Translations under genes and position numbers: made by a program
Shown here: positions 1 through 64,000 of the stretch, piece by piece
Position numbering within the stretch: the first letter of the stretch is position 1
Layout of the letters: each line of letters opens with the position of its first letter
Assembly (NCBI GenBank): GCA_022482815.1
Contig: JAKVOM010000001.1
Span: 1,550,001 to 1,614,000 of the forward strand
Direction: 5' to 3'
Origin: Acidaminococcus sp.
GTDB lineage: Bacteria; Bacillota; Negativicutes; Acidaminococcales; Acidaminococcaceae
DNA length: 64,000 bases
The notes under the pieces: generated by a model
Told to the model about the DNA's origin: nothing
The model's database searches: none
Seen by the model: the letters and a program-made list of their open reading frames with translations, nothing else

Positions 1-220
1 AAATGACGATCTCCAGCAGCTGAATTGGTGACGTTAATTTATTCTCGACATGAGAATACGTGTCATACAATGCCTTTACATCCATCCCTTCTACCATGGC
101 ACGCACCAAGCGAACAGGATCGTCATTAGGGATTTGTACTTCAAAATTTAGAGGAAGAAAAAGTTGATAAGAACTGCCAATTTTTGTATAATCCTTTTGT
201 GTAGGTTTGTTTTTTGGCAT
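1..220 (-). CDS. IS1182-family transposase, N-terminal 73 residues (runs off the window)
   Basis: The ATG is at 218-220 on the minus strand and the frame stays open to base 1. The 73 residues start MPKNKPTQKDYTKIGSSYQ and appear identical to the N-terminus of the 542-residue transposase at 20657-22285. This part is the N-terminal DNA-binding region; the catalytic DDE core is outside the window. Identity at DNA level suggests recent transposition within this genome. Confidence 0.88.
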   Translation of the reverse strand, partial: MPKNKPTQKDYTKIGSSYQLFLPLNFEVQIPNDDPVRLVRAMVEGMDVKALYDTYSHVENKLTSPIQLLEIVI

Positions 221-325
221 ATTTAAATTCTACACCAAGGCGCGGTCTCATTCAATGAGGCCGCGCCTTGCTTTTACCTTGTTTTTGATACAAAAGGGGC
301 CGTCGCAAAATGCGACAGCCCCTTT
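1..325 (-). mobile_element. End of an IS1182-family element (left window edge)
   Basis: Read on the minus strand, these 325 bases match by eye the first 325 bases of the complete element near 20552: same outer end (AAAGGGGCTGTCGCA), same hairpin, same leader, same transposase start. The match stops at base 325, after the CCCCTTT run, which fixes the outer edge of the element. The rest lies beyond the window, so it cannot be said whether this copy is intact. Confidence 0.9.
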
Positions 326-556
326 ACGCTGGTCGTCGGTCGCTGGCCGCGGGTCGCTCGTGGAAGAAAAATTGCGAGGGCATTTTTCTACGAACTTATA
401 AAAATAAAACTTAAAAATTAGGTTAAGTGCTAAATTTCAGGTTTTATATCATATCTTATTTGAATCAAAAGCTTTAACACTCTGCTGCGGGCTAGGCTAA
501 ATGCCATATGCTAAAAGCCAAAAGCGCTTTTTATTTTTTCACAGCTCCTTTTGCAT
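326..556 (-). repeat. Dispersed intergenic repeat, copy D (inverted relative to copies at 13407 and 22487)
   Basis: Read on the minus strand this matches the copy at 22487-22752 in the same order. It has a GGCATTTAGCC-like word, then GTTAAAGCTTTTGATTCAA, then a hairpin whose better-kept arm is CTAAATTTCAGGTTTTAT, then ATAAGTTCG. It also contains half of the GCTGTGAAA terminator stem (ttttcacagctcc, 537-549). It fills most of the gap between the IS end and the LysR gene, and no gene is seen in it. Confidence 0.65.
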
Positions 557-617
557 ATCATCACTTATTTGGTTGGAAAGCCTTAAAACTCAAAACTCAA
601 AACTCAAAACTCAAAAC

Positions 618-1532
618 TCATAATTTTTCCCCAGTCTCCGCTTCCTCTTCTGCGGCAAAATGGGCACGGACGATATCCTCGAAACACTGTATGACGGGAT
701 TGTCTTCGGCTTCTTTGCGGCGGACCAGAATGGCTGTCATTTCTTTTTGCTCCATCTCAACAGGTATCTCCTTCATCGTGCCTTCCTGCAGCTCACGGTG
801 TACGACAAATTCCGGGAGAAAGGCAATGCCAATGTTGCTTAAGATGCACTGTTTGATGGCTTCGAGGCTCCATACGTCCATTTCCTGGGCGAGGGTGATG
901 CATTTTTCCCGCAGATAACTGTGGAAGAAGGTCAGATACAGGGCCCGGGCATCGTTCAAAAGCAAACAGAGCGGCTTTGTCTGGTTTGGCGTGATAAAAT
1001 CACTGTCCTCTTCCGAGAGTTTGGGGGAGGCAACGAGCACGAGCGGATACTTGCGCAGCGGCTGGACAGAAAAGGATGGCGGATAATTCCCGACACCGTA
1101 GTGCAGCGCGACATCCGCCTGCCCCAGACGCATTTTGTCGTAAATGGAAAAGCAGTTTTCTACTTGCAGGGAAAGCCGCACAGCAGGGGCCTTTTTGCGA
1201 AATTCTTCCAGAATCGGCTGCAAATGGTATGTTAATAACGACTCAGGAAGCAGGACGGTCAGACTACCAGTGAGTGCGTCTGACTGGCAAAAGGAGAGCA
1301 GTTTGTCGGAGGCAGCGAGAACATTTTCAATGTAAGGCTGGACAGATGCACCGACTGAGGAGAGCTGCTGCTGATGGCCGCGCCGCTCGAACAAGGGAAC
1401 ACCTAATTCTTTTTCCAATTGCTTCATCTGAAAGGTGACAGTGGAGGGAGCGTAGGACAGTGCCTGAGCTGCCTTTTGAAAGCTGCCCGTCCGTGTAATG
1501 GCCTGGAACGTACGCAGGTATTTAAGATCCAT
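618..1532 (-). CDS. LysR-type transcriptional regulator
   Basis: A 304-residue protein of normal LysR length. Residues 1-60 form the winged helix-turn-helix, opening MDLKYLRTF and containing TFQMKQLEKELGVPLFER. From about residue 90 to 295 comes the periplasmic-binding-like effector domain. The gene is divergent from the DUF2000 gene at 1655 across a 122-bp spacer that carries an inverted repeat over the other gene's -35. By the usual LysR arrangement it probably controls that neighbour and itself. The effector is unknown. Family call is firm; the target is inferred from position only. Confidence 0.9.
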   Translation of the reverse strand: MDLKYLRTFQAITRTGSFQKAAQALSYAPSTVTFQMKQLEKELGVPLFERRGHQQQLSSVGASVQPYIENVLAASDKLLSFCQSDALTGSLTVLLPESLLTYHLQPILEEFRKKAPAVRLSLQVENCFSIYDKMRLGQADVALHYGVGNYPPSFSVQPLRKYPLVLVASPKLSEEDSDFITPNQTKPLCLLLNDARALYLTFFHSYLREKCITLAQEMDVWSLEAIKQCILSNIGIAFLPEFVVHRELQEGTMKEIPVEMEQKEMTAILVRRKEAEDNPVIQCFEDIVRAHFAAEEEAETGEKL

Positions 1533-1574
1533 GATATCCTCACCTTCTCAAATTTTATAATATTAAAGTTTAAA

Positions 1575-1598
1575 TGCAATATATTCAATTTGATTGCA
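1575..1598. promoter_or_regulatory. Candidate LysR operator between the divergent genes
   Basis: Inverted repeat TGCAAT-N12-ATTGCA in the LysR/DUF2000 spacer, AT-rich inside, in the general T-N11-A style of LysR boxes. Its right half overlaps the -35 of the rightward promoter, so occupancy would directly affect that promoter. Confidence 0.5.
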
Positions 1599-1618
1599 AT
1601 ATTATTCTCCATTATAAT
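1590..1618 (+). promoter_or_regulatory. Sigma-70-type promoter for the DUF2000 gene
   Basis: TTGATT at 1590-1595, a 17-base spacer, and a perfect TATAAT at 1613-1618, placed 36 bases ahead of the GTG start at 1655. Confidence 0.65.
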
Positions 1619-1654
1619 AACAGAGGTATCAACGGTTGACAAGGAGGTTTTGAA

Positions 1655-2065
1655 GTGAAATTTGATACGAAAATCAAGATTGTTTTGTGGGATGGACTTG
1701 AGACTTGGCAGGCTCTGAATGTGAATGCATTTTTGATGAGCGGGATTGCCGGTACGCAGAATATTATCGGCAAACCGTATATGGATGCGGACGGCCAGGA
1801 ATATCTGCCCATGTCACAGCAGCCTGTCATGATTCATAGCGCCAGTAAAGAAGAGCTGCAGGAATTACTGCAGAAAACCATAGCCAGAGGAGATATCGCA
1901 GTCGCCATCTATCCGGAAGAATTGTTCGAAACCTTTGATGATGAGGCTAATCGCGCGGCCGTAGCCCGTTTTGCCACGGAAGACCTGAATCTTGTCGGCA
2001 TCGGTTTAAGAGGAAAGAAGAACGCGATTGATCGGCTGACGAAAGGGCTGCCGCTGCATAAGTAA
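1655..2065 (+). CDS. DUF2000 family protein
   Basis: A 136-residue cytoplasmic protein. The start is GTG, chosen because AAGGAGG (1641-1647) lies 7 bases upstream and no better start exists. Features typical of DUF2000 (a peptidyl-tRNA-hydrolase-II-like fold) are the opening KIVLWDGLETWQALNVNAF, the central MSQQPVMIHSASKEELQELL and the late NLVGIGLRGKKNAIDRLTKG. The family has no proven reaction. It is a single-gene unit with its own promoter and a terminator at 2159-2194, divergent from a LysR regulator, which suggests inducible expression. Function not assigned. Confidence 0.8.
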   Translation: MKFDTKIKIVLWDGLETWQALNVNAFLMSGIAGTQNIIGKPYMDADGQEYLPMSQQPVMIHSASKEELQELLQKTIARGDIAVAIYPEELFETFDDEANRAAVARFATEDLNLVGIGLRGKKNAIDRLTKGLPLHK

Positions 2066-2158
2066 AATGCGCGGGGCGTTGGTAGCTAGCCACAGGTCGG
2101 ACTGACGGAAGCAAATCGATAAGCGGTTTGCTGAGAATAAATGAAAAATGAGTCAATG

Positions 2159-2194
2159 AAAAATCGGATTCCTTAGGAAATCCGATTTTTTGTT
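2159..2194 (+). terminator. Rho-independent terminator after the DUF2000 gene
   Basis: Stem AAATCGGATT / AATCCGATTT with a short loop and a T run (TTTTTTGTTT). A near-identical stem ends the gene at 8169-8969. Confidence 0.8.
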
Positions 2195-2673
2195 TACTGC
2201 CAAAAGCTAACTGATTCCCTGCTGAAATCTTTCTCCAGGAATTTGTCAAAGAGCTGCCCACACGATAGGATTTATCCGTTCTGTCGAAAGTTTTGTCAAA
2301 GGCCGTATGCTAAATGCTGTTTTTTTTTATACCCTTCGTGCCGAGGCCGCACCACGCTGCCGAAACGTCACAGCTTTTTTTGCACGTAAGCGCCAAAGCT
2401 TTAACCTATAGCAAATGTAACAAACAACTCATAAAATAAGCTTATGTTCTTTAAACTTATCAAAATCTATTGATTATTAAAATAAGTTATATTACAATTA
2501 GCTCGTAACTAGGAATTCATATTATATTTGATTCGTTTTGTATTAAATGTCCACGTAGTATGTTTTCCTAAAAATAAAAAATAGGATAGTAAAGCGTTCG
2601 CAGGGGGGAACGTCATTTTCAGGAGGAGATAGGGATTTCTGCACGCTACTTGTCCGGGTAGGAGATGAGTAGT
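2195..2673. other. Intergenic region before the autotransporter
   Basis: About 480 bases without a supported gene. Bases 2295-2400 hold degraded copies of words found in the dispersed intergenic repeats (GCTAAATGCTGTTTT, CACAGCTTTTTTTGC). From 2400 to 2590 the DNA is very AT-rich and is the likely promoter region, but no convincing -35/-10 pair could be picked. A second AGGAGGAG at 2621-2628 has no start codon at a usable distance. Confidence 0.4.
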
Positions 2674-5600
2674 ATGTCAAAGGTGAAATTCAACAGGAAG
2701 TTATTCAATGGAAAGTCAGTTGGGAAAAATGCTCTGCTGACTTTATTTGTGTTGTTGTCTTTATCTTCAGGACGCGCATATGCTGCCATTAATTACGGAC
2801 AAGTCTATGCAGATGGTGGTAGAGCAACTATTCAAGGCAACGGAACGATTATTTTTAGCTCAACCAGTGACAGCGATAGTGCCATTTATGCCAATAATGG
2901 GGCTGTAGTTGCCGTTGGGTCTACAGATACCACTTCCACGTATGAAAACATTACAGCTAATGGGGAAGTTCTTGCTGATAATAGCAGTAAAATTAGTCTC
3001 TATGCGGATACCGTGACCCTTAACAGGTCAGCCAGTGACGCTGCCGTGACGGCCTCGGATGGGTCGACTATCACGATTGGTAGTTCGAAAACTACGTCTA
3101 TTACGACGACAGGGGAAGTCCTTGCTACCGATGATAACGGATCAGCCTCAACCATAACGCTGACGGCAGACGATATTACGATGAATTACAGCCCGAATTC
3201 CTATTATTCGACTGAATATGGCGGTGATGAGGATCATACGCTCTATGCCGACGGAGGCAGCAGTATTACCGTTACGGCAACGGATGATGTTGATATTAAC
3301 GGACCGATTGGCGCTGTTGGCTCCGGAAGCAGCATCAACGTCGACGGATCGGACATTTCTATTACCCATAATACAGTTGGGACAGGGAACTATGAATTAG
3401 AAACAGAAGGCATTCATGTAGAAAGTGGTGCTTCTATTCGCATCGGCAGTGACAGCACGGAGAGTTTAACTATTGATGTGGAAAATGGCAGTGGCGATTC
3501 TACCATTGTAGTAGATGGCAATGCTTCAACGCTGAACCTTTATGGCAATACTATCTCTGTCACAACGACTGATGGTATTCTCAATGGCGATCTTAGCTCA
3601 ACGAGTACTCTTGAGATGGGATACGCCGGCGGTACGCTCAATATCGGAACGGAAAATACCGAATCCATTACGATTAGTGGTGTTCTTCGGACCGTTGGCT
3701 CGGGAGCCGCGACGACTCTTCTGGGATCTTCCATTACAACAGGCGATGTTGCGACATATCATAGCGGTACAACGACCATTGGGTCGGCAAGTACAGACAC
3801 GGTTATCATGGAATCTTTGATGGCCCTTTATAATTCTACGGCGACAGTTCTTGGTGATTTGATTACGCTTGAAGCTGAAACTTATGAATGGAATGGACGT
3901 GAGCTTACCAATGGTTACTCTGTTTATTCTGCTGACGGCAGTACGATAACTATCGGCAGTGATGATACGTCCAAAGTTACAGTTGAAGGCCACGTGGAAG
4001 TGGACGGTGCAGACCTTACCATCAAGGGCAATGAAATTGTAATCGGCACGACGGGAACCTCAGATCTCGCTATTGAGCAAACCGATGGAGGGACGGTTAC
4101 CATTGGTGACGATGCAACCGAGTCAGTTCTTATTAACAGTGCCATTTTAATAGAGGGTGACGACGGCGATAATGTGATGAAGATTACCGGGGATGCAGTT
4201 ACCTTGAATGGCATGATAAATATGTATGGGAGTGATGCTTTCCTTTCGGTAGATGGGACGAATATTACTCTCACAGAAGATGAGTCTATAGATCCCAGTG
4301 ATATGCCATACGCTGTCTCGGCTATGTGGGGCAGTGTCCTGTCTTTAGGCAGCAGTCGGACCGAATCTCTTTCAATTGTTGGACAGGTAGTATCCTGGTC
4401 ACTGGAAGATGGGGTGGATACGGAAGTTAATCTCGATGGACAGACTATTACTTTGGAAAACGGCGCTCTTGCTACAGGAAATGGGGCCGTCGTTACTATA
4501 GGTGGTGCAGGAGTCACGGAAACGCTTACCGGTGACCTTACGGCTACGGACGAAGGTGTCCTTACAGCTACCTTATCCGGCACTTATACGGGTGATGCTG
4601 TGGCTTCGGATGCCGGTTCTTTAACCCTGACAGCCGGTTCTGTAACAGGCAATCTTACATCAACGGAATCCGGCAGTACACTTACGGCAGATGTGTCCGG
4701 AACTTTGACGGGCGATGCAGCGGCGACGGACAGCGGCACGCTGACGCTCTCCGCGGACTCTATTATCGGAGACATTTCTACCTCCGATAGTGGTGTGCTT
4801 ACTGCTACTGTAAGCAGTACCTTTACAGGTGCGGCGACGGACGACGCCGATACGATGACACTGAATCTTGAAAGCGGCTCCACGTGGAACCTGACGGATT
4901 CTTCTACCGTAAACACGCTGAATGCCGACGGGGCCGCCGTAAATCTCATGGATGGTACGCTGGGTCAAACTCTGACGATGGATACCTTTGCCGGTGATGG
5001 AGCGACAGTCTATCTCGATGCCGATGGTTCGACCAATACGGGCAACGACCACGTATACGTCACGGGGACTCACACGGGCACGACATATCTGCATCTGAGC
5101 AGCACGTCCAATACCTGGTCGGGCGCGTTGGGCACTGTTCTTGCAAGCGTCGGTGATGAACAGGGTTCCTTTGTAAGTGATGGGGAGACAGAAGCGGCTC
5201 TCTACTACTATGACCTGAAACTTATGAGTACGACGGATAACGTGACGGACGGCTACAATACGGATTGGTATCTTGGCAGGTACACGAAAAATGCCACGAA
5301 CAGCGAGGGGCATCACACGACAGTAGTCCGCAACCTCGGCGGCATTGCGGGATCGAACTACCTCCTCTGGAGAAGTGACATGGATACGCTCTTCCGCCGC
5401 CTCGGCGAAGCCGATGGTACGCTTACTCCTAATACGGATAATGGCATCTGGGCAAGAGCCAAAGGCAAGAAGTTCAGCCGCGTGAGTGATTTCCTCGTGA
5501 ACTCGAAATACAATGAGTATGAAGTGGGTTATGACTGGCTTCATGAGGAGACGGATAAGAAGGAACACGTCATGGGTGTCGGCTTTGCTTACCTCGACGG

Positions 5601-6222
5601 TGATTCAACGTACGTCACAGGGAAGGGAGACCTTACGGGCTACACCCTCGGACTCTACGATACGCAGGTCTGGAAAGACGGTCAGTATCTCGACATTACC
5701 CTTAAGGGATCGCGGTACGAGAATGAATTCGATTACACGGCGCTTGGACGTGGTATTGAGGGAGAGTCGACCAGTACGGGCTTCTCACTGGGCGCCGAAT
5801 ACGGCTACAAGAGAAAGTCTTCGAACGGCTGGTTCGTGGAACCGCAGGCTCAGTTTGTACTGGGACATTTCAGCAATGACTCCTTCACCGACTCGAACGG
5901 CGTCCATGTAGATGGCGAAACCATCCGTACGGCACTGGGACGTATCGGCGCGCGTGTCGGCTACGAAAGCCCGAAGTTCTCTGTCTACGCTAAGGCAAAC
6001 TGGTACCATGACTTTGGCGGCAACCATGTAACGACTATGTCTGTTGACACGGATTCGCTCCGCGTCCATGAGGACTATGGCGACACCTGGTTCTCCTACG
6101 GCCTTGGTGCTGCGTACAAGATTAATGACAAGACGCAGGCTTATTTCGACCTGGAACGGGGCGATGGGTCGACGTATGATGAGAATTGGAGCTGGGATGT
6201 CGGCCTTAAATTTAACTTCTGA
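2674..6222 (+). CDS. Autotransporter with repeat-built passenger (type V secretion)
   Basis: A surface protein of about 1182 residues. The ATG at 2674 is preferred because GGAG (2661-2664) lies 9 bases upstream; the ATG at 2665 has no spacing. Residues 1-40 form a long signal peptide ending near GRAYA. The Ser/Thr/Gly-rich passenger (about 40-900) is built from degenerate units around a T(I/L)xIGSxxTxS core (for example TITIGSDDTSKVTVEG, TLNIGTENTESITISG). These are followed around residues 615-740 by shorter LTGD-type units. Residues from about 925 to the end, starting GIWARAKGKKFSRV, form the autotransporter beta-barrel, which ends in the outer-membrane signature phenylalanine (GLKFNF). The barrel implies an outer membrane. 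The role is probably adhesion or surface coating; the ligand is unknown. Confidence 0.9.
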   Translation: MSKVKFNRKLFNGKSVGKNALLTLFVLLSLSSGRAYAAINYGQVYADGGRATIQGNGTIIFSSTSDSDSAIYANNGAVVAVGSTDTTSTYENITANGEVLADNSSKISLYADTVTLNRSASDAAVTASDGSTITIGSSKTTSITTTGEVLATDDNGSASTITLTADDITMNYSPNSYYSTEYGGDEDHTLYADGGSSITVTATDDVDINGPIGAVGSGSSINVDGSDISITHNTVGTGNYELETEGIHVESGASIRIGSDSTESLTIDVENGSGDSTIVVDGNASTLNLYGNTISVTTTDGILNGDLSSTSTLEMGYAGGTLNIGTENTESITISGVLRTVGSGAATTLLGSSITTGDVATYHSGTTTIGSASTDTVIMESLMALYNSTATVLGDLITLEAETYEWNGRELTNGYSVYSADGSTITIGSDDTSKVTVEGHVEVDGADLTIKGNEIVIGTTGTSDLAIEQTDGGTVTIGDDATESVLINSAILIEGDDGDNVMKITGDAVTLNGMINMYGSDAFLSVDGTNITLTEDESIDPSDMPYAVSAMWGSVLSLGSSRTESLSIVGQVVSWSLEDGVDTEVNLDGQTITLENGALATGNGAVVTIGGAGVTETLTGDLTATDEGVLTATLSGTYTGDAVASDAGSLTLTAGSVTGNLTSTESGSTLTADVSGTLTGDAAATDSGTLTLSADSIIGDISTSDSGVLTATVSSTFTGAATDDADTMTLNLESGSTWNLTDSSTVNTLNADGAAVNLMDGTLGQTLTMDTFAGDGATVYLDADGSTNTGNDHVYVTGTHTGTTYLHLSSTSNTWSGALGTVLASVGDEQGSFVSDGETEAALYYYDLKLMSTTDNVTDGYNTDWYLGRYTKNATNSEGHHTTVVRNLGGIAGSNYLLWRSDMDTLFRRLGEADGTLTPNTDNGIWARAKGKKFSRVSDFLVNSKYNEYEVGYDWLHEETDKKEHVMGVGFAYLDGDSTYVTGKGDLTGYTLGLYDTQVWKDGQYLDITLKGSRYENEFDYTALGRGIEGESTSTGFSLGAEYGYKRKSSNGWFVEPQAQFVLGHFSNDSFTDSNGVHVDGETIRTALGRIGARVGYESPKFSVYAKANWYHDFGGNHVTTMSVDTDSLRVHEDYGDTWFSYGLGAAYKINDKTQAYFDLERGDGSTYDENWSWDVGLKFNF

Positions 6223-6324
6223 TGTTATTAAAGGCACCTGCCTCTCCCTGGTGCTCGGCTGACCTCGCACGCATTTCGAGGCAGAGCTCTTTTTAGGGAA
6301 ACTTTTTCTGCCCGGCGCAGAACG

Positions 6325-6485
6325 GGGAGCCATTGATTCATTCGCAACTTCATCTACTTACGTTTGTGCCAGTTACGCTGTGTCGACAATTCCTTGAGTT
6401 ACACCCGGTAACCCTTCGGATTGTCTTCTTGCGTAACTGGCACATCCGCATGTATCTGAAGCTGTTCATTGAATCAATGGCTCCC
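6325..6485. repeat. Nested 161-bp imperfect palindrome
   Basis: Outer arms GGGAGCCATTGATTCA (6325-6340) and its exact complement (6470-6485) pair over 16 bp. Inner arms TGTGCCAGTTACG (6365-6377) and complement (6432-6444) pair over 13 bp. A third inner pairing is GACAATTCC/GGATTGTC. The flanking word CATCTACTT (6351-6359) recurs in the structure at 16895-17019. It codes for nothing recognisable. Confidence 0.75.
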
Positions 6486-6487
6486 TT

Positions 6488-6585
6488 GGGCGCATCTGCT
6501 GTGTCAGGCGTCCTTAGGAACCACTCGATATACTATTTTTGTATTATCTCGGGTCCCTAAGGACGCCTTCCTTGCAGCTGCACCC
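6488..6585. repeat. Second nested palindrome, directly adjoining the first
   Basis: Inner arms AGGCGTCCTTAGG (6506-6518) and exact complement (6556-6568). Outer arms GGGCGCATCTGC (6488-6499) and GCAGCTGCACCC (6574-6585) pair at 10 of 12 positions. The total is about 98 bp with an AT-rich 37-base centre. Confidence 0.7.
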
Positions 6586-6753
6586 ATCTTCTGTGCCGTT
6601 CATAAAAAGAAAATGAAAAACAGGTATGATATTAGGACATATGCTCCTAAATGGGGTGTATGTCTTGTTATTTTTGTTAAAAGAAGTTATCTTTCCCGCC
6701 GGTTGTTTTTCCGACTTTCGAAGCCGCTGGAGAGGCGACTGGCGTAAAAAGGG

Positions 6754-6800
6754 AAGGGGCTGTGAAAAAATGCGTTAGCATTTCTTCACAGCCTCTTTTT
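6754..6800. terminator. Terminator of the GGGCTGTGAAA family (between convergent genes)
   Basis: Stem GGGGCTGTGAAAAAATGC / GCATTTCTTCACAGCCTC with loop GTTA and a T run on the plus side. An A run precedes it (GTAAAAAGGGAA), so it may also serve the PAP2 gene on the minus strand. Confidence 0.75.
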
Positions 6801-6828
6801 GCACTTGGTACCTTTAGTGAAAGGTGAC

Positions 6829-7404
6829 CTATTCGCTCTTACCGTCTTCTGCTGCATCGCTTCTCCAGGAATGAGAGGAAAGATATCTCACAAGGAAAAT
6901 AGCTATACGGGATACGATATAGCCGATGAACATTCCTGCAAGCACGTCAGTGGGGTAGTGAACGCCGAGATAGAGCCTGGAAAAGGCAATGGCAGCGGCG
7001 ACGAGAAGGGCGGGAATGCTTAATTTTTTGGGCAGCAGTTCAAAGAAGACGAAGGCGACAGCAAAGGAACTCGTCGTGTGTCCGGACGGGAAGGAAAAAT
7101 CTGTCGGAGGGGGAATGAGGGGCATGATATCTTCATATGTAATGAAGGGACGCGGGCGAGCCATCCAATGTTTGAGAACGCCGTTAGTCAGAAAGGCATC
7201 TATCACGAAAGCCGCCAGTGCCGAAAGACCGACGAGCCTCGTTTTTTTGAAGAGGCAAAGGGAGACGGAGAGAAGTATCCACATGAGCCCGACGTTTCCA
7301 AGGTCCGTAACTTCTTCCCAGAAATGTGTACCGATATCGGTGCGCAGGGTCTCATGGATCCATAGGAGTATTGCATGGTCGATGCTTGTAATCAGTGCTT
7401 CCAT
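6829..7404 (-). CDS. PAP2-family membrane phosphatase (undecaprenyl-diphosphatase-like)
   Basis: A 191-residue integral membrane protein with about five hydrophobic segments. All three PAP2 catalytic motifs are visible: KHWMARPRP (KX6RP), FPSGHT (PSGH) and SRLYLGVHYPTD (SRX5HX3D). Enzymes of this type remove a phosphate from lipid-linked or soluble phosphates on the outer face of the inner membrane. Short bacterial members often recycle undecaprenyl pyrophosphate, but substrate cannot be fixed from sequence. It appears to be a single gene. Its promoter would lie in the 105-bp gap before the TetR gene's 3' end. Confidence 0.88.
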   Translation of the reverse strand: MEALITSIDHAILLWIHETLRTDIGTHFWEEVTDLGNVGLMWILLSVSLCLFKKTRLVGLSALAAFVIDAFLTNGVLKHWMARPRPFITYEDIMPLIPPPTDFSFPSGHTTSSFAVAFVFFELLPKKLSIPALLVAAAIAFSRLYLGVHYPTDVLAGMFIGYIVSRIAIFLVRYLSSHSWRSDAAEDGKSE

Positions 7405-7509
7405 CTTCCTTCATCTCCTTTCCTTCTTACAATGCTATCATAGACTAAATTATTAAACAAAAAGTAAAGCACAGATTAAAGATGCTGAAAGGATTTCTTC
7501 AAAAGAATT

Positions 7510-8061
7510 TCAGGCAGAAATCCGGGCAATGCGCTTCAAGCTCTGCCAGAAATAACGATAGACTTCCTCCTGAGTATCTTTTTGTCCCCGCTCTATCCAG
7601 GTCATGATGGCAATGGGCATGAGGTAACTGAGAAAATTGACAAAATAATCCTTTTCAGCCTCGCTCGTGCTCTCGGGAACGTCCCACAGGGAGCTGATTT
7701 CACGGAAATAGCGCTGATGGTTTTTAGCAAGGGCATCGAGACGATTGCATTTTTCAAGGGCTGCAAGAAGATCGGCATGCTTCATGATGAGACCTAAAAA
7801 AGAATAGAGGGTGGCACGGGGATGGTTTTTATCGGATGGGCGTGCGACAAAATCATCAAAGAGCCGGTCTGCCTGGTAGAGCAGGACATCGACTGGCGTG
7901 TCAAAAAGCCGGTAAAAAGTACTGCGGCTGACTGAAGATATGCGCTGGATGGATGCGATGGAAATCCGATTCGCCGGGGTGGTCTTTGCGAGAGCCAAGA
8001 CAACATCTACAATAAGCTGAGCCGATTTTTGAGCCCTGGGGTCTTTTGCAATGTGATACAT
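7510..8061 (-). CDS. TetR/AcrR-family regulator, probable repressor of the adjacent hydrolase
   Basis: About 183 residues from the ATG at 8061, which has AAAGGGA just upstream. An upstream in-frame ATG at 8100 lacks a ribosome site and would put 13 codons into the operator side. The N-terminal helix-turn-helix is near ISIASIQRISSVSRSTFYRLF (about residues 33-53). The C-terminal half is the variable ligand/dimer domain. It is divergent from the PhlG-like gene at 8169, and the spacer holds a 32-bp palindrome centred between them. This is the classic layout of a TetR repressor controlling an inducible enzyme. The inducer, perhaps the enzyme's aromatic substrate, is not known. Confidence 0.87.
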   Translation of the reverse strand: MYHIAKDPRAQKSAQLIVDVVLALAKTTPANRISIASIQRISSVSRSTFYRLFDTPVDVLLYQADRLFDDFVARPSDKNHPRATLYSFLGLIMKHADLLAALEKCNRLDALAKNHQRYFREISSLWDVPESTSEAEKDYFVNFLSYLMPIAIMTWIERGQKDTQEEVYRYFWQSLKRIARISA

Positions 8062-8107
8062 TTTTTCCCTTTCTGTTGTATTTCCTTGAAGAGAAGTCAT
8101 AAAGCCA

Positions 8108-8139
8108 TTTACTTATGCTACAATTGTATCATAAGTAAA
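8108..8139. promoter_or_regulatory. 32-bp palindromic operator between tetR-type gene and hydrolase gene
   Basis: TTTACTTATG, one base, TACAATTGTA, one base, CATAAGTAAA. The whole 32 bp is its own reverse complement except for the single C/T pair flanking the centre. It sits 29 bp before the hydrolase ATG and 46 bp before the regulator ATG. TACAAT inside it could be a -10 in either direction. Confidence 0.85.
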
Positions 8140-8168
8140 ACAGCTCAACAAGAAAGGCGGTTATCTAT

Positions 8169-8969
8169 ATGTTCAACCAACCAGGAAAAAAGGTAGGCGT
8201 CAGCAAGGAAGAAAAGGCACTTCCTTACTATAAATATTTTGAAGGCCCCATGGCTCCTGTACCCGTGGAAAAATTTCGTCTGGTCGATGCACCGTCAAAA
8301 GTCCGCAGCGTTCCCTTTGAAGAAAAGAATGCATTTCTGCGGGGAGAAGACAAGGCGTATTGCCAGCTGGGTTATGGCGTTGCGCCCGATGGAACCGGGT
8401 TTGTCTGCAATGATACGTATATGCCGGGCGTCACGGTAGAGATGATGGACTGGTGGTTCCCATGGCATAGTGTGGGTTCTGATCTGCGCTACAAGATGTG
8501 GGATCCGGAGGACCATTATTTTGCCCGTGCCAATCGTGCCGATTACGTCTGCGACCCGCAGGTTCCCGTCAATCAGAAGACGTGGGGCGTGGACCACTAC
8601 ATCCTGGAAGACATTGGCTTTGGCCCTTCCTTTATTCATCTTCAGTTCAAGAGACCCCGGGATTTCGGCTACGATGAATCCATCATCGGCTCGAAGACCT
8701 GTGCTTCTCTAGTCTGCGCTGTCGGAGAGGGTGGAGATTCGTCGGCTATGACTCACAAGTGGATTCCTTATAAGGATGGCATTCTCTTCTCATCCCGTTT
8801 CTGGATTGGTTATGCCATCAGGGATGGAAAAATTGTAAAAGCTGTGCCGAAAGGAGCTTCGGTGCCTATGGAAGCCGCACGGGGCCTTTTTGCTCACAAT
8901 ATCAAAGAATTTACAAACCTTGCCAGGATCCTTCCCGGTGTCTATGCCGAGAATAAGGATAATTTTTGA
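8169..8969 (+). CDS. DAPG/phloretin hydrolase family protein (PhlG-like C-C hydrolase)
   Basis: A 266-residue soluble protein. It has the hallmark WWFPWH segment (95-100) of the family that includes 2,4-diacetylphloroglucinol hydrolase (PhlG) and phloretin hydrolase. These are zinc enzymes that cut the C-C bond between an acyl group and a phloroglucinol ring. The known zinc ligands of PhlG (His, Glu, then HxxxE) have apparent counterparts at H100, E147, H243 and E247 (HNIKE). It follows a TetR-type regulator across a palindromic operator, is alone in its unit, and ends in a terminator at 9013. In a gut bacterium a plant-polyphenol substrate is plausible. The family assignment is good; the substrate is inferred. 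Confidence 0.8.
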   Translation: MFNQPGKKVGVSKEEKALPYYKYFEGPMAPVPVEKFRLVDAPSKVRSVPFEEKNAFLRGEDKAYCQLGYGVAPDGTGFVCNDTYMPGVTVEMMDWWFPWHSVGSDLRYKMWDPEDHYFARANRADYVCDPQVPVNQKTWGVDHYILEDIGFGPSFIHLQFKRPRDFGYDESIIGSKTCASLVCAVGEGGDSSAMTHKWIPYKDGILFSSRFWIGYAIRDGKIVKAVPKGASVPMEAARGLFAHNIKEFTNLARILPGVYAENKDNF

Positions 8970-9012
8970 TGACGCTGAACGCAGGTCGCTGGTTGCCTTA
9001 TATTGAAATATT

Positions 9013-9048
9013 AAAAAATCGGATCCCTTGCGGGGGTCCGATTTTTTG
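9013..9048 (+). terminator. Terminator after the PhlG-like gene
   Basis: Stem AAATCGGATCCC / GGGGTCCGATTT, loop TTGCG, T6 tail. Confidence 0.82.
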
Positions 9049-9484
9049 TTATCGCAGCGGAAAATTTACTGCGGTAATTTTAGCTTGAACTTATAAAAGC
9101 AGTTCCTTAAATGTTGGCTGAATGCAACTTTTATTTTTCACAGTTCTCATGAGTACATCGTACAGTACTCATTTAAGTTTAGGTAAGTTTTTATTCTCGG
9201 ACTATGTTTCCATGGCAAAAACCCATTTTTACATGAAACATTTTTAGCATTTTATTTAATTATAAAAAATAACTCATACTAAACTACTAATAATTCGGCC
9301 ATTTTTATTTTCTGTGCTATAATTTCTACTAAAATACTATGAAATAAAAAGGGAGTGTTCAGAAATGTATTGAAAAAGTTCTAGGAGGTTTTGGCCATTA
9401 GTCTACTACTGTATTCAGGCATTTTTCATGAATAGAAAAATGGGCTTCTTTCTGGTGTCAGCATCGATTGTGAAGGAGGGATAA
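9049..9484. other. Intergenic region with an operator-like palindrome
   Basis: Over 400 bases without a convincing gene. At 9150-9171 lies a perfect inverted repeat, TGAGTAC-N8-GTACTCA. Further on, TATAAT (9318-9323) has no good -35. AGGAGG at 9383-9388 precedes no ATG, GTG or TTG in a lasting frame, so the stretch from 9360 could be remnants of a decayed reading frame. ACTTATAAAA and TTTTTCACAG words of the dispersed repeat family appear near 9092-9143. Confidence 0.4.
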
Positions 9485-9556
9485 ATGCAGCCGATAAAGC
9501 TCGGCTTTGTTACAGAAACCGAAATTGTGCATATCTCTAATAATAGTACAAAGTAA
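9485..9556 (+). CDS. Possible 23-residue small ORF or leader peptide
   Basis: The ATG at 9485 has a strong ribosome site (GAAGGAGG, 9472-9479) at normal spacing, and the frame ends at TAA 9554-9556. The product, MQPIKLGFVTETEIVHISN plus four residues, resembles nothing known to me. It lies 104 bases upstream of the ATC-hydrolase/NhaC pair. It could be a leader peptide or the stub of a truncated gene. The ribosome site is the only positive evidence. Confidence 0.35.
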   Translation: MQPIKLGFVTETEIVHISNNSTK

Positions 9557-9660
9557 TGGTAAATAACGAAATATAATTTAATAATTGTAATTTTTATATA
9601 AATACTGTATTATTGATAGAAACAAATGATTATCTTAAAAATGCAAAGGGGGAGAATGCA

Positions 9661-10212
9661 ATGAGTAAAGAGGAAATTGATGAGTTCATGAAAAAGAGCC
9701 GTGTCAGTGAGCCGGCTTCTCCGGAGGAATTTCGCCAGGTAGTGCTGGATGCGTATAAAGACAGGACGCGTCAGGTTTATTTTATCTGGAAAAAATTAAA
9801 GGAACTTTATCCTGAAGTCGATGCGAACAGAGTCATCCGGGAAGGCAGCTGGGATTTTGGCCTGTACCAGGGCAAGAAAATCGCGGCTAAGTATGGCGCG
9901 GAAAATATTGGCCCTAAGGAAGCTCTGCTGGGACAGACTTCGCGGGGCGGGCTGCAGGTATTTGAGCAGGAAATTACGGAACTTGAGGATGACCGTGCTG
10001 TAAAGATTTTCCATCATTGTCCGCACGTAGAAGCACTGACGGAGCTGGGGCTTTCTCCTGAAGAAATCAAGATGTTTTGCCGTGATATGCTGGGACAGTG
10101 TGATTATGCGATTTGTGCAGCTTTTCCAAATGTGGAAATTGATTTTCCGACAACGGTTGCCGATGGGGAAGGCAAGGGCTGCGCAATGACGATTACGAGA
10201 AAGAAGGGGTAA
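9661..10212 (+). CDS. L-2-amino-thiazoline-4-carboxylic acid (ATC) hydrolase family protein
   Basis: 183 residues from the ATG at 9661, chosen for GGGGGAG (9648-9654) 6 bases upstream; an in-frame TTG at 9613 has none. The C-terminal half carries the family pattern: FHHCPHVEALTELGLSPEEI, then CRDMLGQCDYAICAAFPNVE and DFPTTVADG. Named members open the thiazoline ring of ATC to give N-carbamoyl-cysteine. Most relatives, including this one, are unproven and may act on other cyclic or amide substrates. The stop overlaps the next gene's ATG by one base (TAATG), so the hydrolase and the NhaC-type transporter are translationally coupled. That suggests transport and breakdown of one compound. Confidence 0.8.
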   Translation: MSKEEIDEFMKKSRVSEPASPEEFRQVVLDAYKDRTRQVYFIWKKLKELYPEVDANRVIREGSWDFGLYQGKKIAAKYGAENIGPKEALLGQTSRGGLQVFEQEITELEDDRAVKIFHHCPHVEALTELGLSPEEIKMFCRDMLGQCDYAICAAFPNVEIDFPTTVADGEGKGCAMTITRKKG

Positions 10213-11615
10213 TGATGAAGCGTAAGCCGACTTTTGGCGAGGCAATGATCCCGCTTGTAGGCATGGTTCTTTTGTTGGGGATTGGTTATGGGAAGTTTGG
10301 CTTTCCCATTCAGGCACTTTTGATTGCTGCAGCTTTTATTGCCGCGCTTGTGGCAAAAAAGCTCGGATACACGTGGGAAGATATGATTAATGGTATCAGC
10401 GAGAGAATTTCCAGCAGTCTCGGCTCCCTTTTTGTTATGGTGTGCGTCGGCGGCATGATTGCCAGCTGGATGGTTTCCGGAACGATTCCTTTGCTGATTT
10501 ACTATGGCATAAAAATTATCGACCCGCATTATCTTTTTGTAACGGCATTTTTTGTCACTGCTATTATTTCTACTTTTACCGGTACCTCTTTTGGCTCCGC
10601 CGGTACGGCCGGTGTTGCCATTATGGGTGTTGCTATTGCCCTTGGTTTACCGCTTGATATCACGGCAGGTGCGGTAATTTCCGGTGCAGTTTTTGGCGAT
10701 AAATTATCTCCGCTGTCTGATACGACGATTTTGGCGCCGATTGCTGCCGGCACGACTCTTTATAAGCACATTCGGCACATGCTTTATACTACGGGAGCTG
10801 CTTCCATTTGCTGCATTATTGTCTATACGATTTTAGGCATGAATATTTCAGTTGAAAATGTTGCACGTCCGGAACAAGTCACTGTCATGCTGTCGAATTT
10901 GGAGAGCCTGTATCAGCTGAGTCCCGTTCTTTTGATACCGCCCATCGTTGTCTTCCTTGGCGCTTATACCAAGAAACCTACGATTCCGATGCTGCTTTTA
11001 TCTTCGGTAATTGCAATTGCATTGGGTATGATTTTCCAGGGCTTTACGCTGAAAACAGCACTGAATGCATTTGTAAAGGGATTTAATGTTTCTATGCTGC
11101 CGACCGTCGCTGCGGGAGCAAAATCCATCAAGGTTATTAACACGCTTTTGAACCGTGGTGGATTGATGGGCATGATGGGTACGGTGCTCCTGGTATTTTG
11201 TGCATTTGCCTTTGCCGGGATCTTCAGCAAGATTGGCTGCATCGAAGTCGTTCTGGAACGGGTAAAGGATTCCATTACTTCTGTGGGCAACCTGATTGCT
11301 GCAACTGTGGGATCTACGCTCTTTATGAGTATCGTTACCGGCAGTTCCTATTTAGCTATCCTGATTCCTGGCGAAATGTTCCAGCCGCTCTTTAAAAAAT
11401 TCCATCTGGCTTCAGAAAATCTTTCGCGGACACTGGAAGACGCCGGTACCTGTGCAGTGCCCCTGGTGCCCTGGTCTGTGGCAGGAACATATATGGCCCA
11501 TACCCTGGGCGTTCCGACTGTCTCTTACTTGCCATACGCAGTATTGTGCTACGGAAGTATGATTTTTGCCCTGATTTTCGGGTATACAGGGCTGTTCATT
11601 AAGAAGGAAGAATAG
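10212..11615 (+). CDS. NhaC-family Na+/H+ antiporter-like transporter
   Basis: 467 residues with about eleven to twelve hydrophobic segments. Typical NhaC-family stretches are FTGTSFGSAGTAGVA, GAVISGAVFGDKLSPLSD, and near the end LEDAGTCAVPLVPWSV. The family contains sodium/proton antiporters and also sodium- or proton-coupled carriers of organic acids and amino acids (for example MleN). Because it is cotranscribed with, and overlaps, an ATC-hydrolase-like gene, a role in substrate uptake or product exchange is at least as likely as sodium export. The start may be ATG 10212 or the next codon. The unit ends at the hairpin at 11667. Confidence 0.85.
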   Translation: MMKRKPTFGEAMIPLVGMVLLLGIGYGKFGFPIQALLIAAAFIAALVAKKLGYTWEDMINGISERISSSLGSLFVMVCVGGMIASWMVSGTIPLLIYYGIKIIDPHYLFVTAFFVTAIISTFTGTSFGSAGTAGVAIMGVAIALGLPLDITAGAVISGAVFGDKLSPLSDTTILAPIAAGTTLYKHIRHMLYTTGAASICCIIVYTILGMNISVENVARPEQVTVMLSNLESLYQLSPVLLIPPIVVFLGAYTKKPTIPMLLLSSVIAIALGMIFQGFTLKTALNAFVKGFNVSMLPTVAAGAKSIKVINTLLNRGGLMGMMGTVLLVFCAFAFAGIFSKIGCIEVVLERVKDSITSVGNLIAATVGSTLFMSIVTGSSYLAILIPGEMFQPLFKKFHLASENLSRTLEDAGTCAVPLVPWSVAGTYMAHTLGVPTVSYLPYAVLCYGSMIFALIFGYTGLFIKKEE

Positions 11616-11666
11616 TAGGAATTTAACCGCCATTTTTACTTTTTAAGCAGATGGCGTCAATGGAAA

Positions 11667-11715
11667 TAAAAAGAGTACCTCTCGATTCACAGGTCGAAAG
11701 GTACTCTTTTTATTA
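11667..11715. terminator. Bidirectional terminator between nhaC-type and VOC genes
   Basis: AAAAAGAGTACCT and AGGTACTCTTTTT arms with an inner TCGA...TCGA pairing. A and T runs on both sides let it serve both convergent genes. Confidence 0.8.
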
Positions 11716-11783
11716 TTATCAAACTGACAAGCGATTCAAATAATGCCGCCGGTTAGCCAATCGCTTACCTTTTCTAAGCGTTG

Positions 11784-12257
11784 CTATCTTCCTTCTCTGA
11801 ATGTCACCATCTCAATGACTGTTCCCCAGGGGGTTCTCCCATAGAGCCAGCCTGCTCGTGGACTGGTGCCATGTTTGACATCTTCCACGTAGTCTGGATC
11901 CGCAAAAAGGGTGCCGCCTGCTTTCATGAATCGGTACGCTGTTTCCTGCAGGTCATCCACGAGAATAGCCACATGCTGCAGCCCATAGTCATAGGTACGG
12001 CTTGCTGTGCGAGGTTTTACGTTGTCAAAGGCAAACAGTTCAATATGAGCACCGCTGCCAAGACCGAGAACACGCCTTGCAGTCACTCTTCCTTTGGGAG
12101 AGAGACCAAAAACAGTTTCCACGTCGGGTCCATGCCACGGCGGCTCTGTTTCTTGTAATCCTTCCATTACAATCCTGGCCTGAAATACATCTTCAAAGAA
12201 TCGTGTGGCCTGATTGATATCGGGCACGGTGATGGCTACATGATCGATTCCGGGCAT
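11784..12257 (-). CDS. VOC (glyoxalase/bleomycin-resistance) family protein
   Basis: 157 residues with two beta-alpha-beta-beta-beta VOC modules. The opening IDHVAITVPDINQATRFFEDVF and the second-module YGLQHVAILVDDLQETAYRF supply the metal-binding histidines. Glutamates in HIELFAFD and GTVIEMVTF are likely partner ligands. Members include glyoxalase I, methylmalonyl-CoA epimerase and ring-cleaving dioxygenases. The length suits a lyase or isomerase, but no specific reaction can be claimed. It lies 17 bp downstream of the flavodoxin-like gene on the same strand and is probably cotranscribed, so both may be under the divergent HxlR regulator. Confidence 0.82.
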   Translation of the reverse strand: MPGIDHVAITVPDINQATRFFEDVFQARIVMEGLQETEPPWHGPDVETVFGLSPKGRVTARRVLGLGSGAHIELFAFDNVKPRTASRTYDYGLQHVAILVDDLQETAYRFMKAGGTLFADPDYVEDVKHGTSPRAGWLYGRTPWGTVIEMVTFREGR

Positions 12258-12274
12258 TTCCTTATTCTCTCCTG

Positions 12275-12928
12275 TTATTTCTGGTTATCGTTTCTTTTGA
12301 TGAAATTGGTGACAGCAGTATTTTCCGTGGCAGGATAAGGAACACCGGCTTTCTTGCCGGCTTCGAAGCACTGCATCATCCAAATCATGTTGCGGGCGAG
12401 GTTGCGCATGGTCTGCATGCCTTCTTCATCCTGCGGGGCTTCATCTGCAAAAAGGCCATGCACCTGGTTCCAGTAAGTGGACCCGGCAACCGGCATCTGA
12501 GCAATACCGAAATATTTGTTCAGAGCATCGAGAGAAGCTGTTGTACCGCCGCGGCGTGCGACAGCAACGGCTGCACCCGGCTTGAACTTGAATGCATCGT
12601 AGATTTCATCCTTGCAGCTTGCGTAAAAAGCTCTGTCAAGGAAGGCAAAGATTCTGCCGCTCGGATGAGCGAAATACGTAGGCGTAGCAAAGACAAACCC
12701 GTCTGCCTGTTCAGCCTTCTTGATAAATTCGTTGACGCCGTCATTGAATACACATTTGCCGGTCTTCTGGCACTGGTTGCACTGCAGGCAGTCCGCAATG
12801 GGCTTTCCGCCTAATTGGATTACTTCAGTTTCTACGCCGGCGGCCTCAAATACCTTTATCATTTCTTCCAGGGCACGCATCGTTGTGCCATGAACATGGG
12901 AACTTCCATTAACCATTAATACCTTCAT
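12275..12928 (-). CDS. Flavodoxin-fold NAD(P)H-dependent FMN reductase / iron-sulfur flavoprotein-like
   Basis: 217 residues. The N-terminal VLMVNGSSHVHGTTMRALEE (3-22) is the FMN phosphate-binding loop. Cysteines in DCLQCNQCQKTGKC (about 46-59) give the CX2CX2CX4-7C pattern of iron-sulfur flavoproteins. FATPTYFAHPSGRIFAFLDR is the second flavin contact region. It probably transfers electrons from reduced nicotinamide to flavin, quinones or nitro compounds. It is divergent from an HxlR regulator, a pairing common for redox-responsive reductases, and is followed by a VOC gene in the same direction. Physiological substrate unknown. Confidence 0.85.
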   Translation of the reverse strand: MKVLMVNGSSHVHGTTMRALEEMIKVFEAAGVETEVIQLGGKPIADCLQCNQCQKTGKCVFNDGVNEFIKKAEQADGFVFATPTYFAHPSGRIFAFLDRAFYASCKDEIYDAFKFKPGAAVAVARRGGTTASLDALNKYFGIAQMPVAGSTYWNQVHGLFADEAPQDEEGMQTMRNLARNMIWMMQCFEAGKKAGVPYPATENTAVTNFIKRNDNQK

Positions 12929-13004
12929 GTTGATATCCCTCCATTGCTTTTGATTCAGCGAGAATTATATAATAGTACGGTAAAGAAAGGAAGAACGCAC
13001 TATT

Positions 13005-13388
13005 ATGAAAGATACTAACCAAAAAGTGAGTAAGGAAAATAAAGCGATGGTCCCCATTAATATTGTGCCCTTTAATTATGCGGTTTCACTGATTGGCGGG
13101 AAGTGGAAGATGCAAATCCTCTTTTGGTTATGGAAGAATGACATCCTGCGCTACAGTGAATTGAAAAGGAACTTGGGCAATGTTACGCACAAGATGCTGT
13201 CATCGAAACTCAAAGATCTGGAAAGCGACGGCCTTATCGTGCGTCACGAATACCCCGGCGTTCCTCCCAAGGTGGAGTACTATCTTTCCAATCTTGGGAA
13301 ATCCCTGATGCCGGTACTTCAGGCTATCTGTAACTGGGGTTATCAGCATATTCCGGAAAATCTTGATCCTCGTAACTATAATGAATAA
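13005..13388 (+). CDS. HxlR-family winged-helix regulator
   Basis: 127 residues, the typical HxlR length. Core motifs: LIGGKWKMQILFWLWKND, RYSELKRNLGNVTHKMLSSK (recognition helix) and EYPGVPPKVEYYLSNLGKSL (wing). It is divergent from the flavodoxin-like reductase across 76 bp and probably controls it. HxlR proteins often sense reactive electrophiles or quinones. Here only the cytoplasmic winged helix is visible, with one C-terminal cysteine. A later ATG at 13047 with AAGGA at 13032 is an alternative start that would trim 14 residues. Confidence 0.87.
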   Translation: MKDTNQKVSKENKAMVPINIVPFNYAVSLIGGKWKMQILFWLWKNDILRYSELKRNLGNVTHKMLSSKLKDLESDGLIVRHEYPGVPPKVEYYLSNLGKSLMPVLQAICNWGYQHIPENLDPRNYNE

Positions 13389-13406
13389 ATTTCTTTACTG
13401 GGGGAT

Positions 13407-13611
13407 AAAAAGCATATTTTGCTTTTGCCTATGGCATATAGCCTCGTCTGCAACGGTGTGTTAAAGCTTTAGACTCGAGTAAAATATGATATAAACCCTG
13501 AAATTTAGAAGTCAACTTAAATTTCAGGGTTTATTTTTATAGTTCAAAGCAAAATGCCTTGGTCATTTTGCATCCACGGGCGGTAAGCGGACAGCGGGCT
13601 GCGGAAAGCGT
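13407..13611 (+). repeat. Dispersed intergenic repeat, copy A
   Basis: Shares, in the same order as copy B (22487-22752), GCTTTTGCCTATGGCATATAG, GTGTGTTAAAGCTTT, a hairpin (AACCCTGAAATTTA / TAAATTTCAGGGTT, about 13495-13532), TTTTTATAGTTCAAAG, CCTTGGTCATTTTGC, and GGGCTGCGGAAAGCG just before a GGGCTGTGAAA terminator. The central hairpin with its TTATTTTT tail could itself terminate the HxlR transcript. Confidence 0.7.
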
Positions 13612-13613
13612 GA

Positions 13614-13662
13614 AAAAGGGGCTGTGAAATAATGCACTTACATCATTTCACAGCCCCTTCTT
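13614..13662. terminator. GGGCTGTGAAA-family terminator (serves tRNA-Leu on the minus strand)
   Basis: Near-perfect stem AAGGGGCTGTGAAAT / ATTTCACAGCCCCTTC with an inner ATG(C)A extension. Read on the minus strand it is followed by TTTTTC and lies 6 bases beyond the tRNA 3' end. Confidence 0.8.
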
Positions 13663-13667
13663 TTCGC

Positions 13668-13751
13668 TGGTGCGGATGACAGGACTTGAACCTGCACGTC
13701 AAAGACACCAGATCCTAAGTCTGGCGCGTCTGCCAATTCCGCCACATCCGC
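13668..13751 (-). tRNA. tRNA-Leu (anticodon UAG), CCA encoded
   Basis: The acceptor arms GCGGATG / CATCCGC close a cloverleaf with the class II long variable arm expected for leucine. The anticodon arm is CCAGA-CTTAGGA-TCTGG, giving anticodon TAG (reads CUA and related CUN codons). The T arm contains GGTTCAAGTCC, and CCA is encoded at 13668-13670. It stands alone between the HxlR and M20 genes, followed by a strong terminator. Confidence 0.95.
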
Positions 13752-14002
13752 ATATGGTCCCTCGCTGGAGGGTACAGAGCGAATTATAGTATAGAATCTT
13801 GAATTTTGCAAATCAAAATGAATGGCAGTACGAGGCCGTACTTACTTTCTTTTTCTTTCATTACTTGCAATGAAGAGGGAAATTGTTTATCCTATTTCTA
13901 AACACATACATCTGTTACATCCCTGGAGGATAGTTCTGAATTAAACCGTCCGTTTTTCGGGCGGTATTGATTTTATATGAAATGAAGAAGGGAAGGATGG
14001 TT
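13752..14002. other. Intergenic region before the M20 gene, with a small hairpin
   Basis: Holds the tRNA promoter side and the M20 promoter, not resolved. A hairpin ACCGTCCG-TTTTT-CGGGCGGT (13944-13964) ends about 38 bases before the M20 start. It could be a weak terminator or attenuator stem but lacks a T run. Confidence 0.35.
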
Positions 14003-15325
14003 ATGGCACTTGATGCTTCCATCATCAATGAACTAAAAAAAGCTGTCCGTGACCGTTTGCCGGCGATTAAAGAAAATGCGGACTGGCTGCTTCGTCATCC
14101 GGAAACCGGATTCAAGGAATACGAAACGCAGGCGCACTGCGTTGAAATTTTGGCAAAGCATGGTTTTAAAGCAAAGACGTTTTCCGATGTGACGGGTTTT
14201 ACCTGCACGTATGATACAGGAAGGCCCGGCCCTTCTATCATGCTGATGGGGGAGATGGATGCGCTCATTAACCGTGACCATCCTTTCTGTAATCCGCAGA
14301 CAGGAGCGGCTCATGCCTGCGGCCATTTTATCCAGGTGGCTACGACCATGGGAGCCTTCCTGACGCTGGCAGAAGGCGGGTTTATGGATAAAGTCGGGGG
14401 CAGGCTCATGCTGATGGGAGTACCTGCCGAAGAATGCATTGAACAGGAATGGCGTCTTGGAGAAATCAAGAAGGGACGGCTTCATTTTCTCGGGGGTAAA
14501 CCGGAGCTTATGTACCGCGGCGCTTTTGATGACGCCGATCTTGTCATTGGAATGCATGCCGGGTTCGGTAATGATGGGAAGATTGCGGCATTCGGGAACC
14601 ATAACGGTTTCATGGTGGAATCGGTCACCTTTAAGGGCCGCTCTGCCCATGCTGCCGGCAGCCCCGAAAAAGGAATCAACGCACTTTATATGGTAAATAC
14701 GGCACTGACGGCCCTCAACGGGCTGCGCGAAACATTCCGCGATGAAGACCGTGTCCGCGTGCATCCTATCGTGACTTCAGCCGGTTCAGTGCCGAATGTC
14801 ATTCCTGAAGAGGCTCATATGGAATGCCAGTGCCGCGCCAATAATATGGAAGCCGTGTATGCGGCCGATGCCAAGTTTGAGCGGGCCGTCGGTGCAGGAG
14901 CCTACGCTTTCGGAGGCAAGGCTGTCATCCGAAAGCAGCCGGGATACCTGCCATACCGTCCGACTCCTGAATTCGACGATATTGCAGTGTCCGTAGCTGA
15001 TGAAGTGCTTGGCAGGGGAAGAGGCACTAAGGCTGACCCTGTTGCCGGCTCCGAGGATCTGGGAGATCTTAACAGCGTCATGCCGGCCATGATGGTTTTT
15101 GCCAACTACATGAACGGCTATCCGCATAGTGCCGGTTATGTCGTGGCTAACCCGCAAATTTATGAGGATACCGTGTTGTTTCTGGCAGCGCTCACTTTGA
15201 CACTGGCAGCTGACGGCGGCCGTCTTGCTAAAAAGGTTATGGCCAGTCACAAACCATTGTTTAACAGTATGAAAGCGTACTGCGATACCGTCAGCGAGCT
15301 TTTTACCGAAAAAACAGTGCCTTGA
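14003..15325 (+). CDS. M20-family metal-dependent amidohydrolase/peptidase
   Basis: About 440 residues from the ATG at 14003 (GGAAGG just upstream; ATG 13997 is an alternative). It shows the M20D-type dimetal layout: GEMDAL, AHACGH (metal His), PAEEC (catalytic Glu region), GMHAGF, and a late His in NGYPHSAGY. The insertion domain lies at about 195-320 (FMVESVTFKGRSAHAAGSPEKG). Relatives cleave amides of aminoacyl or aminobenzoyl-glutamate compounds (AbgB type) or N-acyl amino acids. It is followed 18 bp on by an AEC carrier, suggesting coupled uptake or export of substrate or product. Exact substrate cannot be read from sequence. Confidence 0.85.
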   Translation: MALDASIINELKKAVRDRLPAIKENADWLLRHPETGFKEYETQAHCVEILAKHGFKAKTFSDVTGFTCTYDTGRPGPSIMLMGEMDALINRDHPFCNPQTGAAHACGHFIQVATTMGAFLTLAEGGFMDKVGGRLMLMGVPAEECIEQEWRLGEIKKGRLHFLGGKPELMYRGAFDDADLVIGMHAGFGNDGKIAAFGNHNGFMVESVTFKGRSAHAAGSPEKGINALYMVNTALTALNGLRETFRDEDRVRVHPIVTSAGSVPNVIPEEAHMECQCRANNMEAVYAADAKFERAVGAGAYAFGGKAVIRKQPGYLPYRPTPEFDDIAVSVADEVLGRGRGTKADPVAGSEDLGDLNSVMPAMMVFANYMNGYPHSAGYVVANPQIYEDTVLFLAALTLTLAADGGRLAKKVMASHKPLFNSMKAYCDTVSELFTEKTVP

Positions 15326-15343
15326 GAGCAGAGGAGACGAACC

Positions 15344-16279
15344 ATGGAAATGGCTTATATGCTCTTTCAAGAGTTGATTGTACTTTTATTGATAGGCGGC
15401 ATCGGCTTTGCTATTGTGCGGCTGGGCGTTCTCAAAGAGGAAGACTGCAAACCGCTTTCTTCGCTCGTCCTCTATGTGTTTACGCCTTGTGCCATTATCA
15501 AGTCGTTTCAGCTGCCCATTGATGACCAGCACGTACATGGACTTGCTCTTGCCATCGGGTTTGCAGTGGCTGTAAATCTGATCTGGATCTTTGTGAACTT
15601 TCTTCTCAAAAAGAAAGTGCCGCTGACGAGCGTGGATGAACTGACGCTTATGTATACGAACTCGGGCAATCTGGTCTATCCGCTGGTGGCAATGATTTTC
15701 GGGAAGGAATACCTCTTTTATGCGGCACCTTATAATGCGGTCATGACGTGCTTTGTCTGGACCCATGGCAAAGCAATTATTCAGGAATCATCGAATCTGG
15801 ATCTCAAAAGGGTCATTAAAAATGTCAATATCCTTTCCATCATTATCGGTATCGTGCTGTTCTTCCTGCAGATTAAACTGCCGGTGTTAATTGAAACAAC
15901 CATGGATCTTTTGGGAAGTATGCTTGGCCCGGCGAGCATGATTGTTATTGGAATGATTATGGCGGGAACGGACCTCAAAAAGGTTTTTACGACGGCCAAG
16001 CTTTATGTGGTCTGTATGGGGCGTCTGATTGTTTATCCGCTGATTATCATTTTGCTCCTGGCCCTGACGGGTTATACCAGGGCACATCCGGAAGACATTT
16101 TTATTTTTCAGATTGCCATGATTGCCGTGACGGCACCGCCTGCAAACATTATCGCTCAGTTTGCTGTCATGTATAATAAAGATACTTTTATGGCGGGCGC
16201 TTATAACGCGCTCGGCATGCTGCTGTGTATGGTGACGATGCCGCTTATGATGCTGCTCTTCAATATACTCATCGGCTGA
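15344..16279 (+). CDS. AEC-family (auxin efflux carrier type) transporter
   Basis: 311 residues, almost entirely hydrophobic, with about ten membrane segments in two five-helix halves. The N-terminal GGIGFAIVRLGVLKEEDCKPLSSLVLYVFTP is diagnostic of the AEC family, as is the second-half LLGSMLGPASMIVIGMIMAG. Bacterial members carry organic acids such as malate or malonate, or amino-acid-like compounds. GAGGAG precedes the ATG. It is cotranscribed with the M20 amidohydrolase and probably serves the same metabolite. Confidence 0.87.
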   Translation: MEMAYMLFQELIVLLLIGGIGFAIVRLGVLKEEDCKPLSSLVLYVFTPCAIIKSFQLPIDDQHVHGLALAIGFAVAVNLIWIFVNFLLKKKVPLTSVDELTLMYTNSGNLVYPLVAMIFGKEYLFYAAPYNAVMTCFVWTHGKAIIQESSNLDLKRVIKNVNILSIIIGIVLFFLQIKLPVLIETTMDLLGSMLGPASMIVIGMIMAGTDLKKVFTTAKLYVVCMGRLIVYPLIIILLLALTGYTRAHPEDIFIFQIAMIAVTAPPANIIAQFAVMYNKDTFMAGAYNALGMLLCMVTMPLMMLLFNILIG

Positions 16280-16306
16280 TACTATCAGGAAAGAAAGGGA
16301 TTCTTT

Positions 16307-16792
16307 TTGTGGAATTTACGCTGTGCTGAGAAAACAGATGTGCCGCAGATTGCAGCACTCGAAAGGACGTGTTTCCCTGCCGCCGAAGCGGCAACGGAGG
16401 CTTCCGTACGCGACCGTGTAGCTGTTTATCCGACTCATTTCTATCTTCTTTTCGACGGAAATCACCTGGTTTCTTTTGTAAATGGCCTTGTTACGGACGA
16501 ACCGGATTTGACAGATGAGATGTATGAGAAGGCTTCCATGCATAACGAAAAGGGAGCCTGGCAGATGATTTTCGGGGTCGATACGGACCCTGCTTACCAG
16601 AAAAAAGGCTGCGCTGCCAGAGTGCTGCAGCGTTTTATCGAAGATGCTCAAAAGCAGGGCCGCAAAGGCGTCGTTCTGACCTGTAAAGATAAACTGATCC
16701 ACTATTATGCGAAATTTGGTTTTGTGGATGAGGGTGTGTCGGAATCGACGCATGGGGACGTCGTGTGGCACCAGATGAGATTGAAGTTTTAA
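16307..16792 (+). CDS. GNAT-family N-acetyltransferase
   Basis: 161 residues starting from TTG at 16307, supported by AAAGGG (16295-16300); the nearby GTG is out of frame and closes at once. The acetyl-CoA pyrophosphate loop is seen as FGVDTDPAYQKKGCAARVL (about 88-106), followed by motif B, HYYAKFGFVDEG. Acceptor substrate unknown; distant relatives acetylate serotonin-like amines or protein N-termini. It lies 27 bp after the AEC gene and may be the third gene of that operon. Confidence 0.83.
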   Translation: MWNLRCAEKTDVPQIAALERTCFPAAEAATEASVRDRVAVYPTHFYLLFDGNHLVSFVNGLVTDEPDLTDEMYEKASMHNEKGAWQMIFGVDTDPAYQKKGCAARVLQRFIEDAQKQGRKGVVLTCKDKLIHYYAKFGFVDEGVSESTHGDVVWHQMRLKF

Positions 16793-17700
16793 GGGCACAA
16801 TAGTGCTGAAGAAATGCACCTGGGCAAAGCGTGTCCTCGACAGGTCTCGGACGCCGTTTTACCCAGAGTTTTTTGTAAGGAAGTTTCTATCGTCCTCTGC
16901 AGAATCCAGCCACATCTACTTTGTCAGACCGGGTTGTGGCCCCTTGACGTACGTTTCTTTGTACGACTTCGGGGCCCCAACCCGGTCTTTCGCGTATCTG
17001 CGGCTGTCTTGCAGCAGAGTTCGTTAGAAACAAATTAAAAAAGAGGTATGAAATTAGGGTACACGTTTCTTTGTACGACTTCGGGGGCTCCAAGCCTGCC
17101 TTTCGCGCATCTGGAGCTCTTTGACGCACATATCTATAATGCAATGTATAAAAAGAGCTGAATAAGGAAACAAATTTTGCGGTTATGATAATGGAAATAA
17201 AAGAAGCTACCATTCTCCGCAAGCGGTTCCCCTTTCGATGCCGTGCAGCGGCGTGAAGGAAGGTCCCAAGGTAGCCAAGGCTTCACCTTACCTTACAAAT
17301 AAAAAGAAAAAATCAAAGCACCAGCCCTCTTGTTTTTCGTAAAAAAATAAGAGGAGCGAACCGCAGTGACTGTCGATTGCACTGCAATCGCGGTCACGTC
17401 GCGGTGGGGGGTTACCCCGATAACAGGAAACCGAACACTGCTGCATTTCTCTGGCAACAGTATTCTGTAAAAGAGCATATTTTATATTTCTACCAATCTG
17501 CCGAAGGCCGGGCCAAAAGCCAAATGCTAAATGCGGTTTTGAGAAAGCCGAAGGCCACTATCGGTTCTCGGCTTTCGGCTTCCTTTTTCCGCCATCTGCA
17601 GCTAACTGCTATCTGCGGCTAACTGCCTTGTTCTTTTCACTAGGCACCGGCCCTTCGCCATGCTATACTTAATACCAAAAGATTTTGGGAGGTTTTTGCA
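16793..17700. other. 908-bp non-coding, repeat-rich spacer
   Basis: No credible gene on either strand. It holds the large palindrome at 16895-17019 and a partial second copy of its centre and right flank at 17061-17115 (ACGTTTCTTTGTACGACTTC recurs). A degenerate stem-loop area lies at 17195-17270, and a palindromic stretch around ACTGCAATCGCGGT lies at 17375-17395. A terminator-like stem AAGCCGAA/TTCGGCTT is at 17545-17581. The words AAAGCCAAATGCTAAATGC and AGCTAACTGCTATCTGC recur in other gaps of this window. Confidence 0.5.
16895..17019. repeat. 125-bp nested palindrome of the same type as at 6325
   Basis: Core arms AGACCGGGTTGTGGCCCC (16926-16943) and GGGGCCCCAACCCGGTCT (16971-16988) pair at 17 of 18 positions. 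Inside is GTACG...TGTAC. Outside, CTCTGC..AA..CAGCC pairs imperfectly with GGCTGTCTTGCAGCAGAG. Flanking CATCTACTT (16913-16921) and CGCGTATCTG match words flanking the palindrome at 6325-6485. Confidence 0.75.
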
Positions 17701-18231
17701 ATGAAAAACCGTTTGCTCATTGTGGTAGATATGCAGAACGATTTTGTTGATGGCAGTCTGGGAACAAAGGAAGCTCAGGCCATCGTGCCGAAGGTGGTGG
17801 AATGCGTCAAAAATTTTGACGGGCGCATCTTTTTTACGCTCGATACACATGGTGAAAACTATTTGGAGACGCAGGAAGGAAAAAATCTTCCAGTGCCGCA
17901 CTGCATCAAAGGAAGTGAGGGATGGGAACTCATTCCTCAGCTCGAAAAGCTGCAGCGAGAAAAACACTGTCCGGTTTATCTGAAAGAGACGTTCGGCTCA
18001 TTTCAGTTGGCGGAAGACTTGAAAAATATGAATGATGAGCAGCCCATTGATGAAATCGAGCTGATTGGATTGTGCACAGACATCTGTGTTGTTTCCAACG
18101 TTCTTCTAATTAAGGCCGCTTTGCCGCAGGTTCCTATTGTTGTTGATAGTGCCTGCTGCGCCGGTGTAACGCCGGAAAGTCACAAGGCTGCCCTGGCTAC
18201 GATGAAGAGCTGTCAGGTCAAAGTACTGTAA
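17701..18231 (+). CDS. Isochorismatase-fold cysteine hydrolase, nicotinamidase-like
   Basis: 176 residues. The catalytic triad of the superfamily is visible: D10 (VVDMQNDF), K95 (YLKETFGS) and C129 (GLCTDICV). A PncA-type metal site is suggested by D48 and H50 (TLDTHGENY) and H67 (VPHCIKGSEGWE). The HCIKGSEGWE segment is typical of nicotinamidase/pyrazinamidase rather than of true isochorismatases. The expected reaction is nicotinamide to nicotinate and ammonia for NAD salvage, but related amidases cannot be excluded. Ribosome site GGGAGG lies 10 bases ahead of the ATG. Single-gene unit. Confidence 0.82.
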   Translation: MKNRLLIVVDMQNDFVDGSLGTKEAQAIVPKVVECVKNFDGRIFFTLDTHGENYLETQEGKNLPVPHCIKGSEGWELIPQLEKLQREKHCPVYLKETFGSFQLAEDLKNMNDEQPIDEIELIGLCTDICVVSNVLLIKAALPQVPIVVDSACCAGVTPESHKAALATMKSCQVKVL

Positions 18232-18379
18232 AGTATACGGTTGTTAAATACACAGAAAATTAGATATACGAAAAATTCCCGTAAAGGGGAGCAAGAAATT
18301 GTAAAAAGTGATATAATGTGGACTTAGAAACAGGACGTCGTGTCCTGTACCCAATTTAAAGAAATAGGAGTGGTTAGGA

Positions 18380-19405
18380 ATGCCTTTTATCGATCATCTG
18401 AAATCCCGTGTAAAACCGATGCAGAAGAGAATCGTTCTGCCGGAAAATAACTCCGACAGAGCTCTGAAAGCAGCTGCTACCGTTGCTAGAGAAGGATTTG
18501 CCAAAATTATCCTGGTGGGTGACCCCAAGGAACTCGACAGAGATGCTAAGAGACTGGGTGTCTCCTTCGAAGGCATTCAGATCATTAACCCTGCTACTTA
18601 TGAACGCATGGATGAACTGTGCGAATACTTTGCTAAACGCAGAGAAAAGAAGGGCATGACTAAGGAAAAAGCTCGCGAAATCATGCTGAAGGACACCACG
18701 TTCTTTGGTGCCGGCCTGGTTGCTATGGGCGATGCTGACGGCTGCGTTTCCGGTTCCATGAGAACTTCCGCAGACGTTATCAAAGCTGGTCTGCAGGTTA
18801 TCGGCGTACGTCCCGGCAACAAGACTGTATGCTCCGGCTTCATTATTCTGAGTAACACCAACCTCGGCGAAGGCGGCAAGCTCGTATTCGGCGACTGCGG
18901 CGTTATCATTGACCCGACTGCTGAACAGCTGGCTGATATTGCAGTAAGCTGCGCAAACCGTGCTCGCTACACCCTGGGCATCAAAGATGTCAAGGTTGCT
19001 CTGCTGTCCTATTCCACTAAGGGATCCGGTTCCGGCGAAGGCCCTGAAAAGGTTCAGGCTGCTACCGAAATCCTGAAGGAAAGAAACGTAGACTTTGCTT
19101 TCGACGGCGAACTGCAGGCAGATGCTGCTCTGGTTCCTGAAGTCGGCGAAAGAAAGGCTCCTGGTTCCAAAGTTGCCGGCCATGCTAACGTTCTCGTATT
19201 CCCGAACCTGGCTTCTGCCAACATCGGCTACAAGCTGGTTGAACGCTTCAGCGGCGCTACCTGCCTTGGTCCTCTGGTTCAGGGCCTGGCTAAACCGGTT
19301 CTTGACCTGTCCCGCGGCTGCTCCGCTAAGGATATCGTTGACGTAGTAGCTGTCTGCGCAAGCGATGCTATCTTCGCAGAAAACATGAAGAACACTGCAA
19401 AATAA
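18380..19405 (+). CDS. pta: Phosphate acetyltransferase
   Basis: 341 residues, the short single-domain Pta. It interconverts acetyl-CoA and acetyl phosphate in the cytoplasm, the first step of acetate and ATP formation in fermenters. Conserved stretches: KRIVLPENNSDRALKAA, GCVSGSMRTSADVIKAGLQ, LSYSTKGSGSGEGPEKVQ and the late FPNLASANIGYKLVERFSG. Codon choice is strongly biased and uniform, as in highly expressed genes. The leader has TATAAT (18312-18317) and a hairpin ACAGGACG..CGTGTCCTGT (18330-18348) before the start. No acetate kinase gene adjoins it; one must lie elsewhere. Confidence 0.95.
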   Translation: MPFIDHLKSRVKPMQKRIVLPENNSDRALKAAATVAREGFAKIILVGDPKELDRDAKRLGVSFEGIQIINPATYERMDELCEYFAKRREKKGMTKEKAREIMLKDTTFFGAGLVAMGDADGCVSGSMRTSADVIKAGLQVIGVRPGNKTVCSGFIILSNTNLGEGGKLVFGDCGVIIDPTAEQLADIAVSCANRARYTLGIKDVKVALLSYSTKGSGSGEGPEKVQAATEILKERNVDFAFDGELQADAALVPEVGERKAPGSKVAGHANVLVFPNLASANIGYKLVERFSGATCLGPLVQGLAKPVLDLSRGCSAKDIVDVVAVCASDAIFAENMKNTAK

Positions 19406-19420
19406 GCTTGTTTCTTCAAA

Positions 19421-19456
19421 CTGCCTGGAATGATTTCATTCCGGGCAGTTTTTTTA
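19421..19456 (+). terminator. Terminator after pta
   Basis: Stem CTGCCTGGAATGA / ATTCCGGGCAG, loop of 4-6, followed by T7. Confidence 0.88.
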
Positions 19457-19706
19457 TATGCAGGAAAAAGTATAATGCTTTGAAGCTATGGCGCATATTT
19501 TGTAATGCTCCGCCGGCAGTTTATTACTTCCTCATTGAGGGGTGGTCCCAACCCGCATGTTTTCTACACTATTAAATTTATTAGTTTCTCATTAATTTCT
19601 TAATATATTGTTTCATTCGTGCCACTTTCCTATAATGAGTGCGTAAGAAAGAACGGTAATGGATACCGCTCGGTTATGATTGCATGTATGATCAGGAGGG
19701 ACTAAA

Positions 19707-20102
19707 ATGCTGAATGAAAAGGTTATCAATTTACTGAAAGAGAGCATGTGGGATCTTGCTACCTGCGCTGATGGCGAACCGAACGTGGTTCCTGTTGCCT
19801 TTAAGGATGTAACTGACGATGGTAAACTGGTAGTAGGGGATGTTTTCCTGCAAACGACCCTGGCAAACATTAAAGCCAATAACGGACGAATCGCTATTTC
19901 CGCATATAACCCGAAGACCTTTGAAGGCTATCAGATCAAAGGCAAGGCAGAATACGTGACGGAAGGCGACCTTGTGAATACCTTCAAGAAAATGGTAGAA
20001 GATATGTTTAAAGGTGCCGCTACCGCGAAAGGCGCTCTTATCATCACACCGGAAAGAGTCATCGTGACCACGCCGGGCGCTGACAACAAGAAAGAACTCT
20101 GA
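19707..20102 (+). CDS. Pyridoxamine-5'-phosphate-oxidase-like flavin-binding protein
   Basis: 131 residues with the split-barrel flavin-binding pattern: ATCADGEPNVVPVAFKDV near the N-terminus, then NGRIAISAYNPKTFEGYQIKG. Small proteins of this type bind FMN or F420-like cofactors and include stress-related reductases. It is too short for true PdxH and lacks its C-terminal region, so PLP synthesis is unlikely. AGGAGG precedes the ATG. It is followed by an HxlR regulator 66 bp on in the same direction, which may control it. Function otherwise open. Confidence 0.82.
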   Translation: MLNEKVINLLKESMWDLATCADGEPNVVPVAFKDVTDDGKLVVGDVFLQTTLANIKANNGRIAISAYNPKTFEGYQIKGKAEYVTEGDLVNTFKKMVEDMFKGAATAKGALIITPERVIVTTPGADNKKEL

Positions 20103-20168
20103 TTGACTGCCTGCTGCTTTTCAAGTACGGCTCTTTTGAGTACAATAGGGGAGAAAGGAGGACGGTTC

Positions 20169-20543
20169 ATGTATCACAAGAAACTGGAAGCAGATATTCG
20201 CTGCCCTCTGGAATACGGGCTTGAAATTTTCGGCGGAAAATGGAAATCCCGCATAATATGCGTACTGGCGGCGCAGAAAACGCTCCGCTACAGCGGTATT
20301 CGCAAGGAAATGTGCAATATTACTGACGCCGTCCTGGCTGCCACCCTGAAGGAACTTATCACAAGCGGCATGGTGGAACGGCATAGTTATGATGAAATCC
20401 CGCCCCGCGTGGAATATTCGCTGACGGAGAAAGGAAAGTCCGTAGTCCCGATTTTGCAGAGCATCTGCCGCTGGGCCGGAATTTTCTATAAAGATGACAG
20501 CGAATGTGTCATGACGCAGTGCCAAAAATGTGATTACAGGTAA
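20169..20543 (+). CDS. HxlR-family winged-helix regulator
   Basis: 124 residues from the ATG at 20169, selected for GAAAGGAGGACGG upstream. The open frame continues 22 codons further but without a ribosome site. HxlR motifs: CPLEYGLEIFGGKWKSRI, RYSGIRKEMCNITDAVLAAT and DEIPPRVEYSLTEKGKSVVP. Two cysteines in the C-terminal CVMTQCQKCDYR and one early (DIRCPLE) could sense oxidation. It is the second HxlR gene here and shares only family-level likeness with the one at 13005. Probable regulator of the upstream flavin-binding protein. Confidence 0.87.
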   Translation: MYHKKLEADIRCPLEYGLEIFGGKWKSRIICVLAAQKTLRYSGIRKEMCNITDAVLAATLKELITSGMVERHSYDEIPPRVEYSLTEKGKSVVPILQSICRWAGIFYKDDSECVMTQCQKCDYR

Positions 20544-20656
20544 ACTTATAAAAAGGGGCTGTCGCATTTTGCGACGGCCCCTTTTGTATCAAAAACAAGG
20601 TAAAAGCAAGGCGCGGCCTCATTGAATGAGACCGCGCCTTGGTGTAGAATTTAAAT

Positions 20657-22285
20657 ATGCCAAAAAACAAACCTACACAAAAGGATTATACAAAAATTGG
20701 CAGTTCTTATCAACTTTTTCTTCCTCTAAATTTTGAAGTACAAATCCCTAATGACGATCCTGTTCGCTTGGTGCGTGCCATGGTAGAAGGGATGGATGTA
20801 AAGGCATTGTATGACACGTATTCTCATGTCGAGAATAAATTAACGTCACCAATTCAGCTGCTGGAGATCGTCATTTATGCATGTATGGAAGGAATTCGTG
20901 GTTCGCGTAAGATAGAGCAATCCTGTAAAAGAGACACTCATTTCATGTTCCTCTTAGATGGGAAAAAAGCTCCGGATAATGCAACCATTGCAAGATTTTG
21001 TTCCCTCCATCTAAAACCATGTATCAAGGAGCTCATGATTCAGATGGATAAATGGCTGCTGGCTCGCGGTTTCATCACGCTGGATAGCCTGTTCATCGAT
21101 GGGACAAAAATTGAATCTGTGGCAAACAAATACAAATTTGTTTGGAAAAACAGAGTCTTAGGCAGCCAGAACAAACTCATAGAGAAACTGGAGCAACTGG
21201 TTCCCGAAATCGAGGAACGTTTCGGAATCAAGGTCTGTTACGGAAACACTTTCCACATCCGTCATTTAAAGAAGCTCCTAAAAAAACTGCTTGTCATAAA
21301 GCGGGCTGAAGGGATCGAGTTTGTTCACGGATGTGGGAAAAGAAAGACCATTCTACAGAAGTACTATGAGATTTTAGCTAACTATCTCAAACGGCTTAAG
21401 GTGTATACGAAGCAGCTTCACATCTGTGGGGAACGGAACAGCTTTGCCAAAACAGACCCGGATGCTACCTTTATGAGGATGAAAGAAGACGCCATGCTTA
21501 ATGGCGCCTTAAAGCCGGGATACAATGTCCAATATGCCAACAATTCCGGTTTTACCTTGTTTGCAGATGTGAGTGCACATCCAACAGATATGCGGACACT
21601 CATTCCTTTTCTTGAAGGATTTGAAGCCCACTTCGGTCAGAAATTTGCAAACATTGTAGCCGATGCAGGCTATGAAAGCGAAGAGAACTTGGTCTGGCTG
21701 AAGAAGAATCAGTATACTTCATATATCAAGCCTAACAATTATGAAAGAAGCAAGAGGAAAAAGTATAAGAACGACATCGGCAAAGCAGAAAACATGACAT
21801 ATTTGCCTGATCAAGACATGTATATCTGTAAAGGTAGGAGACTGCTGAAAGTCAGTAAAGTAACCCAGGTAAAGAACCGGTCAGGATATGTGTCAGAGAA
21901 AACATATTACGAATGTAAGGACTGCAGCGGTTGTCCCTACAAGGAACAGTGCATCCATGGGAACAATTGCAGGACACCCATGGAGAAAAGAAACAAGAAA
22001 TTAGTGGTCTCGAAGAATTTTGCTGCATTGAGGGCAGAATCCCTGAAGAACATTACTTCCGAATATGGTAAGGAACTGAGGATGAACCGCAGTATACAGG
22101 CAGAAGGAGCCTTTGCGGATCTCAAGGATTCATTAAACGTCAGAAGACTAGAAACCCGAGGCAAAGGAAATGCCCTGGTAACAGTGGGAATATGTGCCAT
22201 GGCACGGAATGTCCTGAAGGTCCATCACAAAGTTCAAGACGGCAAAGAGGATTTGCACTTATATCCGCTGAAAAAAGAGGCCTAA
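20657..22285 (+). CDS. IS1182-family DDE transposase
   Basis: 542 residues, intact. The N-terminal helix-turn-helix region includes YGxxxQLFLPLNFEV-like sequence and VRLVRAMVEGMD. The RNase-H-like core has candidate acidic residues D148 (FIDGTKIES), D336 (VADAGYESEEN) and E483 (IQAEGAFADLK). A cysteine-rich insert (YECKDCSGCPYKEQCIHGNNC, near 415-435) is usual for this family and probably binds zinc. The intact frame and a second identical end in the window suggest a currently active or recently active element. Confidence 0.93.
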   Translation: MPKNKPTQKDYTKIGSSYQLFLPLNFEVQIPNDDPVRLVRAMVEGMDVKALYDTYSHVENKLTSPIQLLEIVIYACMEGIRGSRKIEQSCKRDTHFMFLLDGKKAPDNATIARFCSLHLKPCIKELMIQMDKWLLARGFITLDSLFIDGTKIESVANKYKFVWKNRVLGSQNKLIEKLEQLVPEIEERFGIKVCYGNTFHIRHLKKLLKKLLVIKRAEGIEFVHGCGKRKTILQKYYEILANYLKRLKVYTKQLHICGERNSFAKTDPDATFMRMKEDAMLNGALKPGYNVQYANNSGFTLFADVSAHPTDMRTLIPFLEGFEAHFGQKFANIVADAGYESEENLVWLKKNQYTSYIKPNNYERSKRKKYKNDIGKAENMTYLPDQDMYICKGRRLLKVSKVTQVKNRSGYVSEKTYYECKDCSGCPYKEQCIHGNNCRTPMEKRNKKLVVSKNFAALRAESLKNITSEYGKELRMNRSIQAEGAFADLKDSLNVRRLETRGKGNALVTVGICAMARNVLKVHHKVQDGKEDLHLYPLKKEA

Positions 22286-22298
22286 AAGATACAAAAAG

Positions 22299-22350
22299 AG
22301 CGCACGAAAAAAAGCAACTTAGAGTTGCTTAATTTCGTGCGCCCTTTTTT
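22299..22350 (+). terminator. Terminator of the transposase gene
   Basis: Long two-part stem: GCGCACGAAA / TTTCGTGCGC outside and AGCAACT / AGTTGCT inside, then CCCTTTTTT. Confidence 0.85.
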
Positions 22351-22486
22351 CATCTCAAAACATATTCAACTAAAAAGTAAGGCAATTTGGGGTCTTTAGC
22401 AAGTTATTTCAGGGATTAAAAATCGGTCACTTGCGACAGCCCCTTTTTATAAGACGCGGGCCGCGGGCCGCAGGTCAACCGGGTAT

Positions 22487-22705
22487 GAGGCTGTGAAATA
22501 ATAAAAAGTGCTTTTGGCTTATGGCATTTAGCCACGTCTGCGACAGTGTGTTAAAGCTTTTGATTCAAGTGAAATATAATATAAAACCTGAAATTTAGCA
22601 GTTAATCTAAATTTCAGGTTTTATTTTTATAAGTTCAAAGAAAAATACCTTGGTTATTTTTCTTCTACGGGCGGGATGCGGACGGCAGGCTGCGGAAAGC
22701 GGAAA
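22487..22705 (+). repeat. Dispersed intergenic repeat, copy B
   Basis: Begins with an unpaired half GAGGCTGTGAAATA, then CTTTTGGCTTATGGCATTTAGCC, GTGTGTTAAAGCTTTTGATTC, a 16-bp perfect hairpin (AAAACCTGAAATTTAG at 22583-22598, complement at 22607-22622) with TTATTTTTATAAG tail, then CCTTGGTTATTTTTC and GGCTGCGGAAAGCGG, ending at a terminator. Same order as copy A and as the reverse of copy D. The IS lies immediately to its left. Confidence 0.7.
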
Positions 22706-22752
22706 AAAAGGCTGTGAAATAGTGCACATGCATTGTTTCACAGTCTTTTTTT
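22706..22752 (+). terminator. GGCTGTGAAA-family terminator at the end of repeat copy B
   Basis: AAGGCTGTGAAAtagTGCA / TGCAttgTTTCACAGTCTT with T7 after it. No gene directly precedes it on the plus strand except the IS, so it appears to belong to the repeat unit. Confidence 0.75.
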
Positions 22753-22908
22753 ATAATTATTAAAATTTGTAATCATTCGTAAATAATAAGTAAATTACAA
22801 AACCTTTACTGCTTTTTTGAATCCTTTTTACATGGTTTCAGTACACTGTAGCCGATTTAATAAGCATCGCTTTTCATAGTCTCACGTAATTGAAAGGAGA
22901 GGTTTTAC

Positions 22909-23649
22909 GTGCTTGAGCTGCAGCATATTGTAAAAAAATACGATGAAAAAGTGATTTTAAACGATATTTCCCTTGTCATTAAGGATGGGGAAATTATTTC
23001 TATTTTAGGACCTTCCGGCGGAGGCAAGACGACGCTGCTGAACTGTATTCTCGGCATTACCCCTTTGACTGGCGGAAAAATTATCTGCGATGGCAAGGAT
23101 GTCAGTACGGTGCCGATGAAGAAAAGGGGCTTCAACATCGTATTCCAGGATTATGCCCTCTTTCCGAATCTGACGGCGTATGAAAATATCGTGTACGGAC
23201 TGCGTAACTATCCGAATATTTCCTCTAAGGAAGAAGTTAAAAACTTGATTATCCTGCTGGACCTGCAGGACCACCTGAATCAATATCCCGACCAGCTTTC
23301 GGGCGGCCAGAAACAGCGTGTGGCCCTTGCCAGAACGCTGGTAATGAAACCGAAGATCCTGCTTCTTGATGAGCCGCTCAGCGCGCTTGACGGGGTCATC
23401 AAGGAATCAATCAAGGCAAAAATCCGGCAGATTGCTGACCAGTACCATCTGACAACCATTATCGTCACGCACGATCCGGAGGAAGCTTTGACGATGTCTG
23501 ACCGGGTGCTTATCCTGAATCAGGGAAAAATCGCCCGTTTCGCGACGCCGAGTGAAATTATTCACCAGCCGGGGAATGAGTTTGTTAAGAGATTTATTCT
23601 TTCCCAGCTTGAAATCAAACGCGGCAATATTGTACGTCTTTTCGCCTAA
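22909..23649 (+). CDS. 2-aminoethylphosphonate ABC transporter, ATP-binding subunit (PhnT-like)
   Basis: 246 residues from GTG at 22909 with GAAAGGAGAG upstream. It contains Walker A GPSGGGKTT (about 35-43), the signature LSGGQKQRVALAR (about 130), Walker B ILLLDEPLSALD and the His switch VTHDPEE. It energises uptake at the inner membrane. Assignment to aminoethylphosphonate comes from the operon: the next four genes are a fused permease, a lipoprotein binding protein, phnW and phnX, all in one direction with short gaps. On sequence alone it resembles iron/spermidine-type importers such as FbpC and PotA. Confidence 0.85.
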   Translation: MLELQHIVKKYDEKVILNDISLVIKDGEIISILGPSGGGKTTLLNCILGITPLTGGKIICDGKDVSTVPMKKRGFNIVFQDYALFPNLTAYENIVYGLRNYPNISSKEEVKNLIILLDLQDHLNQYPDQLSGGQKQRVALARTLVMKPKILLLDEPLSALDGVIKESIKAKIRQIADQYHLTTIIVTHDPEEALTMSDRVLILNQGKIARFATPSEIIHQPGNEFVKRFILSQLEIKRGNIVRLFA

Positions 23650-23669
23650 GATAGTCAGGAAGGTGCTTC

Positions 23670-25400
23670 ATGGAACAGGGAAATTCAGAGTTAAAAATAC
23701 TTTTCGGTATTGTTTGTTTTGTATTTGCTGCGGCGGTATTGCTGCCCGTTGTCATCTTGTTCAGCCGTTCTTTTATGGAAGCAGGCGGGGGATTGGGCCT
23801 GGCCAACTATGCCGCTATCCTGCATGATGCTAAGTTTATGACGGCACTGCGCCACAGCTTTACTGTTTCCGGGCTGGATGCCCTGATTACAGTCATTCTT
23901 GCATTTTTCCTCGCTTATGGATTTTATTTTACGAAATTGCCGGGGAAGTTTAAGAAAACGGCACAGCTTTTCATTATGCTGCCAATGTTCCTGCCGACGC
24001 TGACTTACGGGTTCGCCGTGATTTATTCACTGGGCAAGCAGGGACTGATTACGCGGCTCCTCGGGCATACACTTTTTCCGATTTATGGATTCTGGGGGCT
24101 GCTCATCGCGTACATTGTTTACACACTGCCGCCGGCATTCATCCTGATTTATACAGCCTTCGCCTATGTCGACAAGCATTTTATTGTAGTTTCGGAACTC
24201 ATGGGTGATCACTGGTTTCGGTCGTTTTATACGACAGCAGTGCGTCCCATGATTGGTACGATTACGTGTGCTTTTATACTGTCCTTCTTCCTTTCCTTTA
24301 CCGACTTTGGGATTCCGGCGTCTATTGGCGGCAAGTATGATGTCGTGGCAACACAGCTTTATCTTGTCATGATGGGCTCTGTACCGGATTTTCGTTCCGG
24401 TTCGGCTATTGCCATGATTATGCTTATTCCTTCCATTGCCGCGCTTGCCATGATGCGGTTTGCAGAGCGGTTCAATTTCCATTACAGCAAGATCAGCACT
24501 TTTGAACCGCTGGAAAACAAGACACGCGATGGAATCTTTGCCTGCCTCTATATAGGCGTCATGCTGCTCATTGTTTCACTCTTCGCGATTATGTTCATTG
24601 TGCCGTTTATCAAAAGCTGGCCGTACCAGATTGAATTCACGCTGGATACGCTGCGCCACGTCCTGGGTGATCAGTCGGTTCGTACAGTTTACATGAACTC
24701 CGTCATGGTAGCCGTCGCAACGGCTGTATGTGCTGCAGTGCTCGCCTACATGGGAGCGCTCGTTAACACGCGCTCGCATCTGCCTGCCATTTGCAAAATA
24801 CTGATGGATGCCTGTGCGGCAGTCACGAATACGATTCCGGGCATGGTACTCGGTATCGCTTATCTGTTCACTTTTCGCGGCACACCTATCCAAAACACCT
24901 TTTTCATCATTATTATGCTGAACTCGGTACGCGGTTTCACGACGCCGTACATGATGATCCAGTCCTCACTTTCCAAGATAAATCCATCCTGGGAGACAAC
25001 CGGGGCATTGATGGGAGATTCCTGGCGGAAGACCATTTGCCGTATCGTAATACCGAATACGCTGCCGACAATTTTTCAGATGCTGGGTTATATCTTCGTC
25101 CAGGCCATGGTGACCATCAGTGCTATCATCTTCGTCACGGGGGCTCACACGATGGTCATGACGACCAAGATTACGCAGGCACAGTACTTTGAAAAATATG
25201 ATGAAGTCTTCGTTCTGTCGCTGCTCATTTTCCTTACCAACTGTGTGGGTAAGAACCTGCTGGACTGGCTTTCCAAAAAGGAAACGCTCTTCCGGCTGAA
25301 GATGAAGTGGCATGCCCTGAGAGGGCGCCGCGGAGTCGATATCGGCTCTGTGGTTGGTTCCGGTCAAGGTTCGGCGATGCCGACTGAATATAAATCCTGA
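23670..25400 (+). CDS. 2-aminoethylphosphonate ABC transporter, permease (two permease domains fused)
   Basis: 576 residues with about twelve membrane segments in two binding-protein-dependent permease domains. The first EAA-like loop is near SELMGDHWFRSFYTTAVRP and the second near GALMGDSWRKTICRIVIPN. This double-length, single-chain form is known for Fe(III)/AEP-type importers, where it replaces a pair of permeases. The C-terminal tail beyond about 560 is short and charged. It lies 20 bp after the ATPase gene. It forms the channel for the substrate handed over by the binding protein at 25460. Confidence 0.85.
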   Translation: MEQGNSELKILFGIVCFVFAAAVLLPVVILFSRSFMEAGGGLGLANYAAILHDAKFMTALRHSFTVSGLDALITVILAFFLAYGFYFTKLPGKFKKTAQLFIMLPMFLPTLTYGFAVIYSLGKQGLITRLLGHTLFPIYGFWGLLIAYIVYTLPPAFILIYTAFAYVDKHFIVVSELMGDHWFRSFYTTAVRPMIGTITCAFILSFFLSFTDFGIPASIGGKYDVVATQLYLVMMGSVPDFRSGSAIAMIMLIPSIAALAMMRFAERFNFHYSKISTFEPLENKTRDGIFACLYIGVMLLIVSLFAIMFIVPFIKSWPYQIEFTLDTLRHVLGDQSVRTVYMNSVMVAVATAVCAAVLAYMGALVNTRSHLPAICKILMDACAAVTNTIPGMVLGIAYLFTFRGTPIQNTFFIIIMLNSVRGFTTPYMMIQSSLSKINPSWETTGALMGDSWRKTICRIVIPNTLPTIFQMLGYIFVQAMVTISAIIFVTGAHTMVMTTKITQAQYFEKYDEVFVLSLLIFLTNCVGKNLLDWLSKKETLFRLKMKWHALRGRRGVDIGSVVGSGQGSAMPTEYKS

Positions 25401-25459
25401 GGGAATAGGTTCGTGCAGCCGTGCATACTATTCCATCCAACAATTGAGGAGGTATTCTG

Positions 25460-26461
25460 ATGAAGAAAAAATGGTATTCATGTTTGTTGGCAGGCTGCCT
25501 GATGCTTTCGGCAGCTCTGGGCCTGTCTGGCTGCGGCGGCAGCGGTACGCAGCAGAGCGGGGACGATAAGGTAGTCATTTATACCAATGCTGACCCGGAA
25601 GCACAAGACGCATTTAAACATGCTCTGGATAATCACGGCTTTGAAGGCAAGTACATCATGCAGACGTTTGGTACGTCCGAATTGGGCGGCAAGCTGATTG
25701 CCGAAGGAAAGAACCTCGAAGCCGATATGATTACCATGAGTACGTTTTACATTGATTCCGTCCAGCAGCAGCACCATATGTTCGCGGATATTACCTTTAA
25801 AGATCCGAAACCGCTGCAGGAAACACCGTTTTATTACCGCCCGACGACAGGCCAATTCGGGTCCATCTTTGTGAATACCGAAGTCATGAAGAAGGAAAAT
25901 TTACCCATGCCGACGTCTATCAAGGATTTGACGAAACCAATTTACAAGGATAAGATTTCCATCCCGGATATCATGGGGTCTTCAACTTCCTGGCTTCTGG
26001 CACAGGCTGTGTTCGACGCCTACGGAGAAAAGGAAGGTGCCCAAATCATGAAGCAGCTTGAAGCCAATGCCGGTCCTCACCTGGAAAAATCCGGCTCCGG
26101 GCCACTGAAGAAAGTCAAGGCCGGGGAAGTGGCCGTAGGATTCGGTCTGCGTCATCAGGGTTTGATGGAGCAGCAAAAAGGGCTCCCTATTAAAGTCATT
26201 GATCCTAAAGAAGGTAACTTCTTCCTGACGGAAGGCGTAGCCGTACTGAATAAGGGAAATGCGAAGAAGCAGGAAATGGCAATGAAGATGGCTGAATGCC
26301 TGATTAAAAATGCCCGTAAAGAACTGCTGAAATATTACCCGATGGCTCTTTACGAAGGAGAAGGCGTTGATCCTTCCTTCAAACCGGCTTATCCGAAACA
26401 GTTCAAAGAAAAACTGACGGTAGAACTTTTGAAAAAACATCAAGACTTGATTAAGAAGTGA
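25460..26461 (+). CDS. 2-aminoethylphosphonate-binding lipoprotein (PhnS-like)
   Basis: 333 residues. It has a lipoprotein signal peptide with lipobox LSGC (cysteine about 25), then a mature domain starting DDKVVIYTNADPEAQDAFKHAL. This is the type 2 periplasmic-binding fold used for iron and phosphonates. Later DLTKPIYKDKISIPDIMGSST and GFGLRHQGLMEQQKGLPIK fit the family. GAGGAGG lies 8 bases before the ATG. It captures the substrate outside the inner membrane for the fused permease. Position directly before phnW supports AEP as ligand; iron cannot be strictly excluded from sequence alone. Confidence 0.85.
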   Translation: MKKKWYSCLLAGCLMLSAALGLSGCGGSGTQQSGDDKVVIYTNADPEAQDAFKHALDNHGFEGKYIMQTFGTSELGGKLIAEGKNLEADMITMSTFYIDSVQQQHHMFADITFKDPKPLQETPFYYRPTTGQFGSIFVNTEVMKKENLPMPTSIKDLTKPIYKDKISIPDIMGSSTSWLLAQAVFDAYGEKEGAQIMKQLEANAGPHLEKSGSGPLKKVKAGEVAVGFGLRHQGLMEQQKGLPIKVIDPKEGNFFLTEGVAVLNKGNAKKQEMAMKMAECLIKNARKELLKYYPMALYEGEGVDPSFKPAYPKQFKEKLTVELLKKHQDLIKK

Positions 26462-26472
26462 GGGTATGCAGC

Positions 26473-27576
26473 ATGGATAGAAATATTTATAAACTCCTGA
26501 CGCCGGGGCCGCTTACGACGACGGAAACGGTCAAGGAACGGATGCTCGTCGATATGTGCACCTGGGACGAGGACTATAAAAAGATGACGCAGGAAATACG
26601 GCATGAACTTTTGAATCTGGCTCATGCTGATCCCAGTGAGTACACGACTGTACTCATGCAGGGGAGCGGTACGTTTGGGGTAGAATCGGTCCTCTCGAGT
26701 GTCATCCGGAATACGGAAAAAGTTCTGATTCTGGTCAACGGCGCTTATTCGAAACGCATGTGCTCTATATGTGAATATCACCACATCCCGTATACAGCCA
26801 TGCCTGTACCGTATGATAAAGTGCCCAGCGCGGCCGATACGGAAGCGATGCTGGCCAAGGATCCGGCTATTACGCATATTGCCATGGTTCACAGCGAAAC
26901 GACAACGGGTATCCTGAATGACTTACCCGCAATTGCAGACGTCGCCATGAAACATGGGAAAAAACTGATAGTAGACGCCATGAGCAGCTTTGGCGGCGTA
27001 GACATCGACGTTCCCGGACTGGGCATTACCTACCTTGTGAGCAGTGCCAACAAGTGTATCCAGGGTGTGCCGGGATTCTCCTTCATCATCGCCCGGACGG
27101 AAGAACTGAAGCAGACGAAGGGTATAGCCCGCAGCCTGTCCCTTGATTTGTACGATCAGTGGAATACGATGGAAAAAGACGGCGGGAAGTGGCGCTTTAC
27201 TTCTCCGACGCACGTAGCGGCCGCTTTTCATCAGGCTTTGAAGGAACTAAAGGCAGAAGGCGGGATTCCTGCCCGCAATGCCCGCTACACGCGCATGAAC
27301 CACTTGCTTCGCAAAGGGATGGAAGCTTTGGGCTTTACGGCATATATTTCAGAAAAGTGGCAGGGACCTATTATTACGACGTTCTTCTATCCGGAACACA
27401 CGAAATTTGTTTTTAAAGATATGTATCAGTTCCTTAAAGATCATGGCTACGTCATTTATCCCGGCAAGCTGACGGAACGCGACACATTCCGCCTCGGCAA
27501 TATCGGGGAAATCTACGAGGACGATGTGAATAAGATTCTGGCGATTTTCGAAGAATACATGAAGAAGGTGCGCTGA
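26473..27576 (+). CDS. phnW: 2-aminoethylphosphonate--pyruvate transaminase
   Basis: 367 residues, PLP enzyme of fold type I. It converts 2-aminoethylphosphonate and pyruvate to phosphonoacetaldehyde and alanine. Seen: the opening LLTPGPLTTTETVKERML, the cofactor region MQGSGTFGVESVL, VDAMSSFGGVDIDV, and the PLP lysine K194 in SSANKCIQGVPGFSF. The C-terminal RLGNIGEIYEDDVNKIL is characteristic of PhnW. The start at 26473 was chosen because GAGGG at 26460-26464 is well spaced; the frame opens five codons earlier inside the previous stop. phnX follows after one base. Confidence 0.93.
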   Translation: MDRNIYKLLTPGPLTTTETVKERMLVDMCTWDEDYKKMTQEIRHELLNLAHADPSEYTTVLMQGSGTFGVESVLSSVIRNTEKVLILVNGAYSKRMCSICEYHHIPYTAMPVPYDKVPSAADTEAMLAKDPAITHIAMVHSETTTGILNDLPAIADVAMKHGKKLIVDAMSSFGGVDIDVPGLGITYLVSSANKCIQGVPGFSFIIARTEELKQTKGIARSLSLDLYDQWNTMEKDGGKWRFTSPTHVAAAFHQALKELKAEGGIPARNARYTRMNHLLRKGMEALGFTAYISEKWQGPIITTFFYPEHTKFVFKDMYQFLKDHGYVIYPGKLTERDTFRLGNIGEIYEDDVNKILAIFEEYMKKVR

Positions 27577-27577
27577 C

Positions 27578-28366
27578 GTGAAAATTCAAGGGGTTATTTT
27601 TGACTGGGCAGGAACGACGATTGACTTTGGCTGCATGGCACCGGTCCGTGCTTTTATGGATAGTTTTGCCGATCAGGGCATTGTAGTCACCGAAGCAGAG
27701 ACGCGGAAGCCTATGGGTCTTTTGAAACGGGATCATATCCGGACGATGCTCGGGATGGAACGGATTGCCGATGCCTGGCGTGGAAATTTTGGGAAGCCTT
27801 CAAATGATAAGGATATCGAAAAAATTTACACTGACTTCGAGAAAAGACTTTTGGGAGCCCTGAAAGAAAGTGCCAAAGTGAAACCGGGCGTTCTGGAGAC
27901 GGTGGCTTATCTGCGGAGTCATGGATACAAAATCGGATCGACGACCGGGTATACGGATAAGATGATGGAAATTGTCGTGCCGGCTGCCGAAGCGGCAGGC
28001 TACAAGCCTGATTTTTATCTGACACCTGATGCGGTGGGCGGCAAGGGACGGCCTTATCCCTACATGATTTTCCATAATATGGAAGTACTGGGCCTCGATA
28101 ATGTCCGCAGCGTCGTGAAAGTGGGAGATACGGTAGCGGATATCCGGGAAGGCAAGGCGGCCGGGGTGTGGAGCGTCGGCGTCGTAGACGGCAGTTCCGT
28201 CATGGGCCTTAGCGAAGAAGGCTTCAAATCCCGGAGTGAGCAGGAATTGGATGCAATTCGTGCCGAAGCTAAGAAGACATTCCTGGAAGCCGGTGCCGAT
28301 TATGTGATCAAAGATATGACCGAACTGCCGGCACTGCTTGCCAAGATAGAACAGCAGTTGGCCTGA
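27578..28366 (+). CDS. phnX: Phosphonoacetaldehyde hydrolase (phosphonatase)
   Basis: 262 residues, HAD superfamily, GTG start. It splits phosphonoacetaldehyde into acetaldehyde and phosphate. Visible: nucleophile motif FDWAGTTIDFG (D9), the Schiff-base lysine in the cap, K50 (PMGLLKRDHIR), GSTTGYTDKMM (motif II) and VKVGDTVADIREGKAAG (motif III). These lysine and DWAGT features separate PhnX from other HAD enzymes. It is the last gene of the AEP operon and ends before the terminator at 28461. The pathway yields phosphate, alanine and acetaldehyde for the cell. No regulator gene is linked. Confidence 0.94.
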   Translation: MKIQGVIFDWAGTTIDFGCMAPVRAFMDSFADQGIVVTEAETRKPMGLLKRDHIRTMLGMERIADAWRGNFGKPSNDKDIEKIYTDFEKRLLGALKESAKVKPGVLETVAYLRSHGYKIGSTTGYTDKMMEIVVPAAEAAGYKPDFYLTPDAVGGKGRPYPYMIFHNMEVLGLDNVRSVVKVGDTVADIREGKAAGVWSVGVVDGSSVMGLSEEGFKSRSEQELDAIRAEAKKTFLEAGADYVIKDMTELPALLAKIEQQLA

Positions 28367-28460
28367 ATTCAGGAGTCCGCTTTAATAAGTTTAAGACAAA
28401 ATTGCTGCAGCAATTTTATTTCCAGTGGCGGAATGCTGACTGCGGGTTGCGGAAAGCAAA

Positions 28461-28508
28461 ACAGGGGTCGTGAGATAATGAATTCGTTTTCTCACGGCCT
28501 CTGTTTTT
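28461..28508 (+). terminator. Terminator of the phosphonate operon
   Basis: ACAGGGGTCGTGAGA / TCTCACGGCCTCTGT stem with T6 tail. The stem is a diverged member of the GGGCTGTGAAA family, preceded by the same GGGTTGCGGAAAGC word as repeat copies A and B. Confidence 0.8.
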
Positions 28509-28623
28509 TCGCCATTAAACATACTGTCCTTTTCAGGGACAGTTATGATTCAGTTAAGGTATTTCTCTTTTCTTCAATATGCATGTACAATAGAAATGAT
28601 ATGATTGAAGGAGGGAATCAGCT

Positions 28624-29778
28624 ATGGATAATTCGTTTCCTGAAATGAAAAAATTCCTGGGCTTTGGCTGCATGCGTCTGCCGCTGAAGGATGGAAAGGT
28701 CAATATCGAAGAAACAAAGGCGATGGTCGATCTTTTCCTGGAGAAGGGATTTAATTATTTTGACACGGCTCATCCTTATCTGAACGGGCTTTCGGAACTT
28801 GCTGTACGGGAGTGCCTGACTAGTCGTTATCCGCGGGAAAAGTATCTGCTTGCCGATAAGCTTACGGAACCGTACTTTCAAAAGGAAGAAGATATTCGTC
28901 CGTTTTTTGAAAATCAACTGAAATGGTGCGGTGTCAACTATTTTGATTTTTATCTGATGCATGCCCAGGGGGCGGAAAATTACGATAAATTTCAGCGCTG
29001 CCATGCTTACGAAACGGCCTTCGCCCTGAAGCGTGAAGGAAAGATTCGTCATGTCGGACTGTCCTTTCACGATAAACCGGAAATGCTCGAACGGATTCTG
29101 ACAGATCATCCTGACGTGGAATTCGTGCAGATCCAGTTCAACTATATAGATTATGACAATCTTTCGGTAGAGAGCCGCCGTGTCTATGAAGTTTGCCGTA
29201 AATTCCACAAACCGGTCATCGTCATGGAACCGGTAAAGGGCGGCAGTCTTGTCAGACTTCCGGAAAAAGCACAGGCTGCACTGGATGCGCTAAACGCCAA
29301 ACGCGGCCGGAAGATGTCCAATGCCAGCTACGCTATCCGCTTTGCCGCAGGATTTGAAGGCATTCGCATGGTGCTGTCCGGTATGAGTAATCTCAAACAA
29401 ATGCAGGATAACCTTTCGTATATGCAGAATTTCCAGCCGCTCGATGCGGAGGAAAAAGCGGCTATTGATCAAGTGGTCAAGGTCTTCCGCGGTCTTGACG
29501 TGATTCCCTGCACGTCCTGCCATTACTGCATTGAAGAAAACCATTGCCCGAAAGGTATCTTGATTCCGGATATTTTTGCAGCGTACAATTCCAAAAAGGC
29601 ATTTCATAACTGGAACGCTGACTTTTACTACAACTCTGTTCTGACACACGGACACGGCAAAGCCAGTGACTGTGTCCGCTGCGGCGGTTGTGAAAAAGTG
29701 TGCCCGCAGCATCTGCCGATTCGGAACCTTTTGAAGGATGCCGCTGCTGAGTTTGAAAAAGAAGAAAAAGAAAAATAA
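28624..29778 (+). CDS. Aldo/keto reductase with C-terminal 4Fe-4S domain
   Basis: 384 residues. Residues 1-285 form the aldo/keto reductase barrel with GFGCMRLP, FDTAHPYLNG (where YLNG carries the catalytic Tyr) and DFYLMHAQG (catalytic-pocket His). The C-terminal part has CTSCHYCIEENHCP and CVRCGGCEKVCP (about 299-365), two cysteine clusters typical of a ferredoxin-like Fe-S module. Such fusions are common in anaerobes and are thought to pass electrons from ferredoxin or NAD(P)H to carbonyl substrates, though substrates are unproven. Ribosome site GGAGGG. Single gene, convergent with the next. Confidence 0.87.
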   Translation: MDNSFPEMKKFLGFGCMRLPLKDGKVNIEETKAMVDLFLEKGFNYFDTAHPYLNGLSELAVRECLTSRYPREKYLLADKLTEPYFQKEEDIRPFFENQLKWCGVNYFDFYLMHAQGAENYDKFQRCHAYETAFALKREGKIRHVGLSFHDKPEMLERILTDHPDVEFVQIQFNYIDYDNLSVESRRVYEVCRKFHKPVIVMEPVKGGSLVRLPEKAQAALDALNAKRGRKMSNASYAIRFAAGFEGIRMVLSGMSNLKQMQDNLSYMQNFQPLDAEEKAAIDQVVKVFRGLDVIPCTSCHYCIEENHCPKGILIPDIFAAYNSKKAFHNWNADFYYNSVLTHGHGKASDCVRCGGCEKVCPQHLPIRNLLKDAAAEFEKEEKEK

Positions 29779-29799
29779 AAATTGAGGTCCGATAGGTAC

Positions 29800-29835
29800 A
29801 AAAAAAGCTGCCGCCTGAAAAGCGACAGCTTTTAT
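29800..29835. terminator. Bidirectional terminator between convergent genes
   Basis: AAAAGCTGCCGC-CTGAAAA-GCGACAGCTTTT with an A run on the left and a T-rich right side. Confidence 0.75.
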
Positions 29836-29861
29836 CATTTGTTTTTTGAAAGATAAATCCC

Positions 29862-30410
29862 TTACAGAAGGCTTTCAAAGTAGCTGAAACGCCAGCCTTT
29901 GGCCGTGCGGACGTACGGAAATTCGACGGTCTGGGTTTTCGCCAGCGTCTTATGAGAGGAGTCCGTATAAATGGGTGTTTCGGCCGTTACCACAAATTTA
30001 TCTTTGTTGATTTTCTTGATGGTAAGCGTAGAAGTTCCTTTTTTAGGATCCTTTCTCTTGGGGGTCGGAGCTACATAAAGTTGTTTCTCGCTCTGACGAT
30101 ACATTTTGTTTTCACTGATGATAAAACTGGAAAGGGAATCCGTGAATGTGTCATGGACTTCTTTTTTCAAATCTGCCATTGTTTGAATCTTTGGGTCAGA
30201 TACGGAGTAGTACAGCATGTAACCACTGTCGAGACGCTGCTTGCCATCGGTAGGCAGGGGGTCATGTTCAAACCATTCATATACAGTGACAGCATGATTG
30301 TAAGCTTTCATGACTTCATCCGTCGTAGGATTTTCGGGGGACGCCAGGACGGTGCTGCCCAGTGCCATGACGAGGGCGGCTGCCACGGCCAGAGAACGCA
30401 ATAATTTCAT
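29862..30410 (-). CDS. Small exported protein, NTF2/IseA-like
   Basis: 182 residues from the ATG at 30410, which has GGAG at 8 bases; an ATG two codons earlier is too close. The signal peptide (1-23, ending VLA) predicts export. The mature part is small and basic. It ends VRTAKGWRFSYFESLL, which recalls the IseA/DL-endopeptidase-inhibitor and related cystatin/NTF2-like secreted families, where a final aromatic strand reads similarly. That likeness is weak and no active site is visible. Role unknown; a periplasmic or surface location is the only firm inference. Confidence 0.7.
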   Translation of the reverse strand: MKLLRSLAVAAALVMALGSTVLASPENPTTDEVMKAYNHAVTVYEWFEHDPLPTDGKQRLDSGYMLYYSVSDPKIQTMADLKKEVHDTFTDSLSSFIISENKMYRQSEKQLYVAPTPKRKDPKKGTSTLTIKKINKDKFVVTAETPIYTDSSHKTLAKTQTVEFPYVRTAKGWRFSYFESLL

Positions 30411-30623
30411 AGTCATCGCTCCTTTTTTGGAAGTACACTATATTATAGCATAAATGAAAGAGATGGTGGGGAAGAAGAAAATAAAAAGAAAGTGAACCAT
30501 CTGTGGAAAAGATAACGCTGATTCTGTAATTCAGGGTTAGTGATATGATTCTCTGGTCACGCATCCTTCTTTGTTTTATAATATCCTTGTTGTGAAAATA
30601 TAGGAAATCAGAGGAGATAGGAT

Positions 30624-31268
30624 ATGCCTACTTATAAAGCGGTGATTTTTGATTTAGATGGGACGCTGCTCAACACCCTGACGGACCTTGCCAATGCGGT
30701 CAATTATGTACTGACAAAACACGGCTACGAGGCACAGCCTCAAAAGCAGATCCGCGCATTCCTGGGAAACGGGATTGAACGGCTCTGCCGTCTGGCCTTG
30801 CCAAAGGGAATTTCGGAGCAAGAGTTCCAAAGCGTTTTCCAGGATTTTAAAGCATTCTATACCGAACATTGCCATATTGCTACAAAGCCGTATGACGGCA
30901 TTGCGGAAGTGCTGGAGACTTTGAAGCAAAAGGGACGCCTGACCGCGGTCGTATCCAATAAAAACGAGGCCGCCGTGATGGCACTGAAACAGGAATTTTT
31001 CCCGCAGATTTCCGTGGTCATCGGACAAAATGGGGCTATGAGGCGCAAACCGGCACCGGATATGGTGAACGCGGCTCTCGAAAAACTGGGCGTTTCCGCA
31101 GAGGAAGCAGTCTACGTCGGTGATTCCGAAGTCGATAAGGCAACCGCAGACAATGTGGGTATGGACTGTATCCTTGTTACGTGGGGCTTCCGTGATCCGG
31201 ACGTGGTGGAAAAACTCGGGGCCAAATTCGTTATTCATGCACCGGAAGAACTGCTGGATTATGTGTAA
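30624..31268 (+). CDS. HAD-superfamily phosphatase, phosphoglycolate-phosphatase-like
   Basis: 214 residues. Motif I FDLDGTLLNTLTDL (nucleophile Asp 10, acid Asp 12), helical cap 20-85, motif II VVSNKNE, motif III lysine in RRKPAPD and motif IV VGDSEVD give a complete class IA HAD phosphatase. The Gph/PpaX subgroup is likeliest: it clears phosphoglycolate or pyrophosphate-like by-products in the cytoplasm. Substrate cannot be settled from sequence. It is a single gene followed by a strong terminator at 31363. Confidence 0.87.
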   Translation: MPTYKAVIFDLDGTLLNTLTDLANAVNYVLTKHGYEAQPQKQIRAFLGNGIERLCRLALPKGISEQEFQSVFQDFKAFYTEHCHIATKPYDGIAEVLETLKQKGRLTAVVSNKNEAAVMALKQEFFPQISVVIGQNGAMRRKPAPDMVNAALEKLGVSAEEAVYVGDSEVDKATADNVGMDCILVTWGFRDPDVVEKLGAKFVIHAPEELLDYV

Positions 31269-31362
31269 AAAAATTCATGTTCTCTGAGGCAGTTGGCAGA
31301 TAGCCGTTAGCAGCTGGCTTAGTTTTTGAGAAAGGTACGCTCGGAGCCCGGAATAAAATAAA

Positions 31363-31403
31363 AACAGGATTGCCGCATTTTTGCGGTAATCCTGTTTTTT
31401 ACA
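31363..31403. terminator. Terminator between HAD and pentapeptide genes (bidirectional)
   Basis: AAAAACAGGATTGCCGCA / TGCGGTAATCCTGTTTTTT, loop TTTT, with A and T runs on both sides. Confidence 0.88.
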
Positions 31404-31434
31404 TCAAAAAGCGGGCAACAGCACTGGCTGCCGG

Positions 31435-32181
31435 TTACTTCTTATAGACGCTCTCCAATTCTTCAGAACTGAATTTGGTATTTTCCAGAACGGCACCGTG
31501 CAGGTTCGCATCATCAAGGTTGGCGTTTGTGAGTTCAGCCTTGGTGAGGTCAGCCGATTCCAGCGTGGCACTCGTGAGGTTGGCATTGCGGAAATTTACT
31601 TCCACAAGGTTGGCACTGCGCATGCGGACATCGTACAGGTTGGCCGAACTTAAGTTGGCACCGCGCATTTCCGTATTAAAGAACCAGCTGCGTGCCAGGT
31701 TGGCAGAATAGAAGTTTGCCATGGACGCGTTGGCATAGTCAAAGTTGCTTTCACGGAGATCCGCCGTATAAAGGTTTGCGAACGTAAGATAGGCGTGGGC
31801 AAAATTGGAACGGTAACCGTGAATACCCGTCATGGAGCTGCGGTTCATGATGGCATGGGAAAGGTTGGCTCCCTCCAGATTTGCCTGATCCAGATCCGCT
31901 CTCACCAGGTAAGCCCTGCGCAGGTTGGCTTTTTCGAGCGTAGCACCTTCCAGGTTTGCGTTCTCGAGTACCGCCCCGGAAAGGTTGGCATAACTCAAAT
32001 CCGCTCCGGCAAGATTGGCGTCTGTCAAGTCCTCGTTTCGCAGCATCGCACCGCGCAGGTTACCGCCCGGGCAGGATTTCGTGGTAAGCAGCTGATTTAC
32101 ATCAGCCTGGTTATAAGCCAGTGCCGTGCCGGTCACACTGAGGGCCAGTACAACCATTGAAATTATTTTCTTCATTTTCAT
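31435..32181 (-). CDS. Exported pentapeptide-repeat protein
   Basis: 248 residues from the ATG at 32181 (GAGG at 9 bases). Upstream in-frame codons reach into the preceding gene and lack a ribosome site. Residues 1-22 look like a signal peptide (ending TALA). Almost all the rest is an A(D/N)LxX pentapeptide array, about 38 units (for example ANLAGADLSYANLSGAVLEN), which folds as a right-handed square beta-helix. Most such proteins are cytoplasmic, so the signal peptide is notable. It lies 12 bp behind a HAD gene on the same strand. Function unknown. Confidence 0.85.
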   Translation of the reverse strand: MKMKKIISMVVLALSVTGTALAYNQADVNQLLTTKSCPGGNLRGAMLRNEDLTDANLAGADLSYANLSGAVLENANLEGATLEKANLRRAYLVRADLDQANLEGANLSHAIMNRSSMTGIHGYRSNFAHAYLTFANLYTADLRESNFDYANASMANFYSANLARSWFFNTEMRGANLSSANLYDVRMRSANLVEVNFRNANLTSATLESADLTKAELTNANLDDANLHGAVLENTKFSSEELESVYKK

Positions 32182-32192
32182 TGTATTCATCC

Positions 32193-32879
32193 TCAACGTA
32201 CAAATAACGCCTGGCAGTCTTCCGGGCTGGAGGGCAGTTCCTCTATCATCTTCCACGGATGGGAGGCAATCAGATCCTCTTCTTTATAGACGGATCCATT
32301 TTTTACAAGCAAGCAGCGGGCTCCGATGGCCGCGGCGCATTCCGCGTCGTGAGGTGTATCGCCGATAATCAGCAGGTCGTCCAGGGAAGCTTTTGTATCG
32401 GCTTCCTGGATTTTTTGCCACAAAAGGCGGGAAAGATCGGAACGCTGCTCACTGAGTTCCCCGAAGGCACTCAGTTTAAAATCAAAATATTTTTCGATGC
32501 CAAAATGGGTTACTTTTGCGTGCGCAGCCGGCTCACAGTTGCCCGTCAGCAGTACAGACTTGCAGGCAGGAGAAGCATCGGCCCAGGCAAGGCATTCCTT
32601 GACATGGGGAAGCAGGTGGCCGTGCTTTGCTGTCATGGAAGCAGGGAGCAATCCGGCATAGACTTCGATGAACCGGTCAATATCTTTTTGAGAACAAGAA
32701 CCGGTGAGCTGCTCCACGGCTCTGCGTGTGATGTACTTATCTGTGCGGCCGCTCATTCCGTAAGTGAAGGTGAATTCGGGAACACCATACAGTGTTTCTA
32801 CCGTTTGCTTCATAGCGGCGACGCCGGCAAAATTGGTCAGCATGAGCGTGCCGTCAATATCCCAAAGTAAATAGTTCAT
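32193..32879 (-). CDS. HAD-family hydrolase
   Basis: 228 residues from the ATG at 32879 (GAGG well placed); the frame opens six codons earlier. Motif I LLWDIDGTLMLTN, a helical cap, motif II VLLTGNCE and motif IV LLIIGDTPHDAEC are present. The tryptophan before the first Asp and the short cap are unlike classical Gph. Probable small-molecule phosphatase, substrate open. It is upstream of, and probably cotranscribed with, the exported pentapeptide protein, with no obvious shared function. Confidence 0.83.
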   Translation of the reverse strand: MNYLLWDIDGTLMLTNFAGVAAMKQTVETLYGVPEFTFTYGMSGRTDKYITRRAVEQLTGSCSQKDIDRFIEVYAGLLPASMTAKHGHLLPHVKECLAWADASPACKSVLLTGNCEPAAHAKVTHFGIEKYFDFKLSAFGELSEQRSDLSRLLWQKIQEADTKASLDDLLIIGDTPHDAECAAAIGARCLLVKNGSVYKEEDLIASHPWKMIEELPSSPEDCQALFVR

Positions 32880-32893
32880 TTTTTCCTCATTCT

Positions 32894-32923
32894 GCAAAAA
32901 GAAGAGGCTTTTTACAGCCTCTT
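32894..32923 (-). terminator. Terminator after the SpeD-like gene
   Basis: On the minus strand AAGAGGCTGTAAAAAGCCTCTT followed by CTTTTTGC, 9 bases after the stop of the SpeD-like gene. Confidence 0.78.
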
Positions 32924-32931
32924 GGGTATGG

Positions 32932-33402
32932 TCAGTTGTTCGTGTTTGTGGTCTTCAGTACCAGCTTTTTGAGCGTAGCTCCGGCGTTCTTGGCCCGGCG
33001 GATCGGCTTTACCATCTTTTTGCGGCGGGGCTTCATATCGGCGATAGAACCGAAATCACCGCGCTGCAGGACGGTTAACTTGGATTGATCCGGACTGAAT
33101 TTCTTGCGGATATAAATTGCTACTTCTTCCGGTCTGGATTCATCCAGCTGACTGAAGACATCAGCGGCTGCGTATCCATAATCGGGAAATACGTGCAGGA
33201 AAATATGACCGCCATCGAAGAGTACCACGAAAGTAAAATTATCTTCGTCTTCTTTGTCATTCAGGTATAGTGCATCCTCCCTCATGGCAAAGCGAGTCAT
33301 TGTATCCTTCAGGATTTCCAGAATTCTGTCTTTATCATATACGACTTCTTCGTCGCAGCGGTACATATCCATTGCGACCTGTGTCCCTTGTCCTATCACG
33401 AG
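32932..33402 (-). CDS. S-adenosylmethionine-decarboxylase-related protein lacking the pyruvoyl serine
   Basis: About 156 residues from GTG at 33402. AAGGATG lies 9 bases upstream, and TATAAT just before that implies a short leader; an ATG at 33414 is the alternative. The layout matches bacterial SpeD: GQGTQVAMDMYRCD (first strand), a charged helix, then HIFLHVFPDYGYAAADVFS matching the HxxxHxxPExGYxxxDxF region. True SpeD cleaves itself at Glu-Ser-His to make a pyruvoyl group. Here that site reads FDGGH, with no serine, and the catalytic cysteine position (FTCG) reads FSQL. It is therefore unlikely to be an active decarboxylase. The tail is very basic (KPRRKKMVKPIRRAKNAG), suggesting nucleic-acid or polyanion contact. 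Confidence 0.72.
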   Translation of the reverse strand, partial: LVIGQGTQVAMDMYRCDEEVVYDKDRILEILKDTMTRFAMREDALYLNDKEDEDNFTFVVLFDGGHIFLHVFPDYGYAAADVFSQLDESRPEEVAIYIRKKFSPDQSKLTVLQRGDFGSIADMKPRRKKMVKPIRRAKNAGATLKKLVLKTTNTNN

Positions 33403-33626
33403 GCAGCACATCCTTGTTTTAAAATTATACTTCAGCCTTTTAATTATAGACCATGAGTCAAGCAAGTGTAAAGGGAAAATAGAAGCCTGGAGTGCAGGGC
33501 GGAAGGAGGTAAAACCATATAAAGATGCGTTAATGGGAAGGTATGCCCCTGTTTTTGGACTGCACCTGCAGCTGTTTTGTGTTTCCATCTTAACAATGTT
33601 ATAATATTTCTCATATGAGGTGACTT

Positions 33627-35798
33627 ATGGCAGAGTTAGAGAGCATTCAGGTGACAATTAAAAATATCGTGTTCCAGTCCAATAACGGAGAATTCAGCGT
33701 ATTTCGTGCTGAAAACCGGGAACTGGGTTCCATCACGGCCGTATACCGCGGACAGGCTCCATTTGCCGGCGAACAGGTCAAACTGACCGGTACGTGGACA
33801 CAGCATCCCCGCTTTGGGAAGCAGTTCAATGCCAATTACTGGGAAGCCATGAAACCATCCGGCAAGGAAGCTCTCATTAAGATGCTGGGCGGAGGTGCGC
33901 TGAAGGGCGTAGGTCCGGCCATGGCCGAACGGATTGTGCTCCATTTCGGGGAGGATACACTGTCAGTGCTTGAGAATGCGCCGGAACGACTCTGCGAAGT
34001 CTCGGGTATCGGCAAGAAAAAGGCCAAGGATATCATTGATTCGTACGGGGAACTGACGGGCTCGCGGGAGCTCATTTTGTTCCTTGAACAGAACGGCATC
34101 AGTGGGAATTTTGCTCCCCGTATCCAGAGTCTTTACGGCGCTACGGCAATTACGCGGATTACGAATAATCCCTATTGCCTCGCTGAGGACGTGGAAGGCA
34201 TCGGTTTCCGGACTGCGGACCGGCTTGCACACTCCCTCGGTATTGAGATGAACAGCGAGGAACGCATCCAGGCAGGCATCCGGTTTGCCCTGATGTCGAG
34301 TGCGACGCAGGGACATACTTGTGTGCCTGACGAGTGGCTGATCAACGCTACGGCCAGAGTACTGCAGCTTACTCCGCTCGAGGTACGGAACGTCTATACC
34401 CATCTTCTTGAAAAGAAAATTCTTCGGACGGAAGATATGGGGAACCAGACCTGTGTCTATGCGGAATACCTCTATAAAGCGGAAACAGGTGTCGCAAAAC
34501 GGCTGCTGACGCTGCGCGATAAAGTCAATAACCTTTGGAAAGTGGATTATGAATCCATTATCAAAGAATGGGAAGCTGATGAGAATATCCAACTGGCGCC
34601 GGAACAGATTGAAGCTATCCGGGCCTCGGTCAAACACGGCGTCTTTGTATTGACGGGCGGTCCCGGTACCGGTAAAACGACGGTTATCAAAGGCATCTTG
34701 TCCGTACTACAAAAAGCGGGCTGCCGCATCCAGCTCGCCGCACCGACCGGAAGAGCGGCGAAGCGGCTTGCCGAATCGGCAGGGGAACCGGCGCTTACGG
34801 TGCACCGCCTGCTGGAATATTCACCGGCTGCGGATGATGCTGATTCGCTTTGGGGACGCAACGAAGATAATCCGGTGGAGGCTGATGCCGTTATCGTCGA
34901 TGAAGCTTCCATGATGGATATCGTTCTCATGTACAATTTGCTGCGGGCCTTGCCGCTTGGTTGTCGTTTGGTCCTTGTCGGCGATATCAATCAGCTGCCT
35001 TCTGTAGGGCCGGGCTCTGTGCTCAAGGACATTATCCGGAGCGGGACGATGCCTATTGTGCGCCTTGAAAACGTGTTCCGTCAGGCGCAGCTCAGCCCGA
35101 TTGTCCGCAATGCGCACCGCATCAACCAGGGTCTCATGCCGGAGTGGGAAGGGGAGAAGGACTTTGTTTTTACACCTTTTGCTTCGGAAGAGGAGACTAT
35201 GCGGTATGTGGTCGATCTCTATGCAAAAATCGGCCAAAAGCTCTCCTGGGAAAATGTGCAGGTCCTGACGCCGATGCATAAGAATCTCTGCGGTGTGGAA
35301 AATTTAAACCAGCAGATTCAGGCACGGGTTAACCCGCCTCGTCCGGGGAAGCCGGAGCTTAAAGTAGGGTTTACGGTCATGCGGGTCGGTGACAAAGTCA
35401 TGCAGATCCGGAATAATTATGATAAGAATATCTTTAACGGAGACATCGGGACCATCCGGAATATTGCCGGCAATCATATCGTCGTTTCTTTCCCGGACCG
35501 GACGGAAGGATCGGAAGTCGAATATGAGGGGGCGGAAGCAGAGGAACTGCGCCTGGCTTACGCTATGAGCGTTCATAAATCCCAAGGCAGCGAATATGCT
35601 GTAGTCATCATGCCGCTGGTACCGAGTCACTATATCATGCTGCAGCGGAATCTTTTCTATACGGCCGTGACGCGCGCCCGCAAGCAGGTCTATCTGGCAG
35701 GAAGCCGCAAGGCGATGCAGATAGCTGTCAACAACGATAAGACCCGGAAGCGCTATTCTCTCCTGGCAGAGCGGCTGAAGCAGGAATTTTTCAGTTAA
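33627..35798 (+). CDS. recD2: RecD2-type ATP-dependent DNA helicase
   Basis: 723 residues, superfamily 1B 5'-3' helicase without RecBC partners. An OB-like N-terminal region is followed by helix-hairpin-helix modules (GVGPAMAERIVLHFGED and VSGIGKKKAKDII, about 92-135). The helicase core has Walker A GGPGTGKTT (about 345), VIVDEASMMD (Walker B), GDINQLPSVGPG and the C-terminal YAMSVHKSQGSEY motif. The length and order are those of RecD2/YrrC of Firmicutes, which acts in DNA repair and replication-fork maintenance. It is followed by comF after a 262-bp gap, which holds degenerate intergenic repeat words. Confidence 0.93.
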   Translation: MAELESIQVTIKNIVFQSNNGEFSVFRAENRELGSITAVYRGQAPFAGEQVKLTGTWTQHPRFGKQFNANYWEAMKPSGKEALIKMLGGGALKGVGPAMAERIVLHFGEDTLSVLENAPERLCEVSGIGKKKAKDIIDSYGELTGSRELILFLEQNGISGNFAPRIQSLYGATAITRITNNPYCLAEDVEGIGFRTADRLAHSLGIEMNSEERIQAGIRFALMSSATQGHTCVPDEWLINATARVLQLTPLEVRNVYTHLLEKKILRTEDMGNQTCVYAEYLYKAETGVAKRLLTLRDKVNNLWKVDYESIIKEWEADENIQLAPEQIEAIRASVKHGVFVLTGGPGTGKTTVIKGILSVLQKAGCRIQLAAPTGRAAKRLAESAGEPALTVHRLLEYSPAADDADSLWGRNEDNPVEADAVIVDEASMMDIVLMYNLLRALPLGCRLVLVGDINQLPSVGPGSVLKDIIRSGTMPIVRLENVFRQAQLSPIVRNAHRINQGLMPEWEGEKDFVFTPFASEEETMRYVVDLYAKIGQKLSWENVQVLTPMHKNLCGVENLNQQIQARVNPPRPGKPELKVGFTVMRVGDKVMQIRNNYDKNIFNGDIGTIRNIAGNHIVVSFPDRTEGSEVEYEGAEAEELRLAYAMSVHKSQGSEYAVVIMPLVPSHYIMLQRNLFYTAVTRARKQVYLAGSRKAMQIAVNNDKTRKRYSLLAERLKQEFFS

Positions 35799-36060
35799 AC
35801 CAAAACGTCAGGTTTGGCATTCCTCTGTCACCTTCTTCCACGTAGTCGGAAGGAAGATGAATCACGAAGTGGAGGAAGCTAAGTTAAGAACCGTAGGCAC
35901 ATCGTTCTGCCGAAGGCTTCGCCACCTGCAGCTATCTGCAAGCTGCTAACTGCTATCTGTCTATTAAATTTTAACTAACAATCTGCGCGCACGATTGTAC
36001 TAACCACTCTAAGTCACTAATCACTATCCACCAACTTTACCACCCCGGATCGGAGTTTAT

Positions 36061-36726
36061 ATGCTGCAAGAAATCAAAGAACTGCTGCTTGATTTGTTAT
36101 ATCCTTGCACTTGCCCCGGCTGTGGAACGCCCGTTCCCGGCCGGGAACTTTTGTGTGAGGATTGTTTTCGATTTGTCTATGCACCTCATATTTTGGTGCC
36201 TGAACTTTCCTGGCGTTTTACCGCTTTCAAGGTATTTCGCTACGAAGGAGGCATCAAAACGGCTTTGCATGGCGCTAAATTTTCCGGGAGGGAAGAGTAC
36301 CTGCCGCGCCTTGCTATGGCTTTGAAAAAAGGCATGGAACCGCTAAAGGATTTACCCTGGAGAGAAGAAAATGTGCTGCCGGCTGTCATACCAATCCCGA
36401 CAGATCCAAAGCGCAGGAAAGCGCGCGGCTATGACATACCGGAAGAAATTTTTCGCCCCTGGACCGTGGCAAACGGTATGAACTTTATGCCGGTACTTGA
36501 ACGTACCCGTCCTACGACGCCGCAATACGGTCTTACCCGTAAAGAGCGGGAAGAGAATCTGAAAGACTGTTTTGCCGTGAAGAAGGGCGCCGCACTTCCG
36601 CGGGCCGTCATCCTTGTAGATGACATCCTGACGACGGGAAGCACTCTCGAAAGTGCGGCCCGGACCTTAAGAAGGGCCGGCGTGAAGCGCATCTATGCAC
36701 TGGTGCTTGCCAGTGGTCATGACTAA
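36061..36726 (+). CDS. comF: ComF-family phosphoribosyltransferase-like protein
   Basis: 221 residues. An N-terminal zinc ribbon is formed by CTCPGCGTPVPGRELLCEDC (about 16-35). The central part has GAKFSGREEYLPRLA. The PRPP-binding loop is VILVDDILTTGSTLESAARTL at about 181-201. ComFC/GntX-type proteins are needed for DNA uptake in competent bacteria and are presumed to bind phosphoribosyl compounds, though no reaction is settled. The ORF starts right after a short run without a strong ribosome site. Ends at a hairpin shared with the convergent gene. Confidence 0.88.
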   Translation: MLQEIKELLLDLLYPCTCPGCGTPVPGRELLCEDCFRFVYAPHILVPELSWRFTAFKVFRYEGGIKTALHGAKFSGREEYLPRLAMALKKGMEPLKDLPWREENVLPAVIPIPTDPKRRKARGYDIPEEIFRPWTVANGMNFMPVLERTRPTTPQYGLTRKEREENLKDCFAVKKGAALPRAVILVDDILTTGSTLESAARTLRRAGVKRIYALVLASGHD

Positions 36727-36775
36727 AAAAGCCATGGTGGGAACATAAAATTCCCATCATGACTCTTTTTTTATT
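36725..36775. terminator. Bidirectional terminator between comF and the next, convergent gene
   Basis: GCCATGGTGGGAA / TTCCCATCATGAC with G-U pairs, flanked by A6 on the left and T7 on the right. Confidence 0.75.
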
Positions 36776-36822
36776 TTTATTAAAAGATATGACCTAACGA
36801 GAACATTGAGATGGTGAAGGAA

Positions 36823-37290
36823 TTATTTTATCTTCTCTATTTCTATCTCATCAATCTTGCCATTTTCGATTTCAAATTTCATACCAATATCGGGTGTACC
36901 CGTAACGGTATAGATGAATTTATCCCCACGAGTCATATCGGGAACTCCATAGGTTTTTTGCACGACAGAAGCATCCATCCCTACGTGCACCCCTTCTGGT
37001 GTCTGCCAGCCATTATTAGCCGAAACTTCTACTCGGTACACCTTTCCATCCGCTACATGAATGGATACGGAATCGCCGTATTCATATTCATATGCCACTC
37101 CCGAAGAAATAGATGAAGTATGTTTCCGCTCTACCTCTGATGGTGAACCGTATAACTGCTGTACGTATGAACTATCCGTACCATACCCGATACCACCTAG
37201 CTTCGCCGAATCCTGATGCACAGATGCAAATGCGACAGAAGCAATCAGCGTTAACAGAGTTGTCAGAACAATCATTGTCCATTTTTTCAT
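36823..37290 (-). CDS. Exported protein with two BamE/SmpA-like repeats
   Basis: 155 residues with a signal peptide (ending AFAS, about 23). The mature part contains two similar units: GYGTDSSYVQQLYGSPSEVE followed by VSIHVADGKVYRVEV, and HVGMDASVVQKTYGVPDMTR followed by MKFEIENGKIDEIEI. The pattern 'G(M/T)D...V...YG.P......' plus an F/Y strand and a 'V.DGKV..I' hairpin is that of the BamE/OmlA fold. No lipobox is present, so it is probably a soluble periplasmic protein. A role in outer-membrane assembly is possible but unsupported. Single gene. Confidence 0.68.
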   Translation of the reverse strand: MKKWTMIVLTTLLTLIASVAFASVHQDSAKLGGIGYGTDSSYVQQLYGSPSEVERKHTSSISSGVAYEYEYGDSVSIHVADGKVYRVEVSANNGWQTPEGVHVGMDASVVQKTYGVPDMTRGDKFIYTVTGTPDIGMKFEIENGKIDEIEIEKIK

Positions 37291-37453
37291 TCTGATTCAC
37301 ACTCCTTTTTTGACTTGTATATCATAATTTTACTTTACGCAGCTTGTAAGGTTAAGTTTAACATGTAATATAAAAAAGTCCATTAAGATTCTTTCCAGTA
37401 GCATGAATAAACTCTTTTAGATAGGTATCGATATGATAAAAGGAGGTGCGGAT

Positions 37454-38452
37454 ATGTGGCACTTTATCCAAAATCAAGTCTTTGGGATGCAGTGGCTCAA
37501 TGCGCTTTTTGCTGCACTGCTTGGGCGGCTGAGTGTAGACGTAACGAGCCGATTAGGCGGCAACCTCTTATTTTTCCTGTATGACGTCAGTAAGATTACG
37601 ATTTTACTGTGCGTGCTGATTTTTAGCATTTCCTTTATTCAGAGCTTCTTTCCTCCCGAACGGAGCAAGAAAATACTGGGGCACTTTCATGGCATCGGAG
37701 CCAATATGATGGGGGCCCTCTTGGGAACGGTGACACCCTTTTGTTCCTGTTCTTCTATTCCTTTGTTTATGGGATTTACCAGTGCCGGCCTTCCTTTGGG
37801 CGTAACCTTTTCCTTTTTGATTTCTTCGCCCATGGTTGACTTAGGAAGCCTTGTGCTGCTGATGGGCATCTTCGGTGCAAAGATTGCAGTGGCTTATGTG
37901 CTGATGGGGCTTGTCATTGCCGTCATCGGAGACACGCTGATCGAACATCTCCATATGGAAGATGAGGTGGCGGATTTTATTCGTAACGCCGCGGCGGGTC
38001 CGGATATTGATTCACCGGAAATGACCGTAGAGGACCGGTTGGACTTTGCCAGGGAACAGATGGTGATGACCTTTCGGAAAGTCTTTCCTTATATCCTGAT
38101 TGGTGTAGGTATCGGGGCCTTGATCCACAACTGGATACCGGAAGCTATGGTGGAAAAAGTTCTGGGGAGTCAAAATCCGGCCGGTGTGGTTCTCGCCGTA
38201 CTTGTAGGCGTACCGATGTATGCGGATATCTTTGGTACGATTCCGATTGCGGAAGCATTGCTCGGAAAAGGGGCTCTCCTGGGGCCTGTCCTCAGCTTCA
38301 TGATGGCAGTTACGACGCTGAGCCTTCCGTCCCTGATTCTCTTGCGTCAGGCCGTCAAGCCGCGGCTTTTGGGCACTTTTGTTTTGATTTGTACGATCGG
38401 CATTATCATCGTGGGATATGCTTTCAATATGCTTCAGTCTTTCCTGATGTGA
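37454..38452 (+). CDS. ArsP-type permease (COG0701)
   Basis: 332 residues from the ATG at 37454, with AAAGGAGG upstream; the frame opens seven codons earlier. Eight or so membrane segments are arranged in two halves. The diagnostic TPFCSCSSIPLFMGF (about 95-109) with its three-cysteine cluster and the second-half VGVPMYADIFGTIPIAEAL are those of the ArsP/DUF318 family. Members export organic trivalent arsenicals or act with other thiol-linked metals. It heads an operon with an ArsR regulator, an arsenate-reductase-like phosphatase and a mini-thioredoxin. This supports arsenic efflux. Confidence 0.86.
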   Translation: MWHFIQNQVFGMQWLNALFAALLGRLSVDVTSRLGGNLLFFLYDVSKITILLCVLIFSISFIQSFFPPERSKKILGHFHGIGANMMGALLGTVTPFCSCSSIPLFMGFTSAGLPLGVTFSFLISSPMVDLGSLVLLMGIFGAKIAVAYVLMGLVIAVIGDTLIEHLHMEDEVADFIRNAAAGPDIDSPEMTVEDRLDFAREQMVMTFRKVFPYILIGVGIGALIHNWIPEAMVEKVLGSQNPAGVVLAVLVGVPMYADIFGTIPIAEALLGKGALLGPVLSFMMAVTTLSLPSLILLRQAVKPRLLGTFVLICTIGIIIVGYAFNMLQSFLM

Positions 38453-38461
38453 GGTGATTTC

Positions 38462-38791
38462 GTGAACGCTATCGACGTTTCTTTGATTTGCAGAGCTTTA
38501 GGCGACTCCAATCGGCTGCAGATTGTACAGCTGCTGACGGGCGGGGAAATGTGTGCCTGTAAGCTTCTTGAACATTTTCAGATTACGCAGCCGACCTTGT
38601 CGCACCATATGAAAATTCTAACAGAGTGCGGCCTCGTGAAGAGCCGGAAGGAATGGAAAAATACGTATTATTCCCTGAACTGCGACACCATGACTGCCTT
38701 TAGGGATTTTATCGCGACACTGAAATGTGGTTCACCGGGGTGCCGGTGCGGTGGGGCGTCCGGTGCAGAAGCGTGCACGGATGAAACATAA
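38462..38791 (+). CDS. arsR: ArsR-family metalloregulator
   Basis: 109 residues, GTG start with GAGGTGA upstream. Winged helix: LGDSNRLQIVQLLTGGEMCACKLLEHF, then TQPTLSHHMKILTECGLV as recognition helix. The cysteine pair in EMCACKLL matches the ELCVCDL arsenic/antimony site. A cysteine-rich tail (CGSPGCRCGG) may add ligands. It should repress this operon until As(III) or a related metalloid binds. It starts 9 bp after the permease stop and overlaps the next gene by 11 bp. Confidence 0.92.
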   Translation: MNAIDVSLICRALGDSNRLQIVQLLTGGEMCACKLLEHFQITQPTLSHHMKILTECGLVKSRKEWKNTYYSLNCDTMTAFRDFIATLKCGSPGCRCGGASGAEACTDET

Positions 38792-39203
38792 CAAACCCGC
38801 AGTCATTTTTGTTTGTACCCATAACGCCTGTCGCAGTCAGATTGCCGAAGCAATGGGGAAACGTCTGGCCGGAGATGTTTTTGACAGCTATTCGGCAGGA
38901 ACCCACATCAAGGCAGCGGTTAATCCGGATGCGGTGCGTTTGATGCGTGAAACGTATGGCATCGACATGATTGCAGGCGGACAAAGGCCGAAGCTGCTTT
39001 CAGAATGCCCCAAGGCAGACTGGGTGATTACGATGGGCTGCGGGGTAAGGTGTCCCGCTGTTCCGGGTGCTCATCATGAAGATTGGGAACTGGAAGACCC
39101 TACCGGAAAAAGCGACGCTGATTTTCTTGCTGTCATGGAGCAAATAGAAAAGCATATCAATGTTTTGAAAGAAAAAATCGCAAAGGAGGAACTCGAATCA
39201 TGA
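38781..39203 (+). CDS. arsC: Arsenate-reductase-type low-molecular-weight phosphatase (ArsC)
   Basis: 140 residues from the ATG at 38781, overlapping arsR by 11 bp. The P-loop CTHNACRS (C12, R18) is the CX5R motif of low-molecular-weight tyrosine phosphatases. C87 and C91 in MGCGVRCPAVPG are the redox cysteines of thioredoxin-coupled ArsC, and EDPTGKSD holds the general acid Asp. It should reduce arsenate to arsenite in the cytoplasm for export. The last codons overlap the start of the mini-thioredoxin (ATGA), a likely reductant partner. Confidence 0.9.
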   Translation: MKHNKPAVIFVCTHNACRSQIAEAMGKRLAGDVFDSYSAGTHIKAAVNPDAVRLMRETYGIDMIAGGQRPKLLSECPKADWVITMGCGVRCPAVPGAHHEDWELEDPTGKSDADFLAVMEQIEKHINVLKEKIAKEELES

Positions 39204-39430
39204 ATATCAAAGTAATGGGAGGCGGCTGCAGCCGTTGTGAGGCACTTTTAAGCGCAGCGAAGGAAGCTGTAAAGAATCTGGGAATCGATGCGGAAGTCGA
39301 ATACATTACGGATTTTGCGCAGATTGCCAAATATGGCATTATGAGTACCCCAGCCCTTGTAGTAGACGGAAAGGTTGTGTCTTCCGGCCGCGTTCTCAAG
39401 GCAAAACAAATCGAAGCGTATTTGAAATAA
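39200..39430 (+). CDS. Small thioredoxin-like protein (redox-active disulfide type)
   Basis: 76 residues, ATG overlapping the arsC stop. MNIKVMGGGCSRCEALLSA places a CxxC pair (C10, C13) at the N-end of the first helix. YGIMSTPALVVDGKVVSSG gives the cis-proline loop (TP) of a thioredoxin fold. Such mini-thioredoxins often follow ArsP-type permeases. It probably keeps ArsC or the permease's cysteines reduced, or carries bound arsenite, but neither is shown. Last gene of the ars operon. Confidence 0.88.
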   Translation: MNIKVMGGGCSRCEALLSAAKEAVKNLGIDAEVEYITDFAQIAKYGIMSTPALVVDGKVVSSGRVLKAKQIEAYLK

Positions 39431-39470
39431 GTGGAAAGGGTGGTTTTCTATCAGCGCAGAAAAGCCCGAA

Positions 39471-39511
39471 GAGAGCTGTGAAATCATGATTTCTCGCAGC
39501 TCTTTTTTTTA
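39471..39511 (+). terminator. GAGCTGTGAAA-family terminator of the ars operon
   Basis: GAGCTGTGAAATCA / TGATTTCTCGCAGCTC followed by T8. Confidence 0.82.
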
Positions 39512-39832
39512 TGAGTCTGATTAATAGTAGACAATAGTCTTTATATAAAGTACGAACAATATATAGTAAAATAAAATAAATATTAAGAATAAACGATTTA
39601 CTTTGATTATATGCTGTAAAAAAGAAGCATCGAAAAATAAAATGAAAAGAATAAAACAAACATAAAATATAAATAAGATTACAATATCAAAGTAAATATA
39701 CAATAAAATATAAAATAGTGTTGAATTTAATAAAACTTTATACTAAAATAAAAACCATAAATAAGCTGAAATGCATTTCAATCGCTTGTTTCCGTATTTA
39801 TTGTTCATATTTTTTACAGAGGGGCTGTTAAT
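39512..39832. other. Very AT-rich spacer before the ATP-grasp operon
   Basis: About 320 bases, strikingly A/T-rich (long AAATAAAATAAAT-type runs) compared with the surrounding genes. No reading frame deserves mention. It must hold the operon promoter; several TATAAT-like words prevent a single choice. The composition could favour curvature or nucleoid-protein binding. Confidence 0.45.
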
Positions 39833-41161
39833 ATGGGCGTTCCGGTCGAATTGGATTTGCTGAAGCATGCAGATCAGGTAAACCAGCTGCTCGCAAGGTA
39901 TGGCGTGAAATTCAGTATTTATAAAAACAATGAATTCAAGGAGCAGCTTTTCCCTTTCGATCCGATTCCAAGGATAATTTCTGCGGAAGAATTTGTTTAC
40001 CTGGAGCGTGGACTGAAGCAGCGCGCCAAAGCATTGAATGAATTTCTTAAAGATGTGTATGGGGAGAAAAAGATTGTCAGGGACAAGGTAATTCCGGAGG
40101 AGTTTCTATTTATTTCGAAAGGCTATATGGCTGAGTGTGAAGGGGTTGTGCCTCCCCGGGGCATCTACAATCATATTTCCGGCATCGATCTGGTAAAAGG
40201 AAAGGACGGAACCTGGTATATCCTGGAAGACAATCTGCGTGTACCGAGCGGTGCTTCCTATCCATTGATTGCCCGGGAAATCTGCCGTATCTGCTGTCCT
40301 GAAGCGTTCCATAAGGTGCGTATCGATGATAACCGCAATTATGCCGAACTCTTGAAAAAGACCATGGACTATGTGAGCTGCGGCGGCATGTCAGTTGTTC
40401 TTACGCCCGGACGCTACAACGTGGCCTATTTTGAGCATTCGTATCTGGCCGAAAAGATGGATGCCAACCTGGTTACGGGCGAAGACCTTGTGGTGGAAAA
40501 TAATATTGTCTATTACAAAAACTACGACGGCCGCAAGGATCGCGTAGGGGCAATCTACCGCCGTATTTCCGACGAATACCTGGATCCTATGAATTTCTGC
40601 TCGGAATCTCTGATCGGTGTTCCGCATTTGTATGATGCTTTCCGGGCCGGCAATGTGGCGGTGCTGAATGCTGTCGGCAATGGCGTGGCTGACGATAAAG
40701 GTATTTATTATTTTGTGCCCAGAATGATCAAGTATTATCTGGGTGAAGAGCCGATCCTGAATAATGCACCGACGTATCTTCCGTTCTACGAGAAGGACAG
40801 AAAATACTGCATGGATCATTTTGATGAACTTGTCTGGAAAGATGTCGCCGAAGCCGGCGGCTACGGGGTTGTCTTTGCCAGCAAGATGACGGCAGAGCAG
40901 AAGGCGGACTTCAAGCGTCTTTTGAAGGAAAATCCGCGCCGGTTTATTGCCCAGAATGTTATCGATTTCCAGGATCTCGATATTATGGATGGAGAAAAAC
41001 GGGTTCCCCGCAAAGCGGATCTGCGTGCCTTTGTGCTGATGGCCGATGAGCCGATGGTATGGCACAGCGGTTTGACGCGGTTTACGACGAATCCTGATTC
41101 GTTTATTGTTAATTCGTCTCAAGGAGGAGGCTTCAAGGACACATGGGTATTATCACAGTGA
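39833..41161 (+). CDS. Circularly permuted ATP-grasp protein (COG2308)
   Basis: 442 residues. It has the features of the circularly permuted ATP-grasp family: an N-terminal FPFDPIPRIISAEEFVYLERGLKQR-type segment (shown in part), then WYILEDNLRVPSGASYPLIAR, then YYFVPRMIKYYLGEEPIL, and a late GGYGVVFASKM (about 342-352), which supplies the glycine-rich ATP loop. ATP-grasp enzymes join a carboxylate to an amine or thiol through an acyl phosphate. Its product is unknown. GAGGGG precedes the ATG. The next gene begins 19 bp inside its 3' end, so the trio is translationally coupled. Confidence 0.88.
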   Translation: MGVPVELDLLKHADQVNQLLARYGVKFSIYKNNEFKEQLFPFDPIPRIISAEEFVYLERGLKQRAKALNEFLKDVYGEKKIVRDKVIPEEFLFISKGYMAECEGVVPPRGIYNHISGIDLVKGKDGTWYILEDNLRVPSGASYPLIAREICRICCPEAFHKVRIDDNRNYAELLKKTMDYVSCGGMSVVLTPGRYNVAYFEHSYLAEKMDANLVTGEDLVVENNIVYYKNYDGRKDRVGAIYRRISDEYLDPMNFCSESLIGVPHLYDAFRAGNVAVLNAVGNGVADDKGIYYFVPRMIKYYLGEEPILNNAPTYLPFYEKDRKYCMDHFDELVWKDVAEAGGYGVVFASKMTAEQKADFKRLLKENPRRFIAQNVIDFQDLDIMDGEKRVPRKADLRAFVLMADEPMVWHSGLTRFTTNPDSFIVNSSQGGGFKDTWVLSQ

Positions 41162-41814
41162 ATCAGTCCGACTGCCTGTTATGGCTCGGACGTTACTTGG
41201 AAAGAGTCTATACGACAGTGCGGATGTATGCAAAGGAATATGACCATATGATCGACGAGATGCAGGACAGCTATGAAGAGTACTGCAGGCGTATGGAAAT
41301 TCCGAACATCTATAAAGATAAAGCCGATTTTATCAAACGCTATCCCTTTGATCCGTCTAATCCGGATTCAATCCGCAGCAACTTGACAAGAGCATATGAT
41401 AATGCTATTCTGCTGCGCGGGCAGCTGAGCAGTCAGTGTCAGGCTTACATTCAACTGGCCATGTATGATATCGATAAAGCGGAGCAAAGCGATTCTCCCT
41501 TTATTCCCATTCGTGATTTGATGGATCATGTGCTGGCCTTTTGGGGCATTGTGGACGATGTCGTCGATGCGGAGGAGGTGCGCAGTATTTTAAAAACAGG
41601 CAAACGCATCGAACGCATCGATATGTATGCCCGAATCCATTATGAACCCAAGGAAGTATCGCATGAAATCCGGCGCCTGGCCGGGCGTATCCCCAAAACG
41701 GGACTCAAGTACGATACGGCAAAAATTGACCGCCTGATGGAGCTCGGACGGGCAGATGAACTTGATTATGATGCAATTTTACATCTCGTAGACGAAATAG
41801 GGGCCTCTTTATGA
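41143..41814 (+). CDS. Alpha-E domain protein (COG2307)
   Basis: 223 residues, mostly helical and rich in charged residues. It opens NQSDCLLWLGRYLERVYTTVR, the usual start of alpha-E domains (L-x-W-x-GRYxER-type). Further conserved-looking stretches are DPSNPDSIRSNLTRAYDNA and FWGIVDDVVDAEE. Alpha-E proteins are found next to, or fused to, the circularly permuted ATP-grasp protein and have no established activity. It overlaps both neighbours (19 bp and 4 bp). Probable partner or scaffold of the ATP-grasp enzyme. Confidence 0.87.
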   Translation: MGIITVNQSDCLLWLGRYLERVYTTVRMYAKEYDHMIDEMQDSYEEYCRRMEIPNIYKDKADFIKRYPFDPSNPDSIRSNLTRAYDNAILLRGQLSSQCQAYIQLAMYDIDKAEQSDSPFIPIRDLMDHVLAFWGIVDDVVDAEEVRSILKTGKRIERIDMYARIHYEPKEVSHEIRRLAGRIPKTGLKYDTAKIDRLMELGRADELDYDAILHLVDEIGASL

Positions 41815-42599
41815 GCCGTTTGAAATTTGACTATACGATGAAAATCTCATATTCGGTACCGGTGGAGGGAAATACGTTCACTCTGCGTACCATTCCGCAA
41901 AGCAGTGCTGTGCAGCGTGTCACTACACTGACAACGGAGCTGATTCCGGGAACCTGCCAGTGGGAAGGAGCGGACGCGTTCGGCAATCGTCTCCTGTGCG
42001 GACGGGATGCCGTCAGGATGAGTCAATTCTATTTCCATGAAACGGGAACTGTCATTACGGGACTGGCGGACAGTGAACCGTCCGAACCGTTCGGGCAGTT
42101 GCTGAAATACAAGTATGGAGGCACTCTCGTTACACCGGGTCCGGGAGCGGCAAGCCTCTTTTCTGCGTTCCGGGGAAACAGGATGCAGGATACGCTGTCT
42201 TATGCTACGGAACTCATGCATTTTCTCTATAGTCAATTTTCTTATGTCAAAGGGGTTACGAACGTCAGGACAACAGCTGAAGAAGCTATTGCGCAGCGTT
42301 CCGGCGTTTGTCAGGATTATGCCCATGCCATGATTGCGCTGTGCCGCGTAGCCGGTATTACGGCGCGGTATGTATCCGGCTTTTTGATTGGTGAAGGGGA
42401 AAGCCATGCCTGGGTAGAGGTGCTGCATGAACACCGCTGGTATGGCCTTGATCCTACGAACAATATCCCTGCGGGTCCCAGACATATCCGCGTGGCCGTA
42501 GGCCGGGATGCCTCGGACTGTGCCATGAACCGCGGAATTATTTATGCGGACCGGACGGCGGCGCAGCAAATCAACGTTAAAATTCGTGTGTGGGAATAA
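41811..42599 (+). CDS. Transglutaminase-like cysteine protease/transpeptidase family protein
   Basis: 262 residues. An N-terminal beta domain (about 1-120, Bacterial transglutaminase-like N-terminal region) is followed by the papain-like core. The catalytic triad is C167 (RSGVCQDYAHAM), H199 (GESHAWVEV) and D214 (WYGLDPTNN). No signal peptide, so it acts in the cytoplasm. Together with the ATP-grasp and alpha-E genes it could remove or exchange what the ligase attaches, for example a peptide tag; this is inference. Its ATG overlaps the previous stop by 4 bp, and a terminator follows at 42609. Confidence 0.9.
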   Translation: MSRLKFDYTMKISYSVPVEGNTFTLRTIPQSSAVQRVTTLTTELIPGTCQWEGADAFGNRLLCGRDAVRMSQFYFHETGTVITGLADSEPSEPFGQLLKYKYGGTLVTPGPGAASLFSAFRGNRMQDTLSYATELMHFLYSQFSYVKGVTNVRTTAEEAIAQRSGVCQDYAHAMIALCRVAGITARYVSGFLIGEGESHAWVEVLHEHRWYGLDPTNNIPAGPRHIRVAVGRDASDCAMNRGIIYADRTAAQQINVKIRVWE

Positions 42600-42608
42600 A
42601 ATAAATAT

Positions 42609-42664
42609 AGGGCTGTGAAAAAGGAAACTTCGTTTTGAGTTCCTATTTTCACAGCCCTTTTTTC
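42609..42664. terminator. GGGCTGTGAAAA-family terminator (bidirectional)
   Basis: Long stem GGGCTGTGAAAA-AGGAA / TTCCT-ATTTTCACAGCCC with T6 to the right. It ends both the transglutaminase operon and the opposing betaine-transporter operon. Confidence 0.87.
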
Positions 42665-42680
42665 AGTTGTGAATCTTTTC

Positions 42681-43895
42681 TTATGACGGAGCGGCATGAG
42701 ACAAAGACGAGAGTACCGAGGCCTTTGTGACGATACCCCGAAACACCTTATTGGAGTCGACGACGGCAAGGGGAAACTGGGTCCTTGCTGCTAAAGGGAC
42801 AATTTTTGCTATGGGTGTTTCCAAATCGGTAATTTGGGGAATGTCCCGGATAATGACTTCATCGAAGTTCTTTTTCCCATCTCTCACGGACAGGGCCCCA
42901 TCCAGCGTAATGATGCCGTCGAAATGCATGTTTTCGCTGACGACGTAAGCACTGGAGACGCCTCCTGTTTTCATACTTTTAAGGGCTACATGGGCTCCTT
43001 CCGTATTCTTGACTACAGCGGCCGGGACGGTCATGATGTTCCGTACGGTCAGGACTTTTGTCGTATCGACGCTGTCAATGAAGCGGCGGACGTAATCATT
43101 TTTGGGGTGGGCCAGCATATTTTCCGGGGTATCGAGTTGAACCATCCGGCCGTCGCGCAGGATGCCCACACGGTCTCCGAGTTTAAAGGCTTCGTTGATA
43201 TCGTGGGTAATGAAGATAATGGTCTTTCCCGTCTGTTCTTTGATGCGAAGAAGTTCAAACTGTAAATCATTCTTTACTAGGGGATCGAGAGCCGAAAAAG
43301 CCTCGTCCATCAGAAGAATGTCGCAGGGGGTTGCGAGAGCTCTCGCAATGCCGACCCGCTGACGCATTCCTCCGGAAAGACTCTTCAGGGAATCGTGTTC
43401 ATGACCTTCGAGTCCCACCATTTGAATCATTTCCATAGCCTTTTCTTCCCGTTCTTTCTTGGGCACGCCTTGGATTTCCAGACCATATGCGACGTTGCTG
43501 AGCACGTCGCGGTGGGCCAGAAGGCCGCCGTTTTGGAAGACCATAGAGATTTTTGTGCGCCTCAATTGTCGCAGCTGGGCCTCGTCATATTGGGTAATGT
43601 CTTCGCCTTCGATGAGAACGGAACCACGGCTCGGGCGATGCAGCCGGTTGAGGCAGCGGATCAGGGTTGATTTACCGCTTCCCGACAAACCGATCAGAAC
43701 GAAAAGTTCTCCTCTTTTGACGGTAAAGGATACATCGATGACGGCCGCTGTCATGCCGGTTGCTTCCCACACATCGCGGCGCGTTGCCCCGAGTTCAAGC
43801 AGTTTATAGGTTGTTTTCCTGCTGCCCCGGAGTTCGTGGGGCGCAAAGATCTTGTAAAGATTTCGGACTTCCAAAATCGGAGTGGATTCTTTCAT
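42681..43895 (-). CDS. Glycine betaine/proline-type ABC transporter, ATP-binding subunit with CBS domains
   Basis: 404 residues. An N-terminal extension reading VRNLYKIFAPHELRGSRKTT is followed by Walker A GLSGSGKST, signature SLSGGMRQRVGIARAL, Walker B ILLMDEAFSALDP and ITHDINEAF. From about 285 two CBS domains (TVRNIMTVPAAVVK ... FPLAVVDSNKVFRGIV) finish the protein, as in OpuAA and ProV, where they sense ionic strength. It is the last gene of a three-gene operon read leftwards, 2 bp after the permease. It powers uptake of compatible solutes such as glycine betaine. Confidence 0.9.
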   Translation of the reverse strand: MKESTPILEVRNLYKIFAPHELRGSRKTTYKLLELGATRRDVWEATGMTAAVIDVSFTVKRGELFVLIGLSGSGKSTLIRCLNRLHRPSRGSVLIEGEDITQYDEAQLRQLRRTKISMVFQNGGLLAHRDVLSNVAYGLEIQGVPKKEREEKAMEMIQMVGLEGHEHDSLKSLSGGMRQRVGIARALATPCDILLMDEAFSALDPLVKNDLQFELLRIKEQTGKTIIFITHDINEAFKLGDRVGILRDGRMVQLDTPENMLAHPKNDYVRRFIDSVDTTKVLTVRNIMTVPAAVVKNTEGAHVALKSMKTGGVSSAYVVSENMHFDGIITLDGALSVRDGKKNFDEVIIRDIPQITDLETPIAKIVPLAARTQFPLAVVDSNKVFRGIVTKASVLSSLSHAAPS

Positions 43896-43897
43896 TT

Positions 43898-44749
43898 CTA
43901 TTCCTCCTTTCGCACGAGGCTCTGCGTCAGCCGGTCCAGCAGGATGGCAATGATGACGATACTAAGTCCTGCCGAGAGACCGCGGCCTGCTTCCATGCGG
44001 TTGATCGCAATGAGGACTTCCATGCCGAGACCATTGGCACCGATCATGGAGCTTGTGACGACCATGGCAACTGCCATCATCATCGTTTGGTTGATTCCGG
44101 TCATGATGGTAGGGAGGGCCTGGGGAAGCTGAACTGTCCACAGAACTTGCCAGCGCGACGCTCCGAAGGAGTGCGAAGCTTCTACCACTTCGGGATCGAC
44201 TTGCCGGATGCCGTGGCTGGTCAGTCTGATGACCGGTACAATAGCATAGACTACGGTTGCAAGGACTGCCGGAACTTTACCGGGCCCCAGGAGCATGACG
44301 GCAGGGATCATATACACAAAAGTGGGCATCGTCTGCATCGCATCAAGGAAAGGTGTCAGTATGGATTCGGCACCTTTCAAAGAGGCAAGGAGAATGCCGA
44401 TCGGAATCCCCATGAGGAGGGAAAAAAGTACAGCCGAAAGAACGATGGCGAGGGTTTCGCACATCATATCCCAGTAACCCAAAAGTCCCACGAAAAAAAG
44501 CAGGAATCCAAAGAGTGCTCCTTTTCCGTAACTCTTCCATAGGCGGCTGCCGCCAAGGACTACAAGAAGAATCAAGATCCACCAGGGGACTCCTTGAAGA
44601 ATATCCTGAAGTCCTCCGATAAAAGAACCCAGCATACGCTTCATTGACACAAACAAAATACCGTAATGAATGTTGATATAGCGAACAAGTGCATCGATGG
44701 GTCCGGCAATATCAACGCGGAGTGTTGGGAATTGGGTAAGCCATATCAT
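43898..44749 (-). CDS. Glycine betaine/proline-type ABC transporter permease
   Basis: 283 residues with an amphipathic N-terminal part and about six membrane segments. The permease loop SHGIRQVDPEVVEASHSFGASRWQ (shortened: EASHSFGASRWQVLWTVQLP) and the late ANGLGMEVLIAINRME are those of OpuAB/ProW. It forms the inner-membrane channel between the binding protein at 44773 and the ATPase at 42681. Gaps are 23 and 2 bp, so a single transcript is likely. Confidence 0.9.
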   Translation of the reverse strand: MIWLTQFPTLRVDIAGPIDALVRYINIHYGILFVSMKRMLGSFIGGLQDILQGVPWWILILLVVLGGSRLWKSYGKGALFGFLLFFVGLLGYWDMMCETLAIVLSAVLFSLLMGIPIGILLASLKGAESILTPFLDAMQTMPTFVYMIPAVMLLGPGKVPAVLATVVYAIVPVIRLTSHGIRQVDPEVVEASHSFGASRWQVLWTVQLPQALPTIMTGINQTMMMAVAMVVTSSMIGANGLGMEVLIAINRMEAGRGLSAGLSIVIIAILLDRLTQSLVRKEE

Positions 44750-44772
44750 GGGGAAATCTCCTTTCTCTCATG

Positions 44773-45756
44773 TCATAATGCGTGGTTGAGTTTTTCGGCC
44801 TCTTCCGGAGAAAGCCAGGTCTTGACGAGTTCTCCGTGATTTTTCAGAAACCATTGAGCCGTTTCCTTGTAGGAGGCTTTATGATCAGCCATATAGGCCA
44901 GGGCTTCTGCTGTTAGAGCACTGGATGAATGGTATCGTTTGAGGAATGCCGCAAATTCCGGTTCACGTGAAGGAAAACGGGGATTAGCAGCGATGACGAC
45001 CTTGACGGAAGGAGCTGCCGTAAGCCCTTGTTCAAAGAGCTCTTTTTCGTAAGGCTCATCCTCCAGGAGGATCAGGTCAAGTTTTCCCGAGAGCCAGGTC
45101 GGTTCCCATTGATAGCCTACGATAGGAAGCCCTTTTTCGTAGGCCGTGAGGAAGGCTGTGTTAAGCGTCGCTTCACTGCCGGGACGAAAATAGACATAGT
45201 TCTTGTCCAGACCGTAGGCCTTATATTTTTTGTAGAGGATTTCATCGATACTCCAGCCCGGGATTGCCCCGTAGATTCTTCCTCGTTCCGGATTCTCCTC
45301 GTCTTTGAAGAGAGCGGCATATCTCGCGAGGTCCTTGACCGTTTTCAGGTCCGGTGCCATGGGGGCAATACCACGTTTGGGGTCTCCTTCTATGACGTAG
45401 CGCGGGACGTAAAATCCCTGACGGTTGTCATTGTAGTTTACGGATAGGTCTATGATTCCTCCTGCAGCCTTATCCGCTTCGTAAGTCGGCACGTTATCCG
45501 TCCATAGTTCCATATGGACATCAACATCTCCTCTTAACAGAGCTGCCTGCATGATAGGGGTTGATCCATAAAGGGTCTCCGTCTTGAGACCATAGACTTT
45601 TTCGGCAATGAGCTGGGCAACAGCGTTATGGAATCGGACACTGTCCCAACCGGGGTCGGCAAAGATGACGGTTCGTTCGGAAGTGGCCCCGCATCCTGCC
45701 ATGAGTACTGTGAAGCCTGCAGCAAAGAGTGCTATCATCAGCTTACGGAATTTCAT
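44773..45756 (-). CDS. Glycine betaine/choline-type substrate-binding lipoprotein (OpuAC/ProX fold)
   Basis: 327 residues. Lipoprotein signal with lipobox LMAGC (cysteine about 22). The mature domain has FADPGWDSVRFHNAVAQLIA and MELWTDNVPTYE, and a later VGYQWEPTWLSGKLDL, which together supply the tryptophans expected to cage a quaternary ammonium group. It is first in the operon, read leftwards from a promoter at 45804-45832. Ligand could be glycine betaine, carnitine, choline or proline betaine. Confidence 0.87.
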   Translation of the reverse strand: MKFRKLMIALFAAGFTVLMAGCGATSERTVIFADPGWDSVRFHNAVAQLIAEKVYGLKTETLYGSTPIMQAALLRGDVDVHMELWTDNVPTYEADKAAGGIIDLSVNYNDNRQGFYVPRYVIEGDPKRGIAPMAPDLKTVKDLARYAALFKDEENPERGRIYGAIPGWSIDEILYKKYKAYGLDKNYVYFRPGSEATLNTAFLTAYEKGLPIVGYQWEPTWLSGKLDLILLEDEPYEKELFEQGLTAAPSVKVVIAANPRFPSREPEFAAFLKRYHSSSALTAEALAYMADHKASYKETAQWFLKNHGELVKTWLSPEEAEKLNHAL

Positions 45757-45803
45757 GGGTCTCCTCCTTTCTCGTAAGGGGGGGGTAGAATGTCGACAAA
45801 TTT

Positions 45804-45832
45804 ATTTTACGTATTACTAAATAGTGCGTCAA
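45804..45832 (-). promoter_or_regulatory. Promoter of the betaine-transporter operon
   Basis: On the minus strand TTGACG (45832-45827), exactly 17 bases, TAAAAT (45809-45804), 48 bases before the lipoprotein ATG. Confidence 0.75.
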
Positions 45833-46010
45833 TTAATTTACAATTTTTTCATAAAATTGTAAATTTTTATGTAACATCGAAAATTGATGAAAAATTTTGA
45901 TTCTTGGCTTCAACGCGTTGAGTTTCAAAAGTAAAATGTGGGCAGGGAGAAAAAAAGAGGCTGTGAAAAAATAAAAAACGCATTTGTTCTTTTGTCTTTG
46001 TAAGATTGCA

Positions 46011-46649
46011 TCAAGCCCGAATACTATGGGAAACTTTGCTTTGACGCGTACTTTTTTCCTGAACTACGGCGGCAAAGAAGGCTCTTACGACTTCCGGATC
46101 GAAGAGGATGCCGGCGTTATCTTTGATGCTCTGCACGGACTGAGCGCCAAGACGCTGCCAGTTCCGGATGCAGGGTTTGCATTTGCGGTCATAATAGTTG
46201 CAGACGGCGATGATGCGGGAACCGATAGGAATATTTACGCCTTTCAGGCGCTTCGGGTATCCCGTCCCATCCCAGTTCTCGTGGTGATGCAGGATAATCT
46301 TGGCCACGTGATCGAGATCCGAGATATTTTCCAGCATACTGGCACCCATCTGGCAGTGCCGCCGATAAGCCGCTTTTTCACGTACGTTGAAATACGGATA
46401 TTTAATCAGTGTAGCGTTAGGAACGCTCAGCTGACCGATATCATGAAGCAGGGCAGCCATTTTGACCTGCGCAATTTCGTTGACGGACAGCCCCATCTTT
46501 ACTGCCGTACACACTGCGTAATTGGCTACTTGCTGACTATGCAGAAACAAGTCCTTATTCTTTTTTTCCAGCAGCTTCAAAAAGAAGCTGACAATCTCTT
46601 TCGTATCCGGATCCATAGGGAAATCCAGAAATTGAGGAATTGTAAGCAT
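46011..46649 (-). CDS. HD-GYP-like phosphohydrolase domain protein
   Basis: 212 residues. A helical N-terminal part, then the HD domain: LFLHSQQVANYA, LLHDIGQLSVP (metal His-Asp), YRRHCQMG and HHHENWDGTGYP, ending IIAVCNYYD. This is the HD-GYP layout of c-di-GMP phosphodiesterases, but the usual lysine in HDIGK is glutamine, and the helix after the last Asp departs from consensus (RKCKPC). It may hydrolyse c-di-GMP or another nucleotide, or only bind it. It is divergent from the amino-acid transporter genes. An in-frame ATG 11 codons later is an alternative start. The left end carries only one half of a GAGGCTGTGAAAA terminator stem (45956-45968). Confidence 0.78.
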   Translation of the reverse strand: MLTIPQFLDFPMDPDTKEIVSFFLKLLEKKNKDLFLHSQQVANYAVCTAVKMGLSVNEIAQVKMAALLHDIGQLSVPNATLIKYPYFNVREKAAYRRHCQMGASMLENISDLDHVAKIILHHHENWDGTGYPKRLKGVNIPIGSRIIAVCNYYDRKCKPCIRNWQRLGAQSVQSIKDNAGILFDPEVVRAFFAAVVQEKSTRQSKVSHSIRA

Positions 46650-46798
46650 TTGTCCCCGACCTTTGCTTTCTGTTTGGTTACGTACCCTAGTATACTATAA
46701 AATTTCTTACTTGAAAATAGTCCCGAACCGGGGGGAATTTAAACAATGTATAACTTTTGTCCTTTTTTTGGCACAGAAAAGGGCGTCATTCAGGGACT

Positions 46799-46828
46799 TT
46801 TGACGTTTTTGTATAAAAAAATTAAAAA
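46799..46828 (+). promoter_or_regulatory. Possible upstream promoter overlapping ARG-box-like sites
   Basis: TTGACG (46799-46804) then, 17-18 bases on, TTAAAA/TAAAAA as a poor -10. The -10 lies inside the first ARG-box-like site. Weaker than the TTGACA promoter at 46941. Confidence 0.35.
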
Positions 46829-46860
46829 TATTTATTCTTAAAAATGAATATAAATTCATA
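46823..46860. promoter_or_regulatory. Tandem ARG-box-like operators (ArgR/AhrC)
   Basis: Bases 46843-46860, AATGAATATAAATTCATA, fit the 18-bp ARG box WNTGAATWWWWATTCANW at every position. Bases 46823-46840 fit it at 15 positions and end two bases before it. Two adjacent boxes are how hexameric ArgR normally binds. They lie upstream of an amino-acid-binding-protein gene, so arginine-dependent control is likely. Confidence 0.65.
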
Positions 46861-46940
46861 TAAATGCAGTTGCATGATTGTTCCCCATGTTACAAAAAAC
46901 ATGTGTATACAAGAATTGATGCAGAAAGTTAAAATTTTTG

Positions 46941-46968
46941 TTGACAATGTTAAAAAGTTTGCTAATAT
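46941..46968 (+). promoter_or_regulatory. Sigma-70-type promoter of the amino-acid transporter leader
   Basis: Perfect TTGACA (46941-46946), 16-base spacer, TAATAT (46963-46968). Transcription would start near 46975 and give a leader of about 265 bases before the ATG at 47239. Confidence 0.7.
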
Positions 46969-46984
46969 AAATAAATATACAACT

Positions 46985-47220
46985 CAGGTCTGTGGTTGCA
47001 AGTCGATGCCAGTTGCGGGCAAAGCGATCCACGTAAGCAGTGTAAATACGCTGTGAGCACGGCGCAGCTTAGAAGTAAGTCCTGCCGCCCAAAATTGAGC
47101 GAGAGAAGCAGTAGTGGGGAGCCGGAGATGCTTAGGAGCGAAACTTCCAGCAGGCGAGTGTGGGGGCGAAAACCAGGTCAGCTGGGTTGTATCTTCCTAT
47201 TTTTTTATATTTTATATATG
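46985..47220 (+). ncRNA. Unidentified structured leader RNA (riboswitch or attenuator candidate)
   Basis: A GC-rich stretch of about 200 bases within AT-rich surroundings, between a strong promoter and the binding-protein gene, with no supported reading frame. Local stems: GTGGTTGC ... GCGATCCAC enclosing TGCC-AGTTGCG-GGCA; CAG(TGTAAATACG)CTG; AAGCA ... TGCTT; GGAGCGAAACTTCC; CCTGC (47081 region) with GCAGG (47151 region). It ends with AACCAG-GTCAG-CTGGGTT, then TCTTCCTATTTTTTT, which resembles a weak terminator. I could not match it to a known class. Short words recall parts of lysine-riboswitch and SRP RNA, but the required conserved cores are absent. Confidence 0.5.
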
Positions 47221-47238
47221 TTGAGGGGTGTGACAAAA

Positions 47239-48048
47239 ATGCTGAAGTGGAGAAAGACAGCAGGTATGATTGGGGCTTTTCTGATTGCTGCCAGTGTAGT
47301 TATGACCGGCTGCGGCGGTAAGGAGACGGCCAAGCAGGATGGAGCCGCGAAAAAAGCGCCTGCCAAAGAAGAATTGATTGTAGGCACGGAACCATCTTTT
47401 GCTCCTTTTGAATTTCCTGACGGGAAAGAGGGCAAAATTATCGGTTTTGATATTGATTTGATCAATGCGATAGGCAAGAAGATGGGGTACAAGACTATTA
47501 CGGTCAAGAGCATGGGTTTTGATGCCCTGATTCCTGCCATTAACTCGGGCAACATTGATGTAGCTATTGCCGGCATGACGATTACCGATGCAAGAAAGAA
47601 ACAAGTTCTTTTTTCCGACCCTTATTATGAATCCGGCCTGATGACTATCGTTCGGAAGGAAAATGATACGATTCACTCCATGGCGGACCTGAAAGGTAAG
47701 AGAATCGGTGTTCAGCTCGGGACCACGGGTGCCCTGGAAGCTGAAAAGATTGAAGGCGCCAAAGTGACCAACTTCGATACGTCGGACCTGGCCTGCATCG
47801 AGCTGAAAAATGGCAACGTAGATGCTGTCATCAGTGATCTGCCTGTGCTGCAGTATTTCCTGAAACAAAAGGGCTCTTCCTATGCGAAAGCCGTCGGTGA
47901 ACCGAAAAAAGGCGAAATGTATGGTATTGCCGCCGCTAAAGATAAACAGGACCTGATTGACGGTATCAACAAGTCCCTGAAAGAGCTCAAAGACAGCGGA
48001 GAATATCAGAAAATCTACGACAAGTGGTTTGCTGAAGACAAGAAATAA
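47239..48048 (+). CDS. Polar amino-acid ABC transporter, substrate-binding lipoprotein (first of two)
   Basis: 269 residues from the ATG at 47239 (GAGGGG 10 bases upstream). The open frame runs further back through the leader RNA but without ribosome site. Lipobox VMTGC (cysteine about 25). Mature part: VGTEPSFAPFEFPDG, GFDIDLINAIGKKMGYK and VAIAGMTITDARKKQVLFSD, the classic family 3 amino-acid binding pattern. Fifteen-odd residues after SDPYYESGLM complete the hinge. It is closely similar to the next gene's product. ARG-box-like sites upstream suggest arginine or a related basic amino acid as ligand. Confidence 0.9.
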   Translation: MLKWRKTAGMIGAFLIAASVVMTGCGGKETAKQDGAAKKAPAKEELIVGTEPSFAPFEFPDGKEGKIIGFDIDLINAIGKKMGYKTITVKSMGFDALIPAINSGNIDVAIAGMTITDARKKQVLFSDPYYESGLMTIVRKENDTIHSMADLKGKRIGVQLGTTGALEAEKIEGAKVTNFDTSDLACIELKNGNVDAVISDLPVLQYFLKQKGSSYAKAVGEPKKGEMYGIAAAKDKQDLIDGINKSLKELKDSGEYQKIYDKWFAEDKK

Positions 48049-48157
48049 AAATGAAATGGCGCAGTGGGCAGAGCTTTATCCGCTGCGCTTTTGTTATTGG
48101 AGGGAATAAGGGTTGTCAGCGGCACGCTGCCGCGAAAAAACAATTTGCCTTCTCCTA

Positions 48158-48186
48158 TTGTATAAAAATACAGAACGCTATATAAT
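48158..48186 (+). promoter_or_regulatory. Promoter of the second binding-protein gene
   Basis: TTGTAT (48158-48163), 17 bases, TATAAT (48181-48186), 38 bases before the ATG at 48224. It allows the second binding protein, permease and ATPase to be expressed apart from the first binding protein. Confidence 0.65.
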
Positions 48187-48223
48187 ATTTCCATTCTAAG
48201 ATATTTTCGGTTGGGAGGAAGAA

Positions 48224-49009
48224 ATGATGAAAAAGATGTCCTTAGTTATGTGTCTATTTGCAGCACTTGTGATGGCTGTATCCGGCTGCGGTGGTTCTCA
48301 GCAGTCCAGCAGCTCCAGCAGCGGAAAATCTGAAGCCAAGGTACTGAAAGTCGGGACGGAACCGACGTTTGCTCCTTTTGAATTCCAGAAGAAGGATTCT
48401 TCGGAGTTTGATGGGTTTGATATGGATCTTGTTCGTGCCATCGGCAAGCAGATGGGCAGAAAAGTAGAAATTCAGAACATGGGCTTTGATGCTTTGATTC
48501 CTGCGCTGAAATCCGGCAATATTGATGTGGCTATGTCCGGCATGAGCATTACGGATGAACGGAAAAAGGCTGTCGACATGTCCGATCCGTACTACACTTC
48601 CGGTCTTACCATCGTGGTGAGACAAGACGATAATTCCATCAAGAGCCTGAATGACCTTAAAGGCAAGACCATTGCCGTCCAGATCGGTACCACCGGTGCC
48701 GCTAAAGCCGGCAAAGTACCGAATGCGGTAGTCAAGACTTTTGATACGAACTCTGCTGTATTCCTTGAACTGAACAACAAGAACGCAGACGCTGTTATTA
48801 TTGACGCTCCGGTTGCTGCTTATTACCTGAACTCCGAAGGCAAGGGCAAGGCTAAGATGGTCGGCGAAAAGATGGAAGCCGAAGATTACGGTGCCGCTTT
48901 TGCCAAGGGCAGCAAGCTGACAGCTGAATTCAACAAGGCTCTGGCTGAATTGAAGAAGAATGGTGAATATGACAAGATTTATGCAAAGTGGTTCGGCGCT
49001 AAGAAATAA
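48224..49009 (+). CDS. Polar amino-acid ABC transporter, substrate-binding lipoprotein (second)
   Basis: 261 residues (ATG 48224 or 48227; GGGAGGAAG upstream). Lipobox AVSGC, then a Ser-rich linker (QQSSSSSSGKSE). Binding domain VGTEPTFAPFEFQKKDSSE, MGFDALIPALKSGNIDVAMSG and DPYYTSGLTIVV parallels the preceding gene along its whole length, roughly half of positions being the same by eye. This is the copy directly joined to the permease (37 bp). The two probably feed one permease with different amino acids or affinities. Confidence 0.9.
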   Translation: MMKKMSLVMCLFAALVMAVSGCGGSQQSSSSSSGKSEAKVLKVGTEPTFAPFEFQKKDSSEFDGFDMDLVRAIGKQMGRKVEIQNMGFDALIPALKSGNIDVAMSGMSITDERKKAVDMSDPYYTSGLTIVVRQDDNSIKSLNDLKGKTIAVQIGTTGAAKAGKVPNAVVKTFDTNSAVFLELNNKNADAVIIDAPVAAYYLNSEGKGKAKMVGEKMEAEDYGAAFAKGSKLTAEFNKALAELKKNGEYDKIYAKWFGAKK

Positions 49010-49046
49010 TGCAGCCTCTTTGTACTGAAAGTAAGGAATAGATGAT

Positions 49047-49692
49047 ATGGATTTTCAGATTATTAAAGAATCCCTGCCTCTATTGATCGCCGGGGCAGGC
49101 ATTACCATTGAGATTACGGCTCTCAGTGTGGGCTTTGGTATGGCTATCGGCGTTATCGTATCGCTGATTCGTCTGTGCCGCGTAAAAGCGCTGAGGCTGC
49201 TCGGGGATGTGTACGTACATTTCTTAAGAGGTACGCCGCTTCTGGTTCAGATTTTCCTCGTGTACTTCGCACTTCCTGCACTCATCCATCATAAGGTGGA
49301 TGCGTTCTTTGCAGCAATCTTTGCCTGCTCCATCAACAGTGGTGCTTATGTAGCCGAAATTTTCCGCGGCGGCATCGAATCCATTGATAAGGGGCAGATG
49401 GAAGCCGGCCGCAGCCTTGGTATGTCCTGGTGGCAGACGATGCGCTACATCATTCTGCCGCAGGCCTTTAAGCGGATTATCCCGCCTCTGGGCAACGAAT
49501 TCATTGCCATGCTGAAGGATTCTTCCCTGGTATCTGTCATCGGTTTTGAAGAATTGACTCGCCGCGGGCAGCTCATCATCGCCCGTACGTACGCGTCCTT
49601 CGAAATCTGGCTGACCGTCGCCCTGATTTACCTTGTAATGACCTTTGCGGTTTCCCGCCTCGTGGCCATGATGGAAAGGCGGTATAAAAAGA

Positions 49693-49703
<11 letters not shown>
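49047..49703 (+). CDS. Amino-acid ABC transporter permease (His/Glu/Gln/Arg type)
   Basis: 218 residues with about five membrane segments. Family signature: [19 protein letters not shown] near residue 55, and the ATPase-contact loop [23 protein letters not shown] near 130. It probably works as a homodimer, since only one permease gene is present. It overlaps the ATPase gene by 11 bp. Confidence 0.92.
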
Positions 49704-50424
<721 letters not shown>

Positions 50425-50441
50425 TTTGGCCTGAAAAGGTG

Positions 50442-50480
50442 GAGCCGTGAAAAAAGGACAGTTTTTCGCGGCTCTTTCTT
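50442..50480 (+). terminator. Terminator of the amino-acid transporter operon
   Basis: GAGCCGTGAAAAA / TTTTTCGCGGCTC with a T-rich tail; a variant of the GGGCTGTGAAA family. Confidence 0.8.
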
Positions 50481-50680
50481 TATCTGGGATTATTTTACTG
50501 ATGTTTACCTGCGTCAGGAGCATGTCGGGAGCGTCTGCACGCGGGTTTCAGCCGTTATCCCGGGGCGTTTAAACAATTTTATAAACTTTTTTCATAAAAA
50601 AGAAGGAAATCGCAAACTTATGGAGAATTGAATAGATAACAACAAACAGGAATCGTCCTGTTGGTGAGGAGGTCGTTATT

Positions 50681-51223
50681 ATGGCAGTAAAAGTTCGCGG
50701 AAAAAATATTGAAGTTACCCCCGCATTAAAAGACTATGTAGAAAAGAGAATTGTTGCCATCACAAAGCAGTTCAAGACCGTTGGTGAAATTACGGCTGTG
50801 ATGCGCGTAGAACACAATAAACACATTGTCGAAATCACCGTTCCGGCAAAGGGCATCGTCCTGCGTGCTCAGGAAGCAACGGATAATATGTACGCTTCCA
50901 TCGATAACTGCGTAGAAAAGATTGAAAGGCAGGTTCATAAATATAAAACTCGTTTGATGAAGAGAAAATACAACAACTTCCAGGAAAATGTCCCGGAACC
51001 GCCTGAAGTGGCTGATGAAGCCGTGGCAGATGCCGGCGATTTCAAGGTTGTCAGAAACAAGACGTATGTCATGAGACCGATGAACGTCCAGGAAGCCATT
51101 ATGCAGATGAACATGCTGAACCACGATTTCTTCATCTTCTTCAACGATGAAACCGAAAAAATGGCTGTGGTTTACCGTCGTAATGACGGGGATTATGGCC
51201 TCATCAATCCGGAACTTGCATAA
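50681..51223 (+). CDS. hpf: Ribosome hibernation promoting factor, long form
   Basis: 180 residues. The N-terminal S30AE/HPF domain (1-100) begins KVRGKNIEVTPALKDYVEKR and binds the small ribosomal subunit. A linker (about 105-120) is followed by the C-terminal dimerisation domain (RNKTYVMRPMNVQEAIMQMN ... YRRNDGDYGLI), which makes 100S ribosomes in long-HPF species. AGGAGG lies 9 bases before the ATG. It stands alone between two terminators, directly before secA, a gene order common in Firmicutes. Confidence 0.94.
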   Translation: MAVKVRGKNIEVTPALKDYVEKRIVAITKQFKTVGEITAVMRVEHNKHIVEITVPAKGIVLRAQEATDNMYASIDNCVEKIERQVHKYKTRLMKRKYNNFQENVPEPPEVADEAVADAGDFKVVRNKTYVMRPMNVQEAIMQMNMLNHDFFIFFNDETEKMAVVYRRNDGDYGLINPELA

Positions 51224-51243
51224 GTTCATCAAATTGTCACCGA

Positions 51244-51274
51244 GAGTCAGGGCTTTTGGCCCTGGCTCTTTTTG
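51244..51274 (+). terminator. Terminator between hpf and secA
   Basis: GAGTCAGGGC-TTTTG-GCCCTGGCTC followed by TTTTTG. Confidence 0.88.
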
Positions 51275-51350
51275 ACTTTCATATACCTATTTGTTAAAAT
51301 AAATGGATAAGTTTATAGGGACTTTTATGCGCTTTTATAAGGAGTGATTT

Positions 51351-53882
51351 TTGTTGCTGGAAAAGCTGATGAAAATGGTTTTCGGGGATCCGAACGCCAA
51401 GGAGCTGAAGATCTGCCGGGAATATGTTGATAAAATAAATGCCCTGGAGCCTGATATGCAGGCCCTGAGCGATGTCCGTCTGCGGGGAAAGACGGATGAA
51501 TTCAGACTGCGTCTGTCTAAGGGGGAAACCCTGGATGACCTGCTGCCGGAAGCTTTTGCAGTTGTCCGGGAAGCAGCCAAGAGAGTTCTCGGACTCCGTC
51601 ATTTTGATGTACAGCTCATCGGCGGCTGCATTCTGCACCGCGGAAATATCGCCGAAATGGCTACCGGCGAAGGCAAAACCCTCGTGGCAACGCTGCCGGC
51701 TTATTTGAACGCTTTGGAAGGTAAGGGCGTTCACGTCGTTACGGTCAACGATTATCTGGCTAAACGTGACAGTGAGGAAATGGGCCGTGTGTACCGCTTC
51801 CTAGGCCTGAGCGTCGGCCTGATTACCCATGAAATGGATTTTCCGGCTCGTAAGGCTGCTTACGCTGCGGATATCACCTATGGTACGAACAACGAATTCG
51901 GTTTTGACTACCTGCGTGATAACATGGTAGTTTCCATGGATCAGATGGTACAGCGTCCGCTGCACTACGCCATCGTCGACGAAGTGGACTCCATCCTCAT
52001 CGATGAAGCTCGTACGCCGCTTATTATTTCCGGCCCGGGCGAAAAATCCACGAATCTGTATAATGTATTGGCCGATGTCGTTTCCCACTTCAAGGAAGGG
52101 GAAGATTACACGGTTGATGAAAAGCAGAAAACGGTTGCCCCGACAGAAAAAGGTATTGCCAAGGCAGAAAAACTGCTGGGCGTCAAGAATATGTACGATG
52201 GGGATGCCGGCATCGACTACTCCCATCAGCTCATGGCAGCCCTGAAGGCCAAGGCCCTCATGATCCGTGACCGTGATTACGTCGTCAAGGACGGCGAAGT
52301 CATCATCGTCGATGAATTTACCGGCCGTCTGATGTTCGGCCGCCGTTATTCCGAAGGCCTGCATCAGGCTATCGAAGCGAAGGAACACGTGAAGGTAGAG
52401 CGCGAAAGCCAGACGCTCGCTACGATTACCTTCCAAAATTACTTCCGTATGTATGATAAGCTCGCCGGTATGACCGGTACGGCAAAGACGGAAGAACAGG
52501 AATTCCAGAAGATTTACAACCTCAGTGTCTACGTGGTACCGACGAACAAGCCGAATATCCGTAAAGACCTTCCGGATGTCATCTATAAGACGAAGCGCGC
52601 CAAGTACCGCGCGGTCGTAAAAGAAATCGAAAAACTGCATGCCCAGGGCCGTCCTGTCCTCGTCGGCACGACGTCCATTTCCCAGTCCGAAGAACTTTCG
52701 GATATGCTGAAGAAAAAGGGCATTGCTCATAACGTACTGAACGCAAAGCACCATGAACAGGAAGCTGCCATCGTTGCAGACGCCGGTCAGATGGGCGCCG
52801 TAACGATTGCTACCAACATGGCCGGCCGTGGTACGGATATTGTACTGGGCGAAGGCGTAGCCGCACTCGGCGGTCTCCATATCATCGGTACTGAACGGCA
52901 TGAATCCCGCCGTATTGATAACCAGCTGCGCGGCCGCTGCGCTCGTCAGGGCGACCCCGGCTCCACTCAGTTCTACCTGTCCCTGGAAGATGATCTGATG
53001 CGTCTGTTCGGATCCGACAACATCTCCGGCATGATGGATAAGTTGGGCATGGATGAGGACGAACCGATCGAGCATAAGCTCGTAACACGCTCCATTGAAT
53101 CAGCTCAGAAGAAAGTGGAAGCGCGCAACTTTGATATTCGTAAACAGGTACTGGAATATGACGATGTCATGAACCAGCAGAGAGAAGTTATTTACGATCA
53201 GAGACGCAAGATTCTGGAACGGGCTGACCTCAAGAGCACGGTGCTCGATATGGCAAGCCACATCGTCGACCGTTCTCTCGATATGTATGCACCTAAGGAA
53301 GCGTACAGCGAAGACTGGGATATCAAGTCCCTGATCAAATACGCAGAGGAATTCTATGCGCCGCAGGGCCTGCTTAAGGAAGATAAGCTGGCTGAAATGA
53401 GCCGTGACGAACTGGAAAAATACATGCATAAAGTGGCAGAAGATGCCTATAATGCACGTGAAGAAAAGAACGGTTCCGAAATCATGCGGGAATTAGAAAA
53501 CCTCGTTATGCTGAAGGTCGTGGACAGCCACTGGATGGAACACCTCGACGCTATGGATGCCCTGCGTGAAGGTATCGGCCTCCGTGCGTACGGCCAGAGA
53601 GATCCGCTGGTAGAATACAAGTTTGAAGCCTACGACATGTTCGAAGCGATGAAAGAAGCCATCGTGGATGACGTCGTCAAATACATGTACCGCGTCAATG
53701 TAGTGACGCAGCCGGTTGTGGAAGACCATCTTTCCAATGCCTCCGTCAATAACCCGAACGTCGATGGTTCGGATGAACGCGTACGCGAACCGGTCAAGTC
53801 AAAACCGACTGTAGGGCGCAATGATCCGTGCCCGTGCGGAAGCGGTAAAAAGTATAAGAACTGCTGTGGTAAAAACAGCTGA
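51351..53882 (+). CDS. secA: Preprotein translocase ATPase SecA
   Basis: 843 residues from TTG at 51351 with AAGGAG 6 bases upstream; the adjacent TTG at 51354 is equally possible. Motor motifs: [17 protein letters not shown] (Walker A), [28 protein letters not shown] and [13 protein letters not shown], with the wing and scaffold helices after about 600. The C-terminal SEC-C zinc motif [18 protein letters not shown] is complete and would bind SecB or ribosomes. SecA drives unfolded proteins through SecYEG and is needed here for the exported proteins and the autotransporter in this window. Confidence 0.97.
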
Positions 53883-53891
53883 TAACCCTAT

Positions 53892-53919
53892 GAAGCTGGA
53901 ACCTTTTCCAGCTTCTTTT
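53892..53919 (+). terminator. Terminator after secA
   Basis: GAAGCTGGAA / TTCCAGCTTC with TTTTA tail. The short T run suggests partial read-through into prfB. Confidence 0.7.
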
Positions 53920-53967
53920 AGGCTGCGATGATTTTGAGAGGATTTTGTAAAAAGGAGTTTGAGTACG

Positions 53968-55071
53968 GTGTTACTTGAAGAATTACGCCCGCAAATCAAT
54001 GAATTGAAATCTCATTTGGGAGAATTAAAAGAAGGACTGGGCATTGCCAGGAAGGAAGAACGCATCCAGAATCTGGACTATCAGATGGCAGCCCCCGGTT
54101 TCTGGGATGACCCCGATAAAGCTCAGAAAGTAGCTCAGGAGACGAATAACCTGAAGGCAGAAGTAGATACTTTCCACAAACTGAGCCAGAAATTGGACGA
54201 TATGGAAACGCTGTGGGAAATGGCCATGGAAGATGGTGATGACAGCGTCCATGAAGAAATTGAAAAAGAATTGGAAGAATGCCGCCAGAAGCTGGCCGAT
54301 CTGGAACTGGGCATGCTGCTGTGTGACGAATATGATGCCAATAATGCCATCATGAACCTGCATGCCGGTGCCGGCGGCACCGAGGCCCAGGACTGGACGA
54401 GTATGCTTATGCGCATGTTCACGCGGTATGCGGAACGTAAAGGTTTTCAAGTGGAAATGCTTGATGTGCTTCCCGGTGAAGAAGCAGGCATCAAGAGCGC
54501 AACCCTTTCCATTACGGGCCACAATGCTTATGGCTATCTGAAGAGTGAGAAGGGAGTACATCGTCTGGTGCGGATTTCTCCTTTTGACGCCAATGCCAGA
54601 AGACATACTTCTTTTTCCGCAGTGGATGTTATGCCTGAAATTGATAACACCGTACACGTTGACATCAATATGGACGATGTCCGCGTCGACTATTACCGCG
54701 CCAGCGGTGCCGGCGGGCAGCACGTCAACAAGACAAGTTCGGCTGTCCGTATGACCCATATTCCGACGGGCATTGTGGTGCAGTGCCAGAATGAACGTTC
54801 CCAGCTGCAAAATAAGGAAAAATGCCTGCAGCTGCTCCGTGCAAAATTGTATCAGTATGAAAAGGCAATTCAGGACAAGAAAATCAGTGATATTGCCGGC
54901 GATTACCAGTCGATTGAATGGGGCAGCCAGATTCGCTCCTACGTGTTCCAGCCGTACACTATGGTCAAGGATCACCGGACGGGAGCAGAAACGGGCAATG
55001 TACAGGCCGTGATGGACGGTGATCTGGACTTGTTCGTTGAAAGCTACCTCAGGAGTTTAAAACACAACTGA
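53968..55071 (+). CDS. prfB: Peptide chain release factor 2
   Basis: 367 residues from GTG at 53968 (AAAGGAG 10 bases upstream; the TTG at 53959 is too close to it). It contains the GGQ loop (RASGAGGQHVNKTSSAVR), which triggers peptide release, and the SPF tripeptide (VRISPFDAN), which reads UGA/UAA and marks RF2 rather than RF1. Many prfB genes need a programmed +1 shift at an early in-frame UGA. Here the frame is open from the start through codon 30 (EGLGIARKEERIQNL), so no shift is used. It follows secA as in many Firmicutes. Confidence 0.96.
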   Translation: MLLEELRPQINELKSHLGELKEGLGIARKEERIQNLDYQMAAPGFWDDPDKAQKVAQETNNLKAEVDTFHKLSQKLDDMETLWEMAMEDGDDSVHEEIEKELEECRQKLADLELGMLLCDEYDANNAIMNLHAGAGGTEAQDWTSMLMRMFTRYAERKGFQVEMLDVLPGEEAGIKSATLSITGHNAYGYLKSEKGVHRLVRISPFDANARRHTSFSAVDVMPEIDNTVHVDINMDDVRVDYYRASGAGGQHVNKTSSAVRMTHIPTGIVVQCQNERSQLQNKEKCLQLLRAKLYQYEKAIQDKKISDIAGDYQSIEWGSQIRSYVFQPYTMVKDHRTGAETGNVQAVMDGDLDLFVESYLRSLKHN

Positions 55072-55090
55072 GTTAAAGAAGGGCACTTAG

Positions 55091-57190
55091 ATGAAAACTT
55101 ATAAGAAAATATTCTGCCTTTGCGTCGCCTTGGGGCTGATCTGCTCTCTGATTCTGAACTACCAGAGAATGCAGGTTGAGGACGCCAATAAGCAGATTGA
55201 AACGGTCATGGAATCAGAAGCCATGTACCGGATTGCTCAGGAAGACGGCGTCCCTGTGCAGGATGTCTACAAAGCTTTTCGTGATATCGGTGTGACGACC
55301 ATGTCCGTTTCTGATGAGTCCCTGCTGCAGATGTCTGCCCGCGGCCGTATCGTGATGTATACGGGTGAGCAGCTGCTGCACCAATATCGGGCTTCCGGTC
55401 TGACGGCAGCCTGGCAGGCAGTAGTGAACAGCCCCGATTTCACCGTCAATGCCCTGTACTTGACAGATGGCCGCAGCCCCCGTGCTTTGGATGAAACGGT
55501 AGAAGCCCTGAAGATGCGTTTTGGCAGCAAGCGGCTGCGTCAGATAAGCACCCAGCCGCGGATTTACTGCATAGACGCTGTTACCGAAACGAATAACAAC
55601 CCATTTTCCACGGATATGCTTGCTATGCAGCAGCTTCCTCTGACCATCCTGACGGAGCGTATTGAGGAAGTCAAAAACGCCGGTTTCTATGTATGCGTAC
55701 GTCCGGTGGACTATGTGGAACGCCCTTACGAAGGGTCACCTTCTGCTGAAGAGGCCATTCGTGCGTTCTTTACTCATCTCGACAAGAGCGGAGCTGAGAT
55801 TTCTCTGCTCATTCCGTCCGGCAAGACCATGCTCGGGTATCCCGATGTGGAACCGGTTGTAGCGGAAGAAATGCGTAAGCGCAACATCACGCTCGGCATG
55901 GTGGAAAATGATATTCAGCTGCAGTTTGTTAAAATGAAAGGCCTGACCGACATGGCGCCGCTTATGGACTACCAGGTAGCCCGTACGTACGTCATTACCG
56001 TGGATGAGCAGCGCAAGATGTCTATCTACGATGCTTTCCGCCGCTGGCCGCTTTCCGATTCGGAACGCAATATCCGGGTACATCTCATCCGGACGTTCCT
56101 TACTCCGCGGGAAGGGAAGACTCTGCTGCAGACAAACCTGGACTATGTCAAGAGAATCAACGATTTCGTGGCATCCAAAGGCTACACGAGCGGCCGTGCG
56201 GATATTTATAAAGTCTACTGGCCGTCCCGGCTCTACTATGTGCCGATGGCTTTCTCCCTGGCTGCTGCCTGGTGCCTCTATATTCTGCAGCTCGGCGTGT
56301 TGAAGGAAAAGTACTATGGCCGTGCCGTGGCCGTTCTGGGAATTTTGATTGCTGCTTCCCTCTGCCTGTTGAAGGGTCATTCGCTTGTCTTCCGTCAGGC
56401 AGCGGCACTTGGGGCTGCTGTTATCTTCCCGGTGCTCGCCATGCAGCAGATGATCCGGGTCTGGGAAAACGGAAAACAAGGCGGCTCGCTGCCCGGGCTT
56501 TTAGGCCGTACGGTAGTGTACTTGTTCCTTGCTATGCTGTTTTCGCTGATTGGCGCTTCCTACCTCGGAGCCGTCCTGAGCGATATTCGTTTCCTGCTTG
56601 AACTCGATATCTACCGCGGCGTCAAGCTGACCTTCATGCTCCCGGCACTGCTTGTGCTGCTGCACTATGTAGTGCACCACGGACTCTGGCATCCGGGTGA
56701 AGGCCCGATGGTGGTCGTGCGGCGTATCCGGAAATTCATGAATCATCCTCTGACTTTCAATGTGCTCGCCATCCTCGCTGTGGCTGCCGTTGTGCTTTGG
56801 ATCTTTATCGGGCGCAGCGGTCATACGGCGGGCGTGCCGGTGCCGGCCATTGAAACAAAGATGCGCTATTTCCTTGAAGAAGCCATGTATGCAAGACCGC
56901 GTGAGAAAGAATTCCTTATCGGTCATCCGGCTTTCTTCCTGGCTGCGTGGGCCTATTGGCGCAAGCTGCCAAACTGGTTCTGCGGACTTTTCGTGGTGGC
57001 TGCCACGATTGGTCAGGGCTCGCTGGTGCAGACCTTTGCCCACATGAGAACTCCGATTTTTATGTCCTATGTCCGTGCCCTTGACGGGTATGCACTGGGT
57101 ATTGTGGGCGGCATTATTGCTGTCCTTATCTTCGAAGCCATTTATCGTTTTACCTTAAAGCATATTCCCGGGAGGCGTGACATTGAATAA
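55091..57190 (+). CDS. DUF5693 family membrane protein
   Basis: 699 residues. One N-terminal membrane anchor (about 7-24), a large extracytoplasmic domain (about 25-385), then eight or more membrane segments to the C-terminus. The gene order DUF5693-csaB is recurrent in Firmicutes, which supports the family call and suggests a role in cell-wall polymer synthesis or export. The soluble part has a TIM-barrel-like look (VKNAGFYVCVRPVDY, ISLLIPSGKTMLGYPDVEP) but no catalytic motif could be named. It starts 19 bp after prfB and overlaps csaB by 8 bp. Confidence 0.82.
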   Translation: MKTYKKIFCLCVALGLICSLILNYQRMQVEDANKQIETVMESEAMYRIAQEDGVPVQDVYKAFRDIGVTTMSVSDESLLQMSARGRIVMYTGEQLLHQYRASGLTAAWQAVVNSPDFTVNALYLTDGRSPRALDETVEALKMRFGSKRLRQISTQPRIYCIDAVTETNNNPFSTDMLAMQQLPLTILTERIEEVKNAGFYVCVRPVDYVERPYEGSPSAEEAIRAFFTHLDKSGAEISLLIPSGKTMLGYPDVEPVVAEEMRKRNITLGMVENDIQLQFVKMKGLTDMAPLMDYQVARTYVITVDEQRKMSIYDAFRRWPLSDSERNIRVHLIRTFLTPREGKTLLQTNLDYVKRINDFVASKGYTSGRADIYKVYWPSRLYYVPMAFSLAAAWCLYILQLGVLKEKYYGRAVAVLGILIAASLCLLKGHSLVFRQAAALGAAVIFPVLAMQQMIRVWENGKQGGSLPGLLGRTVVYLFLAMLFSLIGASYLGAVLSDIRFLLELDIYRGVKLTFMLPALLVLLHYVVHHGLWHPGEGPMVVVRRIRKFMNHPLTFNVLAILAVAAVVLWIFIGRSGHTAGVPVPAIETKMRYFLEEAMYARPREKEFLIGHPAFFLAAWAYWRKLPNWFCGLFVVAATIGQGSLVQTFAHMRTPIFMSYVRALDGYALGIVGGIIAVLIFEAIYRFTLKHIPGRRDIE

Positions 57191-58271
57191 GATCCTGATT
57201 TCCGGGTACTATGGATTTTCCAATGCCGGTGACGAGGCGATGCTGACGGCGATTCTGACTTCTCTTCGCAAGGCGGATCCGGATGTAGAGCTGACCGTGA
57301 TTTCCGGCCACCCTCATGTGACCGAAAGAATCCATCAGGTTCGTGCCATCCATCGTTTCGATTTCATCAAGATCCTGCGGGAAATGAAAAAGACCGACAT
57401 GCTGCTTTCGGGCGGCGGCAGTCTGCTGCAGAACGTGACAAGTTACGTCAGCCTTTTCTACTATCTGAGTATTATCGGTCTGGCTGCCCTGATGCATCGG
57501 AAAATCATGCTGTTTGCTCAGGGCATCGGGCCCATCCGGGGTGCTTTTTCCCGGTTTTTGACCCATCAGATATGCCGTCATGCCGATCTCATTACGGTGC
57601 GTGACGATGGTTCTCTGGAGGATCTCTGTGCGATGGGATTTGCCAGAGAGGAAGTCCACGTGACTTCAGATGCTGTATTTTCCCTTCCTCCCGGAAGGAA
57701 GGAAGCGGGACAGCTTGAACTTGAAGCCATCGGCATGAATCGCAGCCGTCCGGTCATCGGATTTGCGCTGCGTCACTGGAAGGGTGAAGACCGGTTTATC
57801 AAAGAGTTTGCCGCCGCGGCCGACGCGCTGAAAAAGGCTTTCGGTTGTCAGATTCTTTTCATTCCGCTGCAGTTTCCGGCTGATCAGGAACTATCGAAAG
57901 CCGTTAAGCATGAAATGCAGAACGCGGATGATGTCTACATCCTTGACCGCAAACTTTCTACGCAGTCTTATCAGGATCTCATCAGCAGCCTTAGTATGCT
58001 GATCGGGATGCGTCTTCATGCGCTCGTTTTTGCAGCATTGAATGACGTGCCTTTTATGGCTGTTTCTTATGACCCCAAAGTGGATCGCTTTGTCAGCGGT
58101 ATGAAGGGTCATGTTGTCAATACGATTGACCGCGTCACGGCCGGCGAAATTGTTTCACTGGCGCAGACGCTCAGCCACAGCGACGGCAGGCAGGAAAAGG
58201 AACAGATTGCTGCCCTGCGGCAGGAGGCGCGGGCCAATATTGACCGTGCTATCGCGTTATTACACAAGTAA
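57183..58271 (+). CDS. csaB: Polysaccharide pyruvyl transferase CsaB
   Basis: About 362 residues from TTG at 57183 (GGGAGG 7 bases upstream; GTG 57177 is too near it). Typical CsaB segments: ILISGYYGFSNAGDEAML, LLSGGGSLLQNVTS, FAQGIGPIRG and the late IGMRLHALVFAAL. CsaB adds ketal-linked pyruvate from PEP to wall polysaccharide, the anchor for SLH-domain proteins. In diderm Firmicutes SLH proteins are thought to tie the outer membrane to the wall, so the gene fits an envelope role. Coupled to DUF5693 upstream; ftsE follows after 15 bp. Confidence 0.92.
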   Translation: MNKILISGYYGFSNAGDEAMLTAILTSLRKADPDVELTVISGHPHVTERIHQVRAIHRFDFIKILREMKKTDMLLSGGGSLLQNVTSYVSLFYYLSIIGLAALMHRKIMLFAQGIGPIRGAFSRFLTHQICRHADLITVRDDGSLEDLCAMGFAREEVHVTSDAVFSLPPGRKEAGQLELEAIGMNRSRPVIGFALRHWKGEDRFIKEFAAAADALKKAFGCQILFIPLQFPADQELSKAVKHEMQNADDVYILDRKLSTQSYQDLISSLSMLIGMRLHALVFAALNDVPFMAVSYDPKVDRFVSGMKGHVVNTIDRVTAGEIVSLAQTLSHSDGRQEKEQIAALRQEARANIDRAIALLHK

Positions 58272-58286
58272 GTGGAGGTGTTTCCT

Positions 58287-58973
58287 TTGCTGGTCATGAA
58301 TCATGCCTGTAAATCTTATCCCGGCGGGGCTACGGCCCTCCAGGATGTATGCGTGCATATCAAGCCGGGGGAATTTGTGTTCCTCGTAGGCCCGAGCGGT
58401 GCCGGCAAATCGACATTTATCAAGGCCATATCCCGGGAAATCGAACTGACGAGCGGCCAGGTCCTGGTCGACGGAGTCGATGTCATGAAACTTCGTTCCA
58501 GCGAGATTCCTTATCTGCGGCGTCAGCTGGGCATTGTATTCCAGGATTACCGGCTGCTCAATGACCGCACGGTATTTGAAAATGTGGCTTTTGCCATGCA
58601 GGTCATTGAAACACCTTCCCGTAAAATCAAGGAACGCGTTCATGAAGTACTGGATCTCGTCGGGCTGGACGACCGTGCGGATGACTATCCCGGGGAAATG
58701 AGCGGCGGCGAGCAGCAGCGCGTTGCCATTGCAAGAGCGATTGTCAATGATCCGCTGCTTGTGATTGCCGACGAACCAACGGGCAACCTGGACCCGGAGA
58801 CCAGTATGGAAATCATGAATATCTTTACGGAAATCAATCGCCGCGGGACGACCATTATCATGGCCACCCATGACAAGACGATGGTTGACTACATGCAGAA
58901 ACGTGTCATTGCCATAGAGGACGGCCGCGTTGTCCGGGACGAGATCAAGGGAGTTTACGGGTATGAGATTTAG
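58287..58973 (+). CDS. ftsE: Cell division ATP-binding protein FtsE
   Basis: 228 residues from TTG at 58287, chosen because GGAGG (58275-58279) is well spaced and because the product then starts [14 protein letters not shown] like other FtsE proteins. Walker [10 protein letters not shown], signature [15 protein letters not shown], Walker [15 protein letters not shown]-loop ATHDKTMV. FtsE forms a complex with FtsX and transmits ATP binding to a wall hydrolase outside the membrane. It overlaps ftsX by 11 bp. Confidence 0.95.
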
Positions 58974-59850
58974 TACAAAGTGGTATTACTTAAAAGAAAC
59001 TTTTAAATCCATCAAACGCAATTCCCTGATGAGTATTGCTTCCATCTCGACGGTCGCGCTTTCTATCCTCGTGCTGGGACTCTTCCTTGTCATGGTGCTG
59101 AACGTCAATAACATTGCCCGGTATCTGGAAAACCAGGTACAGGTAACGGTATATATGGAAGATTCGGCGAATGCGGCACAGCGCAGGCAGGTGGAGCAAA
59201 AGCTGAAACTGACACAGGGTGTTATGGAAGTCAAGGCTGTAACCAAGGAGCAGGCACTCAAGAAATTCAAGGAGCGTCTGCGAGAACAGCAGAAACTGCT
59301 TGATGCCCTGGGTGAGGAAAACCCGTTCCCTTATTCCTTTGAGGTAAAGGTCGATAAGCCGGAAAGGATTCAGCAGATTGTACCTGAAATCGAAAATATG
59401 CCCGGTGTAGAAACGGCAAAATTCGGTCAGGAAGTGGTGAAACACATATTCCAGTTGACACGAATTTTGCGCCTGGGCGGCATTTTACTTATTGTGATGC
59501 TGGCCATTGCCACGCTCTTTATCATCTCCAATACCATTCGGATTACCGTCTTTGCACGGCGCAGGGAAGTCAGTATCATGAAATTTGTCGGCGCAACGAA
59601 CTGGTTTATCCGCTGGCCGTTCCTTCTGGAAGGGATGATTATGGGATTTATCGGGGCACTCATTGCGTCGGCAGCCCTTTATGAGATTTATGAGACCGTA
59701 CAGGCTAAGATTTATGCCACACTGGCATTTTTCCCGCTCCTGCCGCTCTGGCCTTTCATGGGGTATCTCTGTGCATGCCTGGTTCTCGTCGGTACGTTTA
59801 TCGGCGCCGCAGGCAGTGCTATTTCGCTGCGGAAATTCCTGGATGTATAA
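58963..59850 (+). CDS. ftsX: Cell division protein FtsX
   Basis: 295 residues from the ATG at 58963 (GGGAG upstream); the frame is open 11 codons further back in ftsE. Four membrane segments: one near 25-45, then three at about 170-290. A large extracytoplasmic loop (about 50-165) lies between the first two and is the part that contacts the murein hydrolase or its activator. ISNTIRITVFARRREVSIMK and FVGATNWFIRWPFLLEG are typical FtsX/MacB-type permease stretches. The hydrolase gene follows 12 bp on. Confidence 0.95.
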   Translation: MRFSTKWYYLKETFKSIKRNSLMSIASISTVALSILVLGLFLVMVLNVNNIARYLENQVQVTVYMEDSANAAQRRQVEQKLKLTQGVMEVKAVTKEQALKKFKERLREQQKLLDALGEENPFPYSFEVKVDKPERIQQIVPEIENMPGVETAKFGQEVVKHIFQLTRILRLGGILLIVMLAIATLFIISNTIRITVFARRREVSIMKFVGATNWFIRWPFLLEGMIMGFIGALIASAALYEIYETVQAKIYATLAFFPLLPLWPFMGYLCACLVLVGTFIGAAGSAISLRKFLDV

Positions 59851-59862
59851 GGAGGCGCTTGG

Positions 59863-60996
59863 ATGAAGAAAGAAGCAGCTGTGCTTTGTGCACTCCTCCT
59901 GATGGTAAATTTTGCCTCGCCGGTGACCTGGGCTGAAACCATCGAAGATAAAAAAGCGGAACTCGAAGAAGTACAGCGCCAGATGGACAGTAAGGATGCC
60001 GAACGGGAATCCAACCAGCGCCGTATCAATAATGCCGTGGAAGCATTGATGGAAGCCCGCAGACAGCTAGCCGAGGCCCAGCGTGAGCTGGCGGTTGTCG
60101 AAGCGCAGCAGGAAGTATTGGAAGCAAAGATTCGCGGCAACGAACGGGCACTTTCCATTAAACAGAAAGAATTTGATAATACGCGCGAAATCTACAAAAA
60201 GAGACTGCGCGATATTTATGAAAATGGTCAGGTCAATTATCTGGACGTGCTGCTGGGGTCTGTGGATTTCAGCGATTTTGCCTCCCGTATGTATCTGCTG
60301 CAGCGAATCATTCGTCAGGATACACGCCTCATTGATACGCTGACAAAGCAAAAAGAAGAACTGCAGGCAAGACAGGCTGAACTCGAAGAAAATAAGAGAC
60401 AGCTCGATGCGAACCACGAGCAGGTCGTGGCAAAGCAGGAACTTGTAGCGCAAAAACAGCAGGAACAGCAGGCACTGTATGAACAGGCGATGGCTGATAA
60501 GGCGCGCCTGGATGCCGAATATGAAGAGCTGCAGGAAAACAGCCGTCAGATTACGGCCATGATCAAACAGATGGAAGAAGCAGGCCGCATGGCCGCGCAT
60601 GGTCACGGCACGGGTCAATTCAGCTGGCCGGTTTACGGCGAGATTACGTCTCCTTTTGGCTGGCGTATCCATCCAATCTGGCATTCGTCTATTTTCCATG
60701 CCGGCATTGATATTGGTGCCGACTATGGTGACCCCGTATCTGCCGCAGATTCCGGTACGGTCATTTATGCCGGCTGGATGGGCGGTTACGGCTACGCTGT
60801 CATGATCGATCACGGCGGCGGGCTGGTTACACTTTACGGACATAATTCGTCGCTTACGGTAGGCGTAGGCGAAAATGTCGCGAAGGGGCAGACTATTGCC
60901 CTGGCCGGCAGTACGGGCAACTCGACGGGTCCGCACTGTCATTTTGAGGTGCGTGTCCACGGTGAAGTGGTCCAGCCTCTGGATTATTTACCATAA
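59863..60996 (+). CDS. FtsEX-linked murein hydrolase: coiled coil plus M23 (LytM) peptidase
   Basis: 377 residues. Signal peptide 1-26 (ending TWAE). Long charged coiled coil about 27-245 (EDKKAELEEVQRQMDSKDAE and later repeats), the part expected to meet FtsX. Then an M23 domain about 255-377 with zinc ligands H279 and D283 (FHAGIDIG) and the HxH pair H358/H360 (GPHCHFEV), all intact. E. coli EnvC has the same layout but a dead LytM domain; this one should be an active endopeptidase, like PcsB-type partners elsewhere. GGAGG precedes the ATG. Confidence 0.92.
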   Translation: MKKEAAVLCALLLMVNFASPVTWAETIEDKKAELEEVQRQMDSKDAERESNQRRINNAVEALMEARRQLAEAQRELAVVEAQQEVLEAKIRGNERALSIKQKEFDNTREIYKKRLRDIYENGQVNYLDVLLGSVDFSDFASRMYLLQRIIRQDTRLIDTLTKQKEELQARQAELEENKRQLDANHEQVVAKQELVAQKQQEQQALYEQAMADKARLDAEYEELQENSRQITAMIKQMEEAGRMAAHGHGTGQFSWPVYGEITSPFGWRIHPIWHSSIFHAGIDIGADYGDPVSAADSGTVIYAGWMGGYGYAVMIDHGGGLVTLYGHNSSLTVGVGENVAKGQTIALAGSTGNSTGPHCHFEVRVHGEVVQPLDYLP

Positions 60997-61011
60997 AAAG
61001 AAGGGGTGTCT

Positions 61012-62163
61012 ATGGGCAAAAAAAGATTTGGCATAGGCGCGCTCATCCTGACCTTCGTCCTTTCTTTCGCCGCCTTTGGCGCGGCAGCTTACTTTTTGCT
61101 CACCCGCTGGGTGAGTTCTCCTGTCGGCTTTGTTCAGCTCGGCCGGACGCTGCACTTGATTCAGTCTTATTATGTGGATGAAAGTAATTCGGATGATCTT
61201 TACGCCGGTGCTATCCGCGGTATGGTCAAGGAATTGAATGACCCATATTCGGAGTACCTGGACAGCAAAGACTTTGAAGCGCTGTCCAATATGACGGAAG
61301 GTCATTTTGGCGGGGTAGGGCTCGTCATGGGTATGAAAGATCAGCAATTTATCGTTGTATCCCCGATTGAAGATACCCCGGCGTACCGTGCCGGAATCAA
61401 AGCAGGTGATATCATTACCCGCGTCGATGATACGGATCTTGCCGGGATGACGCTGACCGATGTTGTAAAACTGCTGCGTGGGGCCGACGGTACGACCGTT
61501 CGCGTGACCTATAAACGCGGCGATGATGAGAAGGAAACGACAATTACGCGTTCCGAGATCAAGATTCGGAGCGTCTACGGAAAGATGGAGGACGACCACA
61601 TTGGTTATATCCGCATCACCAACTTTAACGCGGATACGGCAAAGGACTTTGAAAGCGAGCTGAAGAAACTGGAAGACCAGGGAATGCAGGCGCTTGTCCT
61701 CGACCTTAGGGATAATCCCGGCGGACTCCTCGAAAGCGGAGTCGATGTGGCACGTCACCTTGTGCCGAAAGGCCCGATTGTTTCGCTGAAGGACCGTAAC
61801 GGTCATACCGAAGTGGAGACCTCGGACCTTGAAGCGGTCAAGTATCCGCTTGCCGTGCTGGTGAACCACGGGACGGCGAGCGCTTCCGAAATTGTGTCCG
61901 GAGCCATCCAGGATACGAAAGCCGGCCGCTTGTTCGGAACGAAGACGTTTGGTAAAGGAGTAGTCCAGAATGTCTTTATGCTTTCTCCGAATACGGCTGT
62001 AAAGCTGACGATAGCGAAGTATTACACACCGAGCGGACGCAGTATCCATAAGGTGGGTATTGAGCCGGATGAAGTCGTGGAAGCAAAGGACGAACAGGGA
62101 AAGAACCAGCTGGAGGCGGCCGAAGCATATCTGCGGGAACAGCTCAAGGCTGGCAAGGAATAA
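61012..62163 (+). CDS. C-terminal processing peptidase (S41 family, CtpA type)
   Basis: 383 residues from the ATG at 61012 (AAGGGG 5 bases upstream). N-terminal anchor about 8-28, helical segment, PDZ domain about 95-180 (GGVGLVMGMKDQQFIVVSPIED), then the S41 core. The Ser/Lys dyad is visible as the serine in NHGTASASE (290-292) and K315 (TFGKGVVQN). CtpA-type proteases trim exported proteins and, in several bacteria, degrade wall hydrolases. The position 15 bp after the M23 gene makes turnover of that hydrolase a reasonable guess. Confidence 0.93.
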   Translation: MGKKRFGIGALILTFVLSFAAFGAAAYFLLTRWVSSPVGFVQLGRTLHLIQSYYVDESNSDDLYAGAIRGMVKELNDPYSEYLDSKDFEALSNMTEGHFGGVGLVMGMKDQQFIVVSPIEDTPAYRAGIKAGDIITRVDDTDLAGMTLTDVVKLLRGADGTTVRVTYKRGDDEKETTITRSEIKIRSVYGKMEDDHIGYIRITNFNADTAKDFESELKKLEDQGMQALVLDLRDNPGGLLESGVDVARHLVPKGPIVSLKDRNGHTEVETSDLEAVKYPLAVLVNHGTASASEIVSGAIQDTKAGRLFGTKTFGKGVVQNVFMLSPNTAVKLTIAKYYTPSGRSIHKVGIEPDEVVEAKDEQGKNQLEAAEAYLREQLKAGKE

Positions 62164-62181
62164 ACGGGGAGGCACGAAACC

Positions 62182-63912
62182 ATGAGTACAATTCAAAATT
62201 GGTACCGCGGCTTTACGGCGTACGCGGCCACGGATGCAGGGAAAATCGGTCTCTGGAATTATGCAGTCATACTGATCTGTGCTCTCGTTATCTGTGTGCT
62301 GATTCTGCTGATACTGTATTCTTTCCGTACCAGGCAGATGCGGCGTGAACGCGGTATCAAGTACCGTATTTCCAAATTGATTTCTTATCTGTGCACTGCC
62401 TATGAGTCCGTCCAGGAAGTGGACTGGAAACACCAGACGACGTCCCGCTTTTTCTGTGATGGGACAAAGGTGCTGGTAGAACAGCGTAAATTCGGCTCTG
62501 TTGCAGATCTTCTGGGCGAGTTTCATCCCGGCGATCTGGTGCGCTATTCTCCGGAAAACCTGCGCGTCGAATTTGAAAAAGCGATGAAGACATGCGGTAT
62601 GTTCGAATTCTCCGCCCGCATTAAGGGCAAGGATGGAAACTATCAATGGATGTCTTTCCTCGTGCAGGGTGTCCGCAAGGACAAGACCCACAACCGGAAT
62701 TTCCTTCTCCTGGAACACCGCATTGATGATCAAAAGAGCCAGGAAATGGAACGGCGCGCACAGCTGAGTGTGGCAATGAGTCAGGCCCGCGATGACGCGG
62801 AAGCCAAGGGCCAGTTTATGGCCCGCATCAGCCGCGATACGAAGGAAGCCTTGAATTCCATTATGGGCTATCTGACCCTGGCCGGTGAAGAAGAAAATGT
62901 TGACCAGCGCAAGGGTTATGTCCGGGACTGCCAGGAACAGGTTCGCTATCTGCTGAATGTCCTTGGGGATGTCATTGATCTTTCCGCTATGGAAAATGGC
63001 ACACTGGCCCTGCAGAAAGAACCGTTTGAACTGGATACTGTACTGGAACGACTGCGTTCTCTCTTTAGTCAGGAAGCACAGAGCCGCGGCATTACCTTTG
63101 AGTTTAAGACGGAAGAGGCTGAGCATCTGACGCTCATCGGTGACCGGCTTCGCTTCGAACAGGTCATGATGAATCTGCTTTCCAATGCGATGCTTTTCAC
63201 TGAGAAAGGCTCTCGTGTGGGCTGCACCCTGCGCCATAAAGATCAAAAGGGACGGAAAACCATTCTGGAGATTGCTGTGGAATGCGATGGAAAAGCGATT
63301 CCGGAAGATATGCTCAACAAGGTGTTCCTGCCCTTTGAAATGGCTTCGCAGTTCGAAAAATCTTCTGTTCACGGCGGACTGGGCCTCATGGTTACGCACA
63401 ACCTTGTCCATGTGCTCGGCGGCCTGATTAAGGCTGACAACAATGAGGGCAAAGGAATTCGCTTCCTCGTGGAACTGCCTTTTGGCAGACAGAAGAAAAA
63501 GAGCGGTGCCGCAGGCGGAAAAGATTTTACGAGCGGCAAGCGCCTGCTCGTGGCTGAAGATAATGACCTGAGTGCACAGGTCATCGAAAAACTGCTGGAT
63601 TCGACAGGCTTTATCCTGGACCGCGCAAACGACGGCAAAGAAGCCTGTGAGAAATTTGGCAGCAAACCAGCTGGCTATTATAGTGCTATCCTGATGGATC
63701 TGGATATGCCGAACGTCGATGGCTGCGAAGCGACGAGGCTGATTCGTCTTTCCGACCACGCTGATGCCAAGAAGATTCCAATCCTTGCCATGACGGAAAA
63801 CGTACTCTCCGAAGATGTGGCCAAGGCAATTGAAAGCGGCATGAACGGTCAGGTGACAAAGCCAATCGATAAAGCGCAGCTTTTGCAGACGCTGAAAGGG
63901 TTTGTGGAATAA
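62182..63912 (+). CDS. Membrane hybrid histidine-kinase-like protein lacking the phosphoacceptor His
   Basis: 576 residues. One membrane helix (about 27-47), a PAS-like region (about 65-190), then a degenerate kinase: the H-box reads FMARISRDTKEALNSIMGY where SHE would be expected, so R218 replaces the phosphorylated His. The N-box (NLLSNAMLFTEKG) is kept; G1 (CDGKAIPED) is eroded; G2 (HGGLGLMVTHNL) is partly kept. The C-terminal receiver (about 452-576) is complete: E459/D460, D506 (LMDLDMP), the threonine in AMTEN and lysine in TKPID. It may receive phosphate from another kinase or act as a phosphorylation-independent sensor. Last gene before the terminator at 63943; GGGAGG precedes the ATG. 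Confidence 0.85.
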   Translation: MSTIQNWYRGFTAYAATDAGKIGLWNYAVILICALVICVLILLILYSFRTRQMRRERGIKYRISKLISYLCTAYESVQEVDWKHQTTSRFFCDGTKVLVEQRKFGSVADLLGEFHPGDLVRYSPENLRVEFEKAMKTCGMFEFSARIKGKDGNYQWMSFLVQGVRKDKTHNRNFLLLEHRIDDQKSQEMERRAQLSVAMSQARDDAEAKGQFMARISRDTKEALNSIMGYLTLAGEEENVDQRKGYVRDCQEQVRYLLNVLGDVIDLSAMENGTLALQKEPFELDTVLERLRSLFSQEAQSRGITFEFKTEEAEHLTLIGDRLRFEQVMMNLLSNAMLFTEKGSRVGCTLRHKDQKGRKTILEIAVECDGKAIPEDMLNKVFLPFEMASQFEKSSVHGGLGLMVTHNLVHVLGGLIKADNNEGKGIRFLVELPFGRQKKKSGAAGGKDFTSGKRLLVAEDNDLSAQVIEKLLDSTGFILDRANDGKEACEKFGSKPAGYYSAILMDLDMPNVDGCEATRLIRLSDHADAKKIPILAMTENVLSEDVAKAIESGMNGQVTKPIDKAQLLQTLKGFVE

Positions 63913-63942
63913 GAGACGCAGGTCGCGTCACAGAAAATAAAT

Positions 63943-63998
63943 AACAGGAGTTGTGAGGAATTTACGATGCGTATTTTCTTCACAGCTCCTGTTTTTTA
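63943..63998 (+). terminator. Terminator of the envelope operon
   Basis: AACAGGAGTTGTGAGGAA / TTCTTCACAGCTCCTGTT with T6 tail; another relative of the GCTGTGAA stem family. Confidence 0.85.
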
Positions 63999-64000
63999 TT

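Follow-up and report, generated by a model that had tools for sequence, protein, structure and literature searches.

A predicted hybrid pseudo-histidine kinase without its phospho-accepting histidine, encoded last in the ftsEX-hydrolase-ctpA cluster of Acidaminococcus

The gene that closes the ftsEX-hydrolase-ctpA cluster in the window (the whole analysed stretch of Acidaminococcus DNA, 64,000 nucleotides long) encodes a homolog of hybrid histidine kinases in which arginine stands in place of the phosphorylated histidine. The proposal of the first-pass annotation that this is a real pseudokinase is borne out by sequence: the loss of the histidine is fixed in the genus, the gene is under selection by its dN/dS values, and the receiver is intact. 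The reading that we favour, and to which we give an even chance, is that of a hybrid pseudo-histidine kinase, inherited vertically, which would be kept for non-catalytic work as a modulator or scaffold, with the receiver as an optional phospho-input. Studies of pseudo-histidine kinases in bacteria are few, and the relatives compared here retain at one fixed chromosomal place the intact hybrid (genome G015), the loss of the histidine alone (genome G019), the loss of the ATP site and the loss of the receiver, a staged series that makes the order of losses, and the purpose of a histidine kinase fold free of catalysis, directly testable.

Table 1. Features of the kinase gene and of its cluster, with positions in the window.
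Feature	Position	Strand	Basis
csaB (polysaccharide pyruvyl transferase)	57177..58271	+	TIGR03609 over cut-off
ftsE	58272..58973	+	TIGR02673 over cut-off
ftsX; ORF opens at 58930, ATG at 58963 used	58963..59850	+	NF038347 over cut-off
M23 peptidase with PcsB-type coiled coil (EnvC/PcsB-like)	59863..60996	+	PF01551 and PF24568 over cut-off
ctpA (S41 C-terminal processing protease), 18 bp upstream of kinase	61006..62163	+	TIGR00225 over cut-off
Hybrid pseudo-histidine kinase gene	62182..63912	+	Open frame, 576 aa plus stop; orthologue in 9/9 genus genomes
Single predicted transmembrane helix, about residues 26-48, behind short N-terminal segment	62257..62325	+	Hydropathy peak; model helix 24-75
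PAS-like cytoplasmic region, about residues 124-180 (weak assignment)	62551..62721	+	PAS_3 E 0.12, sub-cut-off; helix-strand pattern, pLDDT about 42-71
DHp (HisKA) domain, residues 191-275	62752..63006	+	Pfam; modelled long helices 183-236 and 240-271
R218 (CGC) replacing the phospho-accepting histidine	62833..62835	+	Alignment
E222 and A223 replacing the ExxT phosphatase Thr and the H-box Pro	62845..62850	+	9/9 genus orthologues
Degenerate CA (HATPase_c) domain, residues 276-436	63007..63489	+	Pfam, model, alignment
L338 replacing the N-box Lys	63193..63195	+	9/9 genus orthologues
G1 box: C368 replacing Asp, A372 replacing the second Gly	63283..63297	+	C368 in 9/9 genus orthologues; second Gly gone in 9/9
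Receiver domain, residues 452-576, with D506 at 63697-63699	63535..63909	+	Pfam; residues intact in 5/5 receiver-bearing genus orthologues
Long hairpin then U-run, probable intrinsic terminator closing the cluster	63943..63993	+	MFE -44 kcal/mol, z -9.8

Domain architecture and motif residues

Pfam matches over the cut-off were obtained for HisKA (residues 208-273), HATPase_c (320-434) and Response_reg (456-571), the domain set of a hybrid histidine kinase. In an AlphaFold2 model with 28 relatives as input (mean pLDDT 73.8, pTM 0.54), the DHp, CA and receiver domains mostly reach pLDDT 74-97, and residues 55-126 and the ATP-lid region 388-397 fall below 50; the model confidently predicts that the DHp-CA-receiver fold is kept. 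A Foldseek search against the PDB ranked ShkA (6qrj) best, followed by HK853 complexes; DivL (4q20) came in at rank 18 and RetS further down, at rank 30. On the minus strand, a 923-aa open frame (60988-63759) spans the end of the hydrolase gene, ctpA and the kinase gene; long antisense frames also lie over the kinase orthologues, and this frame is probably a codon-usage shadow.

The first-pass annotation had pointed out arginine for histidine and alanine for the conserved proline in the H-box, and both are seen, as R218 and A223, the alanine being identical in all nine genus orthologues; its eroded G1 box likewise reappears in the alignment (D368 to C, G372 to A), and further losses come on top of those then described (K338 to L, T222 to E). 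By the usual naming of motif roles, position 338 is that of the N-box lysine and position 368 that of the G1 aspartate with its contacts. The column of the second G1 glycine holds A, T, R, E or K in the nine genus orthologues; N331, N335, G370 and the G2 glycines are still present in the CA domain. Two attributes of a functional kinase are therefore missing, the phospho-accepting histidine (0/9 genus orthologues) and the ATP-site residues, replaced by L338, C368 and A372. By motif, all three enzymatic activities (autophosphorylation, phosphotransfer and phosphatase) are predicted to be gone; HExxT is described as the phosphatase motif in the accessible part of PMC5992135. As a histidine kinase homolog with a lost catalytic feature, the protein falls under the definition of a pseudo-histidine kinase given in PMC12632262, where such proteins lack one or more histidine kinase functions and are integrated in two-component networks. 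The receiver, which had been described as intact, has all of E459, D460, D506, T538 and K560 by alignment, the residues of a phosphorylatable PF00072 domain.

Two cysteines, C368 (63283-63285) and Cys348 (63223-63225), are conserved in the degenerate CA domain of 9/9 genus members, and Cys348 is invariant in 11/11 orthologues; a redox or structural role for this pair is possible.

Orthologues, order of losses and selection

An orthologue of the kinase is present in 9/9 genus genomes. Residue 218 is arginine in G000, G001, G003 and G005 (codons CGC, AGG, CGT and CGC), lysine in G008 (AAG) and glutamine in G002, G004, G006 and G007 (CAG in 4/4); E222, A223, L338 and C368 are identical in all nine. 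The occurrence of R, K and Q implies that residue 218 itself is not the selected feature. The alignment with orthologues that the first-pass annotation had recommended came out in favour of the pseudokinase: what is conserved is a residue other than histidine, not arginine as such, and the histidine-bearing orthologues that would have pointed to a single mutation are absent from the genus (0/9). With the histidine missing in 9/9 genus orthologues, a single mutation or sequencing error is ruled out. Another nearby histidine, the second objection raised at that time, was not found by a scan of residues 186-280 of the window protein, nor was another DHp histidine found in three Q-clade proteins or in G005, although G008 has histidine at two other DHp positions. 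The four glutamine species encode proteins of 444 aa that consist of the dead kinase core without a receiver; downstream, the next plus-strand ORF begins 20-81 bp past the stop, and no orthologue receiver lies there. In three of these four species, the second N-box asparagine is gone as well. With the receiver dispensable in four species, it has to be the core that carries the conserved function; the receiver would then be an extra input.

Among control hybrid kinases (the best 80 of 557 relatives), histidine occupies the 218 column in 80/80 and aspartate the G1 Asp column in 78/80; lysine at the 338 column in 80/80 control kinases is a partly pre-selected count, one search pattern having covered the N-box. 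These controls came from a contig scan with generic N-box and F-box patterns and served as control and structure input only; no orthologue of the kinase lineage was among the matches listed from that scan. At other HisKA loci of the genus, histidine was present in 30/30 that were read, out of 52 non-orthologue matches. A published survey gives 722 of 76,471 HisKA domains (0.9%) without the histidine (PMC12632262), and a further source about 1%, with Arg and Gln among the substitutes (PMC5361649).

An order-wide search recovered the kinase lineage in 11/63 genomes from three genera (E at most 1e-75). The orthologue in G019, from another genus, has 719 aa, two receivers, R218 and S223, and retains T222, K338 and D368; that in G015, from the third genus, has 752 aa, two receivers, H218, P223 and an intact ATP site. 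The comparison indicates that the histidine of G015 marks the ancestral state, as opposed to a single mutation in the window gene. A CtpA tree that took in 8 of the 43 other ctpA loci recovers the 11 genomes that carry the kinase as a group (100/99), and likewise the genus (99/98), the position of G015 versus G019 not being settled by this tree. Kinase-core trees join G019 to the genus, with support of 97/95, or of 98/95 in the tree without the H-box columns, which carries a long-branch warning; G015 falls outside. Since G019 combines R218 with an intact ATP site, and G015 has a normal H-box, the histidine was apparently lost first. The simplest history, drawn from these two outgroup sequences, is that histidine changed to arginine once, before the ATP site decayed, and that one receiver and then, in one subclade, the other were lost. 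The C-terminal receiver of G019 is without the D460 and T538 equivalents and its first receiver retains the acidic and phospho-Asp motifs; the genus lost the first receiver and retains the C-terminal one, opposite to the motif state of G019, and the working receiver seems to have switched between them.

Nei-Gojobori dN/dS over the whole protein was 0.107, 0.178, 0.099, 0.122, 0.119 and 0.190 in six pairs, the values of the two receiver-bearing pairs being rough, with dS of 1.5-1.7 near saturation. These ratios indicate purifying selection on the kinase gene, and the same range applies to the core retained by the four receiver-less species; a pseudogene is ruled out by the open frame in 9/9 genomes and by dN/dS of 0.10-0.19. 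Between G000 and the four other receiver-bearing species, identity is 88, 74, 82 and 73% in the DHp domain, 78, 68, 67 and 56% in the receiver and 71, 63, 65 and 51% in the CA domain; DHp and receiver thus rank highest or close to it. In the clade without a receiver, terminal branch length as a ratio to that of the receiver-bearing R clade comes to 0.99 in the DHp domain, 0.31 in the PAS-like region and 0.18 in CA. In two control kinases, the same ratio for DHp vs. CA is 0.94 vs. 0.44 (set A) and 0.15 vs. 0.45 (set B), a comparison in which the Fisher values rest on approximate counts and the set B lengths point to mixed orthology; a dependence of DHp constraint on the receiver is suggestive only.

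Comparison with previously described kinases

DivL of Caulobacter crescentus resembles the window kinase in its histidine kinase fold without the phospho-accepting histidine, in the conservation of a non-histidine residue among orthologues, and in DHp docking; the accessible parts of the reports record no kinase or phosphatase activity for DivL, and describe a core that reads the phosphorylation state of a regulator and acts on another kinase (PMC4211667, PMC5361649). DivL has tyrosine at this position, retains its N, G1, F and G2 boxes (PMC4211667, accessible part), carries several PAS domains and belongs to a different operon and phylum, whereas the window kinase lineage has Arg, Lys or Gln, broken G1 and N boxes and a receiver in 5/9 species; it does not qualify as a DivL. 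RetS of Pseudomonas, also with a degenerate HATPase domain, is described in the accessible part of PMC5992135 as a kinase-dead hybrid that takes phosphoryl groups on its receiver and inhibits another kinase. The same source gives RetS a retained HExxT, more than one receiver and a partner, GacS, that bears an Hpt domain; the window kinase, with HExxT lost (T222 to E), a single receiver and Hpt in 0/9 genus genomes, is not a RetS either.

The Caulobacter hybrid kinase CCNA_03265 is likewise missing the conserved histidine and retains the receiver Asp; its authors allow for a nearby histidine, and graded loss or an operon link is not described in the accessible part of the report (PMC11481889). 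ChrS of Corynebacterium glutamicum is a catalytically dead histidine kinase that nevertheless alters signalling through a paralogous kinase; in contrast to the window kinase, it arose by a laboratory-evolved frameshift in one strain, with no receiver and no fixed lineage (PMC9491836, accessible part). PMC6791715 was dropped as a precedent, its subject being Ser/Thr pseudokinases. A literature search, with most subscription journals outside its scope, listed no paper that deals with this protein or that places a pseudokinase in an FtsEX operon; pseudo-histidine kinases are already known, as is a hybrid without the histidine, and the graded decay and the FtsEX context appear to be new.

Operon context, possible partners and function

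The order prfB-DUF5693-csaB-ftsE-ftsX-M23 hydrolase-ctpA-kinase is found in 9/9 genus genomes and in G019, in agreement with the place at the end of the cluster reported at first; the 4.5 kb contig of G015 holds the M23 gene (partial), ctpA and the kinase. The gap between ctpA and the kinase measures 17-21 bp in the nine genus genomes, 21 bp in G019 and 35 bp in G015. ctpA occurs in 54/59 family genomes, and in the 43 of them without the kinase lineage no kinase adjoins ctpA on its strand (in seven cases the sequence runs on for about 1 kb or less beyond ctpA, and G070 carries a kinase-like ORF on the opposite strand at a distance of about 2.5 kb); the link is therefore clade-specific and dispensable for the module. 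A promoter and terminator scan returned sites no more numerous than in shuffles. A role as scaffold or modulator of wall hydrolysis is plausible, operon membership being its one link; if that link is functional, the kinase would constitute a non-catalytic control point for FtsEX-driven wall hydrolysis in outer-membrane bacteria.

Counting this kinase, the window genome encodes six receivers and six HisKA domains; the other five of each form adjacent pairs, and neither a regulator nor a kinase of these families was found unpaired. A search for Hpt (PF01627) gave 0/9 genus genomes, none in G015, two places in G019 and 21/59 family genomes. Because the genus has no Hpt, an onward phosphorelay from D506 via a standard Hpt is unlikely; an atypical Hpt could escape the search. 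The three of the five other kinases that were checked as WalK orthologues all score under the WalK cut-off. A defence protein was also considered and rejected, with no PADLOC match.

Under the favoured reading, the kinase would have abandoned autophosphorylation and phosphotransfer and, judged by motif, its phosphatase activity as well. A membrane-anchored dimer would bind a partner with its PAS-like/DHp/CA core and so set that partner's activity, after the fashion of DivL and RetS; candidate partners are a second sensor kinase, a response regulator, or the machinery of FtsEX, hydrolase and CtpA. In the receiver-bearing species, the scaffold might be switched when one of the five other kinases phosphorylates D506, or when the receiver binds to the DHp; in the four receiver-less species the core would act without that input.

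The phosphorelay sink that the first-pass annotation had entertained would have the receiver accept phosphoryl groups from at least one of the five other kinases and let them hydrolyse, much as RetS draws them from GacS. Mechanism 1 of RetS provides a precedent (PMC5992135, accessible part), and the receiver residues are all intact beside a dead kinase in 5/5 receiver-bearing genus orthologues; but as a main function the sink is weakened, and in our judgement improbable, given that 4/9 genus species without a receiver retain the dead core, that Hpt is absent from the genus, and that RetS has an intact HExxT which the window kinase does not. Continued kinase activity, through an alternative phospho-acceptor or in trans within a heterodimer, has the proposal of a nearby histidine or heterodimerisation for CCNA_03265 as a parallel (PMC11481889, accessible part), and the two other DHp histidines of G008 might serve; it is highly improbable where the scanned region of the window protein, three Q-clade proteins and G005 offer no histidine, and where the G1 Asp, the second G1 Gly and the N-box Lys are gone in 9/9.

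It is conceivable, at low probability, that the wall-cleaving FtsEX-hydrolase-CtpA machinery has gained a dedicated regulator in the form of a dead receptor-type kinase; the core of this kinase would act directly on the machinery, and its receiver would gate wall hydrolysis post-translationally for another two-component pathway, an input later dropped by one subclade. A direct structural cofactor of this machinery, which would bind FtsX, the hydrolase or CtpA via the transmembrane helix or the cytoplasmic side and have left two-component signalling altogether, would be consistent with the last place after ctpA in 9/9 genus genomes, G019 and G015, with the loss of the receiver from a whole subclade and the lack of a free Hpt, and with the need of Bacillus subtilis FtsEX for the membrane cofactors SweC/SweD (PMC6705773, accessible part). 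However, the receiver residues and the DHp domain are well conserved in five species, which suggests that phospho-signalling still matters there, and the gene is not beside ctpA in 43 other family genomes; we consider a purely structural role unlikely. The progression from G015 through G019 and the genus to the Q clade resembles stepwise erosion, as expected of a decaying remnant of an ancestral hybrid kinase that lost the histidine, then the ATP site, then one receiver and then the other, and the second N-box Asn missing in 3/4 Q-clade species points the same way; yet such decay is quite improbable for a gene that is open in 9/9 genomes, with low dN/dS in all six pairs, four identical replacements in 9/9 and operon spacing kept.

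At the upstream end of the cluster, a DUF5693 protein of 699 aa (55091-57190) directly precedes csaB-ftsE-ftsX in 9/9 genus genomes and G019, and could be one more component of the same wall or outer-membrane-tethering module. Downstream, just past the window (L031:10172-17800), about 7.6 kb separates the kinase from nfo in the window genome, a stretch that holds an IS110-family transposase besides GST-like, MmgE/PrpD and ABC transporter genes; most other genus members have nfo close behind the kinase, and G008 also has intervening genes.
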